From NCBI RefSeq assembly GCF_004519335.1, contig NZ_SOZD01000002.1:806001-870000 (forward strand): a stretch of 64,000 nt of DNA, read 5' to 3'. Numbering within the stretch: the first letter of the stretch is position 1; the number at the start of each line of letters is the position of its first letter. Source of the stretch: Jiella endophytica (GTDB lineage Bacteria; Pseudomonadota; Alphaproteobacteria; Rhizobiales; Rhizobiaceae). The position numbers and the translations under genes were made by a program. The notes beneath the pieces are model-generated. The model saw only the letters and a program-made list of their open reading frames with translations. It ran no database searches and had not been told where the DNA came from. This document shows positions 1 to 64,000 of the stretch, piece after piece.

Positions 1-533
1 TTCCCGGCATTGCCGTCGCCATCTCAGTCGATGCGTCCGCTTGGTCGCAGGCGATTCCCTACGAGGCGCTGGAAGCGTTGACGCTGCGCGCCCTCGGCGC
101 CGCTGCCGGCCATGTCGGGCTTCCCACCGCGCTGGAAACCGAGATCTCCGTCACCTTCTCGGACGATGCAACGGTGCGCGAGGCAAACCGCGAATGGCGC
201 GGCAAAGACAAGCCGACGAACATTCTTTCCTTCCCGATGGTGCAGCTGACGCCGGGCGACCTGCCCGGCCTGCTCGCCGGCGATCTGCTGATCGCCTTCG
301 AGACTGTCGCGAAGGAAGCCGCGGCGGACGAAAAGTCGCTGGCCGACCATCTTGGCCATCTTCTCGTCCACGGTCTGTTGCATCTTCTCGGCCATGACCA
401 CATCGAGGACGACGAGGCGGCGGCGATGGAGGCTCTCGAGATCGCCATCCTGGCGGGCCTCGGCATTGCCGATCCCTATGGCGACCGGCCGCTTCGAACG
501 GTCCCGGCCGGGACCAGGGATCCTCTGGCGTGA
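1..533 (+). CDS. ybeY: Endoribonuclease YbeY (5' end outside window)
   Basis: Zinc-dependent endoribonuclease of the UPF0054 family, acting in 16S rRNA maturation and ribosome quality control. The reading frame is open from base 3, with no convincing start inside the window (the first internal candidate is a TTG at 78). The gene therefore begins upstream and about 176 codons are visible. The family signature H-x3-H-x5-H is clear in HLLVHGLLHLLGHDH near bases 346-402, and the upstream NREWRGKDKPTNILSFP region is typical. The tlyC-type gene and lnt follow on the same strand, the usual rhizobial order, in which phoH normally lies just upstream. Confidence 0.93.
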   Translation, partial: PGIAVAISVDASAWSQAIPYEALEALTLRALGAAAGHVGLPTALETEISVTFSDDATVREANREWRGKDKPTNILSFPMVQLTPGDLPGLLAGDLLIAFETVAKEAAADEKSLADHLGHLLVHGLLHLLGHDHIEDDEAAAMEALEIAILAGLGIADPYGDRPLRTVPAGTRDPLA

Positions 534-584
534 TCGGTCTCGCAACTCGGCGAGCGATCCACTATAGTCCGGGATGATTGAGCT

Positions 585-1670
585 TTGAGTGAGACGATGC
601 CACGCGAGGACCACGCCGCTGAAGGACCGGCCGCCGAACCGGCGACCGCGAGCGGCGACAACAGCGGCGACGACCGAAGTCGCCTCCAGCCACATTCTCC
701 CCAGGCCAATGGCGGACGGGGATTCTTCGACGGCCTGTTCGAGCGGCTGCGCCCCCGCATGCCCCGGCTCGTGCGCGAGGACCTGACCAAGGCGCTCCTG
801 AGCCAGAGCCCCGAGGAGGACGCCTTCTCGCCCACCGAGCGGGCGATGCTCAACAACATCCTGCGGCTCCGCGAGGTCCGCGTCGAGGACATCATGGTGC
901 CGCGGGCCGACATCCGCGCCGTCGAGATCACCACCACCCTCGGCGAGCTGATGAAGCAGTTCGAGGCGAGCGGCCATTCCCGCATGCCGGTCTATGGCGA
1001 GAGCCTCGACGATCCGCGCGGCATGATCCACATCCGCGACGTCGTCGGCCACATCACCCGCGTCGCCCGTCCCGCCAAGCAGCAGAACGGCAACGGCACG
1101 GCGAGGAAGCCGCGGGCCGGCCTCGACCTTCGCCAGATCAACCTCGCCCGCAAGGTCGAGGACCTCGGCATCATCCGCAAGGTGCTGTTCGTGCCGCCCT
1201 CGATGCTCGCCACCGACCTGATGGCGAAGATGCAGGCGGCGCGTATCCAGATGGCGCTGGTGATCGACGAATATGGCGGCACCGACGGCCTCGTGTCGCT
1301 GGAAGACGTCATCGAGATGGTGGTCGGCAACATCGAGGACGAGCACGACGACGAGGCCCCGATGATCATCGAGCGGGGCGACGGCATCTTCTATGCCGAT
1401 GCCAGGGCCGATCTCGACGAGGTGAAGCAGGTCGTCGGCGAGGATTTCGACATCTCCGAATATGAGGAAGAGGCCGACACGATCGGCGGCCTCCTGTTCT
1501 CCGAGCTCGGCCGCGTCCCGGCGCGCGGCGAGGTCGTCCAGGCCGTGCCGGGCTTCGAGTTCCAGGTGCTCGAGGCCGATCCCCGGCGGGTGCGTCGGGT
1601 GCGCATCGTCCGCTTCCGCCAGGGCGAGAAACGCCGCCGCATCGTCGAGGGCCTCGCCGACCAGGCTTGA
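585..1670 (+). CDS. tlyC: CBS-domain hemolysin/CorC-type protein
   Basis: Member of the CorC/TlyC family, implicated in divalent cation (Mg/Co) homeostasis; the hemolysin name is historical. The protein has 361 residues: a low-complexity acidic N-terminus (about 1-60), a pair of CBS domains (about 100-245, with VRVEDIMVPRADI opening the first and MALVIDEYGGTDGLVSLEDV in the second) and a C-terminal CorC_HlyC domain (about 265-350). No membrane DUF21 domain is present, so this is the soluble type. The start is TTG at 585; an in-frame ATG at 597 is an equal alternative. It sits 51 bp after ybeY and ahead of lnt. Confidence 0.88.
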   Translation: MSETMPREDHAAEGPAAEPATASGDNSGDDRSRLQPHSPQANGGRGFFDGLFERLRPRMPRLVREDLTKALLSQSPEEDAFSPTERAMLNNILRLREVRVEDIMVPRADIRAVEITTTLGELMKQFEASGHSRMPVYGESLDDPRGMIHIRDVVGHITRVARPAKQQNGNGTARKPRAGLDLRQINLARKVEDLGIIRKVLFVPPSMLATDLMAKMQAARIQMALVIDEYGGTDGLVSLEDVIEMVVGNIEDEHDDEAPMIIERGDGIFYADARADLDEVKQVVGEDFDISEYEEEADTIGGLLFSELGRVPARGEVVQAVPGFEFQVLEADPRRVRRVRIVRFRQGEKRRRIVEGLADQA

Positions 1671-1739
1671 GGCGGACACGGCCGGCGCGATCCGAAGCCA
1701 GCCTGAAGAAAGCCGTCTGGCCTCAACTGTGGTTCTGGG

Positions 1740-1840
1740 CTACAGCATCGCCCCGAAGATCGCGATCCTTTTCCGGCAAGCACGATGCCGGGATTCGACA
1801 TCGTGGAGCGTCCTTTGTCCTTTCGGACTGACGGAGGCTC
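1740..1840 (+). repeat. Dispersed intergenic repeat, copy 1
   Basis: First of five copies of a repeat of about 95 bp. It opens with CTACAGCATCG, has a degenerate GAAGATCGCGATC core where other copies read GAAAATCGnnnnCGATTTTC, then CACGATGC, GGATTCGACA, GAGCGTCCTTT and a terminal GTCC-N-GGAC type stem. It fills most of the tlyC-lnt gap. It is the most diverged copy with copy 4; identity was judged by eye. Confidence 0.6.
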
Positions 1841-1906
1841 TCGGGCCGGCGCGACGGGCAAGTGGATTTCAGGCAGCGGAACTGCGGGCGGGGGCCTTTG
1901 GGCGCA

Positions 1907-3583
1907 GTGATCACCCAGAGCGGGAAGACCGGGGGCTTCGTCGAGCGTCTGGCAGGCCGCGTGATGCTGCTCGAAGGTCTGCCGCGCGTCCTCGCGGCGG
2001 TCGGCGCCGGGGCGGTGGCTGCCCTTGCCTTGCCGCCGCTCGACTTTCCCGCCGCCGCCTTCATCGCCTTTCCGCTTCTCGTCTGGCTGCTCGACGGGAT
2101 CGGCGCCCGGCCGGGGCTGATCCGCACGCTGCTGGCGGATTTCTGGATCGGCTGGCTGTTCGGCTTCGGCTATTTCGTCGCCGGTCTCTGGTGGCTCGGC
2201 AGCGCCATGCTGGTGGATGCCGCAGCCTTCGCGGTCTTCATCCCGTTCGCCGTCCTCGGCCTTCCAGCGGTGCTCGCAGTCTATTTCGGGCTGGCGACAA
2301 TGCTCGCCCGGCGCTTCTGGTCGGACAGTGCCTCGCGCATCCTCGTTCTCGCGGCCTCGTTCGGCCTCTTCGAATGGCTGCGTTCCTTCGTCCTCACCGG
2401 CTTCCCCTGGAACGAGATCGGCGTCCTCGCCGCGCCGACGCCGATGCTGATGCAGTCGGTCAGCCTGATCGGCCTGCACGGTCTCAGCCTCCTTGCGGTG
2501 ATCGTCTTCGCGGCGCCGGCGGTGCTGGCGGATCGCCACCACCGCCTGCCAGTGCTCCTATTCGCGATCCTTGTCGCCGCCGGCCATATCGGCTTCGGCG
2601 CCTGGCGGCTGTCGGCCCATCCGACGCAGTTCGTTGATGGCGTCGACGTCAGCGTCGTCCAGGCGAACATCGCCCAGTCCGACAAGTTCGACGAGGCGGC
2701 GGCGCAGAAGATCTTCTCGAAGCAGATCGCCGTCACGGAGAAGGGCCGCGAGGCGCGCGCACCCAACCAAACGCAAGAGGCGCCGGCGCAGGGCGCGAAG
2801 ATCATCTCGGCCGCACAGAAGCGGCAGACGCTGATCGTCTGGCCGGAATCCTCCCTCCCCTTCATCCTCACCGAACGGCCGGAGGCGGTCGCCCGCCTCG
2901 CCGACATGATCCGGCCGGGCGAGACCCTGATCGCCGGCGCGCCGCGGATCGAGCCGCTGGCGACCGGCGGCGAGCTTCTCTACAACTCAGTCATCGTCGT
3001 CGACGACAATGGCGAGATCGTCGACGCCCGCGACAAGGTGCATCTCGTGCCGTTCGGCGAATACATGCCCTATGGCGCCTTCTTCGAGCGGTTCGGCATT
3101 CTTAACCTCTCCCAGATGCCGGGCGGGTTCTCGCCGGGCACCCAGCGCGAGATCGTCAGGCTGGACGGTGCGCCGGCCTTTCTGCCGCTGGTCTGCTACG
3201 AGGCGATCTTTCCCGCCGAGATCGCCGCGAGCATAGCCAACGACCGTCCCGGCTTTCTCGTCAACGACACCAATGACGGCTGGTTCGGCAGGACGCCCGG
3301 CCCCTATCAGCACCTGAAGCTCGCGGAGATATCCGCCGTCGCGGTGGGCCTGCCACTGGTGCGCGCCGCCAATACCGGGATTTCAGCGGTTACGGACCCC
3401 TATGGCCGGGAGATCGACGCACTCGCGCTCGGAGCGACGGGGACGATCGAATCCCGGCTTCCCGCCGCTGCCGCGGCAACGCCATATTCCCGCCTTCGTA
3501 ATCTTCCCTTTATGATGTTGCTGAGTGCAACTTTCCTTGCCGGATTGACCGGCTGGTTATTGATCAGTCGGCAAACGGATTGA
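1907..3583 (+). CDS. lnt: Apolipoprotein N-acyltransferase
   Basis: Inner-membrane enzyme that adds the third acyl chain to the N-terminal cysteine of lipoproteins, after Lgt and LspA (lspA is also in this window). Hydrophobic helices fill the first ~220 residues, followed by a nitrilase-fold domain. The Glu-Lys-Cys catalytic set is visible as WPESSLPF (Glu), DKVHLVPFGEYMP (Lys) and LVCYEAIFP (Cys), with a last membrane helix near the C-terminus. I chose GTG 1907 (558 residues); the frame extends up to GTG 1862, and an ATG lies at VMLLEGLPR. In sinorhizobia the homologue (actA) is adjacent to the acid-inducible regulator phrR, as here. Confidence 0.93.
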   Translation: MITQSGKTGGFVERLAGRVMLLEGLPRVLAAVGAGAVAALALPPLDFPAAAFIAFPLLVWLLDGIGARPGLIRTLLADFWIGWLFGFGYFVAGLWWLGSAMLVDAAAFAVFIPFAVLGLPAVLAVYFGLATMLARRFWSDSASRILVLAASFGLFEWLRSFVLTGFPWNEIGVLAAPTPMLMQSVSLIGLHGLSLLAVIVFAAPAVLADRHHRLPVLLFAILVAAGHIGFGAWRLSAHPTQFVDGVDVSVVQANIAQSDKFDEAAAQKIFSKQIAVTEKGREARAPNQTQEAPAQGAKIISAAQKRQTLIVWPESSLPFILTERPEAVARLADMIRPGETLIAGAPRIEPLATGGELLYNSVIVVDDNGEIVDARDKVHLVPFGEYMPYGAFFERFGILNLSQMPGGFSPGTQREIVRLDGAPAFLPLVCYEAIFPAEIAASIANDRPGFLVNDTNDGWFGRTPGPYQHLKLAEISAVAVGLPLVRAANTGISAVTDPYGREIDALALGATGTIESRLPAAAAATPYSRLRNLPFMMLLSATFLAGLTGWLLISRQTD

Positions 3584-3718
3584 CAAGCCAACGGTAATGG
3601 GCGACGCCGTGGGGAAATTCTAAGGGGCGATGATCTTTGTAAGTGAGCCGCCGGCCCCCCTTGCCGGCTGCTGTCACGGCCCGACCGGACCCGTCGGCCG
3701 GAGCGAGAGGCGTATGCG

Positions 3719-4144
3719 ATGCAGGAGAGCAAGAAGAAGCCGAACCCCATCGACACGCATGTTGGCTCGAGGGTCAGGCTGCGCCGGACCATGCTCGGCA
3801 TGAGCCAGGAAAAGCTCGGCGAAGCGCTCGGCATCACCTTCCAGCAGGTGCAGAAATACGAAAAGGGCTCGAACCGGATCGGCGCGAGCCGCCTCCAGCA
3901 CATCTCCGACGTGCTCAATGTGCCGGTTGCATATTTTTTCGAGGACGCGCCGGGATCTCCCGCCCAGACGAGCAGCGGGATGAGCGAGACCGGCTCCGAC
4001 TACGTGGTCGATTTTCTTTCGACATCCGAAGGACTTCAGCTCAATCGGGCCTTCGTCAGGATTGCCGATCCGAAGGTTCGCAAGCGCGTGATCGACCTCG
4101 TGCGGACCCTTGCCGGCAGCTCCGACGACCTGCCGAAGTCTTAA
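3719..4144 (+). CDS. phrR: XRE-family regulator, PhrR-like
   Basis: Small DNA-binding regulator of 141 residues. A Cro/C1-type helix-turn-helix covers about residues 15-70 (RLRRTMLGMSQEKLGEALGI, then TFQQVQKYEKGSNRIGASRL). The C-terminus is predicted helical and of unknown function, ending in a segment rich in charged residues. The position between lnt and metK is conserved in many Hyphomicrobiales; in Sinorhizobium the equivalent gene next to actA/lnt is phrR, reported as induced by low pH. The symbol is given by synteny and family, not by any sign of acid control in this sequence. An intrinsic terminator follows immediately. Confidence 0.8.
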   Translation: MQESKKKPNPIDTHVGSRVRLRRTMLGMSQEKLGEALGITFQQVQKYEKGSNRIGASRLQHISDVLNVPVAYFFEDAPGSPAQTSSGMSETGSDYVVDFLSTSEGLQLNRAFVRIADPKVRKRVIDLVRTLAGSSDDLPKS

Positions 4145-4168
4145 AAAACGGGCGATTTCGACCGTTTT
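4145..4168 (+). terminator. Rho-independent terminator after phrR
   Basis: Perfect 7-bp inverted repeat AAAACGG / CCGTTTT around a 10-base loop, starting one base after the phrR stop codon; the descending arm supplies the U run. It separates phrR from metK. Confidence 0.6.
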
Positions 4169-4331
4169 ACCACCACTTGTGGCTTGATTTCGCCACGTCC
4201 TTGGCCCAAACCCCCATCGGTCCGCGGGAAACTTCCATTCTCGTAAATTCTGTCAGAGTCAGCATCTGCGACTAGCCGCGCGGGGGTCGACCCCTGCCCG
4301 GTGGCATGCGGCTCAGAAGAAGGAAAAACGA
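4169..4331 (+). promoter_or_regulatory. metK leader region with inverted repeats
   Basis: A 163-bp intergenic stretch ahead of metK. It contains a possible hairpin GTGGC-TTGATTTC-GCCAC around 4179-4196 and a perfect 12-bp palindrome GGGGTCGACCCC at 4283-4294, about 37 bases before the ATG. AGAAGGA just upstream of the start is the ribosome binding site. I could not match the stretch to a known SAM riboswitch class, so any regulatory role is unproven. Confidence 0.3.
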
Positions 4332-5597
4332 ATGCAGCGCATGGACTATCTATTCACCAGCGAGAGCGTCTCCGAAGGACACCCGGACAAGGTGTGCGAC
4401 CGGATCTCGGACGAGATCGTCGATCTGGTCTACCGGGAAGCCAAGAAGGGCGGCGTCGATCCCTGGTCGGTCCGTATTGCCTGCGAGACGCTCGCGACCA
4501 CTAACCGCGTCGTGATCGCCGGCGAGGTGCGCCTGCCGCCCTCGCTGATGAAGACCGACAAGGCCGGCAAGGAAGTCATCAACCCCTCGCGCTTCAAGTC
4601 GGCGGCCCGCCGCGCCATCCGCGACATCGGCTACGAGCAGGACGGCTTCCACTGGAAGACCTGCAAGATCGACGTGCTCCTGCATTCGCAGTCGGCCGAC
4701 ATCGCCCAGGGCGTCGACAAGTCCCATGAGAGCCGCGACAAGGAAGGCGCCAACGACATCGAGGAAGGCGCCGGCGACCAGGGCATCATGTTCGGCTACG
4801 CCTGCAAGGAGACGCCGGAGCTGATGCCGGCGCCGATCTACTATTCCCACAAGATCCTCGAACTGCTCGCCGCGGCCCGCAAGTCCGGCGAGGGCGAAGC
4901 CGCCAAGCTCGGCCCCGACGCCAAGAGCCAGGTGACCATCCGCTACGAGAACGGCGAGCCGGCCGAGGTCACCTCGATCGTCCTGTCGACCCAGCATGTC
5001 GATGAGAGCTGGGATTCGGCAAAGGTCCGCCAGGTCGTCGAGCCCTATATCCGCCAGGCCATGGGCGACCTGCCGATCGCCGAGAACTGCGTCTGGTACA
5101 TCAACCCGACCGGCAAGTTCGTCATCGGCGGCCCGGACGGTGACGCCGGCCTCACCGGCCGCAAGATCATCGTCGACACCTATGGCGGCGCAGCGCCCCA
5201 TGGCGGCGGCGCCTTCTCCGGCAAGGACACGACCAAGGTCGACCGCTCGGCCGCCTATGCGGCGCGCTATCTCGCCAAGAACGTCGTCGCGGCGAACCTT
5301 GCCGAGAAGTGCACGATCCAGATCGCCTATGCGATCGGCGTCGCGCAGCCGGTGTCGGTTTATGTGAACCTTCACGAGACCGGCAAGAACGTCACCGAGG
5401 AGCAGGTCGAGAAGGCCATCCGCTCGGTGATGGACCTCTCGCCGACCGGCATCCGCCGCTCGCTCGACCTCAACAAGCCGATCTACGCCAAGACCGCCTC
5501 CTACGGCCATTTCGGCCGCAAGCCCGGCCGCGACGGATCGTTCTCCTGGGAGCGGACCGATCTCGCGCCGAAGCTGAAGGCCGCGGTCAAGGGCTGA
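4332..5597 (+). CDS. metK: S-adenosylmethionine synthetase
   Basis: Makes S-adenosylmethionine from ATP and methionine in the cytosol. The protein has 421 residues, slightly longer than the ~385-residue enterobacterial enzyme, as is usual in this order. Signature motifs are present: [13 protein letters not shown] near the N-terminus, [12 protein letters not shown] (hexapeptide region) near residue 150, and the phosphate-binding GGGAFSGKD near residue 293. The start is ATG 4332 after AGAAGGAAAAACGA. Its product feeds the four or more methyltransferases encoded nearby. A strong terminator lies downstream. Confidence 0.97.
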
Positions 5598-5668
5598 GGC
5601 CACCGACTTCGCCCGACCGGCGGCCGTCGGTTGGGATGGGGCCGCGAGGACCGCGCAGAAAATCCATC

Positions 5669-5698
5669 GGGCCCGGCCATCGCCGGGCCCTTTGCTTT
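5669..5698 (+). terminator. Rho-independent terminator after metK
   Basis: Perfect 9-bp stem GGGCCCGGC / GCCGGGCCC with a CATC tetraloop (5669-5690), followed by TTTGCTTT. Its position favours a trmB start downstream of it. Confidence 0.85.
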
Positions 5699-5777
5699 GT
5701 CAGGCGATGGCAGCACGATGGCGGTGAAGGGCCGGATCGTCGCGCGCGTCGGCCGCATCGAACCGGAGCCATCTTCC

Positions 5778-6485
5778 ATGGTCGCAGAGGACCATCCCGA
5801 GCGTCGGCGCGAAGCCTTTTTCGGCCGGCTCAAGGGGCCAAAGCTGAGAGCGCATCAGGCTGACCTGATCGAGACGCGGCTGCCGCAATTGCGGGTCGAT
5901 CTCGCGGAAGCGGCCCCGACCGATCTTGCGAGCCTGTTTCGGGCCCCGGTCGAGCGAATCCGGCTGGAGATCGGCTTTGGTGGCGGCGAGCATCTCCTCC
6001 ATCGTTCCGGCGAGGATCCCGCCTGCGGCTTCATCGGCGTCGAGCCTTTCGTCAATGGCATGGCGAAGCTGCTGTCGGCCCTCGAAGATGCTCCCCGGGG
6101 CAATCTTCGCCTCTATGACGACGACGCGACGCAATTGATCGACTGGCTGCCGGAGGCCTCGCTCGACGCCGTCGACCTCCTCTATCCCGATCCCTGGCCG
6201 AAGAAGAAGCACTTCAAGCGACGCTTTGTCAGCGCCCGCAATCTCGATCGCCTCGCCCGCGTCCTGAAGCCGGGCGGGCTGTTCCGCTTCGCCTCCGACA
6301 TCGACACCTATGTCAACTGGACGCTGCGCCACGCCGCCGACCACCCGGCCTTCGAATGGACGGCAAGGCGGCCAGCCGACTGGCATGAGCCTTTCGCAGG
6401 CTGGCCCGGCACCCGTTATGAGGCGAAGGCGATCCGCGAAGGACGCCCGCCCGCCTATCTGACGTTCAGGCGAAGCGGCGGCTGA
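5778..6485 (+). CDS. trmB: tRNA (guanine-N7-)-methyltransferase
   Basis: SAM-dependent enzyme forming m7G46 in tRNA variable loops. The protein has 235 residues from ATG 5778. Visible motifs are the N-terminal [17 protein letters not shown], the SAM-binding [29 protein letters not shown] and the family hallmark [16 protein letters not shown]. The in-frame ATG at 5718 would add 20 residues. I prefer 5778 because homologues start close to the REAFFGR motif, and because a terminator sits at 5669-5698. Confidence 0.9.
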
Positions 6486-6540
6486 TCGAGCGCGAACCGC
6501 GAAGCTGCGGCCGCCGAAACGGCTTGGATAGATCAGTCAT

Positions 6541-6837
6541 TCAGACTAGCGAGATCCGTACTTTTCGGCCGACGATCTCGGCCGCGCGCTGCAATGTGGC
6601 GATCGTCACGTTGCCATCCTTCGGATCGAGCAGACGACTGATCTGGCTGCGACTGGTACCCATCTGCTCGGCCAGCCGCTTGCGCGAGAGCTTCTGCTCT
6701 TTCATCGCCTGTTCGATCTGCCAGGCCAGCACTTCCTTGATCGCGATCGCCTCGAATTCATCGCGAGTGCCTTCTGCATCGAGAAACCCATCGAGGCTCG
6801 TCAACCCATCGAGGGTTCGTGTCACTTTATCTGTCAT
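6541..6837 (-). CDS. XRE-family antitoxin (HigA-like)
   Basis: A 98-residue helix-turn-helix protein: WQIEQAMKEQKLSRKRLAEQ followed by MGTSRSQISRLLDPKDGNVTIATLQRAAE. It lies 46 bp downstream of a Gp49/HigB-like toxin gene on the same strand, so toxin precedes antitoxin as in HigBA modules. Such antitoxins neutralise the toxin and repress the operon. The start is ATG 6837; a GTG three codons upstream is possible. Confidence 0.8.
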   Translation of the reverse strand: MTDKVTRTLDGLTSLDGFLDAEGTRDEFEAIAIKEVLAWQIEQAMKEQKLSRKRLAEQMGTSRSQISRLLDPKDGNVTIATLQRAAEIVGRKVRISLV

Positions 6838-6883
6838 GACGATCACGCCTGAAAAACTGGCTCGGCCAGATTGAAATGCCAGG

Positions 6884-7237
6884 TCAAGGCAAGAATTCCT
6901 TCATCCGCTGACGGGCGAGCGTCAGTTCGCTGTCCGGGGTCTTCTGCGTCTTCTTGATGAACCCGGAAAGCACCACAATCCGCGCGTCATGCGCACAGAA
7001 AAACACCCGGGCGATGCGTCCGCCGGGCAATGAGCTACGCACCTCCCAGAGGCCGTTTCCCATCGCGCGGCAAAGCGGCATTCCAATCGGCCATCGATAT
7101 TGCACACGCATCAAGTCCAACCCAATGGCCCGCCGATCGACCTCATTGAGACCTCGAAGCCACTCGAGGACGACCTCGCCGCCAGAGCGGGTTCGGTAGA
7201 AAACCAGAGGGATCTTGCGTGGGTCTTCGGCCTCCAT
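6884..7237 (-). CDS. RelE/HigB-type toxin, Gp49-like
   Basis: A 117-residue protein of the phage-derived Gp49/HigB group, typically a ribosome-dependent mRNA interferase. Diagnostic stretches are VLEWLRGLNEVDRRAIGLDL, GNGLWEVRSSLPGGRIARV and the C-terminal IVVLSGFIKKTQKTPDSEL. I start at ATG 7237 (MEAEDPRK); the frame is open 13 codons further upstream. The pair is bounded by trmB on one side and dispersed repeat copy 2 on the other, consistent with insertion into a conserved housekeeping block. Confidence 0.8.
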   Translation of the reverse strand: MEAEDPRKIPLVFYRTRSGGEVVLEWLRGLNEVDRRAIGLDLMRVQYRWPIGMPLCRAMGNGLWEVRSSLPGGRIARVFFCAHDARIVVLSGFIKKTQKTPDSELTLARQRMKEFLP

Positions 7238-7290
7238 CCTGCACCATATAATGTACAGTTCTGACCGGCCGATCAAGCCTAGGACGCCGT

Positions 7291-7385
7291 GCGTCCGAAT
7301 GGACGCATAAAGGACGCTCTAACTTATTGAATCGCCGCATTGTGCTTTCCGAAAATCGATTCTGATTTTCGGGCCGATGCTGTAG
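7291..7385 (-). repeat. Dispersed intergenic repeat, copy 2
   Basis: The best-preserved copy. Read on the minus strand it runs CTACAGCATCGGCCCGAAAA, then CAGAATCGATTTTCGGAAAG, CACAATGCGGCGATTCAATA, AGTTAGAGCGTCCTT and a perfect hairpin GCGTCC-GAAT-GGACGC. It has two potential stem-loops, CCGAAAATC...GATTTTCGG and the terminal GCGTCC stem. It lies just upstream of the toxin gene. Confidence 0.75.
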
Positions 7386-7430
7386 AGCCAAGCCTTATTT
7401 CGCTACTGACAGCCGGTCGGCAGATCAGCG

Positions 7431-9059
7431 TCACTCCCCGGCAGCAGGCTTTCGGTTACCTCGACGTCGCTTCAGGAGGTTCGTCAACTGGCTGCGGTCT
7501 GCCGCACCGGTGAGGAAGGCGAGGACGAAGTAGATCGCCATCGCCGCGACCACCAGGCCGCCGAGCGCCGGAAGTTCGCGGTGGAGCGAGGCGCCGGAGG
7601 ACAGCCACGGCGACAGTTCGCGCAGGCCGAAGAAAAGGGCGACGCCCATGATCCCCGAGCACAGGCAGACCAGCGCGACCCGCTTCAGAAGCGCCCTGTC
7701 GATCTCCCAGAGGCCGCGTCGATAGAGGCCGAGAAACAGCAGGCCTGCGTTCAGCCAGCCGGCAATGGTCGTCGCGAGCGCGATGCCGCGTTCGGCGAAG
7801 AGCCAGAACAGGCCGAGGGAGAGGACGATGTTGGCACCGGCGGAGATCAGTGTCGCGATCATCGGCGTCTTGGTGTCCTCCCGGGCGAAATAGCCAGGCG
7901 AGAACACCTTGATCATCACGAAGGCCGGCAGGCCGAGGGCGTAGAGCCCGAGCACCGAGGCCACCGCGACGGTCGCCGACGGCTCGAACTGGCCGCGCTC
8001 GTAGATCACCCGGATGATCGGCTCGGGGATCAGATAGAGCGCGACCGCTGCCGGTACGGTCAAGAACAGCGCGAATTCGAGGCTGCGGTTCTGGGTGTGC
8101 TGCGCCTCGCGCAGATGACCCGCCTTCAGCGCGCGGGCAAGTTCCGGCAACAGCACGACGCCGATCGCCACCCCGACCATGCCGAGCGGCAGCTGATAGG
8201 GCCTGTCAGCATATTGGAGAATGGAGACGGCGCCCGGCTTGAAGGAGGCGATCGCCTGGCCGACGAAAAGGTTGATCTGGGTGATGCCACCGATCAGCGC
8301 GGCGGGTCCGGCAAGGACCAGCAGGCGTTTCAGCCCCTTGGTCCAGCGCGGGCGCTTCAGCGCAACGCCGAAGCCGGCAAGGCGCATGGCGATCACCACC
8401 ATGGCCAGCTGGGCAAAGCCCGCGACGAGCACGCCCCAACTCATCAGGAAGCCGATCGTCTGCTTGTCCGCCTCGATCCACAGCGCATAGGAAATCACCC
8501 CGATCAGGATGAAATTCAGCAGTGTCGGCGCTGCGGCGGCGGCGAAGAAGCGGCGGAAGGCGTTGAGGATGCCGGAGACCATCGCCAGCATCGACATGCA
8601 GGCGAGATAGGGAAACATGATCCGCGAAAAGGCGATGGTGATCTCGTAGCGATCGGCGCAGGAGATCACCTCGCCCCCGGCGGAAGGATCGTCGATGCAG
8701 ACCGCAAGGCCCGGCGCGATGATCGTCTTCACCAGGATCGGCATGAAGATCATCGCCAGCACGGTCAGCGCCGTCAGTACCGTGAACAGCGTCGAGAAGA
8801 TCTCCGACGCAAAGCGCCGCGCACCGTCCTCGCCCTCCTCTTCGAGCGATCGGGCGAACAGCGGGATGAAGGCCGAGTTGAACGCTCCCTCCGCGAAGAG
8901 CCGGCGGAAGAGGTTGGGAAAGCGGAAGGCGAGGTTGAAGGCATCGGCGACCGGCCCGACGCCCAGCGCCGAGGCCATCAGCATCTCGCGGGCGAAACCG
9001 AAGATGCGGCTGACGAGGGTCGCTCCGCCGACGGTGGCAAACTTCGACAGAAGGCTCAT
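7431..9059 (-). CDS. murJ: Lipid II flippase MurJ
   Basis: Integral membrane protein of the MOP superfamily that flips the peptidoglycan precursor lipid II across the inner membrane. The 542 residues are consistent with about 14 membrane helices. The N-terminal [20 protein letters not shown] and [20 protein letters not shown] are classic MurJ/MviN signatures, including conserved arginines of the central cavity. The start codon overlaps the glnD stop by 4 bp (9056-9059), so the two are translationally coupled; glnD-murJ is the usual order in rhizobia. Confidence 0.95.
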
Positions 9060-11929
9060 TGCCGGGTCAGCCCGTAGGCCTTTTCCGCCGACAGGACGTC
9101 GGCCGTCATCGGTTCCGAGCCGGGATTTTCGAAGACATGGGTCAGCCAGGTCTCGATCCGCTCGGTGCGGCTCTGGCTGGTGATCTTGGTGCCGAGGAGG
9201 TCCGTCACGTAGAACACATCGACGACCTTTTCGCCGTAGGTCGAGATGTGCGCCGAGCGGATGTCGAGGTTGAGATCGGCCATGGCACGGGTGAGGTCCG
9301 ACAGGAGCCCGGGCCGGTCGAGACCCTCGACCTCGATGACGGTGAACTGGTTGGACAGGTCGTTGTCGACCCTGACGCTCGGATGGATCGAGAAGGCCGA
9401 GGGCGGCCGTTTGGCCTTCTGACCGGAGATCAGCCGCTTGCGGGAATCCTTGCCCTGCAGCAGTGCGCGGATATAGCCGGAGATCCGCTCGCCGCGGCGC
9501 AGTTCGTCGGCATCCTCGGCAAATTCGCGGTTGAGGACGAGAACGTCGAGCGCCCTGCCGTCCGACATGGTGAAGACCTGCGCATCGGCGATGTTCGCCC
9601 CCGCCCCGGCGCAGGCGCCAGCCAGCATCGACAGGAGGCGCGGATGGTCGGGCGCCAGCACCATGATCTCGGTGATGCCCTGGAAGGCGTCTGTCCGCAC
9701 CTGCGTCTGCAGCGGCTCCTTCGTCTCCGCAGCGCGGATGAAGACGGCATGGCGCACCTGCTCGTCGAGCGGCGTCGTCAGGAAATAGTTCGGATAGTGC
9801 AGGTCGAGATAGGCGCTGCGCTCGGCCTCGCTCCAGTCGGCGAGCCGGGCCGCCAGCCGCTCGCGTGAGGCGCCCAGCCGCTCGGCCCGCGTCGAGCGGG
9901 TGAAGCCGCCGGTGAGCGTCGGCTCGGTCTCGAGATAGAGGGTGCGCAGAAGCTGGCCCTTCCAGCCGTTCCAGACCCCGGGCCCGACCGCGCGGATGTC
10001 GCAGACCGTGAGGATCAGCAGGAGGTTGAGCCGCTCCAGGGTGCGGACCCGTTCGGCGAAATCGAGGATGGTCTTGCGGTCGTTGATGTCGCGCTGCTGC
10101 GCCGTCATCGACATCAGGAGATGATCCTCGACCAGCCAGGCGACGAGTTCGGTCTCCCGCTCGTTCAGCCCGAGCCGCGGGCAGAGCCGCCTTGCGATCC
10201 GCGCGCCAGCGATAGAATGGTCCTCGGGTCGGCCCTTGGCGATGTCGTGCAAGAGCAGCGCCACATAGAGCGCCCGCCGGTCCTTGATCGAATCGACGAG
10301 GTCGCTCGACATCGGATGGGCATCGACGAGTTCGCCCCGCTCGATCCGCGAGAACACGTTGATGGTGCGCAACAGATGCTCGTCCACCGTGTAGTGATGA
10401 TACATGTTGAACTGCATCATCGCGACGATCTTGCCGAATTCGGGAATGAACCGGCCGAGAACGCCAGCCTCGTTCATCCGCCGCAGGTGGAATTCCGGGT
10501 GGTTGCGGTCGGTGAGGACGTCGAGGAACAGGCTGTTCGCCTCGGGATTTTCCCGAAGCTCGGCGTTGATCAGCCGCAGCGACCGGCGGATCAGCTTCAA
10601 CGTGTCGGGGTGATATTCGAGCTTGTTCGAGGCGGCGAGCCGGAACACCCGGATGAGGTTCACCGGATCGTCCTTGAAGACGCTCGGCGAGGAGACATTG
10701 ATCCGGTTGTTGTCGATGTGGAAGTCGACCGTGCCGGGGATCTTCTTCGCCCGGCTGCGCAGGTTCCGCACGAGGTTGCGGATGCCGGCGATGCCCGGGG
10801 CGGGCTTGGCGTGCTGCTCTTCCAGCGCCGCGCAGAGGATGCGCGTCAGATCGCCGACGTCCTTGGCGATCAGGAAGTAGTGCTTCATAAAGCGCTCGAC
10901 GTCCTTCAGCCCGGGATGGGCGTTGTAGCCGAGACGTTCGGCGATCTCGGGCTGGAGGTCGAAGGACAGGCGCTCTTCCGCCTTGCCGGTGGCGAAATGC
11001 AGGTGGCAGCGCACCGCCCAGAGGAAATCCTCGGCCTTCTGGAACAGCTTGAGTTCGCGCCGCGAGATCACGCCGAGTTCGGCCAGGGCTTCCGGGCTGG
11101 TCACCCGGTAGTGATATTTGGCGATCCAGAACAGCGTGTTGAGGTCGCGCAGGCCGCCCTTGCCCTCTTTCACATTGGGCTCGACCAGATAGCGCGTATT
11201 GCCGATCTTGGCGTGGCGGGCGGACCGCTCGGCGAGCTTGGCGGCGATGAATTCCTCGCTGGTGCCCTCCACCACCTCACGCTCGAAGCGCGTCCCGAGT
11301 TCCTGGAACAGCGAGCGGTCGCCGACCACCAGCCAACGCTCGAGGATCGAGGTCCGGATCGTCATGTCGGCGCGGGCGAGCCGGATACATTCATCCACCG
11401 TGCGCGAGGCGTGGCCGACCTTGAAGCCCAGATCCCACAGGAGATAGAGCAGATATTCGACGACCTGCTCACCGAGCGCCGTCTGCTTGTAAGGGAGGAG
11501 GAACAGGAGATCGATGTCGGAGCCCGGCGCCAGCGTGCCGCGGCCATAGCCGCCGACGGCGACGATCGCCATGCGTTCGCCGGCCGAAAGGTTCGACGAG
11601 GGAAAGACGTGGCGCAGGGCGAAATCGTGGATCCGCTCGATGAAGACGTCCTGGATCGTCGCAAGGCGGCGCGCACAATCGAGCCCCGCCCGATCCTCGC
11701 GAAACGCCTCTTCGACCCGCGAGCGCGCCTCGCGGATTTCATCGCGCAGCAGCGCCAGTACCTTCCCCCGCGCCTCGTCGGAGGCGCCGCCGGCGCTGTC
11801 GGCCTCAGCGATCGCCGTCAGCCGTTCGGTCAGCCCGTCCGCGTCGACGAAGCCGGAAACGTCGATCTGGGGAACGATGTCCTCGTTAGGGATCGGATCG
11901 GTGCGGTTGGCAACCGCTTGCTGGGACAT
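9056..11929 (-). CDS. glnD: PII uridylyltransferase/uridylyl-removing enzyme
   Basis: Bifunctional glutamine sensor that uridylylates or deuridylylates PII proteins and so controls nitrogen regulation. The 957 residues contain, in order, a nucleotidyltransferase domain ([17 protein letters not shown], about 126-142), an HD domain ([17 protein letters not shown]) and two C-terminal ACT domains ([20 protein letters not shown] and [20 protein letters not shown]). This is full length with nothing missing. It is functionally linked to the sigma-54-type Amt promoter found elsewhere in this window. Confidence 0.96.
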
Positions 11930-11989
11930 CTGCTATCCTGCGGCGTCTGGAATGAGCCGCCCGGCTATAGCGCAACTCTCCCGACCCGG

Positions 11990-12028
11990 CAAAGAGAAGG
12001 GCCGCCCCAGCTCCGGCTGGGACGGCCC
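11990..12028 (-). terminator. Rho-independent terminator for the 12071-12505 gene
   Basis: On the minus strand the inverted repeat GGGCCGTCCCAGC / GCTGGGGCGGCCC (one mismatch, CGGA loop) is followed by TTCTCTTT. It lies about 43 bp beyond the stop codon of the small secreted protein gene. Confidence 0.75.
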
Positions 12029-12070
12029 TCGACATGATTGCGCGCGATGCGCAGTCCTTCGTGAGAAGGC

Positions 12071-12505
12071 TTATTGGGACTGGCTTTCCGGGGAATCATC
12101 CGGAAGCGCCTTGCCCTCCTGGGTCGTCGCATCCTCGCCCGGCGAGAAGTCGGCACCCGAACCCGGGACGAGAATCTTGTCGTTGGTCGGCTCGTCGTCG
12201 TTGGTAATGGCGCCGGTCGACATCGCATCGTCGCCGGAAGACACCGCGTCACGCTCCTCGGCGCGCTTCATCTCGCGCTGCGATTCGCTGCCCGGAACCA
12301 TGGTCTCGCTCTCGGACTGAGCGGACTTGGCGGTGCTCATCCCCGGATTGTCGGCGACGTTGTCACGTTCCTCGGAGTTCTGGATCTCCATCTGCGATTC
12401 CGAGCCGGGAACGATGGTCGGGTTGGTCGAGGTCTGCGCGAAGGCGCCATAGCTCAGCATCGAAGCGCCAAGAAGGGCAGCCGAAAAGATCGCTGTCGTT
12501 TTCAT
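12071..12505 (-). CDS. Small secreted repeat protein, stress-promoter driven
   Basis: Unrecognised 144-residue protein. A signal peptide is visible at residues 1-23 (MKTTAIFSAALLGASMLSYG, ending AFA|Q). The mature part is hydrophilic, acidic and apparently disordered. Two near-identical units, VPGSESQMEIQNSEERDNV and VPGSESQREMKRAEERDAV, are followed by a third VPGSG. It has its own terminator and a perfect EcfG-type promoter upstream, so it is probably a general-stress-response protein of the envelope or periplasm. No enzymatic motif is seen. Confidence 0.8.
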   Translation of the reverse strand: MKTTAIFSAALLGASMLSYGAFAQTSTNPTIVPGSESQMEIQNSEERDNVADNPGMSTAKSAQSESETMVPGSESQREMKRAEERDAVSSGDDAMSTGAITNDDEPTNDKILVPGSGADFSPGEDATTQEGKALPDDSPESQSQ

Positions 12506-12840
12506 GATAGTCCTTTCAGGTGTTCGTTACCGAACGCGATATTCTTGCCACTGCTTGGCGGCTTGTCCGGCATTTGTCTGACTTGCTGATGCTGTCACAA
12601 CGGCGTCGTATCGGGATGGTTCCGAACGATCCCGTCTCAAATGTTCACAACGACCACACGGAGCCGTGAGATTTGAGGCGTTTATGCGTGGCCATCTAAC
12701 ATATTCGACCCGGGCAGTGGCGGGTCATCCGATGCACGGACTGATGGAACGACTTCACGCAACGACCCTAGAGACCAGTCGATCTCCGGCCAATTCTTGA
12801 CAGAATGCCGCAGCCCGCCTGCCCCGCAAGCAACCCGCAT
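12506..12840. other. Gene-free interval between secreted repeat gene and mutS
   Basis: A 335-bp stretch. Its left part is the leader and EcfG-type promoter of the 12071-12505 gene. In the rest I see no coding frame with a credible start; it includes the sequence beyond the mutS stop codon, without a clear terminator. Confidence 0.5.
12599..12623 (-). promoter_or_regulatory. EcfG-type (general stress sigma) promoter
   Basis: On the minus strand GGAAC (12623-12619) and CGTT (12602-12599) are separated by exactly 16 bases, the published consensus for the alphaproteobacterial general-stress sigma factor EcfG. The expected transcription start is about 85 bp before the ATG of the small secreted protein gene. 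Confidence 0.75.
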
Positions 12841-15540
12841 TCAGCCTTGCGCGGCGAGCGCCTTCAGCCGGTAGAGCTCCTCCAGCGCCGCTTTGGGCGA
12901 CAGGGCATCCGGATCGAGCCTGGCCACCGCCTCCGCAAGTTCGAGATGCGGGGTTTTTGGCGGCTTGTCCGAGATACTGCGGGCTTCTTCGGCCTGTCGG
13001 TCGAGCGCGGCCGAGAACAACGGCAGATCGTCGATGAAGGCGGTGCGCCTCGCCTGGCTGCCGCCCTTCTCGAGCTCGGCAAGGACGTGCCGCGCCCGCT
13101 CCACGACGCTTGCCGGCAGGCCTGCGAGCCTTGCCACCTGAATGCCGTAGGAGCGGTCGGCGACGCCGGCCGTCACCTCGTGCAGGAAGATCACCTCGCC
13201 CTTGTATTCCTTCACCCGCATCGTCGCATTGCGGATCCGGGAGAGCTTCTTGGCGAGCGCCGTCATCTCGTGGAAATGCGTGGCAAAGAGCGCCCGGCAG
13301 CAATTCGCCTCGTGGAGATGCTCGACGGTGGCAAAGGCCAGCGACAGCCCGTCATAGGTCGCCGTGCCGCGGCCGATCTCGTCGAGAATGACCAGTGCCC
13401 GCTCGCCCGCCTGATTGAGGATCGCGGCGGTCTCGACCATCTCGACCATGAAGGTCGAGCGCCCTTCCGCGAGATCGTCGGACGCCCCGACGCGGGAGAA
13501 CAGCCGGTCGACGACGCCGATATGGGCGCTTCCGGCCGGTACGAATGCGCCGATCTGGGCGAGCACGGCGATGATGGCGTTCTGGCGGAGGAAGGTCGAC
13601 TTGCCGCCCATGTTCGGCCCGGTGAGCAGCCAGATCGCGCCCTTGCCGTCGCCGTTTTCCGGCGAGAGATCGCAATTGTTGGCGACGAAGGGATCCCCCG
13701 AGCCGGCCTTCAGCGCCGCCTCGACGACGGGATGCCGGCCGCCCCCGATCGCAAAGGCGAGCGAGGCGTCCACATGCGGCCGCGTCCAGGCCGCCTCGAC
13801 GGCGATTTCGGCGAGCGCTGCAGAGACGTCGAGGACGGCGAGCGCTTCGGCACCCCGACGCAGCGCCTCGGCCGAATCGAGCACCGCGACGCAAAGTTCG
13901 TCGAAACAGGCAAGTTCGATCGCCAGCGCCTCGCTCGCCGCGCCGGCGATCCGGCTTTCGAGGCTGCTCAGTTCCTCGGTCGAAAAGCGCATGGCGTTCG
14001 CCATGGTCTGGCGATGGACGAAAATCGCTCCGCCATCGCCGGACTTGAGCGTCCTGGCATTCGCCTCGCTGGTCTCGACGAAATAGCCAAGGACGTTGTT
14101 GTATTTGATGCGAAGGCCGCGGATCCCCGTTTCTGCGGCGTAGCGGCTTTCGAGTTCGGCGATCACCCGGCGGGAATCCTCGCCGAGAGCCCTCGCCTCG
14201 TCCAGCGCCACGATCGCACCCGGGCGGACGAAGCCGCCGTCGCGCTTCAGGTGCGGCGGTGCGTCGACGAGCCGCGCCGCGAGCGCTTCGGCGAGGTCGC
14301 GTGGCAACGCCTGGACGGCATCGCGGGCGGCTGCCAGCTCGGCCGGCAGGTCCGTCGAAAGACCGTCAGCGAGCGTCAGGGCCGCGTCCAGACAGTCGCG
14401 CACGGCGCCAAGGTCGCGCGGGCCGCCACGGCCGAGGGCCAGCCGCGACAGCGCCCGCTCGCAATCCGGCAGCCCCGCCAGCGCCTTGCGCAAAGCGCGC
14501 CGCAGGTCAGGATCGTCGACGAGAAAGGCGACGGCGTCCTGGCGCTCGGCGATGGCTCCCGGGTCGGTGAGCGGCGCGGCAAGCCGCGCGGTCAAGAGCC
14601 TCGAACCGGCGCCGGTGACCGTCCGGTCGATGGTCGACAGGAGCGAGCCTTGCCGCCGGCCGGACAGCGTGCGGGTGAGTTCGAGCGAGCCGCGCGTCGC
14701 CGGATCGATCTCCATGGTGGTGCCGGCCGAGACCTGCACCGGCCGCTCCAGCATCGGCCGTGCCGCAAGCTGCGTCTTGCCGAGATAGGCGATGAGGGCG
14801 GCAGCCGCCGAAAGCTCGGCGCGGGAGAAGCGGCCAAGCCCTTCCAGTGTCGCGACGGAGAAGAACCGGCAGATCCGCGCCTCGGCGGTCGAGCCGTCGA
14901 AGAAGGCCTGGGGCTCCGGCCGCACTGCCCGGCCGAAGCGCTTCAGCCGCGGCGCGAAGGTCTCGTCATGAAACAGGTTCTCGGCAACGACGATCTCGCT
15001 CGGCTCGATCGCCGCGATCTCGGCCTCGATGCGCTCCGGGCTGACCGCCGCGGTGCGGAAATTGCCGGTGGAAAGATCGGCCCAGGCAAGCGCGTAGTCC
15101 GGCGCCTCGCCGCCGCCGATCCGGCTGAGCGTCATCAGATAGTTCGCCCGCCCCGGCTCGAGCAGCGCCTCTTCGGTGATGGTTCCCGGCGTCACCAGGC
15201 GCACGACGTCGCGCTTCACCACCGATTTCGCGCCGCGCTTCTTCGCCTCGGCCGGATCCTCCATCTGCTCGCACACAGCGACCCTGTGGCCGAGGGCGAT
15301 CAGCTTCTGCAGATAGTCGTCGGCGGCATGGATCGGCACGCCGGCCATCGGGATGTCCTCGCCGAGATGCTTGCCCCGCTTGGTGAGGGCAATGCCAAGA
15401 GCCCGCGAGGCCTCGGCGGCATCCTCGAAGAACAGCTCGTAGAAGTCGCCCATGCGGTAAAACAGCAGGCAGTCCGGATTGGCCGCCTTGATCTCGATAT
15501 ACTGGGCCATCATCGGCGTCGGGGCAGCGTCGCTGGTCAT
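12841..15540 (-). CDS. mutS: DNA mismatch repair ATPase MutS
   Basis: Recognises mismatches and starts methyl-independent or MutL-directed repair. The protein has 899 residues from ATG 15540 (MTSDAAPT); the frame is open 23 codons further but without a better start. The mismatch-contacting Phe-x-Glu element lies in [17 protein letters not shown] near residue 30. The ATPase has Walker [17 protein letters not shown], Walker B/signature [19 protein letters not shown] and [13 protein letters not shown]. Full length, about 45 residues longer than the E. coli enzyme. Confidence 0.96.
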
Positions 15541-15802
15541 CGGCCGAAAAACACCTCGTCGAACATCATGCGAAAGCCGGCCGGACTGGCGGCGGATATG
15601 CCGCGCCAATGTCTCCGATCACGCCGGCCGACCGAAGGGACTGGGGCAAATCGCTATCGGGGCTGGAAGTGCGAGGCAAGCCGGACCCACCGGCCATCCC
15701 CGCGATTTCGCCGCAGCGAGGAGGAGATGATGCGACACCCGCCTTCAAACCGGGCCGTGCAATCCCCAATTGCCAGGCGCATTCGCGCCAGAGCGGCGAG
15801 CG

Positions 15803-15894
15803 GCCGATTGGATGCCCCAACGACGCTCTGACTGATTGAACCGCCGCATCGTGCTTTCCGAATATCGATTCCGATTTTCGGGCGGATGCTGCAG
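15803..15894 (-). repeat. Dispersed intergenic repeat, copy 3
   Basis: On the minus strand it reads CTGCAGCATCCGCCCGAAAA, then CGGAATCGATATTCGGAAAG, CACGATGCGGCGGTTCAATC and CAGAGCGTCG; the terminal GCGTCC hairpin has decayed. It lies in the 472-bp gap 15541-16012 between mutS and a small secreted protein gene, in which I find no other feature except the leader of the latter gene. Confidence 0.7.
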
Positions 15895-16012
15895 CGGCCT
15901 TGCAATTGCCGGCCCACTCAGCTTCCGTTCATCGGGGCGATGCGATGTAGACAGCCGATTCCCCGTGCGCCTCTTGCGCGTTTCGGGATTTCGAGAAGAG
16001 AGGGAAGTCCCG

Positions 16013-16303
16013 ATGCCGACCAAACCGATGCGCCTTGCCATCGCCGCGCTCTTCGGCCTCCAGGTCGCAATGCTCGCTCCGGCCCTTGCCGCCGACGAGA
16101 GGGTCAACGTCCTCGACTATGCGCTGGCCCATCCGACCGACAATGCCCGCCTGCCGGCGCCGCCCGCACTCGGCGATTCGGTCCCCGGCTCGGTCAAGCT
16201 GCAGCAGCCGAAGGGCAGCCGCACCTTCGCCTATTTCTACTATGGCGGCCAGCCGATCATCGTCGACCTGAAGACCCGCAGCATCGTGCGCATCGGAGGC
16301 TGA
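16013..16303 (+). CDS. Small secreted protein, DUF1236-like tail
   Basis: Unrecognised 96-residue protein. A signal peptide with a clear hydrophobic core occupies residues 1-27 (IAALFGLQVAMLAPALAA). The C-terminus reads YYGGQPIIVDLKTRSIVRIG, resembling the end of DUF1236-type periplasmic proteins common in rhizobia, in which an aromatic segment is followed by a V-D-x-x-T-R-x-V-V-R motif. A good ribosome binding site (AGAGAGGGA) precedes ATG 16013. The function is unknown and the family resemblance is only local. Confidence 0.7.
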   Translation: MPTKPMRLAIAALFGLQVAMLAPALAADERVNVLDYALAHPTDNARLPAPPALGDSVPGSVKLQQPKGSRTFAYFYYGGQPIIVDLKTRSIVRIGG

Positions 16304-16348
16304 TGCCCGGACCGCCGGCGGGCGCGTCCGCGCTCAGCCGGCTTAGCC

Positions 16349-17347
16349 TCAGGCGGCGAAGCGGCTGGCGTCGGCGCCGTAATGGCCGACATAGCGCGGG
16401 TTGATGTTTGCCCGCGGCAGCACGATCAGGACGTCGGTGGTGCCGAACTGGTGGTCGACGACGGCGCCCTCGCCGACATAGCCGCCGAGCCTCAGATAGC
16501 CCTTCAGGAGCGGCGGCAGCACCGCCAGAGCCCGGCGCTGGTCGATATTTGCCGGCACGTCGTCGAAGAACGTTCCGCGGTGCGTGTGGGCGCGCACCCG
16601 CCACTCCTCAGGCGCCGAGGCATTGGCCTGCAGGAAGCCGAGCGGCGCCGCCAGCGTCGCGGGGTCGGTGCCGGCGAGCGAGGCACAGCCGAACAGGACG
16701 TCGACGTCGTGGGCGATCACATAGGCCCAGATGCCCTGCCACAGGAGCTCGACGGTCCGCTTGCCGCGATAGTCCTTCAGGACGCAGGAGCGGCCGAGCT
16801 CGAGGAAGCGCTTGCCCGGATGGCGGGCGAGCATCGGCGCGATGTCGAATTCCTGCGCGGTGTAGAAGCCGCCGGCAAGCGCCGCCCGCTCGCCGCGCAT
16901 CAGCCGGTAGGTGCCGACGATCCGGCTGGCGATGGAGCCGCCACGGGCGTGGTCGATGACGAGGAGGTGGTCGCAATAGCGGTCGAAGGAATCGCGGTCG
17001 CGCCGGGTCATCTTCTGCAGTTTCGAGGGCTGGGCGCTCATCTCCTCGTAGAACACCCGGTAGCGCAGCTGCTGCGCCGCCTTGACCTCGGCAGCGTTGC
17101 GGGCGAGCCGGACCTCGAGGGTGCCGAGACGTCCAAGCAGCGGCGCCGCAGGGTCGAAGCGTCGGACGAGATGCAGGATCTTCGCCGGCATCTGGCCGAA
17201 ACCGCCCGTCCCGCCATCCGCACCGATCTTCCGGAACGCAATCGGCCTCAGGCGCCGCATCCCGGGTCGTCGGGGGTCGCCGTCATCGAGGGCGACATGC
17301 CGGGAATTGTTCGCGTCGCCCGCGATCCCGAAACCTTGAGCCGTCAT
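16349..17347 (-). CDS. olsB: OlsB-like GNAT acyltransferase (ornithine lipid synthesis)
   Basis: GNAT-fold protein of 332 residues. The conserved core is VRLARNAAEVKAAQQLRYRV FYEE (about 82-105), the acyl-transfer region IVGTYRLMR, FLELGRSCVLKDYRGKR and IWAYVIAHDVDVLFGCASL. This is the hemolysin-like acyltransferase family to which OlsB belongs; OlsB attaches a 3-hydroxyacyl group from ACP to ornithine to make lyso-ornithine lipid. The OlsA partner is not adjacent. The start is ATG 17347 behind GGAGAACAGGG; the upstream frame has no better signal. Family assignment is firm, the exact substrate is inferred. Confidence 0.72.
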   Translation of the reverse strand: MTAQGFGIAGDANNSRHVALDDGDPRRPGMRRLRPIAFRKIGADGGTGGFGQMPAKILHLVRRFDPAAPLLGRLGTLEVRLARNAAEVKAAQQLRYRVFYEEMSAQPSKLQKMTRRDRDSFDRYCDHLLVIDHARGGSIASRIVGTYRLMRGERAALAGGFYTAQEFDIAPMLARHPGKRFLELGRSCVLKDYRGKRTVELLWQGIWAYVIAHDVDVLFGCASLAGTDPATLAAPLGFLQANASAPEEWRVRAHTHRGTFFDDVPANIDQRRALAVLPPLLKGYLRLGGYVGEGAVVDHQFGTTDVLIVLPRANINPRYVGHYGADASRFAA

Positions 17348-17513
17348 CCCTGTTCTCCATCGACCACGGGCTTTCCTTCCAGCTTTACGAAGTTTCAACA
17401 ACGTTTTCGTGACTGGAACCCTGCACAATATGACGCCTGGCACTGCTGCAAAACAAGGCCGCGGGCCGAGAAGCTGCCATGTCGAGGCTAGAGAGCCTGC
17501 CGCGTGGCCGTCC

Positions 17514-18509
17514 TTAACGGTCGAATGTCGCGACCACCCTGCCGCGAATCTTCCCATCGACGATGTCGCGGGCCGCACCGATGAGATCGTCGAAGCCGAT
17601 GTCCGTGGCGATCGCATCGAGCACCGACTGGTCGAGATCCTCGGCAAGGCGCTTCCACGCCGCCTCGCGCTTTTCCAGGGGTGCCATCACCGAGTCGATG
17701 CCGAGGAGCGAGACGCCGCGCAGGATGAAGGGTGCGACCGAGGCCGGCAGGTCCATGCCCTGGGCAAGACCGCAGGCGGCGACGGCGCCGTGATATTTCG
17801 TCGAGGCGAGGACGTTGGCGAGGGTGTGGCTGCCGACGGCGTCGATGCCGGCGACCCAGCGCTCCTTGCCGAGCGGCTTGCCGGGCTCGGAAAGCTCCGC
17901 CCGCTCGATGATCTCGCTGGCGCCGAGGCTCTTCAGATAATCGGCCTCGGCAGGCCGGCCGGTGACGGCGAGCACCTCCCAGCCGCGTCTTGCCAGAAGC
18001 GCGATGGCGAAGGAGCCGACGCCGCCATTCGCGCCGGTCACCACCGCCGGCCCGTCTTTCGGCGAAAGGCCGGCCTGTTCGAGCGCCAGCACCGAGAGCA
18101 TCGCCGTATAGCCCGCCGTGCCGATCGCCATGGCATCGCGCGGCGTGAACCGTTCCGGCAGGGCGACCAGCCAGTCGCCCTTCAGCCGGGCAAGCCCGGC
18201 ATAGGCGCCATAATGGGTCTCGCCGACGCCCCAGCCGTTCAGCACCACCTTGTCGCCCGGCGACCACCGCGGATCGTCTGACCGCACCACCGTGCCGGCG
18301 AGATCGACGCCGGGGATCATCGGCCAGCGCCGCACCACCGGCGACTTGCCGGTGATGGCGAGCCCGTCCTTGTAGTTGACCGTCGTCGCCTCGACCGTCA
18401 CGTCGACATTGCCGTCCATCAGGTCGTCCGGCGAAAGCTCGACGACATCGACAGACTGCCTCTTGGCTTCATCGCGCGAAATCAGGATTGCCCGGAACGT
18501 CTCGGCCAT
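17514..18509 (-). CDS. acuI: Acrylyl-CoA reductase AcuI/YhdH-type oxidoreductase
   Basis: Zinc-free medium-chain dehydrogenase/reductase of the AcuI/YhdH group, which reduces acryloyl-CoA to propionyl-CoA with NADPH and protects against acrylate toxicity. The protein has 331 residues. Visible are TTVNYKDGLAITGKSPVVRR and IPGVDLAGTVVRSDDPRW in the substrate domain, the NADPH-binding VTGANGGVGSFAIALLA and the C-terminal GKIRGRVVATFD. ATG 18509 follows GGGAGGCCGCG. No DMSP-cleavage gene is adjacent, so it may act in general acrylyl-CoA detoxification. Confidence 0.82.
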   Translation of the reverse strand: MAETFRAILISRDEAKRQSVDVVELSPDDLMDGNVDVTVEATTVNYKDGLAITGKSPVVRRWPMIPGVDLAGTVVRSDDPRWSPGDKVVLNGWGVGETHYGAYAGLARLKGDWLVALPERFTPRDAMAIGTAGYTAMLSVLALEQAGLSPKDGPAVVTGANGGVGSFAIALLARRGWEVLAVTGRPAEADYLKSLGASEIIERAELSEPGKPLGKERWVAGIDAVGSHTLANVLASTKYHGAVAACGLAQGMDLPASVAPFILRGVSLLGIDSVMAPLEKREAAWKRLAEDLDQSVLDAIATDIGFDDLIGAARDIVDGKIRGRVVATFDR

Positions 18510-18609
18510 CGCGGCCTCCCCTTCTTGGCGCCGGTTCAAGCTGCCATCTGCGGGCATTCCGGCGCTCGTTCGTGTCACCGACTAGCACAGACTGCCGGAG
18601 AATGCCTTG

Positions 18610-19116
18610 TCAATCGGCATCACTGCCGGCCCTTTCCCGGCCGGACGCGCCGGTCCGGGCGAGAATGAACTCGTCGAGGAGAATGATGATCGCCCCGACG
18701 GTGATGCAGGCATCGGCGAGGTTGAACACCGCGAAGTCGAAGGCCGGGGTGTGGAAATAGACATAGTCGACGACGTAGCCGAGGCGGACGCGGTCGATCA
18801 GGTTTCCGATGGCGCCGCCGACGATGACGGCGAGGCCGAAATGGGTGAGCCGGCGCTCCGCCGGGGTCTTCCACCAGAGATAAAGCACGACCGCGAGGAC
18901 GGCGGCTGCGAGCAGCGACAGGCCGATATCGCCAAGCCCGGCGAACATCGAGAAGGCGATGCCGGTGTTGCGGGCATGATAGAGCGCCAGGAACGGCAGG
19001 AGCTCGATCGCCGAGCCAAGCGGCATGGTGGCGACGACGATCGCCTTGACCAGCTGGTCGAGCAGGACCGAGAGGGCGACGACGACGATATTGGCGACGA
19101 ACAGCCGGCGGGTCAT
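18610..19116 (-). CDS. lspA: Lipoprotein signal peptidase (signal peptidase II)
   Basis: Inner-membrane aspartyl protease that removes the signal peptide of prolipoproteins, acting between Lgt and Lnt. The protein has 168 residues and four membrane helices. The catalytic aspartates lie in GNLIDRVRLGYVVDYV and VFNLADACITVG; NTGIAFSMF is the other conserved box. It overlaps the upstream TrmH-type gene by 4 bp (19113-19116). Confidence 0.94.
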   Translation of the reverse strand: MTRRLFVANIVVVALSVLLDQLVKAIVVATMPLGSAIELLPFLALYHARNTGIAFSMFAGLGDIGLSLLAAAVLAVVLYLWWKTPAERRLTHFGLAVIVGGAIGNLIDRVRLGYVVDYVYFHTPAFDFAVFNLADACITVGAIIILLDEFILARTGASGRERAGSDAD

Positions 19117-19982
19117 AGGGTGAGCGCTCCCCGCCGCGCCTCGAACAGCATGACGCCGGTGGCGACGGCGAGGTTGAGGCTGTCGGCGCGCCCGGCCTGG
19201 GGGATCCGCACGAGGGTGTCGCAGGCGGCGGCCATCTCGTCGGAGAGCCCGGCCTGCTCGTTGCCCATGAAAAGAAGCGTCGCAGCCTTGCCGTAGTTCG
19301 GTTCGCGAAAGTCCACCGTGCCGGCCATGTGGGTTCCGACGATCTGGCCGGTAAAGCAGGAGCGCCAGGCGAGGAACTCCGCTTCCTTCGCCCGCAGGAC
19401 CGGGACGGCGAAGATCGAGCCCATGGTCGCCCTCACGGTCTCAAGCGAAAACGGATCGACGCAGTCGCCGACGAGGATCACCGCCTTCGCCCCCGTCGCA
19501 TCGGCGGTGCGCAGGATGGTGCCGAGATTGCCGGGATCGCGCACCCTGTCGAGGGCAACGGCGACCTCGCCCGGCTGCAGCGCCAGTCTTCCAAGCGGCG
19601 TCAGCTGGCGCCGGAAGACGCCGATGGCGCTTTGTGGGTTGTCGCGCCTTGCGATCGCCTCCAGCACCTTGGCGCTCGCCTCGATGACGTCGGCGCCGAT
19701 GCCGACGGCCCGCGACACGGCGCGGGTCAAGATCTCGCTGCCGCCCTGCAGCGCCGCCTTCGACACCACCAGGGTCTTCAGCTCCCAGCCGGCATCGAAG
19801 CCGTCGAGAACGAGCTTCAGACCCTCGACGAGGAACAGGCTGGTCTCGTCGCGGTGGCGCTTCTGGGCGAGCGCGCGGATGTCCTTGACGATCGGATTGG
19901 CGGCGCTGGCGATCTCCTTGATCCGGCCGGGCGCGGCGAGCCCCCCGCCGGAGCGGCGCGTCGAAGAGGGTCCGTCAGTCAT
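19113..19982 (-). CDS. TrmH/SpoU-family RNA 2'-O-methyltransferase
   Basis: SPOUT-class methyltransferase of 289 residues, acting on 23S rRNA or tRNA ribose. An N-terminal substrate-binding domain (IVKDIRALAQKRHRDETSLF, LVEGLKLVLDG) is followed by the SpoU domain. Its three motifs are ALDRVRDPGNLGTILRTADA, FSLETVRATMGSIFAVPVLR and LLFMGNEQAGLSDEM ... IPQAGRADSLNLAVATGVML. I use ATG 19982, which overlaps the end of the upstream methyltransferase gene by 8 bp; another ATG lies two codons upstream. The target nucleotide cannot be read from sequence. Confidence 0.88.
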   Translation of the reverse strand: MTDGPSSTRRSGGGLAAPGRIKEIASAANPIVKDIRALAQKRHRDETSLFLVEGLKLVLDGFDAGWELKTLVVSKAALQGGSEILTRAVSRAVGIGADVIEASAKVLEAIARRDNPQSAIGVFRRQLTPLGRLALQPGEVAVALDRVRDPGNLGTILRTADATGAKAVILVGDCVDPFSLETVRATMGSIFAVPVLRAKEAEFLAWRSCFTGQIVGTHMAGTVDFREPNYGKAATLLFMGNEQAGLSDEMAAACDTLVRIPQAGRADSLNLAVATGVMLFEARRGALTL

Positions 19983-21144
19983 CGGCAATCCAGCGGCTAA
20001 AAAGCGAGGTCGAGAGCAGTCTCGGTTCGGCGCCGGCCTCGCCGATCACCAGTTCGCCGGCTTCGATCCGGCCGTGAAGGCCGCGAAAGGCTTCGCCCAT
20101 CAGCGCCCCGAGCGAATAGAAGGAGGAGCGGATCGAATAGGCGGTGAGGATGACGCAGTCCGGTCTGTCCGAGAGGATGGCTCTGGTCAGCGCCACGAGA
20201 TAGGACAGGTCTTCGAGGAGCTGCCAGGTCTCGCCCTTCGGACCGCGGCCGAATTTCGGCGGATCGAGAAGGACGATGTCGTAGCGGCTGCCGCGCTTTG
20301 CCTCGCGCTCGACATAGCGCACCGCGTCCTCGCAGATCCAGCGGATCGGACGCTCCTGAAGGCCGGCCATCTCCTGGTTCTCGCGGGCCCAGCCGATCGC
20401 CTTCTTCGAGGCGTCGACATGGGTGACCTCGGCGCCGGCCCTTGCGGCGATCAGCGAGGCAAGGCCCGTATAGCCGAAGAGGTTGAGGACGCGCGGCGTC
20501 ACGCCGTCGGCAATCCGCCTGGCGATCCGATCCTCGACGAAGGCCCAGTGCGCCGCCTGTTCGGGAAAGACGCCGACATGGCGGAACGAGGTGAAGCGCC
20601 CGAGATAGGACAGCCCGTCATGGGCCAGAGGCCAGGTCTCGCCGAGCGGCTCGCCCGGAAACTGCCAGCGGCCGAGCCCCTCCTCCTCGACATCGCCGGA
20701 AAACACCGCGTCGGTGCGCTCCCAGTCCTTCGACGCGAGGCGCCGCGGCCAGATCGCCTGATTCTCCGGCCGCCGGATGCGATAGTCGCCATAGCGCTCG
20801 AGCTTCTCGCCGTCGCCGCTGTCGAGGAGTTCGTAGTCGGCGCCGGGCGAAACCGTCAGCACCACGGGAGCGACGAATTCCGGCCGTGGCCCCGCCGGCG
20901 CCGTGAGTTCCAGCCGTTTTGCCGGCGGGCTAGCAGCCTCGCGGCCGGCGGCATGCCCATCAGCATGGCGCGCGTTTGTGGGGCGCGCGTCCGTGGGGCG
21001 CTCGTCGGCGGGCCGCCCCCGCTGCGGCCGTCCGGCCGGGCCTTGTTTCGGCGGGGCGTCCGCCGTGCCGGCGCGCCGCTTCTGCCGGCTGCCGCGGGCG
21101 GCATCCGGAGCGCTCGATTGCTGCGGTCGGCGGCTGCGCGCCAA
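19975..21144 (-). CDS. Class I SAM-dependent rRNA methyltransferase (RlmI-like)
   Basis: COG1092-type methyltransferase of 389 residues. The Rossmann core is present: RVLNLFGYTGLASLIAARAG (motif I), VTHVDASKKAIGWARENQ, IVLLDPPKFGRGPKG (catalytic motif IV region) and a final LSTSLFSRWIADD. The N-terminal ~80 residues are an Arg/Pro/Gly/Ala-rich low-complexity tail (with repeated RP-T-ARPT-type units) instead of a PUA domain; part of it may not be translated if a later start is used. First gene of the apparent operon with the TrmH-type gene and lspA. Confidence 0.82.
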   Translation of the reverse strand: MARSRRPQQSSAPDAARGSRQKRRAGTADAPPKQGPAGRPQRGRPADERPTDARPTNARHADGHAAGREAASPPAKRLELTAPAGPRPEFVAPVVLTVSPGADYELLDSGDGEKLERYGDYRIRRPENQAIWPRRLASKDWERTDAVFSGDVEEEGLGRWQFPGEPLGETWPLAHDGLSYLGRFTSFRHVGVFPEQAAHWAFVEDRIARRIADGVTPRVLNLFGYTGLASLIAARAGAEVTHVDASKKAIGWARENQEMAGLQERPIRWICEDAVRYVEREAKRGSRYDIVLLDPPKFGRGPKGETWQLLEDLSYLVALTRAILSDRPDCVILTAYSIRSSFYSLGALMGEAFRGLHGRIEAGELVIGEAGAEPRLLSTSLFSRWIADD

Positions 21145-21305
21145 GGCCCTGCTCCTTGCGGGTTCTGCCGGCCCTGCCGGTCAGTCGCGCTCTCTATCGG
21201 TTCTCGTACGGCTTGGCAAAGCCGTGAAAACCGTCAAGTTAGGGGCCTCGTGCGATCGGGCACGCGGCCGCGCCATCCGGCCGAAGAGATCAGGGGAGGA
21301 CGATC

Positions 21306-21773
21306 ATGGATCTGAACGGCGAATACCGGCTGCCGGCGAGCCGCGAAACGGTGTGGGCGAAGCTCAACGACCCGGAGGTGCTGAAACGCTGCATCCCCGG
21401 CTGCGAGGAGCTGGAAAAGACCGGCGACAACGAAATGAAGGCGACGGTGACGGCCAAGGTCGGACCGGTGAAGGCGAAGTTCAACGGCGAGGTCCGGCTC
21501 GAGAACATCAAGCCGCCGGAGAGCTATTCGATCGTCGGCGAGGGCAAGGGCGGCATTGCCGGCTTCGCCAAGGGCGGCGCCGACGTCCATCTCGCCGAAG
21601 ACGGCGCCGAGACGATCCTCACCTACAGCGTCAGCGCGCAGGTCGGCGGCAAGCTCGCCCAGCTCGGTGGCCGGCTGATCGATTCTTCCGCCAAGAAGCT
21701 ATCCGGTCAGTTCTTCGACAATTTCGCCAAGGAGGTCGAGGCGGCGGAGACCGGCGGCGAAGTCGGCGCTTGA
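21306..21773 (+). CDS. CoxG/SRPBCC-family protein
   Basis: A 155-residue protein of the CoxG (carbon monoxide dehydrogenase subunit G) branch of the SRPBCC fold, a hydrophobic-cavity or membrane-associated helper. The N-terminal MDLNGEYRLPASRETVWAKL NDPEVLKRCIPGCE and the mid AKVGPVKAKFNGEVRLENIK are typical, followed by the GGKLAQLGGRLIDSSAKKLS helix. A strong GGGGAGGA site precedes ATG 21306. No coxLMS genes are adjacent, so involvement in CO oxidation should not be assumed. Confidence 0.85.
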   Translation: MDLNGEYRLPASRETVWAKLNDPEVLKRCIPGCEELEKTGDNEMKATVTAKVGPVKAKFNGEVRLENIKPPESYSIVGEGKGGIAGFAKGGADVHLAEDGAETILTYSVSAQVGGKLAQLGGRLIDSSAKKLSGQFFDNFAKEVEAAETGGEVGA

Positions 21774-21881
21774 GAGGGGGCCAGTCCGGCACCGGCCCGG
21801 AAATCGACGTGGATTTCCGGTAAGCCCCTTGATGTACAAGCAATGTGTCAGAGCGCTCAGGCCGCGTGGCGCTCTCGACGA

Positions 21882-21990
21882 GATGCAGCGTCGGCCGGAG
21901 AATCGCAATCGATTTTCGGGCAGCGCGACGCGGTGATCGAATAGGTGCGAGCGTTGCCTGCGCGTCCGAATGGAGCCGGCTCGCTCCAGG
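21882..21990 (+). repeat. Dispersed intergenic repeat, copy 4
   Basis: Diverged copy: GATGCAGCGTCGGCCGGAGA, then CGCAATCGATTTTCGGGCAG, CGCGACGCGGTGATCGAATA, GGTGCGAGCGTTGCCT and GCGCGTCCGAATGG. The final hairpin has changed to GAGCCGGCTC. It occupies the coxG-like/alpha-beta hydrolase gap (21774-22041), where no gene is visible. Confidence 0.6.
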
Positions 21991-22041
21991 GACATGCGGG
22001 CATCGGACCTGCAGCGGCGGACGAGAGCCGGGGAAACGACG

Positions 22042-23028
22042 GTGAGCGACATCAAAGAGCAGCCAGAATTCTTCGAGACGCCCGGCAATCCGGCGCCGGA
22101 CAATCTCGTCCCCGGCTTTCTCCTCACCTCCGACAAGCGCCGGCTGCGCTATGCCATCGCCCATGTCAGGGGCCCGTCGCGGGGCACTGTGGTGCTGCTG
22201 CAGGGTCGCAACGAGGCGATCGAGAAATATTTCGAGACGATCGGCGACCTCAATGCTCGCGGCTTTTCCGTCGTCACCTTCGACTGGCGTGGTCAGGGCG
22301 GCTCGGAGCGGCTGCTGCGCCGGTCGCGCCTCGGCCATGTCCGGCATTTCGGCCAGTATCTGACCGACCTCGAATGCGTGATGCAGGAGGTCGTGCTGCC
22401 GGACTGCCACCCGCCCTATCATCTGCTCGCCCATTCGATGGGTGGGCTGGTCGCGCTGCATGCCTCGTCGCGGCTGTCGAACACCATCGAGCGGATGGTC
22501 CTCCTGGCGCCGCTGATCGGTTTCGCCGCCAGCTTTCCCTCGGTCGCCATGCTTGCACGCCTCGCCAACGCCGCGCGCTGGCTCGGCTTCGCCAGCCTGC
22601 CGGTGCGCCGCTCGATTCCCGGCAAGATGCCCCATGCTGCGGACAATCCGCTGACCTCGGATCCCCGGCGCTACGCACGCAACCGGCGTCTTGCCGAGGA
22701 GGCGCCAGAGCTGTTCCTCGGCAGCCCGAGCGTTGCCTGGCTCGCGGCGGTGACGCGGGCGATGCGGCGGTTCGAGCGCTCCGCCGAAATCGCCGCGCTG
22801 TCGGTGCCGACGCTGTTCGTCGTTGCCGGTGCGGACCGGGTGGTCTCGCCGGCCGCAGCCGAGAAGCTGGCTTACCGGATGCGCTGCGGATCGAGCCTCA
22901 CCATCCCGCTCGCCCGGCACGAACTGCTGCAGGAGGCCGATCCCTTTCGCGAACAGGCGCTGGAAATCTTCGATGCCTATGTCGGAAATGCGAGCTCCGC
23001 CGATCAGCCGAGCCTCGCAGCCGAATAG
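22042..23028 (+). CDS. Alpha/beta hydrolase (lysophospholipase-like)
   Basis: Serine hydrolase of 328 residues resembling PldB/monoacylglycerol-lipase-type proteins. Visible are the oxyanion region VVLLQGRNEAIEKYFETIGD, FDWRGQGGSERLL, the nucleophile elbow HLLAHSMGGLVALHAS (Ser), the acid in VVAGADRVVS and the histidine in LARHELLQEAD. No signal peptide is seen. I chose GTG 22042 (MSDIKEQPEFF) after GGGGAAACGAC; the frame extends upstream through part of repeat copy 4 without a credible start. The substrate is not determined. Confidence 0.82.
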   Translation: MSDIKEQPEFFETPGNPAPDNLVPGFLLTSDKRRLRYAIAHVRGPSRGTVVLLQGRNEAIEKYFETIGDLNARGFSVVTFDWRGQGGSERLLRRSRLGHVRHFGQYLTDLECVMQEVVLPDCHPPYHLLAHSMGGLVALHASSRLSNTIERMVLLAPLIGFAASFPSVAMLARLANAARWLGFASLPVRRSIPGKMPHAADNPLTSDPRRYARNRRLAEEAPELFLGSPSVAWLAAVTRAMRRFERSAEIAALSVPTLFVVAGADRVVSPAAAEKLAYRMRCGSSLTIPLARHELLQEADPFREQALEIFDAYVGNASSADQPSLAAE

Positions 23029-23058
23029 CCGCGCCTTTCGCCTCCGGACGATCTGCGT

Positions 23059-23850
23059 TCAGCCGGCGAGGATCGCCGCCGCCGCCGCATGGAGCTCAGG
23101 CGTCGCCGCCGCGAGGACGTCGCCGCCGGCTTCCGGCCGTCCGCCGGAAAAGGTCGTGACGACGCCGCCCGCCTGCTCGACGATCGCGATCAGCGCAGCG
23201 ATGTCGTAGGGCTTCAGCCCGCTTTCGACGACCAGATCGACATGGCCTGCCGCAAGCATGGCGAAGGCATAGCAGTCGGTGCCGAAGCGGGTCAGCCGGG
23301 CGCGTGCCTCCAGTTTCTCGAAGCGTTCCAGGAGACCGCCCGCAAAGAGCCGCGGCGAGGTGGTGAACAGTGTCGCAGCCTCCAGCGACGTCGTCTTCCG
23401 GGTCGCAAGCCGCCGCGGCGCTTCATCGCCGCGCTTCAAGAACGTGCCGCTGCCGTCGGCATAGAAGCGCTCGCCGGTGAATGGCTGGGACATCAGCCCC
23501 AGCCTTGCACGGCCATCGACATAGTGGCCGACGAGGGTTCCCCAGACCGGAATTCCGGCAATGAACGCCCGGGTGCCGTCGATCGGGTCGATGACCCACT
23601 GGCGAGCCTCGCCGCCCGGCGCGGCGGCCGTCTCGCCGAACTCCTCGCCGAGGATCGCGTGGTTCGGGAAATCCCGCCGGATCAACCCGACGATCGCCTG
23701 CTCGGCCGCCCGGTCCGCCTCGGTGACCGGATCGAAGGCGCCCTTCCCGAGCTTGTTGTCGACGCCGCCGCCTGCCCGAAACCGCGGCAGAGTCTCGCGA
23801 TCGGCGGCATCCGCCAGGGCCATCAGGAATGTCGCGTCAGGCTCGGCCAT
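23059..23850 (-). CDS. hisN: Histidinol-phosphatase/inositol monophosphatase family
   Basis: Mg-dependent phosphatase of 263 residues. Both metal motifs are present: ILGEEFGE and WVIDPIDGTRAFIAGIP (DPIDGT), plus the C-terminal GLKPYDIAALIAIVEQAGG (the D-x-A-A box). The sequence style, with KLGKGAFDPVTEADRAAEQA, matches the HisN group that dephosphorylates histidinol phosphate in alphaproteobacteria and actinobacteria, but inositol or other sugar phosphates cannot be excluded. The start is ATG 23850. It forms the left boundary of the small RNA locus. Confidence 0.82.
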   Translation of the reverse strand: MAEPDATFLMALADAADRETLPRFRAGGGVDNKLGKGAFDPVTEADRAAEQAIVGLIRRDFPNHAILGEEFGETAAAPGGEARQWVIDPIDGTRAFIAGIPVWGTLVGHYVDGRARLGLMSQPFTGERFYADGSGTFLKRGDEAPRRLATRKTTSLEAATLFTTSPRLFAGGLLERFEKLEARARLTRFGTDCYAFAMLAAGHVDLVVESGLKPYDIAALIAIVEQAGGVVTTFSGGRPEAGGDVLAAATPELHAAAAAILAG

Positions 23851-24054
23851 GGGACTCGCTTTCACTGGCGTTCTTGGCAAGCGCCGGCGCTCATGCGACG
23901 CAGGCGGTCTGCTGGGCTTTCGATATCACGCTGACGGCGAAGGCCTTTCCGGTCGCGCGGACACCCGCGCAGGACAAAGGCTTGCCGCGACGGTTTGCCA
24001 CATTTCTCTTCACGGAAACGTGATAGAAGGGGCAGCAAGTATCGGTCAAGACCG

Positions 24055-24083
24055 TTGACATATTCGGCACCGCAACATAGCTT
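24055..24083 (+). promoter_or_regulatory. Sigma-70 promoter of the small RNA
   Basis: Consensus -35 TTGACA (24055-24060), 17-base spacer, -10 TAGCTT (24078-24083). Transcription would start near 24090. Confidence 0.7.
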
Positions 24084-24089
24084 TTGCGT

Positions 24090-24172
24090 TGCGGCATCCG
24101 TGCCGCTGCCCTTATGGGCGTTTCCTCCCTAGACTTCAGACCGCGCTGCTTCAACGCAGTGCGGTTTTTTTT
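24090..24172 (+). ncRNA. Small regulatory RNA, alpha-r8/MmgR-like
   Basis: An 80-85 nt transcript is bounded by a consensus promoter and a strong terminator, with no open reading frame. Predicted elements in order: hairpin GCGGCA-TCCG-TGCCGC (24091-24106); a second small stem GCCC-TTAT-GGGC (24108-24119); a single-stranded TTTCCTCCCTAGACTTCAGA (24121-24140) whose CCUCCC can pair with Shine-Dalgarno sequences; then the terminator stem. From memory, the alpha-r8 family (MmgR of Sinorhizobium meliloti, about 77 nt, affecting polyhydroxybutyrate accumulation) lies between an inositol-monophosphatase-family gene and an N-formylglutamate amidohydrolase gene. These are exactly the neighbours here. 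Identity rests on synteny and architecture, not on an alignment. Confidence 0.72.
24141..24172 (+). terminator. Rho-independent terminator of the small RNA
   Basis: Stem CCGCGCTGC / GCAGTGCGG (nine pairs including one G-U) with a TTCAAC loop, followed by eight T residues (24165-24172). Confidence 0.92.
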
Positions 24173-24244
24173 GCCTGAAATCCGGCCTGGTTTCGACTGC
24201 CTGCCGACACGCGTCTCTTCGCCGCGAAGACGGGGAGTTCCCGC

Positions 24245-25147
24245 CTATTCCGCTGCGGCGGGCCGCGCGGAATAGTCGGCCGCGACGTCGGCCGCAAACC
24301 GCTCGACGAAGCCCGACAGCTGCTCCTTCAGCCGCAGGAAGCCGTGGTGGGGGCGGAAGTTGATCTCGTCGGCATAAAGGCCGCGATTGATCTCGATCTG
24401 GATCGCATGGAGGCCGATGGCGGGGCGCCCGTAGTGCTCGGTGATGTAGCCGCCGGCATAGGGCTTGTTGCGGGCGACGTCGAAGCCGAAGACCGACAGA
24501 TGCGAGGTCGCCATCGCGACGAAGCGGCTGGAAGCGCTGGTGCCGTAGCGGTCGCCGATGACGATGTCCGGCCGCCGGCCGCCGGGCAGCGCCCTGACGC
24601 TCGACGGCATCGAATGGCAATCGATCAGGATGGCGAAGCCGAACTGCTCGCGGGTGCGCATCAGCAGCGTCTCGAGCGATTTGTGAAACGGCCGGTAGAT
24701 CGCGTCGATCCGCCGCATGGCCGCCGCGACCGGCATCATGCCGCGATAGATCTCCTCGTTCTCGGCGACGATGCGCGGCACCGTCCCGAGACCGCCGGCA
24801 ACCCGCAGCGAGGCGGAATTGGCAAATTCCGGCAGGGCGTCACTGAACATCTTCGGGTCGAGTTCGAACGGCTCGCGATTGACGTCGAGATAGGCCCGCG
24901 GGAAGCGGGCGCGAATCAGCGGCGCGCCGAAACCGGGGGCGAAAGCGAAGAGATCGTCGACGAAAATGTCCTCCGAGCGGCGGATCGCCTCCCGTCCGAG
25001 GCGCGTCGCCGCCATCAGGTCGTTCGGGTAGTCCCGCCCGCTGTGGGGCGAGCAGAAGACGAACGGAATCGCCGGTTCGGATGGCTCGACGATCTCGAAG
25101 GCCGGCACCAGGCCATCGCTGGTCTTCAGTGTCGGAATGTCCGTCAA
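24245..25147 (-). CDS. N-formylglutamate amidohydrolase family protein
   Basis: A 300-residue metal-dependent deformylase/amidohydrolase family member (HutG-like). Visible are FVFCSPHSGRDYPNDLM near the N-terminus, RAYLDVNREPFELDPKMF, FAILIDCHSMPS and IQIEINRGLYADE, which supply the conserved His, Asp and Glu ligands. No other histidine-degradation gene is adjacent, so its substrate may not be N-formylglutamate. It is divergent from cpdR and forms the right boundary of the small RNA locus. Confidence 0.88.
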   Translation of the reverse strand: MTDIPTLKTSDGLVPAFEIVEPSEPAIPFVFCSPHSGRDYPNDLMAATRLGREAIRRSEDIFVDDLFAFAPGFGAPLIRARFPRAYLDVNREPFELDPKMFSDALPEFANSASLRVAGGLGTVPRIVAENEEIYRGMMPVAAAMRRIDAIYRPFHKSLETLLMRTREQFGFAILIDCHSMPSSVRALPGGRRPDIVIGDRYGTSASSRFVAMATSHLSVFGFDVARNKPYAGGYITEHYGRPAIGLHAIQIEINRGLYADEINFRPHHGFLRLKEQLSGFVERFAADVAADYSARPAAAE

Positions 25148-25300
25148 TCGTCCCTCTTCGAAAGGTTATGCCGGAAAACTAGGGCCGTCGCGCCGATTGC
25201 GCCAATTCCTTTTAGAAAATATTGGACCTATCTGGTATGAAATTCGTGTAAGAATGGGGTGATAACGAACCGGCCGGCCCGGCCAATTCGGATTTTGGGA

Positions 25301-25666
25301 ATGTCGAAGATACTGCTTGCTGAAGACGATAACGACATGCGCCGGTTTCTGGCGAAGGCGCTGGAGCGCGCGGGCTACGAGGTGGTCGCGTTCGACAATG
25401 GCGGCAGCGCCTATGAGCGGCTGCGCGAGGAACCTTTCTCGCTGCTTCTGACCGACATCGTCATGCCGGAGATGGACGGCATCGAGCTTGCCCGCCGGGC
25501 GACCGAGCTCGATCCGGATCTGAAGGTGATGTTCATCACCGGCTTTGCCGCCGTGGCGCTCAATCCCGATTCGAAGGCGCCGAAGAACGCCAAGATCCTT
25601 TCAAAGCCCTTCCACCTGCGCGAGCTGGTCGACGAAGTCGGCAAGATCCTCGAAGACGCCGCCTGA
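25301..25666 (+). CDS. cpdR: Response regulator CpdR
   Basis: Stand-alone receiver domain of 121 residues (ATG 25301, MSKILLAEDDNDMRRFL). In Caulobacter and rhizobia, unphosphorylated CpdR primes the ClpXP protease for cell-cycle substrates such as PdeA and CtrA. The acidic pocket EDD (8-10), phospho-acceptor Asp52 in LLLTDIVMPEMDG, the Thr in MFITGFA and the Lys in ILSKPF are intact. The protein ends EDAA; a terminal Ala-Ala is known to matter for degradation of CpdR itself. No output domain is present. Confidence 0.92.
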   Translation: MSKILLAEDDNDMRRFLAKALERAGYEVVAFDNGGSAYERLREEPFSLLLTDIVMPEMDGIELARRATELDPDLKVMFITGFAAVALNPDSKAPKNAKILSKPFHLRELVDEVGKILEDAA

Positions 25667-26007
25667 TTCCGCCTGACGGCTGAAAGCGCCGCTGGCCGGC
25701 GTGCCGGCAAGGAAGACAGGCGATCGGCCGCTGCCGGCTGAGGCGGGCGGCGATCAGCTTGGACAAGGCAGGCGGCGGTCAACCGGGACGGGACGGGCAG
25801 CGATCGGCTTGGGCGCGAGACGAGGGCTACCCACGGGCGAGCACCAACGCGCTCTGCCGCTCCGGCCCGGCGCGGCCGGCGGCCTCGGTGGTCGGATAAG
25901 CGAGGCTTCAGACAGCCCCGTCACGCCACCGTCGCAAATCTTCGCCGGTGCCGGTTTTCCCTGTTGACGGATCGCGCGGTCCTGTGGTCTATGCCGCTCC
26001 GTCGAAT
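25667..26007. other. Gene-free interval, cpdR to tRNA-Val
   Basis: A 341-bp GC-rich stretch. I see no coding frame with a credible start and no clear hairpin terminator after cpdR. A TTGACG at 25965-25970 with TCTATG 18 bases later could be the tRNA promoter. Confidence 0.4.
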
Positions 26008-26082
26008 GGGCGTGTAGCTCAGCGGGAGAGCACTTCGTTGACATCGAAGGGGTCACAGGTTCAATCCCTGTCACGCCCACCA
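26008..26082 (+). tRNA. tRNA-Val (anticodon GAC)
   Basis: A 75-base cloverleaf with CCA encoded. The acceptor stem is GGGCGTG / CACGCCC, the D arm GCTC-AGCGGGA-GAGC, the anticodon arm CTTCG-TTGACAT-CGAAG (anticodon GAC, valine) and the T arm ACAGG-TTCAATC-CCTGT. All stems pair perfectly. It borders a lower-GC cassette. Confidence 0.97.
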
Positions 26083-26226
26083 TTCGGCTCCACAACATGA
26101 GTTTTTCGCTCTCAGAACAGAAGAGCGGGTTCTGCGTAGTCTGCTGAGAGGGCTCCGGCGCTCCGCGTCACCTTGGCCTGGCAAGCGGTTTCGATGTTCG
26201 GGCCGGCGCCGTCGCAACAGAAATGG

Positions 26227-27348
26227 TCAGGCCCTTCCAGCGTCAGCGGCCCGCCTGGCGCTTTCGATCCGCCACCATTCCCGCATGTAGAGGTCGCGCT
26301 CAGCGATCACGTCGCGCAGATCGACTTGCGATCTCCTGCGCAGATAACCCGTCTCTGCCAATTGGTCGCAACAGGCCTCTGCGTCGATCAGGAATGGCCC
26401 CTGCAGGTTCGGGTGAGGAGGTAGCGGGTTCAGGACATTGACCAGATAGTGGCTGTCATATGAACCGATGGCGTCGTCGATCGCCGGAAAGGTCGTGCTG
26501 ATGGTGGCGTTTCTTGCCAGATAGCCGACCTGTTCGGCTCGCTGGCAATAGGCGAGGCTGTGCATGGCCGAGCCGATGACCCCGACGATCTGGCGGGCAT
26601 TGGCGAATGCCGCAATCTGTTCCTGCAGTGACGCCTCCGTCGGGTCGAGCGTTTGAAACCCCTCGCGCTCGAGCGCCTTTTGAACCGTTGCTTCGCCGAA
26701 CGCGCTGCCTACCCCGCGACCCCGGACGACGTAGAGACGTTCGCCGCGGCCCGTTGACGGAAGCTTTTTCGCCACTTCGCGGAACGGCCGCGTAAAGGCC
26801 TTGCTGGCCCAGACCTGCACGACGAGCGAGGCGTCGGGAATGGTCAGCCTGCCGACCCGGACGGCCATGTTGCGCGGCACGAAGACGGCGTCGATGCCCA
26901 GCATGGAAAAGAACGTCCGCGCGAAGCTCGCAATGCCGGTCGACATGACCTGAAAAATCACCGGCCCCTTGTAGCCCGATTCGACCACCCACCAGAGCCG
27001 GGCCGTCGTCTCCACCATGAAATGCCCGAAGTGCTCGAAATAGCATCCGCCGTAAACGGCTTCCGCAAAGTGCTCGACGGGAAACTTCGAGACGTCGTCA
27101 TAGGCGATCGCAAGCTCGGTGGCCTTGCCCCCGATATTGCGCTGCAGTCCGGTTCCCGGAATCATCCGGCCGCTTTCATCGTAGACGCCGCCCCTGAAAG
27201 ACAGAGGCCCGCGCGACAGGATGGACGGCGGCGGCACGATGCAATTGTCGTGGATCGAAACGGTCGGCTCGCCGCCCAACCGGTTCTTGAGGATGACCTC
27301 CCGCTGAATATTCGAGACGTCTCCGAACACGTATTTCATGACGCGCAC
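26227..27348 (-). CDS. GT61-family (DUF563) glycosyltransferase
   Basis: A 373-residue protein resembling family 61 glycosyltransferases, which in bacteria often act in capsule or exopolysaccharide assembly. Diagnostic stretches are YFEHFGHFMVETTARLWWVV (the conserved HFGHFM box), RLYVVRGRGVGSAFGEATVQ, FQTLDPTEASLQEQIAAFAN and VGVIGSAMHSLAYC. No signal peptide or membrane helix is obvious. It is divergent from a sulfotransferase gene 105 bp away, and both look lower in GC than the surroundings. Substrate unknown. Confidence 0.75.
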   Translation of the reverse strand: MRVMKYVFGDVSNIQREVILKNRLGGEPTVSIHDNCIVPPPSILSRGPLSFRGGVYDESGRMIPGTGLQRNIGGKATELAIAYDDVSKFPVEHFAEAVYGGCYFEHFGHFMVETTARLWWVVESGYKGPVIFQVMSTGIASFARTFFSMLGIDAVFVPRNMAVRVGRLTIPDASLVVQVWASKAFTRPFREVAKKLPSTGRGERLYVVRGRGVGSAFGEATVQKALEREGFQTLDPTEASLQEQIAAFANARQIVGVIGSAMHSLAYCQRAEQVGYLARNATISTTFPAIDDAIGSYDSHYLVNVLNPLPPHPNLQGPFLIDAEACCDQLAETGYLRRRSQVDLRDVIAERDLYMREWWRIESARRAADAGRA

Positions 27349-27453
27349 TCGTTACCGATTGGCGAAGGCGGTGTTATAGGGAACCGCCGGATCGGCCGCC
27401 AGCGCTAAGGCAAGCCAGATATCGACGACACAGCATGGTGCAGCGAGGTAGCG

Positions 27454-28485
27454 TTGTTCAACTACAATTTACGACATTTCGACGAGACTCTCTTCGCCAA
27501 GCTGCGCAGTTTTCGCTATGCACCGCGTAACTTCAAAAGTCTGAACGAGGATATCGGCTATTTTTTCTCGCGGATCGACTATTATGTCAGCCTGGAATCG
27601 CTCGTTCGGGGCTATCCAGTCGGCAAGTTGCTGCGAGAGAATTTCAGCGGCGGCCTCCTGAACTATCTTCTGGCAGCGAAAAACGCCGGGTGTTTCGGTC
27701 ATTTCGGCAATGCGGTCGACCCGGTCCGCTTCGCTGTGCACTTTCCGACCAGCGAAACGACCCTGATCTGGATCCCGAAGAACGCCAACACGGCGGTCAA
27801 ACGCCAGCTCCTGCAATTCGAACCGGAAGAGAGGCGAGCCAAGATCCGCAAGCATCTCTTTCACGAGACGCTTCAGGCGGAGTTCGGCCTCGATCGTTTG
27901 ACCTGGGCAAAGGCCCGGCCGGAGAACACCACGATCGTCGTCAGAAACCCGTATGAACGCATCGTGAGTTGCTATCTCGACAAATTCGCCGGCCCGGTCA
28001 TGCGGGGCGGTGAATTCGAAGGGTTCGTGAAGACTCACATCGGAGCGGCCCTCGCTCTCCTCGACATCGATGCCCCGCCGGAGCGATCGCTGTCATTTGC
28101 CGAATTCATCTCCTATGTCGAGCACACGCCAGCCTACGCCTGGGACGATCACTGGCGCCCGCAGTTCCCGTTCACATTTGCCTATCCCGATGCCCGGCTC
28201 ATTCCGACGTCGCGGCTGGATCTGCTGACGCCTCGCCGACCCGTCAAGCGCGCGAACGCTTCGGTCGGAGCCGAATTCCGGCCCGCCGAGAAGCTGACGG
28301 GAGAGTTTGCAGAAACGCTGCCGGAGAAGCTGACGTCCAGCTCGATCACCAGCTACAACCAGCTGGTGACGCCCTCGCTGATGGCTCGGCTGCGGATGCT
28401 CTACGGGGCCGACGAGCCGCTCTGGGAGAAGGCGCTGGCGACCGCCGCTGCCGACAGGGCGCCTGCCCGGAAAAGGCGACAATAG
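27454..28485 (+). CDS. Sulfotransferase-family protein (carbohydrate type)
   Basis: A 343-residue protein with the two PAPS-binding signatures of Golgi-type carbohydrate sulfotransferases: the 5'-phosphosulfate loop in TTLIWIPKNANTAVKRQLLQ (about residues 106-125) and the 3'-phosphate element in TTIVVRNPYERIVSCYLDKF (about 160-179). A WDDHWRPQ motif follows near residue 230. The likely role is sulfation of a surface sugar. The start is uncertain: the frame opens after a stop near 27408 and the first usable codon is TTG 27454. Codon use is less GC-biased than in neighbours, suggesting transfer. Confidence 0.72.
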   Translation: MFNYNLRHFDETLFAKLRSFRYAPRNFKSLNEDIGYFFSRIDYYVSLESLVRGYPVGKLLRENFSGGLLNYLLAAKNAGCFGHFGNAVDPVRFAVHFPTSETTLIWIPKNANTAVKRQLLQFEPEERRAKIRKHLFHETLQAEFGLDRLTWAKARPENTTIVVRNPYERIVSCYLDKFAGPVMRGGEFEGFVKTHIGAALALLDIDAPPERSLSFAEFISYVEHTPAYAWDDHWRPQFPFTFAYPDARLIPTSRLDLLTPRRPVKRANASVGAEFRPAEKLTGEFAETLPEKLTSSSITSYNQLVTPSLMARLRMLYGADEPLWEKALATAAADRAPARKRRQ

Positions 28486-28633
28486 CGCTTGCCGGGCGAT
28501 GCGTGGCAGGGAGCCGATCGAAGATCGATGTCGTCAGGCCTGCCTGCACTGCCCTCGGCGCAGGCTGACATCGAACGCGAAGTCCCGCTTCGCCGCAAAC
28601 GGGGGCAAGTCCACCACGACCACAGGCCAGCGG

Positions 28634-30172
28634 TCAGCTGTCGCCCATCGCCGCGGCCTTTTCGGCGAGATGCCGGAGATAGGGTGCAACGTCGAGGCCG
28701 CGCCCGGTCGCGGCTATCAGGATCGCCTCTGGCGTCCTTGAGCGGCCGAAGCGATGGACGTTGTCGCCAAGCCAGCTTCGCAAGGGCGCGTAGTCGCCAG
28801 TGTCGAGCCCTTCGGCGATGCCGGGCTTCGTCGCCGCCGTCTCGAAGAGCTGGGCGGCCATGACGTTGCCAAGCGTGTAGGTCGGGAAGGATCCGATCAT
28901 CCCCGACGACCAGTGGACGTCCTGCAGCACGCCGAGCATGTCACTTTCGACCTTCAGGCCGAGATAGGCCTCGACCTTCTCCGCCCAGAGCGCGCGAACG
29001 TCCTTCACCGCCACCTCACCGCAGATCAGCGCCGCCTCGATCTCCGAGCGCAGGATGATGTGGAGATCGTAGGTCAGCTCGTCCGCCTCGACCCGGATGA
29101 GGCTCGGCCGCGCGACATTCACCGACCGCCAGAACTCTTCGGGCGAGACGTCGCCGAGCTGCTCAGGAAAGACGTCCCGCAGAGCGCCGAAATGCAACTC
29201 CCAGAAACGCCGCGACCGACCGACCCGGTTCTCCCACAGCCGCGACTGGGATTCGTGCATGCCGAAGCTCGCGCCGCCAACGGCGTAGAGATTGATGAAA
29301 TCGGTGGTGAAGGCCGAGCGGGTGAAGGCGGGATCAATCCCCTGCTCGTACATGCCGTGGCCGGCCTCGTGCCAGACGGCGAAGAGGCCGCCGGGCAGCC
29401 AGTTCTCCCGGAAGCGGCCGGTGATCCTGACGTCGCCGCGGGTGAAGGAAATCTCGAAGGGATGCACCGTGTCGTCCAGCCGACCGCGGGAAAAGTCGTA
29501 GCCCATGCGCGCGGCGATTGCGCTCGCAAAGCGCTTCTGGCCGTCGACGGGATAGGAGCGGTCGAGAAAATCGGTGCGCGGTCGCGGCTTGCCGAGCGCC
29601 TGATCGATCAGCGGTAGCAGGCCGGCCTTGATCTCCCCATAGAGCCCCTGCAGCCGCGCCCAGCTCATGCCCGGCTCGTAGCCGGCGACCAGCGCGTCAT
29701 AGGGATGGCCGTCATGGCCGATCGCCTCGGCGATCTGTCGCTGGATCTCGACGGTGCGCGTCAGCAGCGGCGCGAATGCGTCGAAGTCGTTCGCCGCCCT
29801 CGCCTTCGCCCAGACCGCCTGGCCGCGGGTCTTCAGCTCGGCCGCCTCAGCGAGAAGGGATCCGGGAATGCGCGACAGGACAGCAATTCCGTCGCTTGCC
29901 GCCCGCACAGCCCTCAGGCGTGGATCGTCCTCGGCGGCGCCCCGCAGATCCTCGAGGGCGGAGTCGATCGTCCTCTGCATTCCCGAGCTGACCGCAAGTA
30001 ACCGTGCGTAGTCGGTGACGGTGGCGAGTTGGTGCCCCCGTGCCTCGACGCCCCCCGGCGGCATCATCACCCGTGCATCCCAGACGAGGAGATTGGCCGT
30101 GCAGAGGAGGTCGTTGATCCGCGCGACTTTCTTGGTGAATGCGGCATAGCTCACGGCGATCGGCTCCGGCAA
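28634..30172 (-). CDS. M32-family metallocarboxypeptidase (carboxypeptidase Taq type)
   Basis: Cytosolic zinc or cobalt carboxypeptidase of 512 residues removing C-terminal amino acids from peptides. The HExxH metal site is in AVWHEAGHGMYEQGIDP near residue 270, followed by the family's HESQSRLWENRVGRSRRFWE. RVEADELTYDLHIILRSEIE and the C-terminal GNVMAAQLFE also fit M32. It starts 26 bp after the stop of a Dpp-type ABC ATPase gene on the same strand, so it is probably the last gene of that transporter operon and would process imported peptides. Confidence 0.92.
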   Translation of the reverse strand: MPEPIAVSYAAFTKKVARINDLLCTANLLVWDARVMMPPGGVEARGHQLATVTDYARLLAVSSGMQRTIDSALEDLRGAAEDDPRLRAVRAASDGIAVLSRIPGSLLAEAAELKTRGQAVWAKARAANDFDAFAPLLTRTVEIQRQIAEAIGHDGHPYDALVAGYEPGMSWARLQGLYGEIKAGLLPLIDQALGKPRPRTDFLDRSYPVDGQKRFASAIAARMGYDFSRGRLDDTVHPFEISFTRGDVRITGRFRENWLPGGLFAVWHEAGHGMYEQGIDPAFTRSAFTTDFINLYAVGGASFGMHESQSRLWENRVGRSRRFWELHFGALRDVFPEQLGDVSPEEFWRSVNVARPSLIRVEADELTYDLHIILRSEIEAALICGEVAVKDVRALWAEKVEAYLGLKVESDMLGVLQDVHWSSGMIGSFPTYTLGNVMAAQLFETAATKPGIAEGLDTGDYAPLRSWLGDNVHRFGRSRTPEAILIAATGRGLDVAPYLRHLAEKAAAMGDS

Positions 30173-30198
30173 CGATTGTGACGTTGGACTGATATGGC

Positions 30199-31242
30199 TC
30201 AGGCGGGCGCCTTGACACTGGCGACAAAGGTCGGAGTGCCAAACTCACTCAGATGACACGCCGCCCGGTGGCCCCTTCCGCGTTCGCCGAGCAGCGGCCG
30301 CTCGGCGAAGCAGCGCTCGAAGGAAAAAGGGCAGCGGCTGTTGAACAGGCAGCCCTGCGGCAGATCGAGTGGGCTCGGCAGCTCGCCCCTTGCCGCCGCC
30401 TGTCGGCTGCGGCGCCCGGGATCGAGCTCCGGCGCCGCATCCAGAAGGGCCTTCGTATAGGGATGGCGTGGGGCGGAGAACAGCGCCTCGGTCGGGCCGA
30501 TCTCGATGACCTTGCCGAGATACATCACCGCGACACGGTGGGAGATGTGGCGCACCAGCCGAAGATCATGGGCGACGAAAACGACGGTCAGCGACAGCTC
30601 TTCCTGCAGCTGCAGGAGGAGGTTCACCACCTGCGCCTGGACGGAGACATCGAGCGCCGAGACCAGCTCGTCGGCGACCAGCACGTCCGGCTCGACGCAC
30701 AGCGCCCGGGCAATGCCGATGCGCTGACGCTGGCCACCGGAAAATTCGTGCGGATAGCGCCCGGCGGCGTCCTGCGGCAGCCGTACGAGATCCAGCAGCT
30801 CGGCGATGCGGGCGGAAATATGCCGCCTCGGCCGCATCTTGTGGACCGACAGGGCCTCGCCGAGGATCTGGCGCACGGTCATGCGGGGATTGAGCGACGA
30901 ATAGGGATCCTGGAAGATCATCTGGACCCGGCGGTTGAAGGCCCGGCGCTCGGCCCCGGCGAGTTCGCCGATGTCCCGCCCCTCGAAGCGAACGCGGCCG
31001 TCGTCAGGGTCGAGCAGCCGGACGAGGCAGCGCGCGAGGGTCGACTTGCCGCAGCCGCTCTCCCCAACAATGCCGACCGTCTCGCCGCGGTGAACCGACA
31101 GATTGACGCCGTTGAGCGCGTTGACGGCAAGCCGTGGACGGCCGGCGATACGGCCAAGGATCGACTGTGGCATCGGGAAGCGCTTGACCACTTCCTCCAC
31201 CGACAGGAGCGGCACATCGCCCGGTTTTTCCCCCAGCGTCAT
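30199..31242 (-). CDS. Dipeptide/oligopeptide ABC transporter ATPase (DppF/OppF-like)
   Basis: A 347-residue ATPase. Walker A is GIVGESGCGKSTLARCL, the Q loop MIFQDPYSSLNPRMTVRQIL, the signature HEFSGGQRQRIGIARALCVE and the H loop VVFVAHDLRLV. The C-terminal oligopeptide-transporter extension contains the CLFNSRCPF cysteine cluster. ATG 31242 overlaps the stop of the preceding ATPase gene by 4 bp; the frame is open far upstream only as a shadow of that gene. It couples ATP hydrolysis to solute import with the partner ATPase. Confidence 0.92.
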   Translation of the reverse strand: MTLGEKPGDVPLLSVEEVVKRFPMPQSILGRIAGRPRLAVNALNGVNLSVHRGETVGIVGESGCGKSTLARCLVRLLDPDDGRVRFEGRDIGELAGAERRAFNRRVQMIFQDPYSSLNPRMTVRQILGEALSVHKMRPRRHISARIAELLDLVRLPQDAAGRYPHEFSGGQRQRIGIARALCVEPDVLVADELVSALDVSVQAQVVNLLLQLQEELSLTVVFVAHDLRLVRHISHRVAVMYLGKVIEIGPTEALFSAPRHPYTKALLDAAPELDPGRRSRQAAARGELPSPLDLPQGCLFNSRCPFSFERCFAERPLLGERGRGHRAACHLSEFGTPTFVASVKAPA

Positions 31243-32249
31243 GTAGCAGCCGCTTCCGCCGCGACATCCGCCTGGCGGAAGCAGGCGACCATGCGGCCCG
31301 GCGCGATCGCCTCCAGTGCAGGGCGGCGCTCGATGCAGCGCTCGACCGCGAAGTCGCAGCGCGGATGGAAGGCGCAGCCGGCGGGGATGGCGGCAAGGCT
31401 CGGCGGCGTTCCCTCGATCGATGTCAACAGCGTGCGCTCTGCCCCGCCGCGCGGCACCGAGCCGAGCAGGCCGCGCGTATAGGGGTGATGCGGCTCGGAA
31501 AAGACTTCCGTCACCGAGCCGGACTCGACGATCCTGCCAGCATACATCACCGCCATGCGATCGCAGGTCTGCGCAACGACGCCGAGATCGTGGGTGACGA
31601 AGACGACGCTCATCGAAAACTCGTCGCGAAGATCGAGGATCAGCTTCAGGATCTGATCCTGAATGGTGACGTCGAGGGCGGTGGTGGGCTCGTCGGCAAG
31701 CAGCAGCCTCGGATTGCTGGCGAGCGCGATGGCGATCATCACCCGCTGCTTCATGCCGCCGGAGAACTGGTGCGGGAAGTCGCCCAGCCGGCGCTCCGCG
31801 GCGGGAATGCCGACGAGGTCGAGAAGCTCGATCGCCCGCGCCCGGCGCTGGCGACCGTCGAGACTGGTGTGAGCGCGAAGGTTCTCCTCGATCTGGACCC
31901 GCACCGTCAGCACCGGATTGAGCGCCGTCGTCGGCTCCTGAAAGATTATCGCGATCTTCCCGCCACGCACCCGGCGCAGTTCCCGCTCGCGCATCGACAA
32001 AAGGTCGCGGCCCTGCCACAGGACAGTTCCCGCGACCTTGCCCGGTGCATGGACGAGGCGCATCAGCGAGCGCAGCGTCACGCTCTTGCCGGAGCCCGAC
32101 TCGCCGACGAGGCCGAGCACCTCGCCGGGCATTACGTCGAAGGACACGGCGTCGACTGCCGTCACCGGGCCGCCCGGCGTCTCGAACACCGTCGTCAGAT
32201 CCTTGACGCTCAGCGCCGGCTCGAAGGCCGTGTCGGTGACCGCGCTCAT
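31239..32249 (-). CDS. Dipeptide/oligopeptide ABC transporter ATPase (DppD/OppD-like)
   Basis: A 336-residue ATPase. Walker A is [20 protein letters not shown], the Q loop [20 protein letters not shown], the signature [20 protein letters not shown], Walker [13 protein letters not shown] and the H loop [11 protein letters not shown], with the C-terminal [14 protein letters not shown] motif of the family. ATG 32249 ([10 protein letters not shown]) overlaps the permease stop by 4 bp. Confidence 0.92.
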
Positions 32250-33100
32250 CTCTTCGTCCTCAGGAGTTCGGCAAGGCCGTCGCCGAACAGCGAAAAGCCG
32301 AGGCCGGTGACGACGATGGCGACCCCCGGGAAGACCGAGATCCACCAGGCCGTGGACATGAAGTTCTTGCCGTCGGCGATCTGGACGCCCCATTCGGCGG
32401 CCGGCGGCTGGGCCCCGAGGCCAAGATAGCCAAGCGATGAGCCGAGCAGGATCGCCAGCGCCATGTCGGTCATCCAGTAGACGATCGCCGGGGTGATGGC
32501 ATTCGGGAGCAGGTGGCGGAAGATGATGCGCGCCGGCGTGTAGCCCATCGCCCGGCCGGCATCGGCATAGTCCAGCCGCTTCTGCACCTTCACCTCGCCG
32601 GCGACGAGGCGGCCGTAGAACACCCAGTCGATGACGCCGACGGCGATGTACATGTTGGTGAGGCCCGGCCCCAGCACGGCGACGATGGCGATGACGAGAA
32701 CCAGGAACGGAAAGCTGATGACCGCGTCGACGACCCGGCCGAACAGCGTCTCCGTCAGCCCGCCGGCATAGCCGACCAGCGCGCCGACGATGACGCCGAC
32801 GATCAGCGGGCCGGTGGTCGCGAAGATCGCGATCTGCATGTCGACCGTATAGGCGTGGATCACCCGTGCGAAGACGTCGCGGCCGAAGCTGTCGGTGCCG
32901 AAGAAATGCGAGAGGCTCGGCGGCGCGAGGATGGCGTTGTAGTCCATCGCGATCGGATCATAGGGCGCGAAGATCGAGGGAAAGACCGCCAGGATCAGGC
33001 TGATACCGAGGATCAGCCCGCCGAGGACGAAGGTCAGCGGCAGACGTGCGACGCGGATACGGCGCCGGCGCGGCTGGGCTGCGGGAGAGATCGCGGTCAC
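32246..33100 (-). CDS. Dipeptide-type ABC transporter permease (DppC-like)
   Basis: A 284-residue inner-membrane permease with about six helices and an N-terminal basic stretch (RRRRIRVARLP). FFGTDSFGRDVFARVIHAY is the DppC signature, and the EAA-type loop ending in the HLLPNAITPAIVYW region contacts the ATPases. It overlaps both neighbours by 4 bp. Confidence 0.92.
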   Translation of the reverse strand: MTAISPAAQPRRRRIRVARLPLTFVLGGLILGISLILAVFPSIFAPYDPIAMDYNAILAPPSLSHFFGTDSFGRDVFARVIHAYTVDMQIAIFATTGPLIVGVIVGALVGYAGGLTETLFGRVVDAVISFPFLVLVIAIVAVLGPGLTNMYIAVGVIDWVFYGRLVAGEVKVQKRLDYADAGRAMGYTPARIIFRHLLPNAITPAIVYWMTDMALAILLGSSLGYLGLGAQPPAAEWGVQIADGKNFMSTAWWISVFPGVAIVVTGLGFSLFGDGLAELLRTKR

Positions 33101-34035
33101 TGCGCCACTCGCGGATCGAGCCAGGCCTGGAGGATGTCGGTTAAAAGAAAGGTCAGCGACACGACCACCGCAAGGGCGAGCGTAAGCCCTTGCACCACCG
33201 GGTAGTCGCGACCGTAGATCGATTCGATCATCAGCCGGCCGGCGCCCGGGATGGCGAACACCGTTTCGGTGATCACCGCGCCGCCGAGCAGCGTGCCGAC
33301 CTGCAGGCCGAACAGGTTGATGGTCGAGATCAGCGCATTGCGCAGGACATGGCGGGTCATGATGACGCGCGAGCGCAGGCCCTTGGCCCGGGCGAAATCG
33401 ACATATTCGGCATCGACGACGCCGATGATCGCCGCCCTCAGATTGCGCATCAGGATCGCTGCCAGGCTGAGGGCGAGGGTCAAGGCCGGCAGGAACAGAT
33501 GGTAGAGTTGATCGAAAAAGCCGTTGCCGAAACCGCCGACCGGGAACCAGTGGAGCTGCGCGCCGAAGACGGTGAGGAGGATGAGCCCGACATAGAAGAC
33601 CGGCATCGACAGGCCGACCTGGAACGAGCCGCGAATGGCGTTGTCGGCGAGACGGCCACGCCGCGTCGCGGCAACGAAGGCGAGCGGCACCGACAGGACG
33701 AGCGCGATCAGCGCCGCCATGATCGTCAGCATCAGGGTGACCGGCAGGCGATCGGCGATCAGGCTCGCCACCGAGACCTTCAGGTGGATCGAATTGCCGA
33801 AGTCGCCGGTCGCGATGTTCTTCACGAACACGAGGAACTGGACGGGCAGCGGCTGGTCGAGCCCGAGTTCGGCATTGATGCGAACGACATCCGCGTCCCT
33901 CGCGCGGTCGCCGAGAATGGCGCTCGCCGGGTCGCCCGGCAAGAGCCGCACCAGAACGAAGATCACCACCAGGATGAAGGCCAGGGTGGGGATCAGCTGC
34001 AGGAGGCGGCGGGCGATGAAGCTGAGAAGGGCCAA
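33097..34035 (-). CDS. Dipeptide-type ABC transporter permease (DppB-like)
   Basis: A 312-residue inner-membrane permease. The first helix ends in the DppB hallmark LVRLLPGDPASAILGDRARD. The cytoplasmic loop YVDFARAKGLRSRVIMTRHV LRNALISTINLFG is the ATPase-contact loop, and PGAGRLMIESIYGRDYPVVQ is typical near the C-terminus. It precedes the DppC-like gene with a 4-bp overlap and follows the binding-protein gene after 78 bp. Confidence 0.92.
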   Translation of the reverse strand: MALLSFIARRLLQLIPTLAFILVVIFVLVRLLPGDPASAILGDRARDADVVRINAELGLDQPLPVQFLVFVKNIATGDFGNSIHLKVSVASLIADRLPVTLMLTIMAALIALVLSVPLAFVAATRRGRLADNAIRGSFQVGLSMPVFYVGLILLTVFGAQLHWFPVGGFGNGFFDQLYHLFLPALTLALSLAAILMRNLRAAIIGVVDAEYVDFARAKGLRSRVIMTRHVLRNALISTINLFGLQVGTLLGGAVITETVFAIPGAGRLMIESIYGRDYPVVQGLTLALAVVVSLTFLLTDILQAWLDPRVAQ

Positions 34036-34113
34036 GAAGCCGATCCGATCCGTGCTGTCAGGACGGGGCGGCGGGCGGCCGGGACCGAACGGGCCGGCCG
34101 GCCGTCATGCCGG

Positions 34114-35694
34114 TTACTGCTTGTCCATCCAGGCCGCACGGAAGACGTTGTTGCCGAGCGGGATCTGCAGGAAGCCGTGCACCTTGTCGCGGAGCGCCAC
34201 CGGATAGGGCGTCTCGTAGAGCGGGATGATCGGGCCGGTCGCATTGTAGATCTTCTGGATCTCCGCATATTGCTCGGCCCGCTTCTTCTGATCGACCTCC
34301 TTCTGCGAAGCTTCGAAGAGCGCGTCGGCCTTCTCACTCTTCCAGCCGGAATGCACCGCGTCGATATTCGGCGAATAGACGTAGTAGGAGGTGATCTCGT
34401 TCGGATCGGCGATGTCGTCGGTCCAGGCGCCGGCGCGCATGGTGAACTCGCCGTCGCGGTACTTCTGCGTTCTGGTGGCGTTGTCGACCTGCTGAAGTTC
34501 CAGCTTGATGCCGATCTGCGCCCACATCTGCTGCAGCGCCGTCGCGCTGCCGATCTCGTCCTGGCTGCCGGCCAGGATCAGGATTGAGGTCGAAAAGCCG
34601 TCCTCGTAGCCGGCTTCCTTCATCAGCGCCTTGGCCTTTTCCAGATCATAGGGATAGACCGCGCCCTCGCCGGTATGCAGCGGCGTTGCCGAGGACATGT
34701 AGGAGGACATCGGCGTGCCGACGCCATGGGTGACGATCTGGATGATCGCCTGCTTGTTGGCGGCGTAGTTCATCCCCTGGCGAACCTTCTCGTTCGACAG
34801 GGGATTGTCCTTGCCGTCGACCTGCGGCCGGACATTCATGATGACGTTGGCGACGCGGGTCGAGGGGAACAGTTCCATATCGATCCCCTCGGCGTTCTTC
34901 AGCTCCTCGACGCGGGCATAGGGGATCAGTTCGGCGCCGTCGATTTCGCCGGACTGGAGCTTCAGGATACGGGTCGCATCGTCGGGCAGAAGGTCGAACT
35001 CGATGCCGTCGAGATAGGGCAGCGGCTTGCCGTCCTCGCCCTTGTCCCAATAGTGCTCGTTCTTGACCAGCGTCATGGTCGAGCCGCGCTGCCAGGACTT
35101 CAGCACAAACGGGCCGGAGCCCACCGGATGCTCGGCGAAAGCCTTGGCCTTTTCGGCGTCTGTGTCGCCTTCGGCTGCCTCGAACTGCTTCTTCGGCATG
35201 ATCGCCGTGTTGAACACGGTGAGCGCAGGCAGGATCGCCGGATCGGTGTGCTTCAGCTTAATCGTGATGCCATCGTCGCCCTTGGCGACCACATCCTCGA
35301 CCGAGCCGAGCAAGAAGTTCCAGATGCCGTTGTCGGGGTTCGCCGCGCGCTTCAGCGACCAGATCACGTCGTCGACGGTGATCGGCGAGCCGTCGGAGAA
35401 CATCGCCCCCTTGCGAAGGGTGAGATCGACGGAAAGACCGTCGTCGGCGACGGTCCATTCCGTCGCAAGGCCCGGCTCCAGCCCCTTGCCGTCGTCGGTC
35501 GGCAGGATCAGCGTGTCATAGAGGTTCGACAGGATCCAGATGTCGACATTGGCGTCGTTGAGAACCGGATCGAGGAACAGGCTGTCGGCGTAGCGGCCGT
35601 AATGCAGGACGCCGCCACGCTCGACGGACAGCGCTGCCGAAGCGGAGCCGGCGAGCAGGGCGGCGGTGAGCGCCGCGGTGACTAAATTCCTCAT
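34114..35694 (-). CDS. ABC transporter periplasmic binding protein (SBP family 5)
   Basis: Peptide/nickel/opine-type solute-binding protein of 526 residues. A signal peptide occupies residues 1-20 (AALTAALLAGSASA). GGVLHYGRYADSLFLDPVLN opens the mature domain. Family features include LATEWTVADDGLSVDLTLRKGAMFSDGSPI, FAEHPVGSGPFVLKSWQRGS and KVRQGMNYAANKQAIIQIVT. It is the first gene of the transporter operon. The ligand is not readable from sequence; the neighbouring carboxypeptidase and M20 peptidase suggest a small peptide or N-acyl amino acid. Confidence 0.9.
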   Translation of the reverse strand: MRNLVTAALTAALLAGSASAALSVERGGVLHYGRYADSLFLDPVLNDANVDIWILSNLYDTLILPTDDGKGLEPGLATEWTVADDGLSVDLTLRKGAMFSDGSPITVDDVIWSLKRAANPDNGIWNFLLGSVEDVVAKGDDGITIKLKHTDPAILPALTVFNTAIMPKKQFEAAEGDTDAEKAKAFAEHPVGSGPFVLKSWQRGSTMTLVKNEHYWDKGEDGKPLPYLDGIEFDLLPDDATRILKLQSGEIDGAELIPYARVEELKNAEGIDMELFPSTRVANVIMNVRPQVDGKDNPLSNEKVRQGMNYAANKQAIIQIVTHGVGTPMSSYMSSATPLHTGEGAVYPYDLEKAKALMKEAGYEDGFSTSILILAGSQDEIGSATALQQMWAQIGIKLELQQVDNATRTQKYRDGEFTMRAGAWTDDIADPNEITSYYVYSPNIDAVHSGWKSEKADALFEASQKEVDQKKRAEQYAEIQKIYNATGPIIPLYETPYPVALRDKVHGFLQIPLGNNVFRAAWMDKQ

Positions 35695-35883
35695 TGAGAC
35701 CCCCGATCCAGTTTAGAAAACCGTCCTAGTGATGTGTAACGATAGGCATGGGACCGGAAATGAGTCAATCGGTTGTGCCTGCCCTTGTTTTCAGCATGTC
35801 TGCGTCATTTCCCACCGTTCGGCCGCTTGCCCGCCAGTGTGGGATCGTGCTAGCCGAATAGAACAGTTGGAGCTTTCAGTCCG
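35695..35883. promoter_or_regulatory. Divergent regulatory region of the ABC and GntR operons
   Basis: A 189-bp region from which the ABC operon (minus) and the GntR-led catabolic operon (plus) diverge. A pair of inverted arms TCCCAC / GTGGGA with a 26-base gap lies near 35814-35850. No single promoter stands out, but the layout suggests control of both arms by the adjacent GntR protein. Confidence 0.4.
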
Positions 35884-36894
35884 ATGCATTTCCACGTCGA
35901 TCGCGACCTGCCGGTGCCGATCAGGCTGCAGATTAAGGGCCTGATCGAATACGGCATCGCCTGCGGCGAGCTGCAGGCGGGCGAGGCGCTTCCCTCGGTG
36001 CGCGAGCTTGCCGAGAGGGTGGGGGTCGCGCCGATGACGGTCAGCCAGGTCTATGGTGAACTCAAGTCTGCCGGTCTCATCGAGACCCGCCCCGGCTCCG
36101 GCACCTTCATCGCCAATAGCGGCCAGGCGCGCATGGCGGCACGGCCGGAGGCAATCCAGCTGCGCCGGCAGATCGACGCGCTGATCGACGAGGGGCTCGC
36201 GATGGGCGTGCGCGCGAGCGATCTCGCCGCGCTGGTCAATGCGAGGCTCTTCTACCGCACCAGCGTCGGACAGCGGGTTTCCGTCGCGATGGTCGGCCTG
36301 TTTCCCGAGGCGACGGCGAGCTATGCCCGCTTCATCGCGGCGCGCCTCGGCGCAGCCGCAACGGTCGAGCCGCTGACCATCGAGGCGATGCAGCGGGACC
36401 CGGCCACCCGCGCCCGCGGCGCCTCGGCCGACCTCGCGGTCACCTTCGTCAATCGCCACCGCGAGGTGGCGGCGCTCCTGCCGAACACCAAGGTGGTGTC
36501 GATCAGCTTCATCCCCTCCGAAGAGACGCGGCGGGCGCTCGCCTCGCTCGACCCCCTGGAAACCCTCGGCATCGTCTCGCGCTTTCCAGATTTCCTGCCG
36601 ATCATGAAATCCGGCGTGCAGCGCTTTGCCCCGCACGTTCCCGCAATCGCCGCGACCACCGTCGAGGAGCCGCATCTTCGCGAGGTGATCGAGCGATCCA
36701 GCGTCCTCGTCTACGCCACCGGCGCCGAGAGCGCGCTCTCCATGGTCCGGCCGGGCACGTCGGCCATCGAATACCGCCACACGCCCGACCCGGCCGACAT
36801 CGAGCGCGTCATCCTGCCCATGGTCCGGGCGAGCGACGAAGCCGCTCCCGCCGCGGCACCGGACCGGCCCTTTGAGGAAACGGAAGCATCATGA
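35884..36894 (+). CDS. GntR-family regulator with large C-terminal domain
   Basis: A 336-residue regulator. The N-terminal winged helix (about 10-78) reads VPIRLQIKGLIEYGIACGEL, ALPSVRELAERVGVAPMTVS, QVYGELKSAGLIETRPGSGTF. The C-terminal ~250 residues contain SVAMVGLFPEATASYARFIA and are neither FCD nor an obvious aminotransferase domain; they look like a periplasmic-binding-protein-type or other effector domain. Its stop overlaps the next start by 4 bp, so it is co-transcribed with the catabolic genes and probably autoregulates. Confidence 0.82.
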   Translation: MHFHVDRDLPVPIRLQIKGLIEYGIACGELQAGEALPSVRELAERVGVAPMTVSQVYGELKSAGLIETRPGSGTFIANSGQARMAARPEAIQLRRQIDALIDEGLAMGVRASDLAALVNARLFYRTSVGQRVSVAMVGLFPEATASYARFIAARLGAAATVEPLTIEAMQRDPATRARGASADLAVTFVNRHREVAALLPNTKVVSISFIPSEETRRALASLDPLETLGIVSRFPDFLPIMKSGVQRFAPHVPAIAATTVEEPHLREVIERSSVLVYATGAESALSMVRPGTSAIEYRHTPDPADIERVILPMVRASDEAAPAAAPDRPFEETEAS

Positions 36895-37592
36895 AAGTCT
36901 CGGAAGCCAACTGGCAGCAGATCGAAGCCTATCTGAAGACCGACGACCGGGCGATCCTGCCGCTCGGCTCCACCGAGCAGCATGCAGGGCTCTCTCTGTC
37001 GGTCGATTCGATCCTCTCCGAGCGCGTCGCCGCCGAGGCGGCCGAGCCCCTCGGCGTGCCGGTCTTTCCTGTCCTCGCCTATGGCCTGACGCCATATTTC
37101 CTGGCCTATCCCGGCTCGGTCTCGATCCGAATCGAGACCTATGTGCGGATCGTCCGTGACATCCTCGATTCCTTGAAACGACAAGGCTTCCGCCGCATTC
37201 TCATCGTCAACGGCCACGGAGGCAACCAGCCGGCGGGTAGCCTCGCCATCGAGTGGATGGCCGACAATCCGGGCTGCTCGGTGAAGTTCCACAACTGGTG
37301 GAACGCGCCGCAGACCTTCGCCAAGGTGCAGGAGATCGACACCGTCGCCTCCCACGCATCCTGGATGGAGAACTTTCCCTGGACGCGGCTGCCGGACGTG
37401 GTCCAGCCGAGCCAGTTGAAGCCAATGGTCGATCTCGCCCGAATGCGGCTGATGGATCCGGAGAAGGTTCGCGAGCTCCTCGGCGACGGCAATTTCGGCG
37501 GCTATTACGAAAAGCCCGACGCCGACATGCTGGCGATCTGGGACATCGCGGTAACGGAGACCCGCGCCCTCATCGAAGGCCCGTGGGCATGA
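36891..37592 (+). CDS. Creatininase-family amidohydrolase
   Basis: A 233-residue member of the creatinine amidohydrolase superfamily, binuclear metal enzymes that open cyclic amides or act on related C-N bonds. The metal-ligand motifs are intact: LPLGSTEQHAGLSLSVDSIL and LIVNGHGGNQPAG, with an FPWTRLPDV loop. True creatininase function is doubtful because no creatinase or sarcosine oxidase genes are adjacent. The context (peptide-type importer, peptidases) suggests hydrolysis of a lactam- or amide-containing compound. It overlaps both neighbours by 4 bp. Confidence 0.85.
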   Translation: MKVSEANWQQIEAYLKTDDRAILPLGSTEQHAGLSLSVDSILSERVAAEAAEPLGVPVFPVLAYGLTPYFLAYPGSVSIRIETYVRIVRDILDSLKRQGFRRILIVNGHGGNQPAGSLAIEWMADNPGCSVKFHNWWNAPQTFAKVQEIDTVASHASWMENFPWTRLPDVVQPSQLKPMVDLARMRLMDPEKVRELLGDGNFGGYYEKPDADMLAIWDIAVTETRALIEGPWA

Positions 37593-38653
37593 ACAGCGGA
37601 TCGACGCCGACCGGGCCGATCCTGATCTGGGGTGCCGGGGCGATCGGCGGAACGCTCGGCGCGGCCTTCATCCGGTCCGGGCACGAGGTCGTCTTCGTCG
37701 ACAGCGCCGAGGATCACGTCCGGACCATCAACGACAAGGGACTTTCCATCGCCGGCCCGCTGTTCGAGGACACCCTCCATGCGCCGGCCTTCCTGCCGCG
37801 GGACCTCGACGGCACCTTCGAGACGGTCTTTCTCTGCGTGAAGGCGCATCACACCGAGGCGGCGGCGAGGCAGCTGGCGCCGCATCTTGCCGCCGACGCC
37901 TGTGTCGTCTCGGCGCAGAACGGCCTCAACGAATATGTCATCGGGCGCGTCATCGGCGAGAAAAGGGTCGTCGGCTGCTTCGTCAATTTCGGCGCGGACT
38001 ATCTGGAGCCGGGCCTCGTCCACTATTCCGGCAAGGGCGCGGTGGTGATCGGCGAGATGGACGGCCCGGCAACGCCGCGGGTGGAGGCCCTGCACCAGCT
38101 GCTGCATCGATTCGCCGACCATGCCGTCCTGACCGAAAACATCCTCGGCTTTCTGTGGGGCAAGCTCGTCTATGGCGCGCTGCTCTTCGCGACGGCGCTG
38201 ACCGACGATTCGATCGCCGACGTCCTCGCCGAGCCGGCCTATCGTCCGGTGCTGACGGCGCTCGGCCGCGAGGTCGGATCCGTGGCGACGGCGGCGGGCA
38301 TCGATCCCGAGCCCTTCGACGGCTTCGACCCCCTCGCCTTCATCCCCGATGCGCCCGAGGCGCGGACGGAAAGGTCTTTCGACGACATGGTGGCCCACAA
38401 TCGCCGGTCGCTGAAGTCGCACAGCGGCATCTGGCGCGATCTCGCCGTTCGCAAGCGGCGCACCGAAGTCGACGCCCAGCTCGGCCCGATCGTCGAGTTC
38501 GGCGTGCGCCACGGCGTTGCAACGCCGCTGACGCGGCGGTTGATCGCGATGATCCACGAGATTGAGGAAGGCGAACGGCCGCTCGCCGGCGCCAATCTTG
38601 CAGCGCTGGCAGAGGCGGGCGGGCCTTCCGGCATGGCAGGGAGCGCCGCATGA
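37589..38653 (+). CDS. Ketopantoate reductase (PanE/ApbA)-family oxidoreductase
   Basis: NADPH-dependent reductase family protein of 354 residues, longer than the ~300 of genuine PanE. The Rossmann motif is ILIWGAGAIGGTLGAAFIRS at about residues 11-30; FLCVKAHHTEAAARQL, VSAQNGLNEYVIGRVIG and the LGFLWGKLVYGALLF catalytic-lysine region follow. Placement in a catabolic operon suggests reduction or oxidation of a 2-keto/2-hydroxy acid, not pantothenate synthesis. ATG 37589 overlaps the upstream stop, and the downstream SDR start overlaps its own stop. Confidence 0.84.
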   Translation: MNSGSTPTGPILIWGAGAIGGTLGAAFIRSGHEVVFVDSAEDHVRTINDKGLSIAGPLFEDTLHAPAFLPRDLDGTFETVFLCVKAHHTEAAARQLAPHLAADACVVSAQNGLNEYVIGRVIGEKRVVGCFVNFGADYLEPGLVHYSGKGAVVIGEMDGPATPRVEALHQLLHRFADHAVLTENILGFLWGKLVYGALLFATALTDDSIADVLAEPAYRPVLTALGREVGSVATAAGIDPEPFDGFDPLAFIPDAPEARTERSFDDMVAHNRRSLKSHSGIWRDLAVRKRRTEVDAQLGPIVEFGVRHGVATPLTRRLIAMIHEIEEGERPLAGANLAALAEAGGPSGMAGSAA

Positions 38654-39408
38654 ACATCCGCTTCGACGAACGCACCGCTCTCGTCACCGGCGCCGCCCAC
38701 GGCTTCGGTCGGGCGATCGCCATCGCCCTTGCGGCAAGGGGCGCGCGGGTCATCGCCTGCGACATTCTCGAAGCCGAACTGACCGAGACCGTGACGTTGG
38801 CGGGTGACGCCTGCGAACCGCTGGTGCTCGACGTCACCGACCGTGACGGCGTCCAGGCCGCCGTCGCCGGGATCGAGGCGGCGCACGGCACGGTCGACAT
38901 CCTCGTCAACTGCGCCGGCGGTGTCCTCGGCCAGATCGGCCGACCGATCGAGGAGATCGGCGAGGCCGACTGGAACGCCATCTTCGCCGTCAATCTCTCC
39001 GGCGCCTTCTACCTGACCCAGGCCGTCGCGCCGGGGATGAAGCGGCAGAAATTCGGCCGCGTCGTCAACATCTCCTCCGGCGCAGGCCTCGGCATCTCTT
39101 TGACCGGCATTCAGGCCTATGCCAGCGCCAAGGCAGGGCAGATCGGCCTCACCCGCCAGCTCGCCCACGAGCTCGGGCCCTTCGGCATCACCGTCAACAA
39201 CGTCGCGCCGGGCTTCGTGCGCTCCAATCCGACGACCGAGAGACAGTGGGAGGCGATGGACGAGGACGGCCAGAAGAAGCTCGTCGACAACATCGCCCTG
39301 AAGCGACTCGGCAGCCCCGACGACATCGCCCATGCGGTGATGTTCTTCGCCTCCGAACAGGCCGGCTGGATCACCGGCCAGGTGCTCTCGGTGGATGGCG
39401 GCAAATGA
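38650..39408 (+). CDS. Short-chain dehydrogenase/reductase
   Basis: Classical SDR of 252 residues using NAD(P)H. The cofactor motif is ALVTGAAHGFGRAIAIALAA (TGxxxGxG), with CDI at the beta-2 end suggesting NAD preference, then ILVNCAGG (NNAG-like), the catalytic SS and YASAKAGQIGL (YxxxK), and the C-terminal ITGQVLSVDGG. It probably oxidises an alcohol intermediate of the operon's pathway. 4-bp overlaps occur at both ends. Confidence 0.9.
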   Translation: MNIRFDERTALVTGAAHGFGRAIAIALAARGARVIACDILEAELTETVTLAGDACEPLVLDVTDRDGVQAAVAGIEAAHGTVDILVNCAGGVLGQIGRPIEEIGEADWNAIFAVNLSGAFYLTQAVAPGMKRQKFGRVVNISSGAGLGISLTGIQAYASAKAGQIGLTRQLAHELGPFGITVNNVAPGFVRSNPTTERQWEAMDEDGQKKLVDNIALKRLGSPDDIAHAVMFFASEQAGWITGQVLSVDGGK

Positions 39409-40823
39409 GCCGGCCAGCGAGGGGCGAGATCGGCGACGTAAAAGCCTGGCTCGAGAGCCACGCCGAGGCGATGGTGGAAGAGCTGAAGGCCTTCTGCCGG
39501 ATCGAAAGCGTCTCGACCGACCCCGCCTATCGGGCGGGCATCACTGCAGCAGCGGATTTCGTCGCCGATCGACTGACGCGCGCCGGCTTCCCGAGCGTCG
39601 AGATCGTGCCGACCGGCGGCCATCCCGCGATCGTCGCCGAATGGTGCGAGACCCCCGGCGCGCCGACGATCCTCGTCTATGGCCACTACGACGTGCAGCC
39701 GCCGGATCCCCTCGAGAAGTGGAAGACCCCGCCCTTCGAGCCGGACATCCGCGACGACCGCCTCTATGCCCGCGGCGCCTCGGACGACAAGGGCCCGCTG
39801 ATGGTGCCGATTCTCGTTGCCGAAGCCTTTTCCAGAACTCGCGGCGGCCTGCCGCTGAACGTCAAGATGTTCGTCGAGGGCGAGGAGGAATCCGGCAGCC
39901 CGCAACTGTCACCGACCGTCGCGCGGCTGAAGGATCGCCTCGCCGCCGACCTCGTCGTTTCCGCCGATGGCGCCATGTGGCGGGCGGATCTCCCCTCGGT
40001 GACGGTGGCGAGCCGCGGTCTCCTCGCTTTCGACGTAACGGTGGGCGGCGCCGGCAAGGATCTTCATTCCGGCCGGCATGGCGGCAGCGCGCCGAACCCG
40101 GTGCGGGCGCTGGTGACAGTGCTCGCCAGCCTGCATGACGAAACCGGCCGCGTTGCGGTCGAAGGCTTTGCCGACAATACCACGCCGCCCGACCCGGCGA
40201 TCCTCGACGCGATCCGCGCCTCGGACTTCGATCCTGCCGGCTACTACCGTTCGATCGGCGCGCCGCTGCCGGATCCGCTGCCGTCGACCGAGGAACTTCT
40301 CACCCGCCAGTGGCTGGAACCGACGCTGGAGTTCAACGGCATTTCCGGCGGCTATTCCGGCGCCGGGATGAAGACCGTGATCCCCTCCTCGGCGAGCGCC
40401 AAGATCACCTGTCGGCTCGTCGCCGGCCAGGAGCCGGGGGCCGTGCGTCAGGCGATCGAGCGGCATCTGACGGCGGCGATGCCGACCGGCTTCGAACTGA
40501 CCATCGCCGGCCACGGGCCGGGCAGCGCCGCCTTTGCCCTCGATCCGGACGAGCCGGCGCTGGCGATCACCGAGGACATTCTGGAAGAGGTTCTCGGCGC
40601 GAGGCCGCTGCGCGTCGCGATGGGAGCGACGATTCCGATCGGCGCGGTGTTCAAGCAGCATCTCGGTGCGCCGCTGGTATTCTTTTCGTTTTCGACCGCC
40701 GACGAGGACTATCACGCGCCGAACGAGTTCTTCCGGCTGGCGAGCTTCCGAAATGGCCTCATCGCCTGGGCGCGGCTGTTCGATCGCCTCGCGGAGACGG
40801 GCGCCGGCGCGCGCGGATGCTGA
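39405..40823 (+). CDS. M20-family metallopeptidase (dipeptidase/deacylase)
   Basis: A 472-residue zinc peptidase of the M20 (CNDP/ArgE/DapE-like) family. The metal sites are ILVYGHYDVQPPDPLEKW, YARGASDDKGPLMVPIL and FVEGEEESGSPQL, and the dimerisation-domain histidine is in GKDLHSGRHGGSAPNPVRAL. It likely cleaves a dipeptide or N-acyl amino acid delivered by the divergently encoded ABC importer. ATG 39405 overlaps the SDR stop by 4 bp. Last gene of the operon, convergent with an FCD-type GntR gene. Confidence 0.92.
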   Translation: MSRPARGEIGDVKAWLESHAEAMVEELKAFCRIESVSTDPAYRAGITAAADFVADRLTRAGFPSVEIVPTGGHPAIVAEWCETPGAPTILVYGHYDVQPPDPLEKWKTPPFEPDIRDDRLYARGASDDKGPLMVPILVAEAFSRTRGGLPLNVKMFVEGEEESGSPQLSPTVARLKDRLAADLVVSADGAMWRADLPSVTVASRGLLAFDVTVGGAGKDLHSGRHGGSAPNPVRALVTVLASLHDETGRVAVEGFADNTTPPDPAILDAIRASDFDPAGYYRSIGAPLPDPLPSTEELLTRQWLEPTLEFNGISGGYSGAGMKTVIPSSASAKITCRLVAGQEPGAVRQAIERHLTAAMPTGFELTIAGHGPGSAAFALDPDEPALAITEDILEEVLGARPLRVAMGATIPIGAVFKQHLGAPLVFFSFSTADEDYHAPNEFFRLASFRNGLIAWARLFDRLAETGAGARGC

Positions 40824-40850
40824 CAAGGAGGCGGATCGCCGCTTGCCGCA

Positions 40851-41513
40851 TCAGTCGGCCGCTTCGGCGAGCATGTCTTCGCGCATCATCTTCAGCCGGG
40901 CCCGCTGGGCGCTGCGGATATGGGTGCGGGCGGCCGCATCCGCCGCGGCCGCATCGCGTCCGGCGATCGCCGCGATGATGGCGCAATGTTCCTCATGCGC
41001 GCTCTCGTAGCGTCCCGGCACCGTCAGGCTGGTCCCGCCGAGAAGCGCCATGGAATCGCGCAGCGCGATCAGCGCCCGCTCCAGATAGCGGTTGTGGGCG
41101 GCGCGATAGAGCACCGAATGGAACAGCCGGTTCAGATCCGCCAGCTTCTGCGGGCTTGCGGCGATCGCCTCCTCCGAGCCGACGAGTTCGCGCAGCTCCT
41201 CGATCTCCGCCTCCGAGGCATGCCGCGCGGCAAAGGCCGCCGCGGTGCCCTCGAGCACCTCGCGCAGATCGTAGAGCTCCATCGTCTCCTGGTGGTCGAG
41301 CTTGGAGACCACCGCCCCATGGCGCGGCACGAATGAAATCAGCCGCTCGGCTTCGAGCCGCCGGATCGCGTCGCGGGCCGGCGTGCGGCTGACCTTGAAA
41401 CGCTCGGCGATCTCGGCCTCGCGCAGGCGCGTGCCCGGCCGGATCGAGCCGTCCTTTATGGCGGCCTTCAGCTTCTGATACGCCACCTCGCCGCGGGAAA
41501 TCTCGTTGGCCAT
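40851..41513 (-). CDS. GntR-family regulator, FCD subfamily
   Basis: A 220-residue regulator, divergent from a TRAP transporter operon that it probably controls. The winged helix is in YQKLKAAIKDGSIRPGTRLR EAEIAERFKVSRTPARDAIRRLEAERL. The helical FCD effector domain carries its metal/effector residues in ELYDLREVLEGTAAAFAARH, LNRLFHSVLYRAAHNRYLE and SAHEEHCAIIAAI. ATG 41513 follows AAAGGAACCG. The FCD domain usually binds small organic acids with a metal, which fits a TRAP importer of carboxylates. Confidence 0.88.
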   Translation of the reverse strand: MANEISRGEVAYQKLKAAIKDGSIRPGTRLREAEIAERFKVSRTPARDAIRRLEAERLISFVPRHGAVVSKLDHQETMELYDLREVLEGTAAAFAARHASEAEIEELRELVGSEEAIAASPQKLADLNRLFHSVLYRAAHNRYLERALIALRDSMALLGGTSLTVPGRYESAHEEHCAIIAAIAGRDAAAADAAARTHIRSAQRARLKMMREDMLAEAAD

Positions 41514-41758
41514 CGGTTCCTTTCGCCTCGCCTCCCGCCAGTGCCCCTCGGCCGGCGCCAAGGAGTTAGTGTCCCCCGGCTGATGCCCGCCGGGCCGAAC
41601 CGCATCCGGCCGATAGCCGCTGCCTGGCGGCGGCACCAGCATAGGCGATGATCCCCACGCGAAAAATCCGTGGATGGTCCGACGGGACGCTCCCTTCGCG
41701 GCGATTCCGTCAGGGCCTCTGCCGCCATGCCGACGCCGACGGCGAGTCACTCCCGCAC

Positions 41759-41768
41759 TCTGTACAGA
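41759..41768. promoter_or_regulatory. Candidate FCD-GntR operator in the TRAP promoter region
   Basis: Perfect 10-bp palindrome TCTGTACAGA, similar in style to FCD-type GntR operators. It lies in the 405-bp gene-free interval 41514-41918 between the regulator and the TRAP binding-protein gene. A second imperfect element, CACGGTACACGCTCGTG, is near 41841-41857. Nothing else is recognisable in the interval except the GGGAGGAAG ribosome binding site at 41907-41915. Confidence 0.35.
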
Positions 41769-41918
41769 AGAGAAAAGGCTGACCGGTGGCATCAAAGCCA
41801 GCCGGCGGTGCGCGCATAAGTGGCTTCACAGCGATTGCATACCACGGTACACGCTCGTGATCACTGCGCTAAGTCCAGCTTAGCGATCAACCGCCAAACA
41901 CGTTCCGGGAGGAAGACC

Positions 41919-42950
41919 ATGCCAAGCCGTTTCCAAAGGACGATCGTCGGGCTGACGGCCGCCACCCTTTTCGCAGGCGTCGCGTCTGCTGTGCCGGCCC
42001 GAGCCAGCGATCTGTCGATCCGCTTTGCCTGGTACATGCCGCCGAAGACCGCGACGGCCGACCAGGGCGAGGCGATCGCCAAGAACATCGCGGACATGAG
42101 CAACGGCTCGATCGACGTCTCGACCTATCCGTCCGGGTCGCTCGCCAAGGAATCGACGATGGCGCAGGCCCTCGCCAACAACACGGCGAATATGGGCATC
42201 ATGGCGATGCACTGGTGGTCGAGCATGGAGCCGTCGCTTGAATGGGACACCATCCCGTTCCTTGCCGACGATGCGGGCCAGCTTCTCGACGCGCTGCACG
42301 GCAAGCTTGGCGACGACATCAACAAGATCTTCAACAAGCACGGCGTCCAGATCGTCGGCTGGGGCTATTACGGCTACGCCGAGAGCTATGTGAACACCAA
42401 GCATCCGATCAAGACGCCCGATGACCTCGACGGGCTGCGGATGCGCTCGGAAGGAAGCCTGTCGGCCGAGTTCCTCAAGGCCAAGGGCGCGAGCCCCGTC
42501 GCCGTCGATTCCAGCGAGGTCTACACGGCGCTGCAGCGCGGCACCCTCGACGGGGCGGTGTCCGGCCTGTCGTCCATCGTCTCGCGCAAATGGTACGAGG
42601 TCGGCCACAACATCACGGCGATCCATTATGTGCCGCTGGTCTATCCGGTGCAGGTCAATCTCGGCTGGTGGCAGGGCCTGACCGACGAGCAGCGCGACAT
42701 CATCTCGAAGGCCGTCGCCAAGACCGAGAAGCCGAATGTCGACGCCATCGAGAAGGAATTCAAGGACGACATCGAACTCGCCAAGAAGGCCGGCGACGAC
42801 GTCTACGTGCCGACCGAGGACGACCTTGCCAAGTGGAAGGACGCAACGCTCGACATGGCGTTGAAGAGCTACTACGCGAAGGCCGGCGACACCGGCAAGT
42901 CGCTGGTCGCCGACGTGCAGTCGGCGATGGGCGGCAAGGCGACGCAGTAA
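41919..42950 (+). CDS. TRAP transporter solute-binding protein (DctP-like)
   Basis: Periplasmic binding protein of 343 residues. A signal peptide occupies residues ~1-29 (VGLTAATLFAGVASAVPARA). DctP features are LSIRFAWYMPPKTATADQGE, MSNGSIDVSTYPSGSLAKES, TPDDLDGLRMRSEGSLSAEF (the ligand-arginine region) and EVYTALQRGTLDGAVSGLSS. ATG 41919 sits behind GGGAGGAAG. The ligand is probably a carboxylate; the exact compound cannot be read. TAATG coupling with the next gene. Confidence 0.9.
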   Translation: MPSRFQRTIVGLTAATLFAGVASAVPARASDLSIRFAWYMPPKTATADQGEAIAKNIADMSNGSIDVSTYPSGSLAKESTMAQALANNTANMGIMAMHWWSSMEPSLEWDTIPFLADDAGQLLDALHGKLGDDINKIFNKHGVQIVGWGYYGYAESYVNTKHPIKTPDDLDGLRMRSEGSLSAEFLKAKGASPVAVDSSEVYTALQRGTLDGAVSGLSSIVSRKWYEVGHNITAIHYVPLVYPVQVNLGWWQGLTDEQRDIISKAVAKTEKPNVDAIEKEFKDDIELAKKAGDDVYVPTEDDLAKWKDATLDMALKSYYAKAGDTGKSLVADVQSAMGGKATQ

Positions 42951-43534
42951 TGACGCGCGGCCCCGCTCACGCTTCGTCAACCCGCCCGAGAAGCCGGCGG
43001 GGCCTCGCAGCGATTGCCGGCGCAGGCGACCTCGTCGCCTTCGCCGTCGGTCACCTGGCGATGATCGCGATGCTGGCGCTGACCGCCGGCATCATCCTCG
43101 GCATCGTTCTGCGCTGGGTGCGGATCGACAATTCCTGGACCTACGACCTCGACCTCTTCAGCCTCGTCTGGGTCGCCTTTGCCGGCGCCATCCTCACCGC
43201 CCGCTTCGATCGCCACGTGACCTCGGGCATCGCCGTCGAGCGAATGGTCGAGGGCCGGCTGCGGCTGTTCTTCCGCATCTGCCGTGTGCTCATCGTCGTC
43301 GGCTTTCTCGTCCTCCTGACGATCTCGGGATGGCGCGACACGCTGACGAGCTATTCGACCGGCGAGAGCACCATCGATGTCGCCGAGTGGCCGGTCTTTA
43401 TCGCCAAGGCGGCGATCCCGCTCGGCGCGATCTTCTGGGCGCTGGCCGAACTCACCAAGGCGGTCCTTCGCAGCGACGACGACGTCGCGGACGAGACCCT
43501 CTTCGACGAAGACCGGCCCGGAGCCTCCACGTGA
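42950..43534 (+). CDS. TRAP transporter small permease (DctQ-like)
   Basis: A 194-residue membrane protein with four predicted helices (for example LAMIAMLALTAGIILGIVLR and RVLIVVGFLVLLTISGW). The SWTYDLDLFSLVWVAFAGAI and FDRHVTSGIAVERM stretches resemble the DctQ family motifs. The start ATG 42950 overlaps the preceding TAA. It partners the large permease encoded next. Confidence 0.88.
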   Translation: MTRGPAHASSTRPRSRRGLAAIAGAGDLVAFAVGHLAMIAMLALTAGIILGIVLRWVRIDNSWTYDLDLFSLVWVAFAGAILTARFDRHVTSGIAVERMVEGRLRLFFRICRVLIVVGFLVLLTISGWRDTLTSYSTGESTIDVAEWPVFIAKAAIPLGAIFWALAELTKAVLRSDDDVADETLFDEDRPGAST

Positions 43535-44817
43535 TCTTTCTGACGACGGTGCTGGCGCTTTTCGCGCTCTTGATCCTTGGCACCCCCATCGCGATCGCCC
43601 TGATGATCAGCGGCCTCGTCGGCTATGTCCTGACCATCGACTTCGAGCCGGGACTGAACGCCCTTGCCCAGATCGCCTATGGCGATCTCAACTCCTTCGT
43701 CATCGGCGCCATCCCGCTCTATGTCCTGATGGGCCAGATCATGCTGAAGGGCGGCGCCGGCAAGGATCTGTTCGACCTCGCACAGCGTGTCGTCGGCCGC
43801 CTTCCCGGCGGTCTCGGCGTCGCCGCGATCTTCGCCTGCGCGATCTTCGCCGCGATCTCCGGCTCGTCGACCGCGACGGTCGCGACCATCGGCTCGATCA
43901 GCATTCCGGAGATGCTGAAGCGCGGCTACAGCCGCCGGATGACGGCGGGCTCCGTCGCCGTCGCCGGCAGCCTCGGCATCCTGATCCCGCCGAGCATTTC
44001 CTTCATCCTCTATTCGCTCGTCACCAACACCTCGGTCGGCAAGCTGTTCATGGCCGGCATCCTACCGGGAATCCTGCTGGCGCTGCTGTTTGCGCTCTAC
44101 ACCGTCGTGCAGAGCCTGCGGGAGAACCGCCTCGGCATCGCCGAGCAGACGACCAGCGAAACGCCGCCGCTGGAGTGGCGCGCCCTCGGCAGCCTGGCGA
44201 TGATCATCATCGTCCTCGGCGGCATCTATCTCGGCTTCTTCACCCCCACCGAGGCAGCCGCAGTCGGCGTCGTCTATGCGCTGGCCCTGACGGCGATCTT
44301 CACCCGGACGCTGACCGCCGGGCTGTTCTGGGCGGCGCTCCGCGACAGCGTGGTGACCAGCGCGATGATCCTGATGCTGATCGCCGGCGCCGGCATCTTC
44401 GGCAACACGCTTTCGCTGCTGCAGGTGCCGCAGGCGCTGGCGGGATGGCTCGACAGCCTGCAGCTCGCACCCTGGGAGTTCCTGATCGCCGTCAACCTGC
44501 TCTATCTGGTCCTCGGCATGTTCATGGACGCGTCGGCGGCGATCCTCGTCACCGTGCCGATCCTGTTGCCGGCTCTGCAGGCCCTGAATATCGACCTGAT
44601 CTGGTTCGGCGTGATCCTGGTCATCAACATGGAAATCGGTGCCGTGACCCCGCCGGTCGGCATGAACCTCTTCGTCGTCCAGTCGCTGAGAGACGACTAT
44701 TCGATCCGGGAGGTGCTGGCAGGGTCGCTGCCCTATGCGCTGATGGGCATACTCGGCCTCATCATCGTGATGCTGTTCCCGCAGCTGGCGCTGTTCCTGC
44801 CCAATCTCGTGAACTGA
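43531..44817 (+). CDS. TRAP transporter large permease (DctM-like)
   Basis: A 428-residue sodium-coupled transport subunit with 11-12 helices. Characteristic DctM segments are IPLYVLMGQIMLKGGAGKDLF, FAAISGSSTATVATIGSISI PEM, GSLGILIPPSISFILYSLVT, FTPTEAAAVGVVYAL and MEIGAVTPPVGMNLFVVQSL. The start is GTG 43531, overlapping the DctQ stop. It is convergent with the amt operon across a bidirectional terminator. Confidence 0.93.
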   Translation: MIFLTTVLALFALLILGTPIAIALMISGLVGYVLTIDFEPGLNALAQIAYGDLNSFVIGAIPLYVLMGQIMLKGGAGKDLFDLAQRVVGRLPGGLGVAAIFACAIFAAISGSSTATVATIGSISIPEMLKRGYSRRMTAGSVAVAGSLGILIPPSISFILYSLVTNTSVGKLFMAGILPGILLALLFALYTVVQSLRENRLGIAEQTTSETPPLEWRALGSLAMIIIVLGGIYLGFFTPTEAAAVGVVYALALTAIFTRTLTAGLFWAALRDSVVTSAMILMLIAGAGIFGNTLSLLQVPQALAGWLDSLQLAPWEFLIAVNLLYLVLGMFMDASAAILVTVPILLPALQALNIDLIWFGVILVINMEIGAVTPPVGMNLFVVQSLRDDYSIREVLAGSLPYALMGILGLIIVMLFPQLALFLPNLVN

Positions 44818-44908
44818 GCCGCCGGTGCAGTCGTGACGCGCGTGCGCCGGCAGGACCGCCGCGCGGTCTTCCGGCCGATGCCGAACTGCCGGGTGAAGTC
44901 GCCGAACG

Positions 44909-44953
44909 AAAAAGGACCGGCGTCATCACTGCCGCCGGTCCCTTTCGCCTTTT
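44909..44953. terminator. Bidirectional rho-independent terminator
   Basis: Perfect 9-bp stem GGACCGGCG / CGCCGGTCC (44914-44941, 10-base loop). On the minus strand it is followed by TTTTTCGTTC, serving the amt operon; on the plus strand by CTTTCGCCTTTT, serving the TRAP operon. Confidence 0.85.
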
Positions 44954-44969
44954 AGGCGGTCGCCCGCCT

Positions 44970-45146
44970 TCAGCTTTTGCCGTGGAACTTCTGGAAGTCG
45001 CGGCTCTCGTGATGGGTGCCGTACCAGATCGCGGCGGCGACGACCGCGACCGAGACGAGCAGGCAGAGCGCCGTGCCGAAGCCGGAATGGGCGAAGGTGA
45101 AATAGGCCTCCGCGCCTTCCCACGTGCTGATCGGTGATGTGTTCAT
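44970..45146 (-). CDS. 58-residue membrane microprotein downstream of amt
   Basis: Short gene translated as MNTSPISTWEGAEAYFTFAH ..., with one hydrophobic helix at about residues 24-42 (GTALCLLVSVAVVAAAIWYG) and a charged, histidine-rich tail (THHESRDFQKFHGKS). It starts 33 bp after the amt stop on the same strand, has coding-like third-position GC bias and ends just before the shared terminator, so it is co-transcribed with amt. I do not recognise a named family. An accessory or modulator role for the ammonium transporter is inferred from position only. Confidence 0.7.
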   Translation of the reverse strand: MNTSPISTWEGAEAYFTFAHSGFGTALCLLVSVAVVAAAIWYGTHHESRDFQKFHGKS

Positions 45147-45179
45147 CGGTGTGTTCCCTGTTCGTGAAATCCGAAGGTC

Positions 45180-46553
45180 TTACTCGGCCGGCACGGCGGC
45201 AGCCGTCCCCGCGCTCGGCCCGGCCGGCGAGATGATCGGCGCCGCCGGACGGACCATGCCCTCCGGATAGGCCTCGATCGGCACCTCGACGAGATCGAGA
45301 CCCATGATCTCGACGTCGCGGGGGACCCGAAGATAGCCGGTCGCCTTCATCACCGCCGAAATCGCATAGCCGGGGACGAAGCCGAGCAGCCCCATGACGA
45401 CGAGACCGACCAGCTGGCCCATCAGCGAGACCGGCGGCATTTCGCCCATGTTCGGATAGCCGGCGGCGAAGAGGCCGACCGCAAGGAGACCCATCGCACC
45501 GCCGGCGCCATGCACCGCGACGGCACCGACCGCATCGTCGATGCCGGCGCGCTCGACGGCCGTCGCGATCATCGGGGCGACGAAGCCGGCGACGACGGCG
45601 ATGGTGAAGGCCAGCGGCGGATACCAGACATCGAGGCCGGAGGCTGCCGAGATGATGCCGACGAGGCCGCAGGACATCATCCAGAACGGATCGCGGGTCT
45701 TCACCCAGCCGCCGATGATCCCGCCAGCGAAGGCCATGACGGTGTTGAAGGCGAAGGAGGAGAGCGTCGCCGGCTGGCCGAAGATGTTGGTCCACTGGGC
45801 GCCGGCATTGTAGATGATGCAGCCGCCGAGGAAGCCGAAGAAGCCGACGATGATCAGCATCAGCCCGACGACGGTGAGCGGCACGCTGTGAGCCTTGAGG
45901 GCGTTGGGCGTGCCGTCCGGCTCGAACTTGCCGATGCGGGGCCCGAGATTGATCAGGACGCCGAGGGTGAAGGCGCCGGCGACGAGGTGGACGCAGCCCG
46001 CCGCGCCGACATCATGGAAGCCGAACTCGGTGGTCAGCCAGCCGGAGGGGTGCCATCCCCAGGCGGCGGCGAGGATCCAGACCACCGATCCGAGGATGAT
46101 CGCGAGAACCAGGAAGGCGGTCAGCCGGATGCGCTCGATCACCGCGCCGGACATGATCGAGGCGGTGGTCGCCGCGAAGAGGGCGAAGGCCGCCCAGAAC
46201 ACGCCGGTGGCGTTGTCGGCGAGGTTCGGCCCCATGGCGCTCGACCAGGGCAGCGCCACCTCGGAGCCTTCGGCGATCGTCAGGCCGCCGGGAAAGGCGT
46301 TGTAGATCCACCAGCCGAAGAAGAAGAAGGTCGGCACCACGAAGGCGAAGGCGAGGAGATTCTTGGTGCCCGCCGCCAGGACGTTCTTGGCGCGCGAGGC
46401 GCCCATTTCATAAGCCAGGAAGCCGGCGTGGATGGTGATCATCAGGGCGGTGCACCACCAGTAGAAGATCTCCATGTTGACGGTATCGGACATCTTGGTA
46501 CCGGCTTCGAGCGCCGCCACCTTCTGCCCCAGTTCGATGAGCTGCTGGTCCAT
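45180..46553 (-). CDS. amt: Ammonium (methylammonium) transporter
   Basis: Amt/Mep/Rh channel protein of 457 residues with about 11 helices. The conserved FHDVGAAGCVHLVAGAFTLG carries the Asp and first pore His, and VAVHGAGGAMGLLAVGLFAA carries the second pore His. The N-terminus has an unusual extra amphipathic stretch (MDQQLIELGQKVAALEAGTK) before the first helix. No glnK gene is attached. A sigma-54 promoter precedes it, indicating nitrogen control. The neighbouring dimethylamine and methylamine genes make methylammonium uptake a plausible second job. ATG 46553 follows GGAGAACGAC. Confidence 0.92.
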   Translation of the reverse strand: MDQQLIELGQKVAALEAGTKMSDTVNMEIFYWWCTALMITIHAGFLAYEMGASRAKNVLAAGTKNLLAFAFVVPTFFFFGWWIYNAFPGGLTIAEGSEVALPWSSAMGPNLADNATGVFWAAFALFAATTASIMSGAVIERIRLTAFLVLAIILGSVVWILAAAWGWHPSGWLTTEFGFHDVGAAGCVHLVAGAFTLGVLINLGPRIGKFEPDGTPNALKAHSVPLTVVGLMLIIVGFFGFLGGCIIYNAGAQWTNIFGQPATLSSFAFNTVMAFAGGIIGGWVKTRDPFWMMSCGLVGIISAASGLDVWYPPLAFTIAVVAGFVAPMIATAVERAGIDDAVGAVAVHGAGGAMGLLAVGLFAAGYPNMGEMPPVSLMGQLVGLVVMGLLGFVPGYAISAVMKATGYLRVPRDVEIMGLDLVEVPIEAYPEGMVRPAAPIISPAGPSAGTAAAVPAE

Positions 46554-46632
46554 GTCGTTCTCCTAGGCTCAGACCGGAAGACCGGCTTGATCACGGCACA
46601 CCGTGACTACTGACAAGAAACAAATTTTATTT

Positions 46633-46649
46633 ATGCGAGAAGCGTGCCA
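46633..46649 (-). promoter_or_regulatory. Sigma-54 (RpoN) promoter of amt
   Basis: On the minus strand TGGCACGCTTCTCGCAT has the -24 GG and -12 GC dinucleotides exactly 10 bases apart, with TGGCAC perfect and TCGCA in place of TTGCA. The start would lie about 70 bp before the amt ATG. The rest of the 334-bp interval 46554-46887 holds AT-rich sequence upstream (46675-46685) but no obvious NtrC site or gene. Confidence 0.65.
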
Positions 46650-46887
46650 GATCGGCTTGCCGGCGCTTCACGGGTCGTTTTTTCTCAACCGCACCGTGCC
46701 GGAGGCGATTTGCGGAACATTCGTTCTCTTCCGGCGGCACCCGGCGAAATCTTCCCCTGCCGCTCCGCCGCCGCGCGCCGACCGGCCGGCCGGCCCGGGT
46801 CGGGCGGTGGCTGCACAGTTTTGATCCAACTGACTGCCTTCGCGGCATTCGCTCGGGCAGGCGGCAGAGGCTGAAGCGCACCATCCG

Positions 46888-48012
46888 TCAGCTCCGCTCG
46901 TGCAGCGGGTGGGTGCGCAGGCGCAGCGGGTCGTAGAAGGGTGTGCGCACGACATGGGCCGCGAAGGTTCCTGCGGCGGAACGGACCTCCAGCGCCGTGC
47001 CGAGGCCGGACAGCGACGGTTCGACATGGCAGAGCGCCAGCGACTTCATCAGATAACGGCTCCAGGTCGTCGAATTGACCGAGCCCACCTTGCGGCCGCC
47101 GTCGAAAATTCCGGCGCCCGGCTCGATCGCGACGGAAGCGTCGATCTCGACGCCGACCTGGGCGCAGCGGACCTCGCCCTTTCGCCGTTCGAGCGCCGCC
47201 TTGCCATGAAAGTCCGGCTTGCCGAGATCGACGGTCCAGTCGGCGCCGACTTCCCAGGGAGTCGTGTCGCCTTCCGGCATGTCGAAAGGAAAGAACAGCA
47301 GCGCCCCTTCGACCCGGACGATGTCGAGGCAAGCCCAGGAGACCGGGATGGCGCCCGCCGGCGCGCCCGCTTCGAGGATCGCGTCCCACAAAGCGACGGC
47401 GTCATTGCGGCTGCAGAACACCTCGTAGCCGAGCTCGGCGGAATAGCCGCCGCGGCCGATCGAGACCGGCGTGCCGAAGAGCTCGGTCGGCCGATGCTCG
47501 AAATAGGAGAGCGTCGCGAGATCCATCGGCGTGTGCGGATCGAGGATCGCCAGGGACAGCGGGCCCTGGAGCGAGAGGATGTGGACGTCGTCGTTCTTTG
47601 CCCAGCTGGCGTCGCGGCCGGAGAAGAATTCGTCGATGACGCTCTCGAGGTCGCCGCCGCCGTGGGAGAGGCGGAAGCTGTCGAGCCCGTCGCGATAGAC
47701 GAGGACGTCATCGATCAGCGAGCCATCGGCGTCGACGATGTTGGAGATCGCCGACTGGCCGGGCGCCATGGCGCCGACATTCGAGGTGAGCATGGCATCG
47801 AGCGCCGCGGCCGCCTCCGGCCCAGACACGTCGATCATCCGCAGCGCCGAGACGTCGAACAGACCGGCCCTGGTGCGCACGGCCACCACCTCGTCGTCGG
47901 GATCGGTGGCGTAGGTCTGCGGCAGCGCCATGCCGTTCCATTCGCCGTCGAGAGACGAGCCGAGGGCGCGGTGGCGCGCTTCAAGCTCCGAATGCCGGGT
48001 GATCTCAACCAT
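46888..48012 (-). CDS. GcvT-like aminomethyltransferase of the dimethylamine operon
   Basis: Folate-dependent GcvT-family protein of 374 residues. Visible are VAVRTRAGLFDVSALRMIDV, SGPEAAAALDAMLTSNVGAM, the folate-site stretch GGYSAELGYEVFCSRNDAVA and VEGALLFFPFDMPEGDTTPW, ending in the GcvT C-terminal barrel. As the last gene after heme-type N-demethylase, reductase and small subunit genes, it most likely traps formaldehyde from demethylation as methylene-tetrahydrofolate. GcvT-like proteins accompany dimethylamine monooxygenase genes in marine bacteria. ATG 48012 follows GAGGAGG. Confidence 0.82.
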   Translation of the reverse strand: MVEITRHSELEARHRALGSSLDGEWNGMALPQTYATDPDDEVVAVRTRAGLFDVSALRMIDVSGPEAAAALDAMLTSNVGAMAPGQSAISNIVDADGSLIDDVLVYRDGLDSFRLSHGGGDLESVIDEFFSGRDASWAKNDDVHILSLQGPLSLAILDPHTPMDLATLSYFEHRPTELFGTPVSIGRGGYSAELGYEVFCSRNDAVALWDAILEAGAPAGAIPVSWACLDIVRVEGALLFFPFDMPEGDTTPWEVGADWTVDLGKPDFHGKAALERRKGEVRCAQVGVEIDASVAIEPGAGIFDGGRKVGSVNSTTWSRYLMKSLALCHVEPSLSGLGTALEVRSAAGTFAAHVVRTPFYDPLRLRTHPLHERS

Positions 48013-48142
48013 CGCCAGTGCCTCCTCGAGTTGGTCCCTGCGGACACAGCCCGGCCTGTCGCCGCGGTGCTGCGCGTCGTCGCCATTCTTCTCTGCGGAA
48101 AGCATCGCGGCCGGGCGGCGGCAGGCGCCGTCCGGCGCATCG

Positions 48143-49198
48143 TCAATCCGGGTAGAAACCCGGCGAAGTGGGCGCGCCGTCGTCGTGGCGCGACAGCCAG
48201 TCGACGGTCATGCCCCGATAGTTCGTCAGCCCTTTGTAGTCGGCGAGGTCGTCCGGCAGGTCGCGCAGCACGCGGTGCAGCCGCCGCGCCCATTTCGGCA
48301 CCGTCGCCACCTCGCGCATCTTGATGAGGTAGCAGCGGATCGAGAACACGATGGCGTTCGAGCGTGGCAGCCGCCACAGCGCCTGCAGCTCGACCCTCAG
48401 ATGCACCTTGTCGCCGACATTGTCGGGCGTCACCGTGGTGCGGTCGATGCCCCAGCGGTGATAATTCTCGGGGCTGGTGTCGAGGCGCGGATTGATCGTC
48501 ATCGTCCAGTTCAGCCGGCGGATCGGCCGGCCGAGCTGCAGGTTCAGGAGAAACTTCAGCGCCCGCTCGAACACGCCCATGTCGTGGGCCCGCGGCACCG
48601 GCGCGTGCCATTCGATGAAATTCATGCCGAGGTCGAAATCGAGCGACCAGTCGGCCTGGCTGGTGACGATGCCGGAATCGAGCCAGAGATTGTCGCCGCG
48701 CTGGTCGAGCAGGCAGAAGTCGCCCTGGCACTGGCGGGTGATGTATTCCATCGGCCCGTAGGGCAGCGTCGCGACGTCGCCGAAGGTGAAATGCTCCTCG
48801 ATGCCCATCGGCCGGTTGATCCAGTGCCAGCGGTCACCCTCGCGGCCGAGCGCGAACCACGCCGGATAATCCCGCGCCATCGAGGTCATCAGCAGCTCGA
48901 GGAGATCCCATTCGGCGGTGATCATGTGGGGCAGCGACTGGCATCGCAGCGGATCCTCGGCGAGCACCCTTTCGCGATCAGCCATCTCGGCGACGTAGTG
49001 CTCGTCGATGTCGATCGGGAAATGCGTCGCGTGCTTTTCCGGCCCCGGCATGTGCTGCTCGATATTGACCGCATACATGTACTGGTCGCGATCGAAGGGG
49101 AACGGGAAGCGTCGGATCGCCTCTTGCGAATTTGCGAAAGTGAAGTCGTCGCGAAACGTTTCCTGTCTGAAGAAGCCGGGGTCGAGGGCGAGTGACAT
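48143..49198 (-). CDS. Heme-dependent oxidative N-demethylase alpha-type subunit (DUF3445)
   Basis: A 351-residue DUF3445 protein, the catalytic subunit type of dimethylamine monooxygenases (Dmm). Distinctive parts are RFPFPFDRDQYMYAVNIEQH MPGPEKHATHFP, the central EHFTFGDVATLPYGPMEYIT and WHAPVPRAHDMGVFERALKF, and WTMTINPRLDTSPENYHRWG. The probable reaction is dimethylamine + O2 + NADPH to methylamine + formaldehyde. The letters used for Dmm subunits differ between reports, so I give no symbol. It lies 18 bp after the reductase gene. Confidence 0.85.
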   Translation of the reverse strand: MSLALDPGFFRQETFRDDFTFANSQEAIRRFPFPFDRDQYMYAVNIEQHMPGPEKHATHFPIDIDEHYVAEMADRERVLAEDPLRCQSLPHMITAEWDLLELLMTSMARDYPAWFALGREGDRWHWINRPMGIEEHFTFGDVATLPYGPMEYITRQCQGDFCLLDQRGDNLWLDSGIVTSQADWSLDFDLGMNFIEWHAPVPRAHDMGVFERALKFLLNLQLGRPIRRLNWTMTINPRLDTSPENYHRWGIDRTTVTPDNVGDKVHLRVELQALWRLPRSNAIVFSIRCYLIKMREVATVPKWARRLHRVLRDLPDDLADYKGLTNYRGMTVDWLSRHDDGAPTSPGFYPD

Positions 49199-49216
49199 CG
49201 GTTCGTCCGCCTTTGG

Positions 49217-50176
49217 TCAGAGATCGAGGACGAGTTCGCGGCCCTTGAGGCGCGACATGCAGATCATGATCTTCTCGCCGGCCCGCCGCTCCTCCGAAGA
49301 GAGGAAGTGGTCGCGATGGTCGATCTCGCCGTCGGCCCCGAGAACCTCGCACAGGCATTCGCCGCAGGCGCCGCCCCGGCAGAGATAAGGCGCTTCGACG
49401 CCGATCTGCTCGATCGCCTCGAGCAGGCTCTCGTGCTCGCCGACGGTGGTCGATTTCTTGGAGCGGGCGAGAAACACCTCGAACGGGTCGCCCCCGGCCG
49501 GCGCCTGGAAGCGCTCGGCATGGAGGTTTGCCTCGGGCCAGCCGGCGCTCCGGGCATCGGCGAGAACGGCTTCGATCATCCGTTCCGGGCCGCAGACGTA
49601 AAGATGCGTGCCGAGCGGCTGATGCGGGATGATCTCCTTCACCCGCAACCGCTCCTGCCTTTCGGTGGAATAAAGCCGCATGCGCGGCCCATGACGCGCG
49701 AGAAGGTCGCGGCAGAAGGCACCCTCGGTCTCGCTGCGAACCGCATAGTGCAGTTCGAAGGAGGCGCCCTGACGGGCGAGTTCCTCCGCCATCGCCGCGA
49801 TCGGGGTGATGCCGATGCCGCCGGCGACGAGCACGTGATGGTGGGCGAGACGATAAAGCGGGAAGAGATTGACCGGCGCCGAGACGGTGAGTTCGTCGCC
49901 TTCCCGCAGCCGATCGTGGATGAAGGCCGAGCCGCCGCGCGACGTCGGCGAGCGCTGCACGGCGATCTCCCAGCTTTCGCCGGAAAGGCTGGGGGCCGTC
50001 AGCGAATAGGCGTTTCTGACGAGGCGGCCGCCGGTCTCGAAGCTGACCACGGTGTGGGCGCCGGCGGAAACCGGCGGCAGAAGTCCGGCATCGGCTGGCC
50101 CGAGGCGCAGGCGCCGCACCCCGGGGGTGACGGCCTCGGCCTCGACGACGCGGACTGTGTAGTGGCTGGCGCTCAT
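49217..50176 (-). CDS. Phthalate-dioxygenase-reductase-type FMN/2Fe-2S reductase of Dmm
   Basis: A 319-residue electron-transfer partner for the N-demethylase. Flavin-binding RNAYSLTAPS, NADPH-binding LVAGGIGITPIAAMAEELAR and LYVCGPERMIEAVL precede a C-terminal plant-type [2Fe-2S] domain with CRGGACGECLCEVLG plus a distal Cys in KIMICMSRLKG. This is the FMN-NAD-[2Fe-2S] order of phthalate dioxygenase reductases. ATG 50176 lies 4 bp after the preceding gene's stop; the frame extends 16 codons into that gene. Confidence 0.88.
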   Translation of the reverse strand: MSASHYTVRVVEAEAVTPGVRRLRLGPADAGLLPPVSAGAHTVVSFETGGRLVRNAYSLTAPSLSGESWEIAVQRSPTSRGGSAFIHDRLREGDELTVSAPVNLFPLYRLAHHHVLVAGGIGITPIAAMAEELARQGASFELHYAVRSETEGAFCRDLLARHGPRMRLYSTERQERLRVKEIIPHQPLGTHLYVCGPERMIEAVLADARSAGWPEANLHAERFQAPAGGDPFEVFLARSKKSTTVGEHESLLEAIEQIGVEAPYLCRGGACGECLCEVLGADGEIDHRDHFLSSEERRAGEKIMICMSRLKGRELVLDL

Positions 50177-50180
50177 CCGC

Positions 50181-50756
50181 TCAGAAACTCGCTGCCGCGG
50201 GGAGGTCCCCCGGTGCTTCGGCATCGACGCAGACGCCCATGAAGGCGCCGAGCCGGCGGGAATAGTGATCGCGGACCATCAGATTGACGCCGCAATGGCG
50301 GCACGCGACCGGGCTCGCCGAAACGTCGTCCATCATCCCCTTGCAGTGGACGCACTGCACCCGGCGCGCCGGATCGCCGCAAAGCTCGGTGGTCAGGCCG
50401 TCGCCGACGACGCCGCAGCCGTGGGCGAGCGCGCTCGCTTCGTTCAAGAAGGCTTCGCTGCCGGCGAGATGAAGCTGGGTTCCCATCTTCGCCCGGCCGA
50501 GATGGGCGCGAAAGGCTGTCAGCGCCGTCGCCCGGCTTGGCAGAGGGTGATAGGCGACGCCTGCAAGGCTCGCCGGTGCGCCGGCATCACCCTCGGCGAC
50601 GTGGACGAGGATGGTCTTGCCGATGACCTCCGGCCGGCCCGCAAAAGCTCTCGCCACAGCATCGATCGCACCGCGCTCCGCACAGACGAGATGGGCCGAG
50701 GCCTGCTTGGCAGGATCGAGCTTGCCCCATTTCGGCCGGCTCTTGATCTCGGGCAC
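50181..50756 (-). CDS. Small dimethylamine monooxygenase subunit with zinc-ribbon tail
   Basis: A 191-residue protein. The N-terminal part (LVCAERGAIDAVARAFAGRP, ILVHVAEGDAG) has no catalytic motif. The C-terminus carries two CxxC pairs, VQCVHCKGMMDDV and VACRHCGVNLMV, forming a probable zinc ribbon or rubredoxin-like metal site, then DHYSRRLGAFMGV. In known dmm operons a small subunit of this type accompanies the DUF3445 protein and the reductase. First gene of the operon, directly behind a sigma-70-like promoter. Confidence 0.78.
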   Translation of the reverse strand: MPEIKSRPKWGKLDPAKQASAHLVCAERGAIDAVARAFAGRPEVIGKTILVHVAEGDAGAPASLAGVAYHPLPSRATALTAFRAHLGRAKMGTQLHLAGSEAFLNEASALAHGCGVVGDGLTTELCGDPARRVQCVHCKGMMDDVSASPVACRHCGVNLMVRDHYSRRLGAFMGVCVDAEAPGDLPAAASF

Positions 50757-50788
50757 GGATACGGTTCCTTCACCTAAAAGAATATTGC

Positions 50789-50823
50789 TTTCTTCAGAGT
50801 ACTCAAATCGCTCTGGCTGTCAA
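50789..50823 (-). promoter_or_regulatory. Promoter and candidate operator of the dimethylamine operon
   Basis: On the minus strand TTGACA (50823-50818), 16-base spacer, TACTCT (50801-50796). Overlapping the -10 box on the plus strand is TTTCTTCAGAGTACTCAAA (50789-50807), containing the perfect palindrome GAGTACTC. Eleven of its first 12 bases match the motif found upstream of the XRE-cupin gene, whose mgsA counterpart is very similar. This position fits a repressor site. Confidence 0.5.
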
Positions 50824-50918
50824 AGCGAATCCGACAATTTCGGAGCAATTTTATCACCTGCACAAATTTTGATCGCGAGATGATGCAGGCCGCGGCATTC
50901 CCCGAACGCTCGGTCCGC

Positions 50919-51239
50919 TCACTCCATGGCGATCAGCTTGAGACCGACGATCCCCGCGGCGATCATCGCGATGCAGCCGAGCCGGAGCAGATTGGCTGGC
51001 TCGCCGAAGAGCGCGATGCCCATCGCGGCCGTGCCGATCGTCCCGATCCCCGCCCAGACCCCGTAAGCCGTGCCGACCGGCAGGCTCTTCAGCGACCAGT
51101 TCAGGAGAGTGAGGCTGACGATGATGAGGAGGACGGTGACGACGCTCGCCAGCGGCCGGGTGAAGCCCTCCGACCACTTCATGGCGAGCGCCCAGGCCAC
51201 CTCGAGAATGCCTGCCAGAAACAGCGCCACCCAGGCCAT
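50919..51239 (-). CDS. gdx: Small multidrug resistance exporter, Gdx/SugE type
   Basis: A 106-residue four-helix SMR protein. The conserved glutamate is in LAGILEVAWALAMKWSEGFT, and the SEGFTR and GTAYGVWAGIGTIGTAAMG segments point to the guanidinium-exporter (Gdx, formerly SugE) branch more than to EmrE/QacE. Gdx proteins export guanidinium and small alkyl-guanidinium ions as antiparallel dimers. It starts 40 bp after gmaS ends on the same strand and precedes the promoter of the dimethylamine operon, so it is probably co-transcribed with gmaS. No guanidine riboswitch is visible upstream. Confidence 0.8.
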   Translation of the reverse strand: MAWVALFLAGILEVAWALAMKWSEGFTRPLASVVTVLLIIVSLTLLNWSLKSLPVGTAYGVWAGIGTIGTAAMGIALFGEPANLLRLGCIAMIAAGIVGLKLIAME

Positions 51240-51278
51240 TGCGAGAAACCCTTCCGGCGGGAGACGATGATCGACGGG

Positions 51279-52586
51279 TCAGATGTCGAGGGTCGTCTCG
51301 CGCTCCCACTGGGTGAAATGCCGGCAATAGCTGTTCCACTCGTCGTGTTTCAGCCTGGCATAGGCGGCGGAGAATTCCGCGCCGAGGGCGCTTGTCAGCC
51401 CCTCATCGGCCTCGAAGGCACGCAGGGCGTCGAGGAGGTTCAGCGGCAGCTTCGGCGCGTCGGTCAGCGCGTGGCCGTCCTTGTACATGTCGATGTCGCT
51501 GTGCGGCCCCGGATCGGCCGAGGTCTCGAGCCCGTCGAGGCCTGCGGCGATGATCACCGCCTGGAGGAGATAGGGGTTGGTGGCGCCGTCCGGCAGCCTG
51601 AGCTCGAAGCGGCCCGGGCCAGGCACGCGCACCATGTGGGTGCGGTTGTTGCCGGTCCAGGTGATCGAGTTCGGCGCCCAGGTCGCGCCGGAGACGGTGC
51701 GCGGCGCGTTGATCCGCTTAAAGGAATTGACCGTCGGGTTGGTGATCGCCGCAAGCGCCGGCCCGTGCTTCATGATGCCGCCGAGAAACGCCTTGCCCTG
51801 CCTGGACAGCCCGAAGGGCTGGCCCTCGTCGGCAAAGGCGTTGGTCTTGCCCTCGGCATCCCAGACCGAGACGTGGCAATGGCAGCCATTGCCGGTGAGG
51901 CCGGCGAAGGGCTTCGGCATGAAGGTCGCGCGGAGCCCGTGCTTCTCGGCGATCGAGCGGACCATGAACTTGAAGAAGGAGTGCTTGTCGGCGGTGGCGA
52001 GAGCATCGTCGAAGGCCCAGTTCATCTCGAACTGGCCATTGGCGTCCTCATGGTCGTTCTGATAGGGGCTCCAGCCGAGCGCCAGCATGTGGTCGCAGAT
52101 CTCGGCGACGACGTCGTAGCGGCGCATCACCGCCTGCTGGTCGTAGCAGGGCTTTTCCGCCGTATCGAAGACGTCCGAGATCGCCTTGCCGTCCGCTTCG
52201 AGCAGGAAGAACTCGGCCTCGACGCCGGTCTTCACCCTGAGGCCCTTCTCAGCCGCCGCCTCGACGAGACTCTTCAGGACGATCCGCGGCGCCTGGGCGA
52301 CGGGCGCGCCTTCCATCGCAAGATCGGCTGGAACCCAGGCGACCTCGGGCTTCCACGGCAGCTGAATGACAGAATCGGCATCCGGCATGGCGAAGAGGTC
52401 GGGATGGGCCGGAGTGAGGTCGAGCCAGGTGGCAAAGCCGGCAAAGCCGGCGCCATCCGCCTGCATCTCGCCGATCGCCTGGGCGGGGACGAGCTTTGCC
52501 CGCTGCGCCCCGAACAGGTCGGTGAACGAGATCATGAAATATTTGACGCCGTTCTTCTTGGCGAAAGCGGAAAGATCGCTGGTCAT
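51279..52586 (-). CDS. gmaS: Gamma-glutamylmethylamide synthetase (GlnT/glutamine synthetase III-like)
   Basis: ATP-dependent ligase of the glutamine synthetase fold, 435 residues. Metal and glutamate sites are visible in VEAEFFLLEAD, DHEDANGQFEMNWAF, GLTGNGCHCHVSVWD, NSFKRINAP, WTGNNRTHMVRVPGPGRFEL and RLPDGATNPYLL. GlnT-type proteins in this order were first called glutamine synthetase III, but those next to mgsABC join methylamine to glutamate. The adjacent mgs and dimethylamine genes make that the likely reaction: methylamine + glutamate + ATP to gamma-glutamylmethylamide. Confidence 0.88.
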   Translation of the reverse strand: MTSDLSAFAKKNGVKYFMISFTDLFGAQRAKLVPAQAIGEMQADGAGFAGFATWLDLTPAHPDLFAMPDADSVIQLPWKPEVAWVPADLAMEGAPVAQAPRIVLKSLVEAAAEKGLRVKTGVEAEFFLLEADGKAISDVFDTAEKPCYDQQAVMRRYDVVAEICDHMLALGWSPYQNDHEDANGQFEMNWAFDDALATADKHSFFKFMVRSIAEKHGLRATFMPKPFAGLTGNGCHCHVSVWDAEGKTNAFADEGQPFGLSRQGKAFLGGIMKHGPALAAITNPTVNSFKRINAPRTVSGATWAPNSITWTGNNRTHMVRVPGPGRFELRLPDGATNPYLLQAVIIAAGLDGLETSADPGPHSDIDMYKDGHALTDAPKLPLNLLDALRAFEADEGLTSALGAEFSAAYARLKHDEWNSYCRHFTQWERETTLDI

Positions 52587-52742
52587 GGTCCCCCAATGGC
52601 TCCTCGATGAAAGGTCTCAAGGGCGCCGCCTCCCGGCGGCCCCGCTTATGCTGTGGGGTCCGCCTCGCTGGAACCGCCGCTACGCGGCCCCGGCCGTCTT
52701 CCGATCGTCCTGTCCTGCCGTCGTCTTCCTTGCCTGGTCCGG

Positions 52743-52760
52743 AAGGCGGATCACCGCCTT
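52743..52760 (-). terminator. Weak terminator-like hairpin after mgsC
   Basis: Perfect stem AAGGCGG / CCGCCTT with a four-base loop, 13 bp beyond the mgsC stop, but without a following U run. The interval to gmaS (187 bp) also holds a GC-rich hairpin near 52632-52654. It may attenuate read-through from mgsABC into gmaS. Confidence 0.35.
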
Positions 52761-52773
52761 GCCGGAACGATCG

Positions 52774-54102
52774 TCAGATCCCGGTCCTGCCGGGAATCCA
52801 GCTGGTGCCGGCAAGCGGTACCTGCGCCATCGCGGCCGCCTCGATGGTCAGCGCGACGAGGTCTTCCGGCTCGAGATTGTGGAGATGGTTGTGGCCGCAG
52901 GCCCGGGCGATGGTCTGGGCCTCCAGCGTGATCACCTTCAGATAGTTGGCGAGGCGCCGGCCGGCCGCGACCGGATCGAGCCGCGAGGCCAGCGCCGGAT
53001 CCTGCGTGGTGATGCCGGCCGGGTCCTTGCCCTCGTGCCAGTCGTCATAGGCCCCGGCGGTGGTGCCGAGGGCGGCATAATCCGCCTCCCATTTCGGGTC
53101 GTTGTCGCCGAGCGCGACGAGGGCGGCGGTGCCGACCGAGACCGCGTCGGCGCCGAGCGCCAGGGCCTTGGCGACGTCGGCGCCAGAGCGGATGCCGCCC
53201 GAGACGACGAGCTGTACCTTGCGATGCAGCCCCAGATCCTGCAGCGCCTGGACCGCCGGGCGGATGCAGGCGAGGATCGGCTGGCCGACATGCTCGATGA
53301 AGACGTCCTGTGTCGCCGCGGTGCCGCCCTGCATGCCGTCGATGACGACGACGTCGGCTCCGGCCTTAACCGCCAGCGCGGTGTCGTAATAGGGCCTTGC
53401 GCCGCCGACCTTGATGTAGATCGGCTTTTCCCAGTCGGTGATCTCGCGCAGTTCGAGGATCTTGATCTCGAGATCGTCCGGCCCGGTCCAGTCGGGATGC
53501 CGGCAGGCCGAACGCTGGTCTATCCCTTTGGGAAGCGTGCGCATCTCGGCGACGCGGTCGGAGATCTTCTGGCCGAGCAGCATGCCGCCGCCGCCGGGCT
53601 TGGCGCCCTGGCCGATGACGATCTCGATGGCATCGGCGCGGCGAAGGTCCACCGGGTTCATACCGTAGCGCGACGGCAGATACTGATAGACCAGGAGTTC
53701 GGAATGGCCGCGCTCCTCGTCGGTCATGCCGCCGTCGCCGGTGGTCGTCGAGGTGCCGGAAAGCGTCGCGCCGCGGCCGAGCGCCTCCTTGGCGGCGCCG
53801 GAGAGCGCGCCGAAGCTCATGCCGGCGATGGTGACGGGGATCTTCAATTCGATCGGCTTCTTCGCATAGCGCGTGCCGAGGGTGACCGAGGTGTCGCAGC
53901 GCTCGCGATAGCCTTCGAGCGGGTATCGCGACATCGAGGCGCCGAGAAACAAAAGGTCGTCGAAATGCGGCACATGGCGCTTGGTACCGCCGCCGCGGAT
54001 GTCGTAGATGCCGGTCGCCGCGGCGCGGCGGATCTCGGCGAGCGAGGCGTCGTCGAAGGTCGCGGACTTTCGCGGCGGGGTCGGCGGGTTGTGATAGGTC
54101 AT
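52774..54102 (-). CDS. mgsC: N-methylglutamate synthase subunit C (GltB-type FMN domain)
   Basis: A 442-residue protein equivalent to the FMN-binding synthase domain of glutamate synthase (GlxD of sinorhizobia). Visible are PVTIAGMSFGALSGAAKEAL, GTSTTTGDGGMTDEERGHSE, IVIGQGAKPGGGGMLLGQKI and VVIDGMQGGTAATQDVF, with a [3Fe-4S]-like Cys context near CGHNHLHNLEPEDL. With MgsA and MgsB it transfers the methylamino group of gamma-glutamylmethylamide to 2-oxoglutarate, giving N-methylglutamate. Confidence 0.87.
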   Translation of the reverse strand: MTYHNPPTPPRKSATFDDASLAEIRRAAATGIYDIRGGGTKRHVPHFDDLLFLGASMSRYPLEGYRERCDTSVTLGTRYAKKPIELKIPVTIAGMSFGALSGAAKEALGRGATLSGTSTTTGDGGMTDEERGHSELLVYQYLPSRYGMNPVDLRRADAIEIVIGQGAKPGGGGMLLGQKISDRVAEMRTLPKGIDQRSACRHPDWTGPDDLEIKILELREITDWEKPIYIKVGGARPYYDTALAVKAGADVVVIDGMQGGTAATQDVFIEHVGQPILACIRPAVQALQDLGLHRKVQLVVSGGIRSGADVAKALALGADAVSVGTAALVALGDNDPKWEADYAALGTTAGAYDDWHEGKDPAGITTQDPALASRLDPVAAGRRLANYLKVITLEAQTIARACGHNHLHNLEPEDLVALTIEAAAMAQVPLAGTSWIPGRTGI

Positions 54103-54123
54103 GGCTTGGCGCGAACTCCCGCC

Positions 54124-54810
54124 TCAATAGGCGTCGGCATTGTCGATGTTGAAGTTGTAGAGCCGGCGGGCCGAGCCGTAGCGGCGAAATTCCTCCGGCC
54201 TCGCGCCGCTCATGCCGGCGTCGGAGAGAAGCCGATCGAGTGTCGTCAGATGCTCCGGCCGCATCTCCTTCTCGACGCAGTCGGCACCGAGGCTCTTCAC
54301 CTTGCCGCGCACGAAGAGCTTCGCCTCGTAGAGCGAATCCCCCAGCGCCTCGCCGGCATCGCCGAAGACGACGAGATGTCCCGACTGGCCCATGAAGGCC
54401 GACATGTGGCCGATATTGCCGCCGACGACGATGTCGATCCCCTTCATCGAGATGCCGCAGCGCGACGAGGCATTGCCCTTGATGACCAGGAGGCCGCCGC
54501 GACCGGTAGCGCCGGCATATTGCGAGGCGTCGCCTTCGACGATGATCCGGCCCGACATCATGTTCTCGCCGACGCCGGGACCGGCCGAGCCGTGGATGAC
54601 GATCTCGGCGGCGGCGTTCATCCCGCCGCAATAGTATCCGACCGGGCCGTGCACGGTAACGGTGACCGGTGCGGCGCAGCCGACGGCCACCGCATGGCTG
54701 CCGCGAGGATTGCGCACCTCGAAGCTGCGATCGTTGGCGCCCTGCCCGATCGCATGGAGAGCCTGGTTGAGATCGCGGATCGGCGTGGTGGCAAGGTCGA
54801 ATGCGGGCAT
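54124..54810 (-). CDS. mgsB: N-methylglutamate synthase subunit B (GXGXG domain)
   Basis: A 228-residue protein made of a GltB C-terminal GXGXG beta-helix domain. Repeating turns such as VTVHGPVGYYCGGMNAAAEI, VIHGSAGPGVGENMMSGRII, GDASQYAGATGRGGLLVIKG and VGGNIGHMSAFMGQSGHLVV are the hallmark. It acts structurally between the amidotransferase and synthase subunits. I start at ATG 54810 (MPAFDLATTPIRDLNQALHA), 16 bp after mgsA; longer starts would run into the mgsA coding region. Confidence 0.87.
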   Translation of the reverse strand: MPAFDLATTPIRDLNQALHAIGQGANDRSFEVRNPRGSHAVAVGCAAPVTVTVHGPVGYYCGGMNAAAEIVIHGSAGPGVGENMMSGRIIVEGDASQYAGATGRGGLLVIKGNASSRCGISMKGIDIVVGGNIGHMSAFMGQSGHLVVFGDAGEALGDSLYEAKLFVRGKVKSLGADCVEKEMRPEHLTTLDRLLSDAGMSGARPEEFRRYGSARRLYNFNIDNADAY

Positions 54811-54826
54811 CGTCGCGTCTCTTCGT

Positions 54827-55753
54827 TCAGGCGGCCAGGGCACTGCCTGCGGCCGCCGAGCGGTCCCAGAAATAGACCGAGGCGGGTTCCGGCTCCCATA
54901 CCCTGGCGTCGTCGATGCCCGGCAGGCCGACGAGGGCGCGATATTCCGAGCCGAAGGCGACATATTGCCGGGTCTCGGCCATCACCGCCGGCTTGCAGGC
55001 GATCGGATCGCGCAAGACACCGAAGCCGGTCCTGGTACCGACGACGAAGGTGAAGAAGCCGTCGAGATCGGCGAGCCCCGCCTCCAGAGCCTCGCCGAGA
55101 TTGCGCCCCTCCTTCATCCTGGCGGTGAGATAGGCGGCGGCGACCTCGGAATCGTTCTCGGTCTCGAAGCGGATGCCGGCGCGGGAAAGCTCGCGACGCA
55201 GATTGTTGTGGTTCGACAGCGAACCGTTATGGACAAGGCACTGGTCGGGGCCGGTCGAGAACGGGTGGGCGCCGAGCGTCGTCACCGCCGATTCCGTCGC
55301 CATGCGGGTGTGGCCGATGCCGTGGGTGCCGCGCATGGTCCGGATATCGAAGCGCGAGACGACCTCCTTCGGCAGACCGGTCTCCTTGTAGATCTCGATC
55401 GTCTCGCCGGTGCTCATGATCCTGAAACCCTGCGGCGCGGCCTGCAGCGCATCGCGCAGGGCGTCGACGGCGCTGGTCGCAAGCTCGACGACGGCATGGG
55501 TGTCCTTGATGCGGACGCTCGCGCTCTCGCCGGCGACCTTGCGGGCGAGCGCCTCGAGATCGGCGAATGCGGTGCTGGGTGCGTCGGCTTGGAACGTCAC
55601 CTTCGAGCGCCCCGCAACGGCATCTCCATAGATCGCGATACCGGCCGAATCCGGCCCGCGGTCGGTCATGGTGACGAGCATGTCGGAGAGCAGCGCGCCG
55701 AGCCGATCCTCCAGCGCGCGATCCTTCAGAAACAATCCCACGATGCCGCACAT
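54827..55753 (-). CDS. mgsA: N-methylglutamate synthase subunit A (glutamine amidotransferase)
   Basis: Class II (Ntn) amidotransferase of 308 residues that hydrolyses the amide of gamma-glutamylmethylamide. The nucleophile is Cys2, exposed after Met removal: MCGIVGLFLKDRALEDRLGA. This sets the start at ATG 55753. Other motifs are MLVTMTDRGPDSAGIAIYG, THGIGHTRMATESAVTTLGA HPFS and LVHNGSLSNHNNLRRELSR. First gene of mgsABC, downstream of the XRE-cupin gene and of its own promoter. Confidence 0.87.
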   Translation of the reverse strand: MCGIVGLFLKDRALEDRLGALLSDMLVTMTDRGPDSAGIAIYGDAVAGRSKVTFQADAPSTAFADLEALARKVAGESASVRIKDTHAVVELATSAVDALRDALQAAPQGFRIMSTGETIEIYKETGLPKEVVSRFDIRTMRGTHGIGHTRMATESAVTTLGAHPFSTGPDQCLVHNGSLSNHNNLRRELSRAGIRFETENDSEVAAAYLTARMKEGRNLGEALEAGLADLDGFFTFVVGTRTGFGVLRDPIACKPAVMAETRQYVAFGSEYRALVGLPGIDDARVWEPEPASVYFWDRSAAAGSALAA

Positions 55754-55788
55754 GGCCGCCGCTCCGCCCTCGTCTTCCATCAGACGAG

Positions 55789-55828
55789 ACTATGGCAGAC
55801 GACGACCCCCGGATCAACTCTCAGGAAA
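55789..55828 (-). promoter_or_regulatory. mgsA promoter and candidate operator
   Basis: On the minus strand TTGATC (55817-55812), 17-base spacer, CATAGT (55794-55789). The -35 box is embedded in GATCAACTCTCAGGAAA (plus strand 55812-55828), which matches 14 of 17 bases with the element upstream of the XRE-cupin regulator. Confidence 0.5.
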
Positions 55829-55869
55829 CATATTTTCTTGCGAAGGGTGGCGGCCGATCGGATGGGAGG

Positions 55870-56559
55870 TCAGCCGACCCGCCCCTGCTGTGGATAGCAG
55901 ATGATCGACAGATAGCGCGCCGGCAGCTTCACCAGCTCTTCCGGCCCGTGCGGCGCGTCGGCATCGAAGAAGAAGCTGTCGCCCGGCCGCATGTGATAGC
56001 GGCTGTCGGCATGGCGATAGACCACCTCTCCCTCCAGCATGTAGAGGAACTCCATCCCGTCGTGCTGGAAGGTAGGGAAGACGTCGGAATCGGTGGTCAG
56101 AGTGATCAGATAGGGCTCGACCGTCACACCACTGGTGTTGTTGCCGATATGGCCGAGGAGATTGTACTGGTGGCCGGCGCGGGTGCCCCGCCGCTCCAGT
56201 TCGACCCCCTCGCCGGCCTTGACGAAGACTGCGTTGCGGGTCTCCTCGAAGCGCCGGAAGAAGGCCGTCAGCGGCACGCCGAGGGCGCGCGACAGCGCCT
56301 GCAGCGTCGTCAGCGACGGCGAGATGTTGCCGTTTTCGATCTTCGACAGCATGCCGAGCGAGACCCCCGTCGCCGAAGCGAGATCGCTGACGGTAATGCC
56401 GAGCTTCTTGCGGAAAGCGCGAACCTCGTGGCCGATCGCCGCCTCGAGATTGTTCTCCTTGGCTTCGCGAATGGCATGCGGGTCCTGGGTCAGGGCAGAG
56501 CTCGTCGTTGTCACCGGCGCCTCGCTCGTCCGCGATTGTCTGGCGCTCGATTCGGACAT
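55870..56559 (-). CDS. XRE-cupin transcriptional regulator of the methylamine genes
   Basis: A 229-residue regulator. An N-terminal disordered tail (1-35) precedes a Cro/C1 helix-turn-helix (about 40-100: VRAFRKKLGITVSDLASATG VSLGMLSKIENGNISPSLTT) and a C-terminal cupin (about 130-225: FPTFQHDGMEFLYMLEGEVV, YRHADSRYHMRPGDSFFFDA, DAPHGPEEL). Cupin-fused XRE proteins commonly sense a small metabolite. It is transcribed towards mgsABC and shares an upstream motif with mgsA and the dimethylamine operon, so it is the best candidate for the local regulator. Confidence 0.87.
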   Translation of the reverse strand: MSESSARQSRTSEAPVTTTSSALTQDPHAIREAKENNLEAAIGHEVRAFRKKLGITVSDLASATGVSLGMLSKIENGNISPSLTTLQALSRALGVPLTAFFRRFEETRNAVFVKAGEGVELERRGTRAGHQYNLLGHIGNNTSGVTVEPYLITLTTDSDVFPTFQHDGMEFLYMLEGEVVYRHADSRYHMRPGDSFFFDADAPHGPEELVKLPARYLSIICYPQQGRVG

Positions 56560-56609
56560 GGCTGAAACTCCGTCATTTGCTCCCTGCTGCTATCGCCGCG
56601 GTGAAGGAA

Positions 56610-56626
56610 TTTCAACTCTGAGGAAA
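56610..56626 (-). promoter_or_regulatory. Candidate operator upstream of the XRE-cupin gene
   Basis: Pseudo-palindrome TTTCAACTCTGAGGAAA (plus strand), with outer arms TTTC/GAAA, 51 bp upstream of the regulator's ATG. It overlaps the region just before the GlxA-type gene's stop codon. Matching elements lie upstream of mgsA and of the dimethylamine operon. Confidence 0.5.
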
Positions 56627-56628
56627 AT

Positions 56629-57624
56629 CTATCCCCCGGCCCTCCGCAGGCCGGATGGCGAAAGCCCCGTCGCCGCCCGGACCGTGCGAGCGAAATGCGA
56701 CGGGCTGGCAAAGCCGGTGGCGAGAGCGACCTGCGAGATGTCGAGCGGGCTCTGGCGGAGCAGCCGGATGGCGTGGCGCAGGCGGATCTCGCGATAGACG
56801 TCGGCGACGCTCCGACCGAGATGGCCGGCAAACAGCCGGTCGAGCTGGCGCGGCGAGACCCCGGCATAGCGGGCGATCTCGGCCCTCGACAGCGGCGCCT
56901 CGATGACCGCCTCCATCCGCTCCAGCGCCGCGAGGAGCGGCGGCCGGTGGACGCCATAGCGTTCCGCCAGCGCGGCGCGCTGGGGCGCTGAGGCTTCGCC
57001 GATCTCGGTGTGGAGGAACCAGTCGGACACCCGGCGGGCGAAGGCAGAGCCCATCCGCTCGGAAATCAGCGCATGCATCATGTCGAGGGGCGCGACGCCG
57101 CCGCCGCAGGTGAGCCTGTCGCGATCGAGGACGTAGCGGGCCTGTCGCGGCGAGAGTTCCGGAAAGGTCTCCTTGAGGGCGGCCGCATGCTCCCAGTGGA
57201 TGGTGAAATCGCGGTCGAAGAGGACGCCGGCGGCGGCGAGGACGAAGGCGCCGCCGGAAATGCCGCCGAGCCGCGTGCCGCTGCGCGACAGCCGGCGCAG
57301 CGCCGAATGGACCTCCGGCGAAGCCCAGCCGGCCGGCCGGCCGCCAGCGCAGACGAACAGCGCCGAAAGCTCAGGCGAGGCGTCGCGGATGGGCTCTGTC
57401 TCGATCCCGATACCGGACGAGGAGGCGACGTTGCCGCCTTCCGCGCCGAAATGGCGGATGCGGTAGAGCGCGCGGCCGGCGAGGAGATTGGCCGCCCGCA
57501 GCGGCTCGGCCGCGCTCGCAAAGGACATCAGGGCGAAACCCGGCAGGAGCGCGAAGCCGAATTCCCGGGTCGCAAGGGTCGGATGGCCAGCCCGTGGCTC
57601 GGGCTCTGCGCTCGATCGCGTCAA
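56629..57624 (-). CDS. GlxA-type AraC-family regulator
   Basis: A 331-residue regulator with an N-terminal DJ-1/PfpI-like domain (about 20-190: FGFALLPGFALMSFASAAEP, LGGISGGAFVLAAAGVL) and a C-terminal AraC DNA-binding domain with two helix-turn-helices (SRAEIARYAGVSPRQLDRLF and ISQVALATGFASPSHFARTV). In Sinorhizobium the equivalent gene is glxA beside glxBCD, the mgs-like genes. The start is TTG 57624 behind GGAGAGACAT; the frame is open far upstream, but only as the antisense of the FAD oxidoreductase gene. Divergent from that gene, which it may control. Confidence 0.82.
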   Translation of the reverse strand: MTRSSAEPEPRAGHPTLATREFGFALLPGFALMSFASAAEPLRAANLLAGRALYRIRHFGAEGGNVASSSGIGIETEPIRDASPELSALFVCAGGRPAGWASPEVHSALRRLSRSGTRLGGISGGAFVLAAAGVLFDRDFTIHWEHAAALKETFPELSPRQARYVLDRDRLTCGGGVAPLDMMHALISERMGSAFARRVSDWFLHTEIGEASAPQRAALAERYGVHRPPLLAALERMEAVIEAPLSRAEIARYAGVSPRQLDRLFAGHLGRSVADVYREIRLRHAIRLLRQSPLDISQVALATGFASPSHFARTVRAATGLSPSGLRRAGG

Positions 57625-57768
57625 ATGTCTCTCCAGGACGAGAACACGTCCCTTACAGATTGGCCCGATCGAGCCGCAAAGCCCACCCTTCGGCGAGAAG
57701 AAATCCGCTGCGCCAGCAAAATCCTCCGGCGCCGCAGCCAGGCACACGAAACAAAGGCTTCCCCCGAC

Positions 57769-59100
57769 ATGCCAGGACCGACACCCGATCCCGTCGAGAG
57801 CGACTCCCACCTGCCGAAGGAAGTCGACGTCGTCGTCATCGGCGGCGGCATCATCGGCACATCGACCGCGCTGGAGCTTGCGGAACGCGGCCTTTCGGTG
57901 GCTCTCGTCGAAAAGGGCGTCATCGCCGGCGAACAGTCGAGCCGCAACTGGGGCTGGGTGCGCATGTCGCGGCGCGATCCCCGCGAGATCGACCTGATGG
58001 CCGCCTCGATCCGCATCTGGGAGACGCTCGGCGAGCGCGTCGGCGCCGATCTCGGCTACCGCCAGTGCGGCCTCGTGGTGCCGTTCCACACCGAAAACTT
58101 CAGGACGACCAATCTCGACTGGCTGAAGCATATCGAGGGAAAGCAGATCCGCGTCGGGCCGATCGGGTCGGACGAGGTCCGGGCGATGCTGCCCGAGATG
58201 AATCTCGACTATGACGGCGCGCTCTTCTCGCCGACCGACGGGCGCGCCGAGCCGCAGCGCGCCGCCCCCGCCATCGCCCGGGCGGCCCGCGCGAAGGGCG
58301 CGGCAGTGCTCACAAATTGCGCGGTTCGCCGGATCGACATGGCCGGCGGGCGTGTCGCCGGCGTCGTCACCGAGAAAGGCCGGATCGCCGCCGAGCGGGT
58401 GGTGGTTGCAGGTGGCGCCTGGTCGCGGCTGCTTCTGCGCGACATCGGCATCACCCTGCCGCAGCTGAAGGTCCTGAATTCCGTCTGCCGGACGGAGCCG
58501 GTGGCGGACGGCCCGGAATTCAGTGTGCGCGGGCCGAACTTTTCGGTGCGCAAGCGCGTCGATGGCGGCTACACCGTCTCGACCCTGGCTTCCAACGTCT
58601 ACGACCTGACGCCGGACAGCTTCCGCTTCCTGAAGGAGTTCGGCCCGGCGCTCAAGATGGAATGGTCGTCGCTGAAGCCCCGGATCGGCCGGCGCTTCGT
58701 CCAGGAATGGCGGGACATGCGCAGGCGCGGCGGCGACGAGGTCTCGGCCTATGAGGAGACCCGCATCCTCGATCCCGAGCCGAGCCAGGCGATGACCGAC
58801 GCTGCGATGGCGCGGCTTGCCGAAGCCTTTCCGGCCTTTCGCAATGCCAGGATCGCCCAGCGCTGGGCAGGGCTGATCGACGTGACGCCGGATGCCGTGC
58901 CGGTGATTTCCACCGTCGAAGAGTGCCCCGGTCTCGTCGTCGCCACCGGCTTTTCCGGCCATGGCTTCGGCCTCGGGCCTGGCGCCGGGCGGCTCGCCGC
59001 CGACATTGCGTCCGGCGCGGCGCCGTTGGTCGATCCGACCCATTTCCGCTTCTCGCGCTTTTCGGACGGCTCGAAGATCGTGCCGCTGACCGGCGTCTGA
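57769..59100 (+). CDS. FAD-dependent amine/amino-acid oxidoreductase (DadA/HcnC-like)
   Basis: A 443-residue flavoprotein of the DAO superfamily. The N-terminal dinucleotide fold is VDVVVIGGGIIGTSTALELA ERGLSVALVEKG. Then come QSSRNWGWVRMSRRDPREID (typical of opine-oxidase/HcnC-like members), VVVAGGAWSRLLLRDIGI and the C-terminal TGFSGHGFGLGPGAGRLAAD. It probably oxidises a secondary or primary amine next to a carboxylate. Next to mgsABC and without mgdABCD in view, N-methylglutamate is an attractive substrate, but this is inference. ATG 57769; divergent from the GlxA-type gene. Confidence 0.82.
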   Translation: MPGPTPDPVESDSHLPKEVDVVVIGGGIIGTSTALELAERGLSVALVEKGVIAGEQSSRNWGWVRMSRRDPREIDLMAASIRIWETLGERVGADLGYRQCGLVVPFHTENFRTTNLDWLKHIEGKQIRVGPIGSDEVRAMLPEMNLDYDGALFSPTDGRAEPQRAAPAIARAARAKGAAVLTNCAVRRIDMAGGRVAGVVTEKGRIAAERVVVAGGAWSRLLLRDIGITLPQLKVLNSVCRTEPVADGPEFSVRGPNFSVRKRVDGGYTVSTLASNVYDLTPDSFRFLKEFGPALKMEWSSLKPRIGRRFVQEWRDMRRRGGDEVSAYEETRILDPEPSQAMTDAAMARLAEAFPAFRNARIAQRWAGLIDVTPDAVPVISTVEECPGLVVATGFSGHGFGLGPGAGRLAADIASGAAPLVDPTHFRFSRFSDGSKIVPLTGV

Positions 59101-59115
59101 GCCGCCGGTGCGGCG

Positions 59116-59205
59116 CTACAGCCCGAAAATCGGTTTCGGTTTTCTCAAACGCAGCATGCGGTGGTTCGACGAGTGAGAGCGTCCTTGGCGCGTCCGAATG
59201 GACGC
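59116..59205 (+). repeat. Dispersed intergenic repeat, copy 5
   Basis: Reads CTACAGCCCGAAAATCGGTT, CGGTTTTCTCAAACGCAGCA, TGCGGTGGTTCGACGAGTGA, GAGCGTCCTTGGC and the perfect hairpin GCGTCC-GAAT-GGACGC. It lacks the CATCGG segment near the start seen in copy 2. It lies just after the FAD oxidoreductase stop. Confidence 0.72.
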
Positions 59206-59247
59206 AGGGCGCGAAAGCCGTGACGGATCAGTCCGGGCCGTGCCGGA

Positions 59248-59694
59248 TCAGTCGAAGATCACGCCCTTCTTGAGGATGAAGCAGCCATAGGGGCGGGATT
59301 CGCCCGTCCGCACGACGGCGAAGGCCTGTCTCGCCGCGTCATAAAAGGCGAAGCGCTCCACCGCCTCGATTGGAACGCTCCGTCCCTCGGCTGCATCGGC
59401 GATCGTCTGCATGTCGCGATGGACCTCGAACTCGGCGCCGGGATCGTCGCTCGGCGCCATTCGCCGCACCGGCGCATCGACGAAGCTGTCGAGGGGCAAC
59501 AGCGCCAGGATCGCCTCCGCCGCCTCGTTGGTACCGATGCCGGGCAGTTCGATCAATTCGCCGGAGACCGTCTCGGCGGCAACGGAGGCCGCCGGAAAGT
59601 TGCGATCGGCAAGAACCAGATCGTCGCCATGGCCCATCGCAGCAAGAATGCGCAAGAGCTCCGGCGTGACGAGCGGCGAAATGGTCTTCAGCAT
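59248..59694 (-). CDS. RbsD/FucU-family mutarotase
   Basis: A 148-residue sugar mutarotase-family protein interconverting anomers of fucose or ribose. The FucU features are LLRILAAMGHGDDLVLADRN FPAAS (catalytic-His region) and the C-terminal AFYDAARQAFAVVRTGESRP YGCFILKKGV. No fucose or ribose transport or catabolic gene is adjacent, so the sugar cannot be inferred from context. Confidence 0.88.
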   Translation of the reverse strand: MLKTISPLVTPELLRILAAMGHGDDLVLADRNFPAASVAAETVSGELIELPGIGTNEAAEAILALLPLDSFVDAPVRRMAPSDDPGAEFEVHRDMQTIADAAEGRSVPIEAVERFAFYDAARQAFAVVRTGESRPYGCFILKKGVIFD

Positions 59695-59859
59695 CAGAAA
59701 AACGGCTCCCGAACAGGGCCGGCGCGATCGTCACCGGGGATGCCATGCTTACGATCTTGGCGCCGCCCCGGCCAGAGCACCTGCTGGCGCGACGCCGCGG
59801 CGAATTCTTTGCCGCGCTTTGGACACGCCGCCCGTCACGCCATGGGAGCGGAACCCGCG

Positions 59860-60027
59860 CTAAGGCAGTTCCTCTTCCTCCTCGGCGTCCTGCTCCTCGA
59901 TCGGGATGTCCTTGCCGATCAGTCGCTCGTCGTCCTTCTTGCCAGCATAACCGTTGTCGGTGCGCTCGACGGCGTTGCCGACGACGTCCGGCTGGTCCTT
60001 CGGCGGATGCTTTCTGGTGTCGGACAT
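59860..60027 (-). CDS. Small acidic hydrophilic protein, unknown
   Basis: A 55-residue protein, MSDTRKHPPKDQPDVVGNAV ERTDNGYAGKKDDERLIGKD ..., ending in an acidic tail EEQDAEEEEELP. Predicted disordered, no membrane or catalytic motif. A strong GGGAGG ribosome binding site seven bases before ATG 60027 supports translation. Such small charged proteins are often stress-related, but no EcfG promoter of good quality is visible here. Confidence 0.6.
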   Translation of the reverse strand: MSDTRKHPPKDQPDVVGNAVERTDNGYAGKKDDERLIGKDIPIEEQDAEEEEELP

Positions 60028-60129
60028 GGCCCTGCCTCCCGTGACATTTCGATGGTCCGGAGAAAGTCGGGAAGACGCCAAGACGTTCCAGGCTGAAAGC
60101 GAGCCGTTGCTTTCGGCCTGCCCCGCCCC

Positions 60130-61167
60130 TCAGCCGGCGAGGCGGCGGCGATAGGCGAAAAACCATTCGGCGAAGGCGGCGATCCCCTCTTCGACCGTGG
60201 TGGTCGGGCGGTAGCCGAGTTCGGCCTCGATGGCGCTAACATCGGCAAGGGTGTCCTCGATGTCGCCGATCTGCATCGGCTTCAATTCGATGACGGCCTT
60301 CTTGCCGAGAGCTTCCTCCAGCACTTCGACATAGTGCTTCAGCTCCACCGGCCGGCCATTGCCGATATTGAAGATCCGGAACGGCGCGCTGCTCGTCGCC
60401 GGATCCGGCCTGACGGGATCAAAGCCGGGATCGGCGGGTGCGATCCGGTCGCTCGCCCGGACCACGCCCTCGACGATGTCGTCGATGAAGGTGAAGTCGC
60501 GGCTGTGGCGGCCGTGATTGAAGAGGGCGATCGGCTGGCCGGCGAGGATCTTCTCGGCGAAGGAATAATAGGCCATGTCCGGCCGGCCCCAGGGACCATA
60601 GACGGTGAAGAAGCGCAGGCCCGTCACCGGCAGCTGAAAGAGATGGCTGTAGGCATGGGCCATCAGCTCGTTGGAGCGCTTGGTGGCGGCATAGAGCTGG
60701 ATCGGATGGTCGACGCCGTCATGCTCGGAAAACGGCACCTTGCGGTTGGCGCCATAGACGCTGGAGGAGCTGGCGAAGGTCAGATGCGGGACTTTCGCGT
60801 TGCGGCAGACCTCCAGCATGTTGGCAAAGCCGACGAGGTTGCTGGAAACGTAGCTCTCGGGATGGGTCAGCGAGTGGCGAACCCCCGCCTGGGCGGCGAG
60901 ATGGATCACCCGGTCGAAGCTCGCCTCGGAAAACACCCGGTCGAGCGCAGGCCGGTCGGCGAGATCGGCCTCGACGAAGCGCCAGTCGCAGCCCGACCCG
61001 GCGGCGAGGCGATCGAGCTCGGCAAGCCGTGCCCGCTTCAGCCGCGGATCGTAATAGTCGTTGACGCTGTCGAAGCCGACCACCGCGTCGCCGCGGGCGA
61101 GAAGCTTCCGGGCAGTCGAAAAACCGATGAAGCCGGCCGCGCCGGTGACGAGAACTCGCTGGGACAT
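60130..61167 (-). CDS. lpsL: NAD-dependent epimerase, UDP-glucuronate 4-epimerase type
   Basis: Extended SDR of 345 residues interconverting UDP-glucuronate and UDP-galacturonate, a precursor for lipopolysaccharide or exopolysaccharide. The NAD site is VLVTGAAGFIGFSTARKLLA, then GFDSVNDYYDPRLKRARL (typical of the glucuronate epimerases), IHLAAQAGVRHSL, the catalytic SSSSVYGAN and YAATKRSNE (YxxxK), then GPWGRPDMA and FTFIDDIVEG. The symbol follows the rhizobial name lpsL; substrate specificity is inferred from the DYYD region. Confidence 0.85.
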   Translation of the reverse strand: MSQRVLVTGAAGFIGFSTARKLLARGDAVVGFDSVNDYYDPRLKRARLAELDRLAAGSGCDWRFVEADLADRPALDRVFSEASFDRVIHLAAQAGVRHSLTHPESYVSSNLVGFANMLEVCRNAKVPHLTFASSSSVYGANRKVPFSEHDGVDHPIQLYAATKRSNELMAHAYSHLFQLPVTGLRFFTVYGPWGRPDMAYYSFAEKILAGQPIALFNHGRHSRDFTFIDDIVEGVVRASDRIAPADPGFDPVRPDPATSSAPFRIFNIGNGRPVELKHYVEVLEEALGKKAVIELKPMQIGDIEDTLADVSAIEAELGYRPTTTVEEGIAAFAEWFFAYRRRLAG

Positions 61168-61269
61168 GCCGGCCTCTTATCCCCATCGGCAAGAGAAGCA
61201 AAGCACGCCATCGCGGCGATCGAGGCGATATCGCCCTACCGACCTTCCGGGCCTTGATGCCGGAAGGCA

Positions 61270-61308
61270 CCGGCAATGCGCCGCACTGCTGGAGCCACGC
61301 ATTGCCGG
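61270..61308. repeat. Inverted repeat between lpsL and a secreted protein gene
   Basis: Perfect 11-bp arms CCGGCAATGCG / CGCATTGCCGG with a 17-base loop. A second inverted repeat CCTTCCGG / CCGGAAGG lies just before it (about 61244-61267). On the minus strand they follow the 61339-61671 gene and may act as a terminator, although no T run is present. Confidence 0.5.
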
Positions 61309-61338
61309 GCTTTCCGATCGGGAGTCGTCGCCGGTCCG

Positions 61339-61671
61339 TCAGTTGGACTTCAGCTTGAGCTTCGCCGAGGAACATTCGACGAATTTCGTCGACGACGAGT
61401 GATAGGCCGAATCCCACGAGACCTTCACGCTCTTCGGGCAGCCGCGATAGGACTTGTCGACGAGATTGACGACGCCCTGGGGCGTGTTCGCCTTGATCAG
61501 CACCGAGCGCAGACCCTTGGTGCTGGTGATGGTGCAGGAGACGGCGTTCGGAATGGTGCAGCTCATCGCGGTGCTGGCGGAGGCCTTGCTCCGGCTGGCA
61601 TCGGTCAGCGTCGCGGCAGCAGTCGTTGCAATGGCGGCGGCGACGAGGGCGGCAAGAAGGGACTTGGACAT
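61339..61671 (-). CDS. Small secreted protein with four cysteines
   Basis: Unrecognised 110-residue protein. A signal peptide is visible at residues 1-20 (LLAALVAAAIATTAAA). The mature part has four cysteines (MSCTIPNAVSCTITSTKG, SYRGCPKSVKVSW, KFVECSSAKL) that could form two disulfides, and a basic C-terminus KLKLKSN. ATG 61669-61671 follows a purine-rich leader. No homologous family comes to mind; a periplasmic or secreted role is inferred from the signal peptide only. Confidence 0.7.
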   Translation of the reverse strand: MSKSLLAALVAAAIATTAAATLTDASRSKASASTAMSCTIPNAVSCTITSTKGLRSVLIKANTPQGVVNLVDKSYRGCPKSVKVSWDSAYHSSSTKFVECSSAKLKLKSN

Positions 61672-61770
61672 GGTCGTTTCCTTGGGGTTCGAAGGGGGCT
61701 TTCGTGAAGCGCGACCCCGTTATGAACTTCCCCAAGGGAATTTGATCTGAACGCCCAGTTCATCTTCAAT

Positions 61771-62571
61771 TCAGGAGGGCAAAATCAGGGATTGCCCACA
61801 GTGCGTCGGCAGAAGATCCTTCAAGTCGGGCCACGACACTGCCGAGTGGGAGGCCAGCCGGTCGAACAGGACCTCGATCAGGCTCCAGGCCGCCTTGTCA
61901 TGCTGGAGATGGTGGGTGAGAACGCCGACCGGCTCGGGGCCGGCGCCGTTATCCAAAGTGACGTCGGCACGGGCTTCGATCAGCTTGGACAACCGCTCGT
62001 CGGCTTCCTCTAAGGAAAGACCGCCCATGGCCCGCCAGTCCATGATGTCGAGATGGGTGTTCAGTTCGAACGGCTGCCCTGCCAGTGGCGGCCGGGCCCT
62101 GCCGTAGACCGAAAGGACCGGAAGGCCGAGCGTGGGCAGGAGGAAGCGGGCCGTCTCGCCGATCCGGTTCCAGGGCGGCACGAAGACCGGCATGAAGCAG
62201 CCGCCGAAGAGGTTTTCGAGCTTCGCCCTGCCGGCGGCGATCTCCGCCGCCATCGCGTCACCGGGCCGATGATCGCCAAATTCGGCCCGCTTTTCGTTGG
62301 CCGGCGCATGGTTCGCGTGGGAATGGCCGTGGAGCAGGATCGAGAGACGGCCGTCGCCGGCGAGGTGCTCAGCGAGAGCCGGCCCGGCCCCGTCCGGAAT
62401 CACGGCGAGGGCGAGCGGCAGATCGTGATGTCGGGCAAGTCCCGTGAGCCGGTCGAGCGCCGGTGTCGGCACCCGGGCATCGTCGTCCCGCCACCAGAAG
62501 GCGATGGACCGCCCTTCGGCCGCCAGGCGGTCGAGGGCGCGCGACGACAGCGGAAAATCCGTCGCGCTCAT
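61771..62571 (-). CDS. Polysaccharide deacetylase-family protein
   Basis: A 266-residue NodB-like fold protein without signal peptide. Metal-site candidates are the aspartates in IAFWWRDDDARVPTPALDRL and the histidines in LSILLHGHSHANHAP; FMPVFVPPWNRI is the matching motif 3. It starts 16 bp after the GT4 gene on the same strand, so the two form an operon. It probably modifies or handles a sugar-containing surface compound in the cytoplasm. Substrate unknown. Confidence 0.82.
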   Translation of the reverse strand: MSATDFPLSSRALDRLAAEGRSIAFWWRDDDARVPTPALDRLTGLARHHDLPLALAVIPDGAGPALAEHLAGDGRLSILLHGHSHANHAPANEKRAEFGDHRPGDAMAAEIAAGRAKLENLFGGCFMPVFVPPWNRIGETARFLLPTLGLPVLSVYGRARPPLAGQPFELNTHLDIMDWRAMGGLSLEEADERLSKLIEARADVTLDNGAGPEPVGVLTHHLQHDKAAWSLIEVLFDRLASHSAVSWPDLKDLLPTHCGQSLILPS

Positions 62572-62587
62572 GGCCTTGCGGCCCGGC

Positions 62588-63814
62588 TCATGCGGCTTTT
62601 GCCTGCAGCGCCTGCCCCAGCAGTTCCGCGACGCGGTCGAGCCCCGGCTCCGGCGAGAACTTTGCCCGCACCCGGGACTCCCCCGCCTTTGCCAGACGCA
62701 TCGCCAGCGCCGGATCGTCCATCAGCCGGGCGATCGCCGCCGCCAGGGCCTTCGGATCGCGCTCCTCGACGAGGAGACCGGTCTCGCCGTCAGTGACGAG
62801 TTCGGGGATCGCCGACACCTTCGTCGAGACCACCGGCAGGCAGTGGGCCTGGGCTTCCATCAGGACATTGGGCAGGCCGTCGCGGTCGCCGGATCTGGCG
62901 ATCCGCGAGGGCAGGACGAAGAGGTCGGCACTGGCAAGAAGGTTGAAGACCTCGCCGCGCTCGCGGCTGCCATGCCAGTTGATGCGGTCGGCAATACCCG
63001 CCTTCCCGGCCTGCACCTTCAGCTTTGCCGCCAGCGCGCCGCCGCCAACGTGGTCGAAATGCCAGTTCCGGTCCTTCAGTCTCGCAAGCGCCCGGATGAG
63101 GTCGCCATAGCCCTTCTTCTCCACCGCCCGGCCGACCGAGACGATGCGGTAGGGCCGGCTGCCGTCGAAGGCCTGGCGCTCGGGCGGCGTGATGCCGGAA
63201 AGATCGAGGCCGTGATAGACGAGCTCGACCGTCGAGGGATGCTTCGCCAGGCGCCGAAGATAGGCAAGGTTTGAGGCCGTGCAGGTGACGCCGAAGGCCG
63301 CCGAATCGAGCTTTTCCGACAGCTCCCAGGCCTCCGACGTCCAGATGTCCTTGGCATGGGCGGAGAACGACCAGCCGAGGCCGCGGATCGTCGCGGCATA
63401 GCGGGCGACAGAGGCCGGCGTGTGGAGATAATGGGTGTGCAGCCAGGCGATGTCGTCGGGAAGCTCGGCGGCGAGCACGCAGGCCTGGCCGAAGCGGCGA
63501 TAGCGGTTGGGCGTGTGATCGCGCTTCAGATCCGTTTGGAAGATCCGCTCGGCCTCGGCGAAACCCTTCTGGCGGGCGGCAAATTCCCGGCCGCGCTTCA
63601 CCCGCGCCGGATCGTCCTTCAGATATTCCGGCAGATAGAGCACCGGCGCGGTGATCTTCCGATGGACCGGGTGGATCTTGGTCTCGCCGGGCTGGCGCAG
63701 CGAGACGATCAGCTGGCCGAGGCCGCGATCCTGAAGGCCGGCGATTTCCTGAGCGATGAAGGTTTCAGACAGGCGCGGATAGCCCTTGACCAGAATTGCG
63801 ACCCGCCCCTGCAT
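62588..63814 (-). CDS. Family 4 glycosyltransferase
   Basis: A 408-residue GT-B fold enzyme like colanic-acid-type glycosyltransferases. The N-terminal ILVKGYPRLSETFIAQEIAG is typical, with FSAHAKDIWTSEAWELSEKL in the acceptor domain. The C-terminal donor domain has YRIVSVGRAVEKKGYGDLIR ALARL, FVLPSRIARSGDRDGLPNVL MEAQAHCLPVVST (the EX7E-type region) and ETGLLVEERDPKALAAAIAR. It likely adds a sugar to a surface polysaccharide. First visible gene of the pair with the deacetylase. Confidence 0.88.
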   Translation of the reverse strand: MQGRVAILVKGYPRLSETFIAQEIAGLQDRGLGQLIVSLRQPGETKIHPVHRKITAPVLYLPEYLKDDPARVKRGREFAARQKGFAEAERIFQTDLKRDHTPNRYRRFGQACVLAAELPDDIAWLHTHYLHTPASVARYAATIRGLGWSFSAHAKDIWTSEAWELSEKLDSAAFGVTCTASNLAYLRRLAKHPSTVELVYHGLDLSGITPPERQAFDGSRPYRIVSVGRAVEKKGYGDLIRALARLKDRNWHFDHVGGGALAAKLKVQAGKAGIADRINWHGSRERGEVFNLLASADLFVLPSRIARSGDRDGLPNVLMEAQAHCLPVVSTKVSAIPELVTDGETGLLVEERDPKALAAAIARLMDDPALAMRLAKAGESRVRAKFSPEPGLDRVAELLGQALQAKAA

Positions 63815-63920
63815 TCGTCCGTCCTGCTCAAATCCGCGTACCGGCCCATCAGATGGGCATTACGACGTGCTTATGCGAGGCGGCAGGCGCCCGCAAGAAC
63901 ACGCCTCCCTAGCTCGAGGA

Positions 63921-64000
63921 TCACTGCGGTGCCGGTTCGAGCGGTCCGCCTCTCGCGAACAGTTCTTCGAACAAGCTGTCGCGGGCGGTGAAGCCCGGCG
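63921..64000 (-). CDS. C-terminal fragment of an upstream gene (runs out of window)
   Basis: An open frame enters the window from the right edge on the minus strand and ends at the TGA at 63923-63921. The visible last residues read PGFTARDSLFEELFARGGPL EPAPQ. Composition is coding-like, but only about 26 codons are seen, so neither product nor reality is certain. It would lie 106 bp upstream of the GT4 gene. Confidence 0.4.
   Translation of the reverse strand, partial: PGFTARDSLFEELFARGGPLEPAPQ

Follow-up and report, generated by a model that had tools for sequence, protein, structure and literature searches.

A putative XRE-cupin regulator and paired operators at three methylated-amine promoters of Jiella endophytica

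Many bacteria obtain nitrogen and carbon through the N-methylglutamate and dimethylamine pathways. Genes for both lie on the minus strand of a 64,000-nucleotide stretch of the Jiella endophytica genome (the window; Table 1), together with xre, which encodes a regulator with an N-terminal HTH_3 domain (59.3 bits; cut-off 23) and a C-terminal Cupin_2 domain (47.8 bits; cut-off 27.2). The name mgsA follows from gene order and what is known of the pathway, and its functional start is probably 55753, where Met-Cys opens the sequence MCGIVG. On the same grounds, gmaS is taken to encode gamma-glutamylmethylamide synthetase.

Table 1. Genes and candidate operators of the methylated-amine locus (window coordinates)
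Feature	Position	Strand	Remarks
GlxA-type AraC regulator	56632-57621	-	HTH_18, HTH_AraC, DJ-1_PfpI; outside the proposed regulon
xre operator 1, TTCCTCAGAGTTGAA	56611-56625	-	contains most of putative -35 TTGAAA (56610-56615); top single site of the window
xre operator 2, TTCACCGCGGCGATA	56591-56605	-	20 bp downstream of operator 1; touches putative -10 region (56587-56592)
xre (HTH_3 + Cupin_2 regulator, 229 aa)	55870-56559	-	Pfam HTH_3 3.7e-16, Cupin_2 1.2e-12
mgsA operator A, ACCCTTCGCAAGAAA	55834-55848	-	weak in this genome, matrix score 0.4; within R3 match
mgsA operator B, TTCCTGAGAGTTGAT	55813-55827	-	contains most of putative -35 TTGATC (55812-55817); -10 CATAGT 55789-55794; score 11.2
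mgsA (class II glutamine amidotransferase part of N-methylglutamate synthase)	54827-55780	-	GATase_6 3.6e-21
mgsB (GXGXG domain)	54124-54813	-	
mgsC (Glu_synthase domain)	52774-54102	-	
gmaS (type III glutamine synthetase-like)	51279-52586	-	TIGR03105 671 bits, cut-off 469.6
dimethylamine-operon operator A, AGTACTCTGAAGAAA	50789-50803	-	over putative -10 TACTCT (50796-50801); -35 TTGACA 50818-50823; score 5.6; within R3 match
dimethylamine-operon operator B, TTCTTTTAGGTGAAG	50768-50782	-	21 bp downstream of A; leader, near likely ribosome-binding site; second-best single site of the window, 14.8; within R3 match
DmmA-family subunit, first gene of dimethylamine operon (working label dmmD)	50181-50756	-	PF22289, PF22290; NF041259
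ferredoxin-type reductase subunit (working label dmmC)	49217-50224	-	Fer2, NAD_binding_1
haem-dependent oxidative N-demethylase subunit (working label dmmA)	48143-49198	-	PF11927 2.9e-70
GcvT-like tetrahydrofolate-binding subunit (working label dmmB)	46888-48105	-	GCV_T 3.7e-59

A preliminary description of this DNA had noted similar elements before xre (TTTCAACTCTGAGGAAA, 56610-56626), before mgsA (GATCAACTCTCAGGAAA, 55812-55828) and before the dimethylamine operon (TTTCTTCAGAGT, 50789-50800). Their letters and coordinates were exact: the first two are identical at 14 of 17 positions, and the third matches the reverse complement of the first at 11 of 12. The elements exist, but each turned out to be one member of a tandem pair, the third having been read in another register, and we replaced the single 17-mer by the pair as the operator. 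The unit consists of two 15-bp pseudo-palindromes 20-21 bp apart (family consensus TTyaCTnnnAGtrAA). Because the operators are pseudo-palindromic, the opposite orientation ascribed to the third element carries little weight. Its sense-strand reading aligns by eye with the mgsA footprint, and our matrix scores both strands. The third element does lie over the putative -10 box (AGAGT is the complement of part of TACTCT), and the mgsA element does cover the putative -35 box; here the description was incomplete, as the TTGA of the xre element is a putative -35 too. As in that description, no such element was found before gmaS: no separate footprint was seen by eye, and the window scan gave no pair scoring at least 19.5 there.

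The xre pair thus lies over the -35 and -10 boxes, the mgsABC-gmaS pair over and upstream of the -35 box (centred near -59 and -38 relative to the predicted start), and the dimethylamine pair over the -10 box and the start. Both dimethylamine operators lie clear of the -35 box, one of them beyond the predicted start. The -35, -10 and dyad of this promoter recur in two other loci (L061 and L062).

The core shared by the xre and mgsA elements, TCAACTCTSAGGAAA, has two exact matches in the whole genome of 5,251,375 bases, both at the noted sites. There were none at one mismatch, seven at two and 75 at three, giving 84 matches in total versus 16 for a reversed control. The loose matches are therefore background and the exact pair is not; a background frequency, which the preliminary description named as grounds for refutation, does not apply to the motif in its exact form. 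Within the window, the four core matches with up to three mismatches (1.3 expected) were reached in 6 of 100 shuffles, which is weak taken alone.

The pairing is supported by a matrix built from 17 distinct palindromes, all upstream of xre genes with no mgsA after them (one of the 17 from two congeners). Moved along 110 mgsA promoters, this xre-only matrix averaged 0.3 at offset -8 and -2.3 and -1.3 at offsets 12 and 13; values elsewhere were -3.1 at -7, -7.1 at -9 and -12.7 or lower at all remaining offsets. Two peaks 20-21 bp apart were thus obtained. In a spacing control, the mean best pair score of mgsA promoters peaked at 21 bp (23.5; 19.8 at 20 bp and 4.1-15.2 otherwise), and the xre and dimethylamine promoters both peaked at 20 bp (13.3 and 17.8, respectively). 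Offset scan and spacing control also explain the conservation of a GAA-N7-TTC dyad, which consists of the facing arms of two operators. We had considered this dyad as the mgsA operator and rejected it: it is very conserved, but AAGAAN7TTCYT is at genome background (13 distinct exact sites; 365 matches with no more than one mismatch versus 446 for the control), and its outer position pairs in 27 of 62 cases against 22.2 expected, which is chance or little more.

A second matrix was built without this genus and without dimethylamine promoters. Across the window it ranked the xre promoter first (27.2; reached in 0 of 60 shuffled windows) and the dimethylamine promoter second (22.0; 2 of 60), the next other place scoring 16.4. 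The mgsA pair of the window scored 13.2, behind three chance-looking places, because its operator A is weak. For the 80 loci collected from relatives, the threshold was set at 16.1, the 99th percentile of 4,450 masked tiles. These tiles replaced an earlier background of 1,261 upstream regions of open reading frames (99th percentile 22.7), which probably includes target promoters on the other strand and by which 0 of 32 dimethylamine promoters exceeded the 99th and 25 the 95th percentile. The threshold was reached by 60 of 66 mgsA and 33 of 80 xre promoters, although most of these sequences trained the matrix; among the 21 mgsA promoters whose similarity to every training pair is below 80% (two of them from the genus), 19 reached it. 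It was also reached by 25 of 32 dimethylamine promoters, of which 21 belong to Mesorhizobium and close kin and one (L135) is the site of a divergent xre gene; three of four Rhizobium promoters and those of L062, L080, L089 and L132 fell below it. The preliminary description had made its proposal depend on conservation before orthologous genes. This was found upstream of mgsA orthologues and only in part upstream of regulator orthologues: 47 of the 80 xre upstream regions lack a tandem pair at threshold. One strong palindrome (score 18 or more; the same sequences built the matrix) precedes 33 of 50 unlinked xre genes, and some of the remaining upstream regions have neither arrangement.

Could the shared letters be mainly sigma-70 promoter elements (an AT-rich upstream element, a -35 TTGA and a -10) and no operator? 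The TTGA of xre site 1 and of mgsA site B stands at a putative -35, a -10-like TGnTA follows in mgsA promoters, and the TTGA (-35) and GATA (-10) parts may indeed be conserved as promoter. AT-rich tiles also score higher (n = 187; 95th percentile 17.8, 99th 21.6), which counts for this explanation. We nevertheless consider it improbable. The most invariant mgsA columns are GAA and TTC upstream of the -35 box (78, 78, 79 and 79, 79, 79 of 79), and the score of a pair is tied to its spacing of 20-21 bp. The position of the dimethylamine operators relative to the -35 box and the start argues against it as well, and so do the TTYACYnnnRGTRAA palindromes upstream of unlinked xre genes, none of which is a promoter box.

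To search whole genomes, we built three models without this genome, congeners included. Training set A1 (mgsA footprint) held all 68 distinct 23-mers from 78 loci, with the window out and congeners in. Set A2 held 22 of the 28 rows that scored 23 or more, with five near-duplicates and the window omitted; seven of the 22 came from congeners and one row was a base longer than the others. Set A3 held 83 of 105 assembled rows (58 of 76 mgsA, 18 of 21 xre and 7 of 8 dimethylamine) and, in addition to these, three matrix-found pairs (L109, L090 and L137). Sites from congeners are in it, as are those before the dimethylamine operons of L061 and L062, but not those of the window. Near-duplicate or weaker rows were dropped from A3 by hand, so that R3 leans to clear sites. 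Of 36 mgsA-upstream regions taken, one (L174, 85 bases) was too short. In the genome's own 5.25 Mb, searched at E ≤ 10, the model of the mgsA footprint alone (R1) gave the mgsA promoter as its sole match (E 1.16) among the 150 of 208 first-look candidates scored, and did not find the dimethylamine site. R2 gave the xre promoter as its sole match (56590-56626; 33.2 bits, E 2.7e-7) among the 150 of 959 first-look candidates scored. R3 gave two matches, the mgsA (E 0.07) and dimethylamine promoters, the latter reaching only E 0.42 with the sites of two congeners among the training rows. A congener lacking xre and mgsA orthologues (G007) had no R3 match. Across 151 genomes at E ≤ 0.2, 49 had an R3 match, and by coordinate comparison 29 had one at an mgsA promoter (46 genomes carry mgsA). 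Most matches elsewhere looked like AT-rich chance, as in small AT-rich genomes (nine in G052).

Which protein binds these operators? The gene xre is present in 45 of the 46 mgsA genomes and in 51 of all 151 (Fisher p = 1.2e-30); the one mgsA genome without it (G150) has a score of 15.0, not clearly zero. Operators also lie in the regulator's own promoter, both in the window (R2 match; 7 of 22 training rows from congeners) and in part of the relatives counted above. Among 12 loci representing both operator types, the regulator's HTH stretch is identical to that of the window at 54-64 of 65 positions in 11; the twelfth was missed by the search pattern. An alternative binder of the conserved element is the GlxA-type AraC neighbour, the XRE-cupin protein then acting elsewhere. 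The AraC gene immediately precedes xre in the window, as it does in many loci of Rhizobium and Agrobacterium, and in Ensifer it adjoins mgsA; an mgsA element at and upstream of the -35 box suits an activator. In Ruegeria pomeroyi, moreover, the AraC-type TmaR, master regulator of trimethylamine catabolism, controls the dmm and gmaS-mgs operons, binds their promoters and its own, acts mainly as an activator, and responds to an effector downstream of methylamine, according to a study (PMC13390433) whose main text does not contain the words 'XRE' or 'cupin'. The protein encoded by xre differs from TmaR in its domain list, which has no AraC HTH and just a cupin-like AraC_binding match. We judge the AraC neighbour unlikely to be the binder. 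Its orthologue (> 370 bits, our own cut) is missing from 28 of the 46 mgsA genomes, and the operator was kept in 24 of 27 examined AraC-less mgsA promoters versus 11 of 18 with AraC. Six of the 28 (G010, G030, G047, G074, G120 and G150) have a distant homologue of 250-302 bits; with the five examined excluded, 21 of 22 keep the operator. Three congeners (G004, G008 and G009) have just an AraC paralogue of 182-196 bits, yet keep the mgsA and xre footprints (G008 scores 14.6). Finally, the matrix that recognises mgsA sites derives from xre promoters.

The operator sites, their spacing, their conservation and the model searches reporting these promoters only are observed; the XRE-cupin protein is their putative binder. 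We propose, with a probability of about 0.75, that it is a dedicated methylated-amine regulator that binds the operator pairs at the three promoters. As a prediction from sequence, the three-promoter regulon of the preliminary description is well supported by comparative genomics, and its interpretation as a whole is partly supported. The protein would bind the 15-bp operators as dimers, since these are pseudo-palindromic, and the spacing, about two helical turns, would place two dimers next to each other on the same face of the helix. The protein would thereby occupy its own promoter (-35 and -10), that of mgsABC-gmaS (upstream of and over -35) and that of the dimethylamine operon (-10 and start). 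Judging from this geometry, it may repress its own and the dimethylamine promoters without inducer; the cupin domain may sense a pathway compound that lifts repression, with gamma-glutamylmethylamide, N-methylglutamate and methylamine as guesses at its identity. Repression had been proposed for all three promoters. Placement fits this at xre and the dimethylamine operon, but at mgsA it fits a repressor or an activator. A dual regulator, repressing xre and the dimethylamine operon and activating mgsABC-gmaS, is a real if tentative possibility. Its geometry comes from predicted promoter boxes, and the mgsA -35 is conserved just as TTGA; operator B covers this -35, however, which suits repression too. 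Lambda CI, with the same kind of HTH, both represses and activates. CI and Cro are HTH_3-type regulators whose closely spaced operators cover one promoter and adjoin another; they differ from the protein described here in having no ligand-binding cupin and a larger operator spacing.

The layout (HTH_3 plus cupin) is shared with PuuR, an XRE-cupin protein that represses the gamma-glutamylputrescine pathway in E. coli and controls the glutamine synthetase-like gamma-glutamyl-amine ligase PuuA, the counterpart of GmaS here. PuuR is the best NCBIfam model for our protein (NF007408), but with 66.5 bits against a cut-off of 211 we do not place it in that family. The operator and substrate of PuuR probably differ from those proposed here. 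As regards putrescine, the inducer in the case of PuuR, the genes around the regulator and those that carry operators belong to the mgs, gmaS and dimethylamine sets, not to puu.

In Rhodobacteraceae, XRE and glxA genes are reported to recur in clusters for tri-, di- and monomethylamine, with folD and purU in the route; no operator or target is named for the XRE gene in the available text (PMC7574528). In our search of the open-access literature, no paper turned up that names an XRE-cupin operator or regulator for the N-methylglutamate or dimethylamine pathways. Here the putative regulator, a defined double operator, its predicted targets and its conservation across related genomes are brought together, so that gel shifts and reporter assays can be planned to the single base. 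More speculatively, and we hold this to be rather doubtful, one XRE-cupin protein might run the route from methylated amines to tetrahydrofolate-C1 in Rhizobiales and so parallel the marine AraC regulator TmaR, though belonging to a different protein family. Where the phased double operator lies would decide the sign: the protein would repress its own gene and dimethylamine demethylation but activate N-methylglutamate synthesis. Operators of folD, purU and formate-THF ligase would be added in some lineages. Matches that lay inside genes or ahead of uninformative ones (L065 at 164, L070, L086, L088, L134, L210, L215-L217 and L223) were dropped. Further pairs were found before purU (L109), folD (L137, L221 and L222) and formate-THF ligase (L220).

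The XRE-cupin regulator gene (xre), mgsA-B-C, gmaS, a gene for a SugE-like transporter and the dimethylamine monooxygenase operon follow one another on the minus strand. The last encodes a DmmA-family subunit, a ferredoxin-type reductase, a haem-dependent N-demethylase subunit and a GcvT-like subunit; the names mgs, gmaS and dmmA-D are provisional, based on gene order and background on the pathway. Translation of mgsA probably starts at an ATG 27 bases inside the longest frame (see the table), since the product then begins MCGIVG with an N-terminal Cys nucleophile; transcription is predicted to start near 55782. Using a comparison set of at least 80 loci from one scan of genome contigs, we found the order xre-mgsABC-gmaS to be recurrent in many Rhizobiales, and xre lies near the dimethylamine operon in Mesorhizobium. 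Among the matches listed from named genomes, the closest regulators are those of Jiella species (88-92% identity). The SugE-like gene is at the same place in congeners L061 and G003 and is not in the L062 locus.

The three stretches previously described as one operator-like motif before xre, mgsA and the dimethylamine operon are present letter for letter in the window. A motif search of the whole genome (5.25 Mb) yielded two exact copies of their shared core, both at the reported sites, and no copy with one mismatch. Enrichment of the core in the window alone was modest (4 matches versus 1.3 expected; equalled in 6 of 100 shuffles).

The mgsA promoters of 79 distinct upstream sequences carry GAA-N7-TTC, followed downstream by a TTGA -35 box and a TGnTA -10 box. 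Column counts were 78, 78 and 79 of 79 for G, A and A and 79 of 79 for each of T, T and C, in sequences aligned on a consensus containing these letters. GAA-N7-TTC-N-T was present in 21 of 35 further mgsA upstreams from the genus, family and order; among these 35 it was not found in several distant families nor before either mgsA homologue of G150. A matrix was derived from the palindromes before xre genes not linked to mgsA (17 distinct sites, of which one comes from two congeners). Run along 110 mgsA promoters, it peaked only at offsets -8 and 12/13. The mgsA footprint is thus readable as a pair of xre-type operators spaced 20-21 bp, with the invariant GAA-N7-TTC as their facing arms. A spacing control was in agreement: the best pair spacing was 21 for mgsA, 20 for xre and 20 for the dimethylamine operon (shoulder at 18-19).

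Where xre precedes mgsA, its promoter has a recurrent footprint, TTTCnTCnnnGTTGA...TTCACnnnnnnGATAG (28 rows scoring at least 23, 22 of them aligned). Where xre has another position, one strong palindrome, TTYACYnnnRGTRAA, was found in 33 of 50 distinct xre upstreams (score at least 18, with a matrix built from such sites). Several of the xre upstreams examined have neither element. A second recurring block like AAATTTCACTGASAGGACAGTAATT, resembling one operator, lies at about -255 in Mesorhizobium xre upstreams (e.g. L085 and L129).

We scanned the window with a pooled matrix that was free of dimethylamine promoters and of any sequence from the genus. The top score fell on the xre promoter (27.2), followed by the dimethylamine promoter (22.0, and 20.4 on the sense strand); no other place scored above 16.4. 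Scores of 27.2 and 22.0 were reached in 0 and 2 of 60 shuffled windows, respectively. The mgsA pair scored only 13.2, behind three other places, because operator A is weak in this genome. In loci L061-L140, 17 of the 29 pair matches of at least 19.5 outside xre and mgsA promoters were upstream of dimethylamine operons, 15 of them in Mesorhizobium. The 99th percentile of 4,450 masked background tiles (16.1) was exceeded by 25 of 32 dimethylamine promoters: 21 from Mesorhizobium and close kin, the others from L061, L065, L090 and L135, the last being the site of a divergent xre gene. The 95th percentile of AT-rich tiles was 17.8 (n = 187). At the 16.1 threshold, the pass counts were 60 of 66 for mgsA promoters and 33 of 80 for xre promoters, but most of these had trained the matrix. 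Among 21 mgsA promoters whose similarity to every training pair was below 80% (two of them from the genus), 19 passed.

Whole-genome searches relied on three sequence-only models; congeners were included in their training and this genome was left out. In this genome, the mgsA-footprint model had a single match, at the mgsA promoter (E 1.16; 150 of 208 first-look candidates scored), and so had the xre-footprint model, at the xre promoter (E 2.7e-7; 150 of 959). The tandem-pair model, trained partly on dimethylamine sites of two congeners, gave two at E ≤ 10: the mgsA (0.07) and dimethylamine (0.42) promoters (all 104 candidates scored). Within the genus, every genome with mgsA (nine) was matched by this model at the mgsA promoter, and the dimethylamine promoter was recovered in five genomes, namely G000, G001, G002, G003 and G005; nothing matched in G007, a congener without xre and mgsA orthologues. 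Five other weak matches lay elsewhere (two in G009, one each in G003, G005 and G006). That on the G006 contig carrying xre and mgsA (E 3.5) lies some 95 bp before what reads as an ABC transporter substrate-binding protein gene. At E ≤ 0.2 across 151 related genomes, the tandem-pair model matched the mgsA promoter in 29 of 46 mgsA genomes, as judged by comparing coordinates.

As to the protein that binds, xre, mgsA and the AraC gene were searched in 151 related genomes, with cuts set by us from the match lists (200, 300 and 370 bits, respectively). Orthologues of mgsA occurred in 46 genomes, of xre in 51 and of both in 45 (Fisher p 1.2e-30), on different contigs in G004 and G009. An AraC orthologue occurred in 19, of which 18 have mgsA; none above 370 bits was found in 28 of the 46 mgsA genomes. 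The operator was kept (score at least 16.1) in 24 of 27 mgsA promoters from AraC-less genomes versus 11 of 18 with AraC. Six of the 28 AraC-less genomes have a homologue of 250-302 bits; without the five of these examined, 21 of 22 keep the operator. The sole mgsA genome without xre, G150, has no consensus footprint, yet its pair scores are 15.0 before one homologue and -2.7 before the other, so it is no clean negative. Regulator HTH stretches were identical at 54-64 of 65 positions in 11 of 12 compared. In many loci of Rhizobium, Agrobacterium and Ensifer, xre or mgsA has a GlxA-type AraC gene as its neighbour. In published work, the AraC protein TmaR controls these operons in Ruegeria (PMC13390433), and S. 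meliloti glxA is called the regulator, and suggested to be an inhibitor, of the glx operon near glnT (PMC5596199).

Relative to predicted boxes, with positions estimated by hand, the operators are centred near -38 and -18 at xre, -59 and -38 at mgsA, and -7 and +15 at the dimethylamine operon. The repression proposed in the preliminary description fits the placement at xre and the dimethylamine operon; that at mgsA suits either sign. The regulator would dimerise, bind cooperatively and respond to a ligand. PuuR is termed a repressor in a PuuR biosensor paper (PMC9951944). Our search of the open-access literature found no publication tying an XRE-cupin operator to these genes, and nothing relevant was found in one passage of PMC8292978.

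Operator pairs also precede one-carbon and permease genes (see the table). L137 and L221 look closely related and are therefore not independent cases. The products of folD, purU and the formate-tetrahydrofolate ligase gene would serve onward handling of methyl groups; folD and purU are also part of the methylated-amine route in Rhodobacteraceae, according to PMC7574528. At two loci of unlinked xre homologues, pairs precede an apparent membrane-dipeptidase gene (identified by eye), perhaps a second regulon of an xre paralogue.

Coordinates of genes and predicted operator pairs
Feature	Location	Remark
mgsA, probable functional start	window 55753-55780	ATG at 55753
SugE-like small multidrug transporter	window 50919-51239	between gmaS and dimethylamine operon
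GlxA-type AraC regulator	window 56632-57621	upstream of xre, adjoining
Pair before formate-tetrahydrofolate ligase	L220:1482-1511	
Pair before folD	L221:1480-1514	
Pair before folD	L222:1453-1482	
Pair before folD	L137:19588-19623	
Pair before purU	L109:10728-10763	Sinorhizobium meliloti contig
Pair before amino-acid permease	L090	
Pair before apparent membrane dipeptidase	L107:2289-2323	
Pair before apparent membrane dipeptidase	L126:2557-2591	
Weak pair, G006	L224:1434-1461	G006:C37:11633-11660
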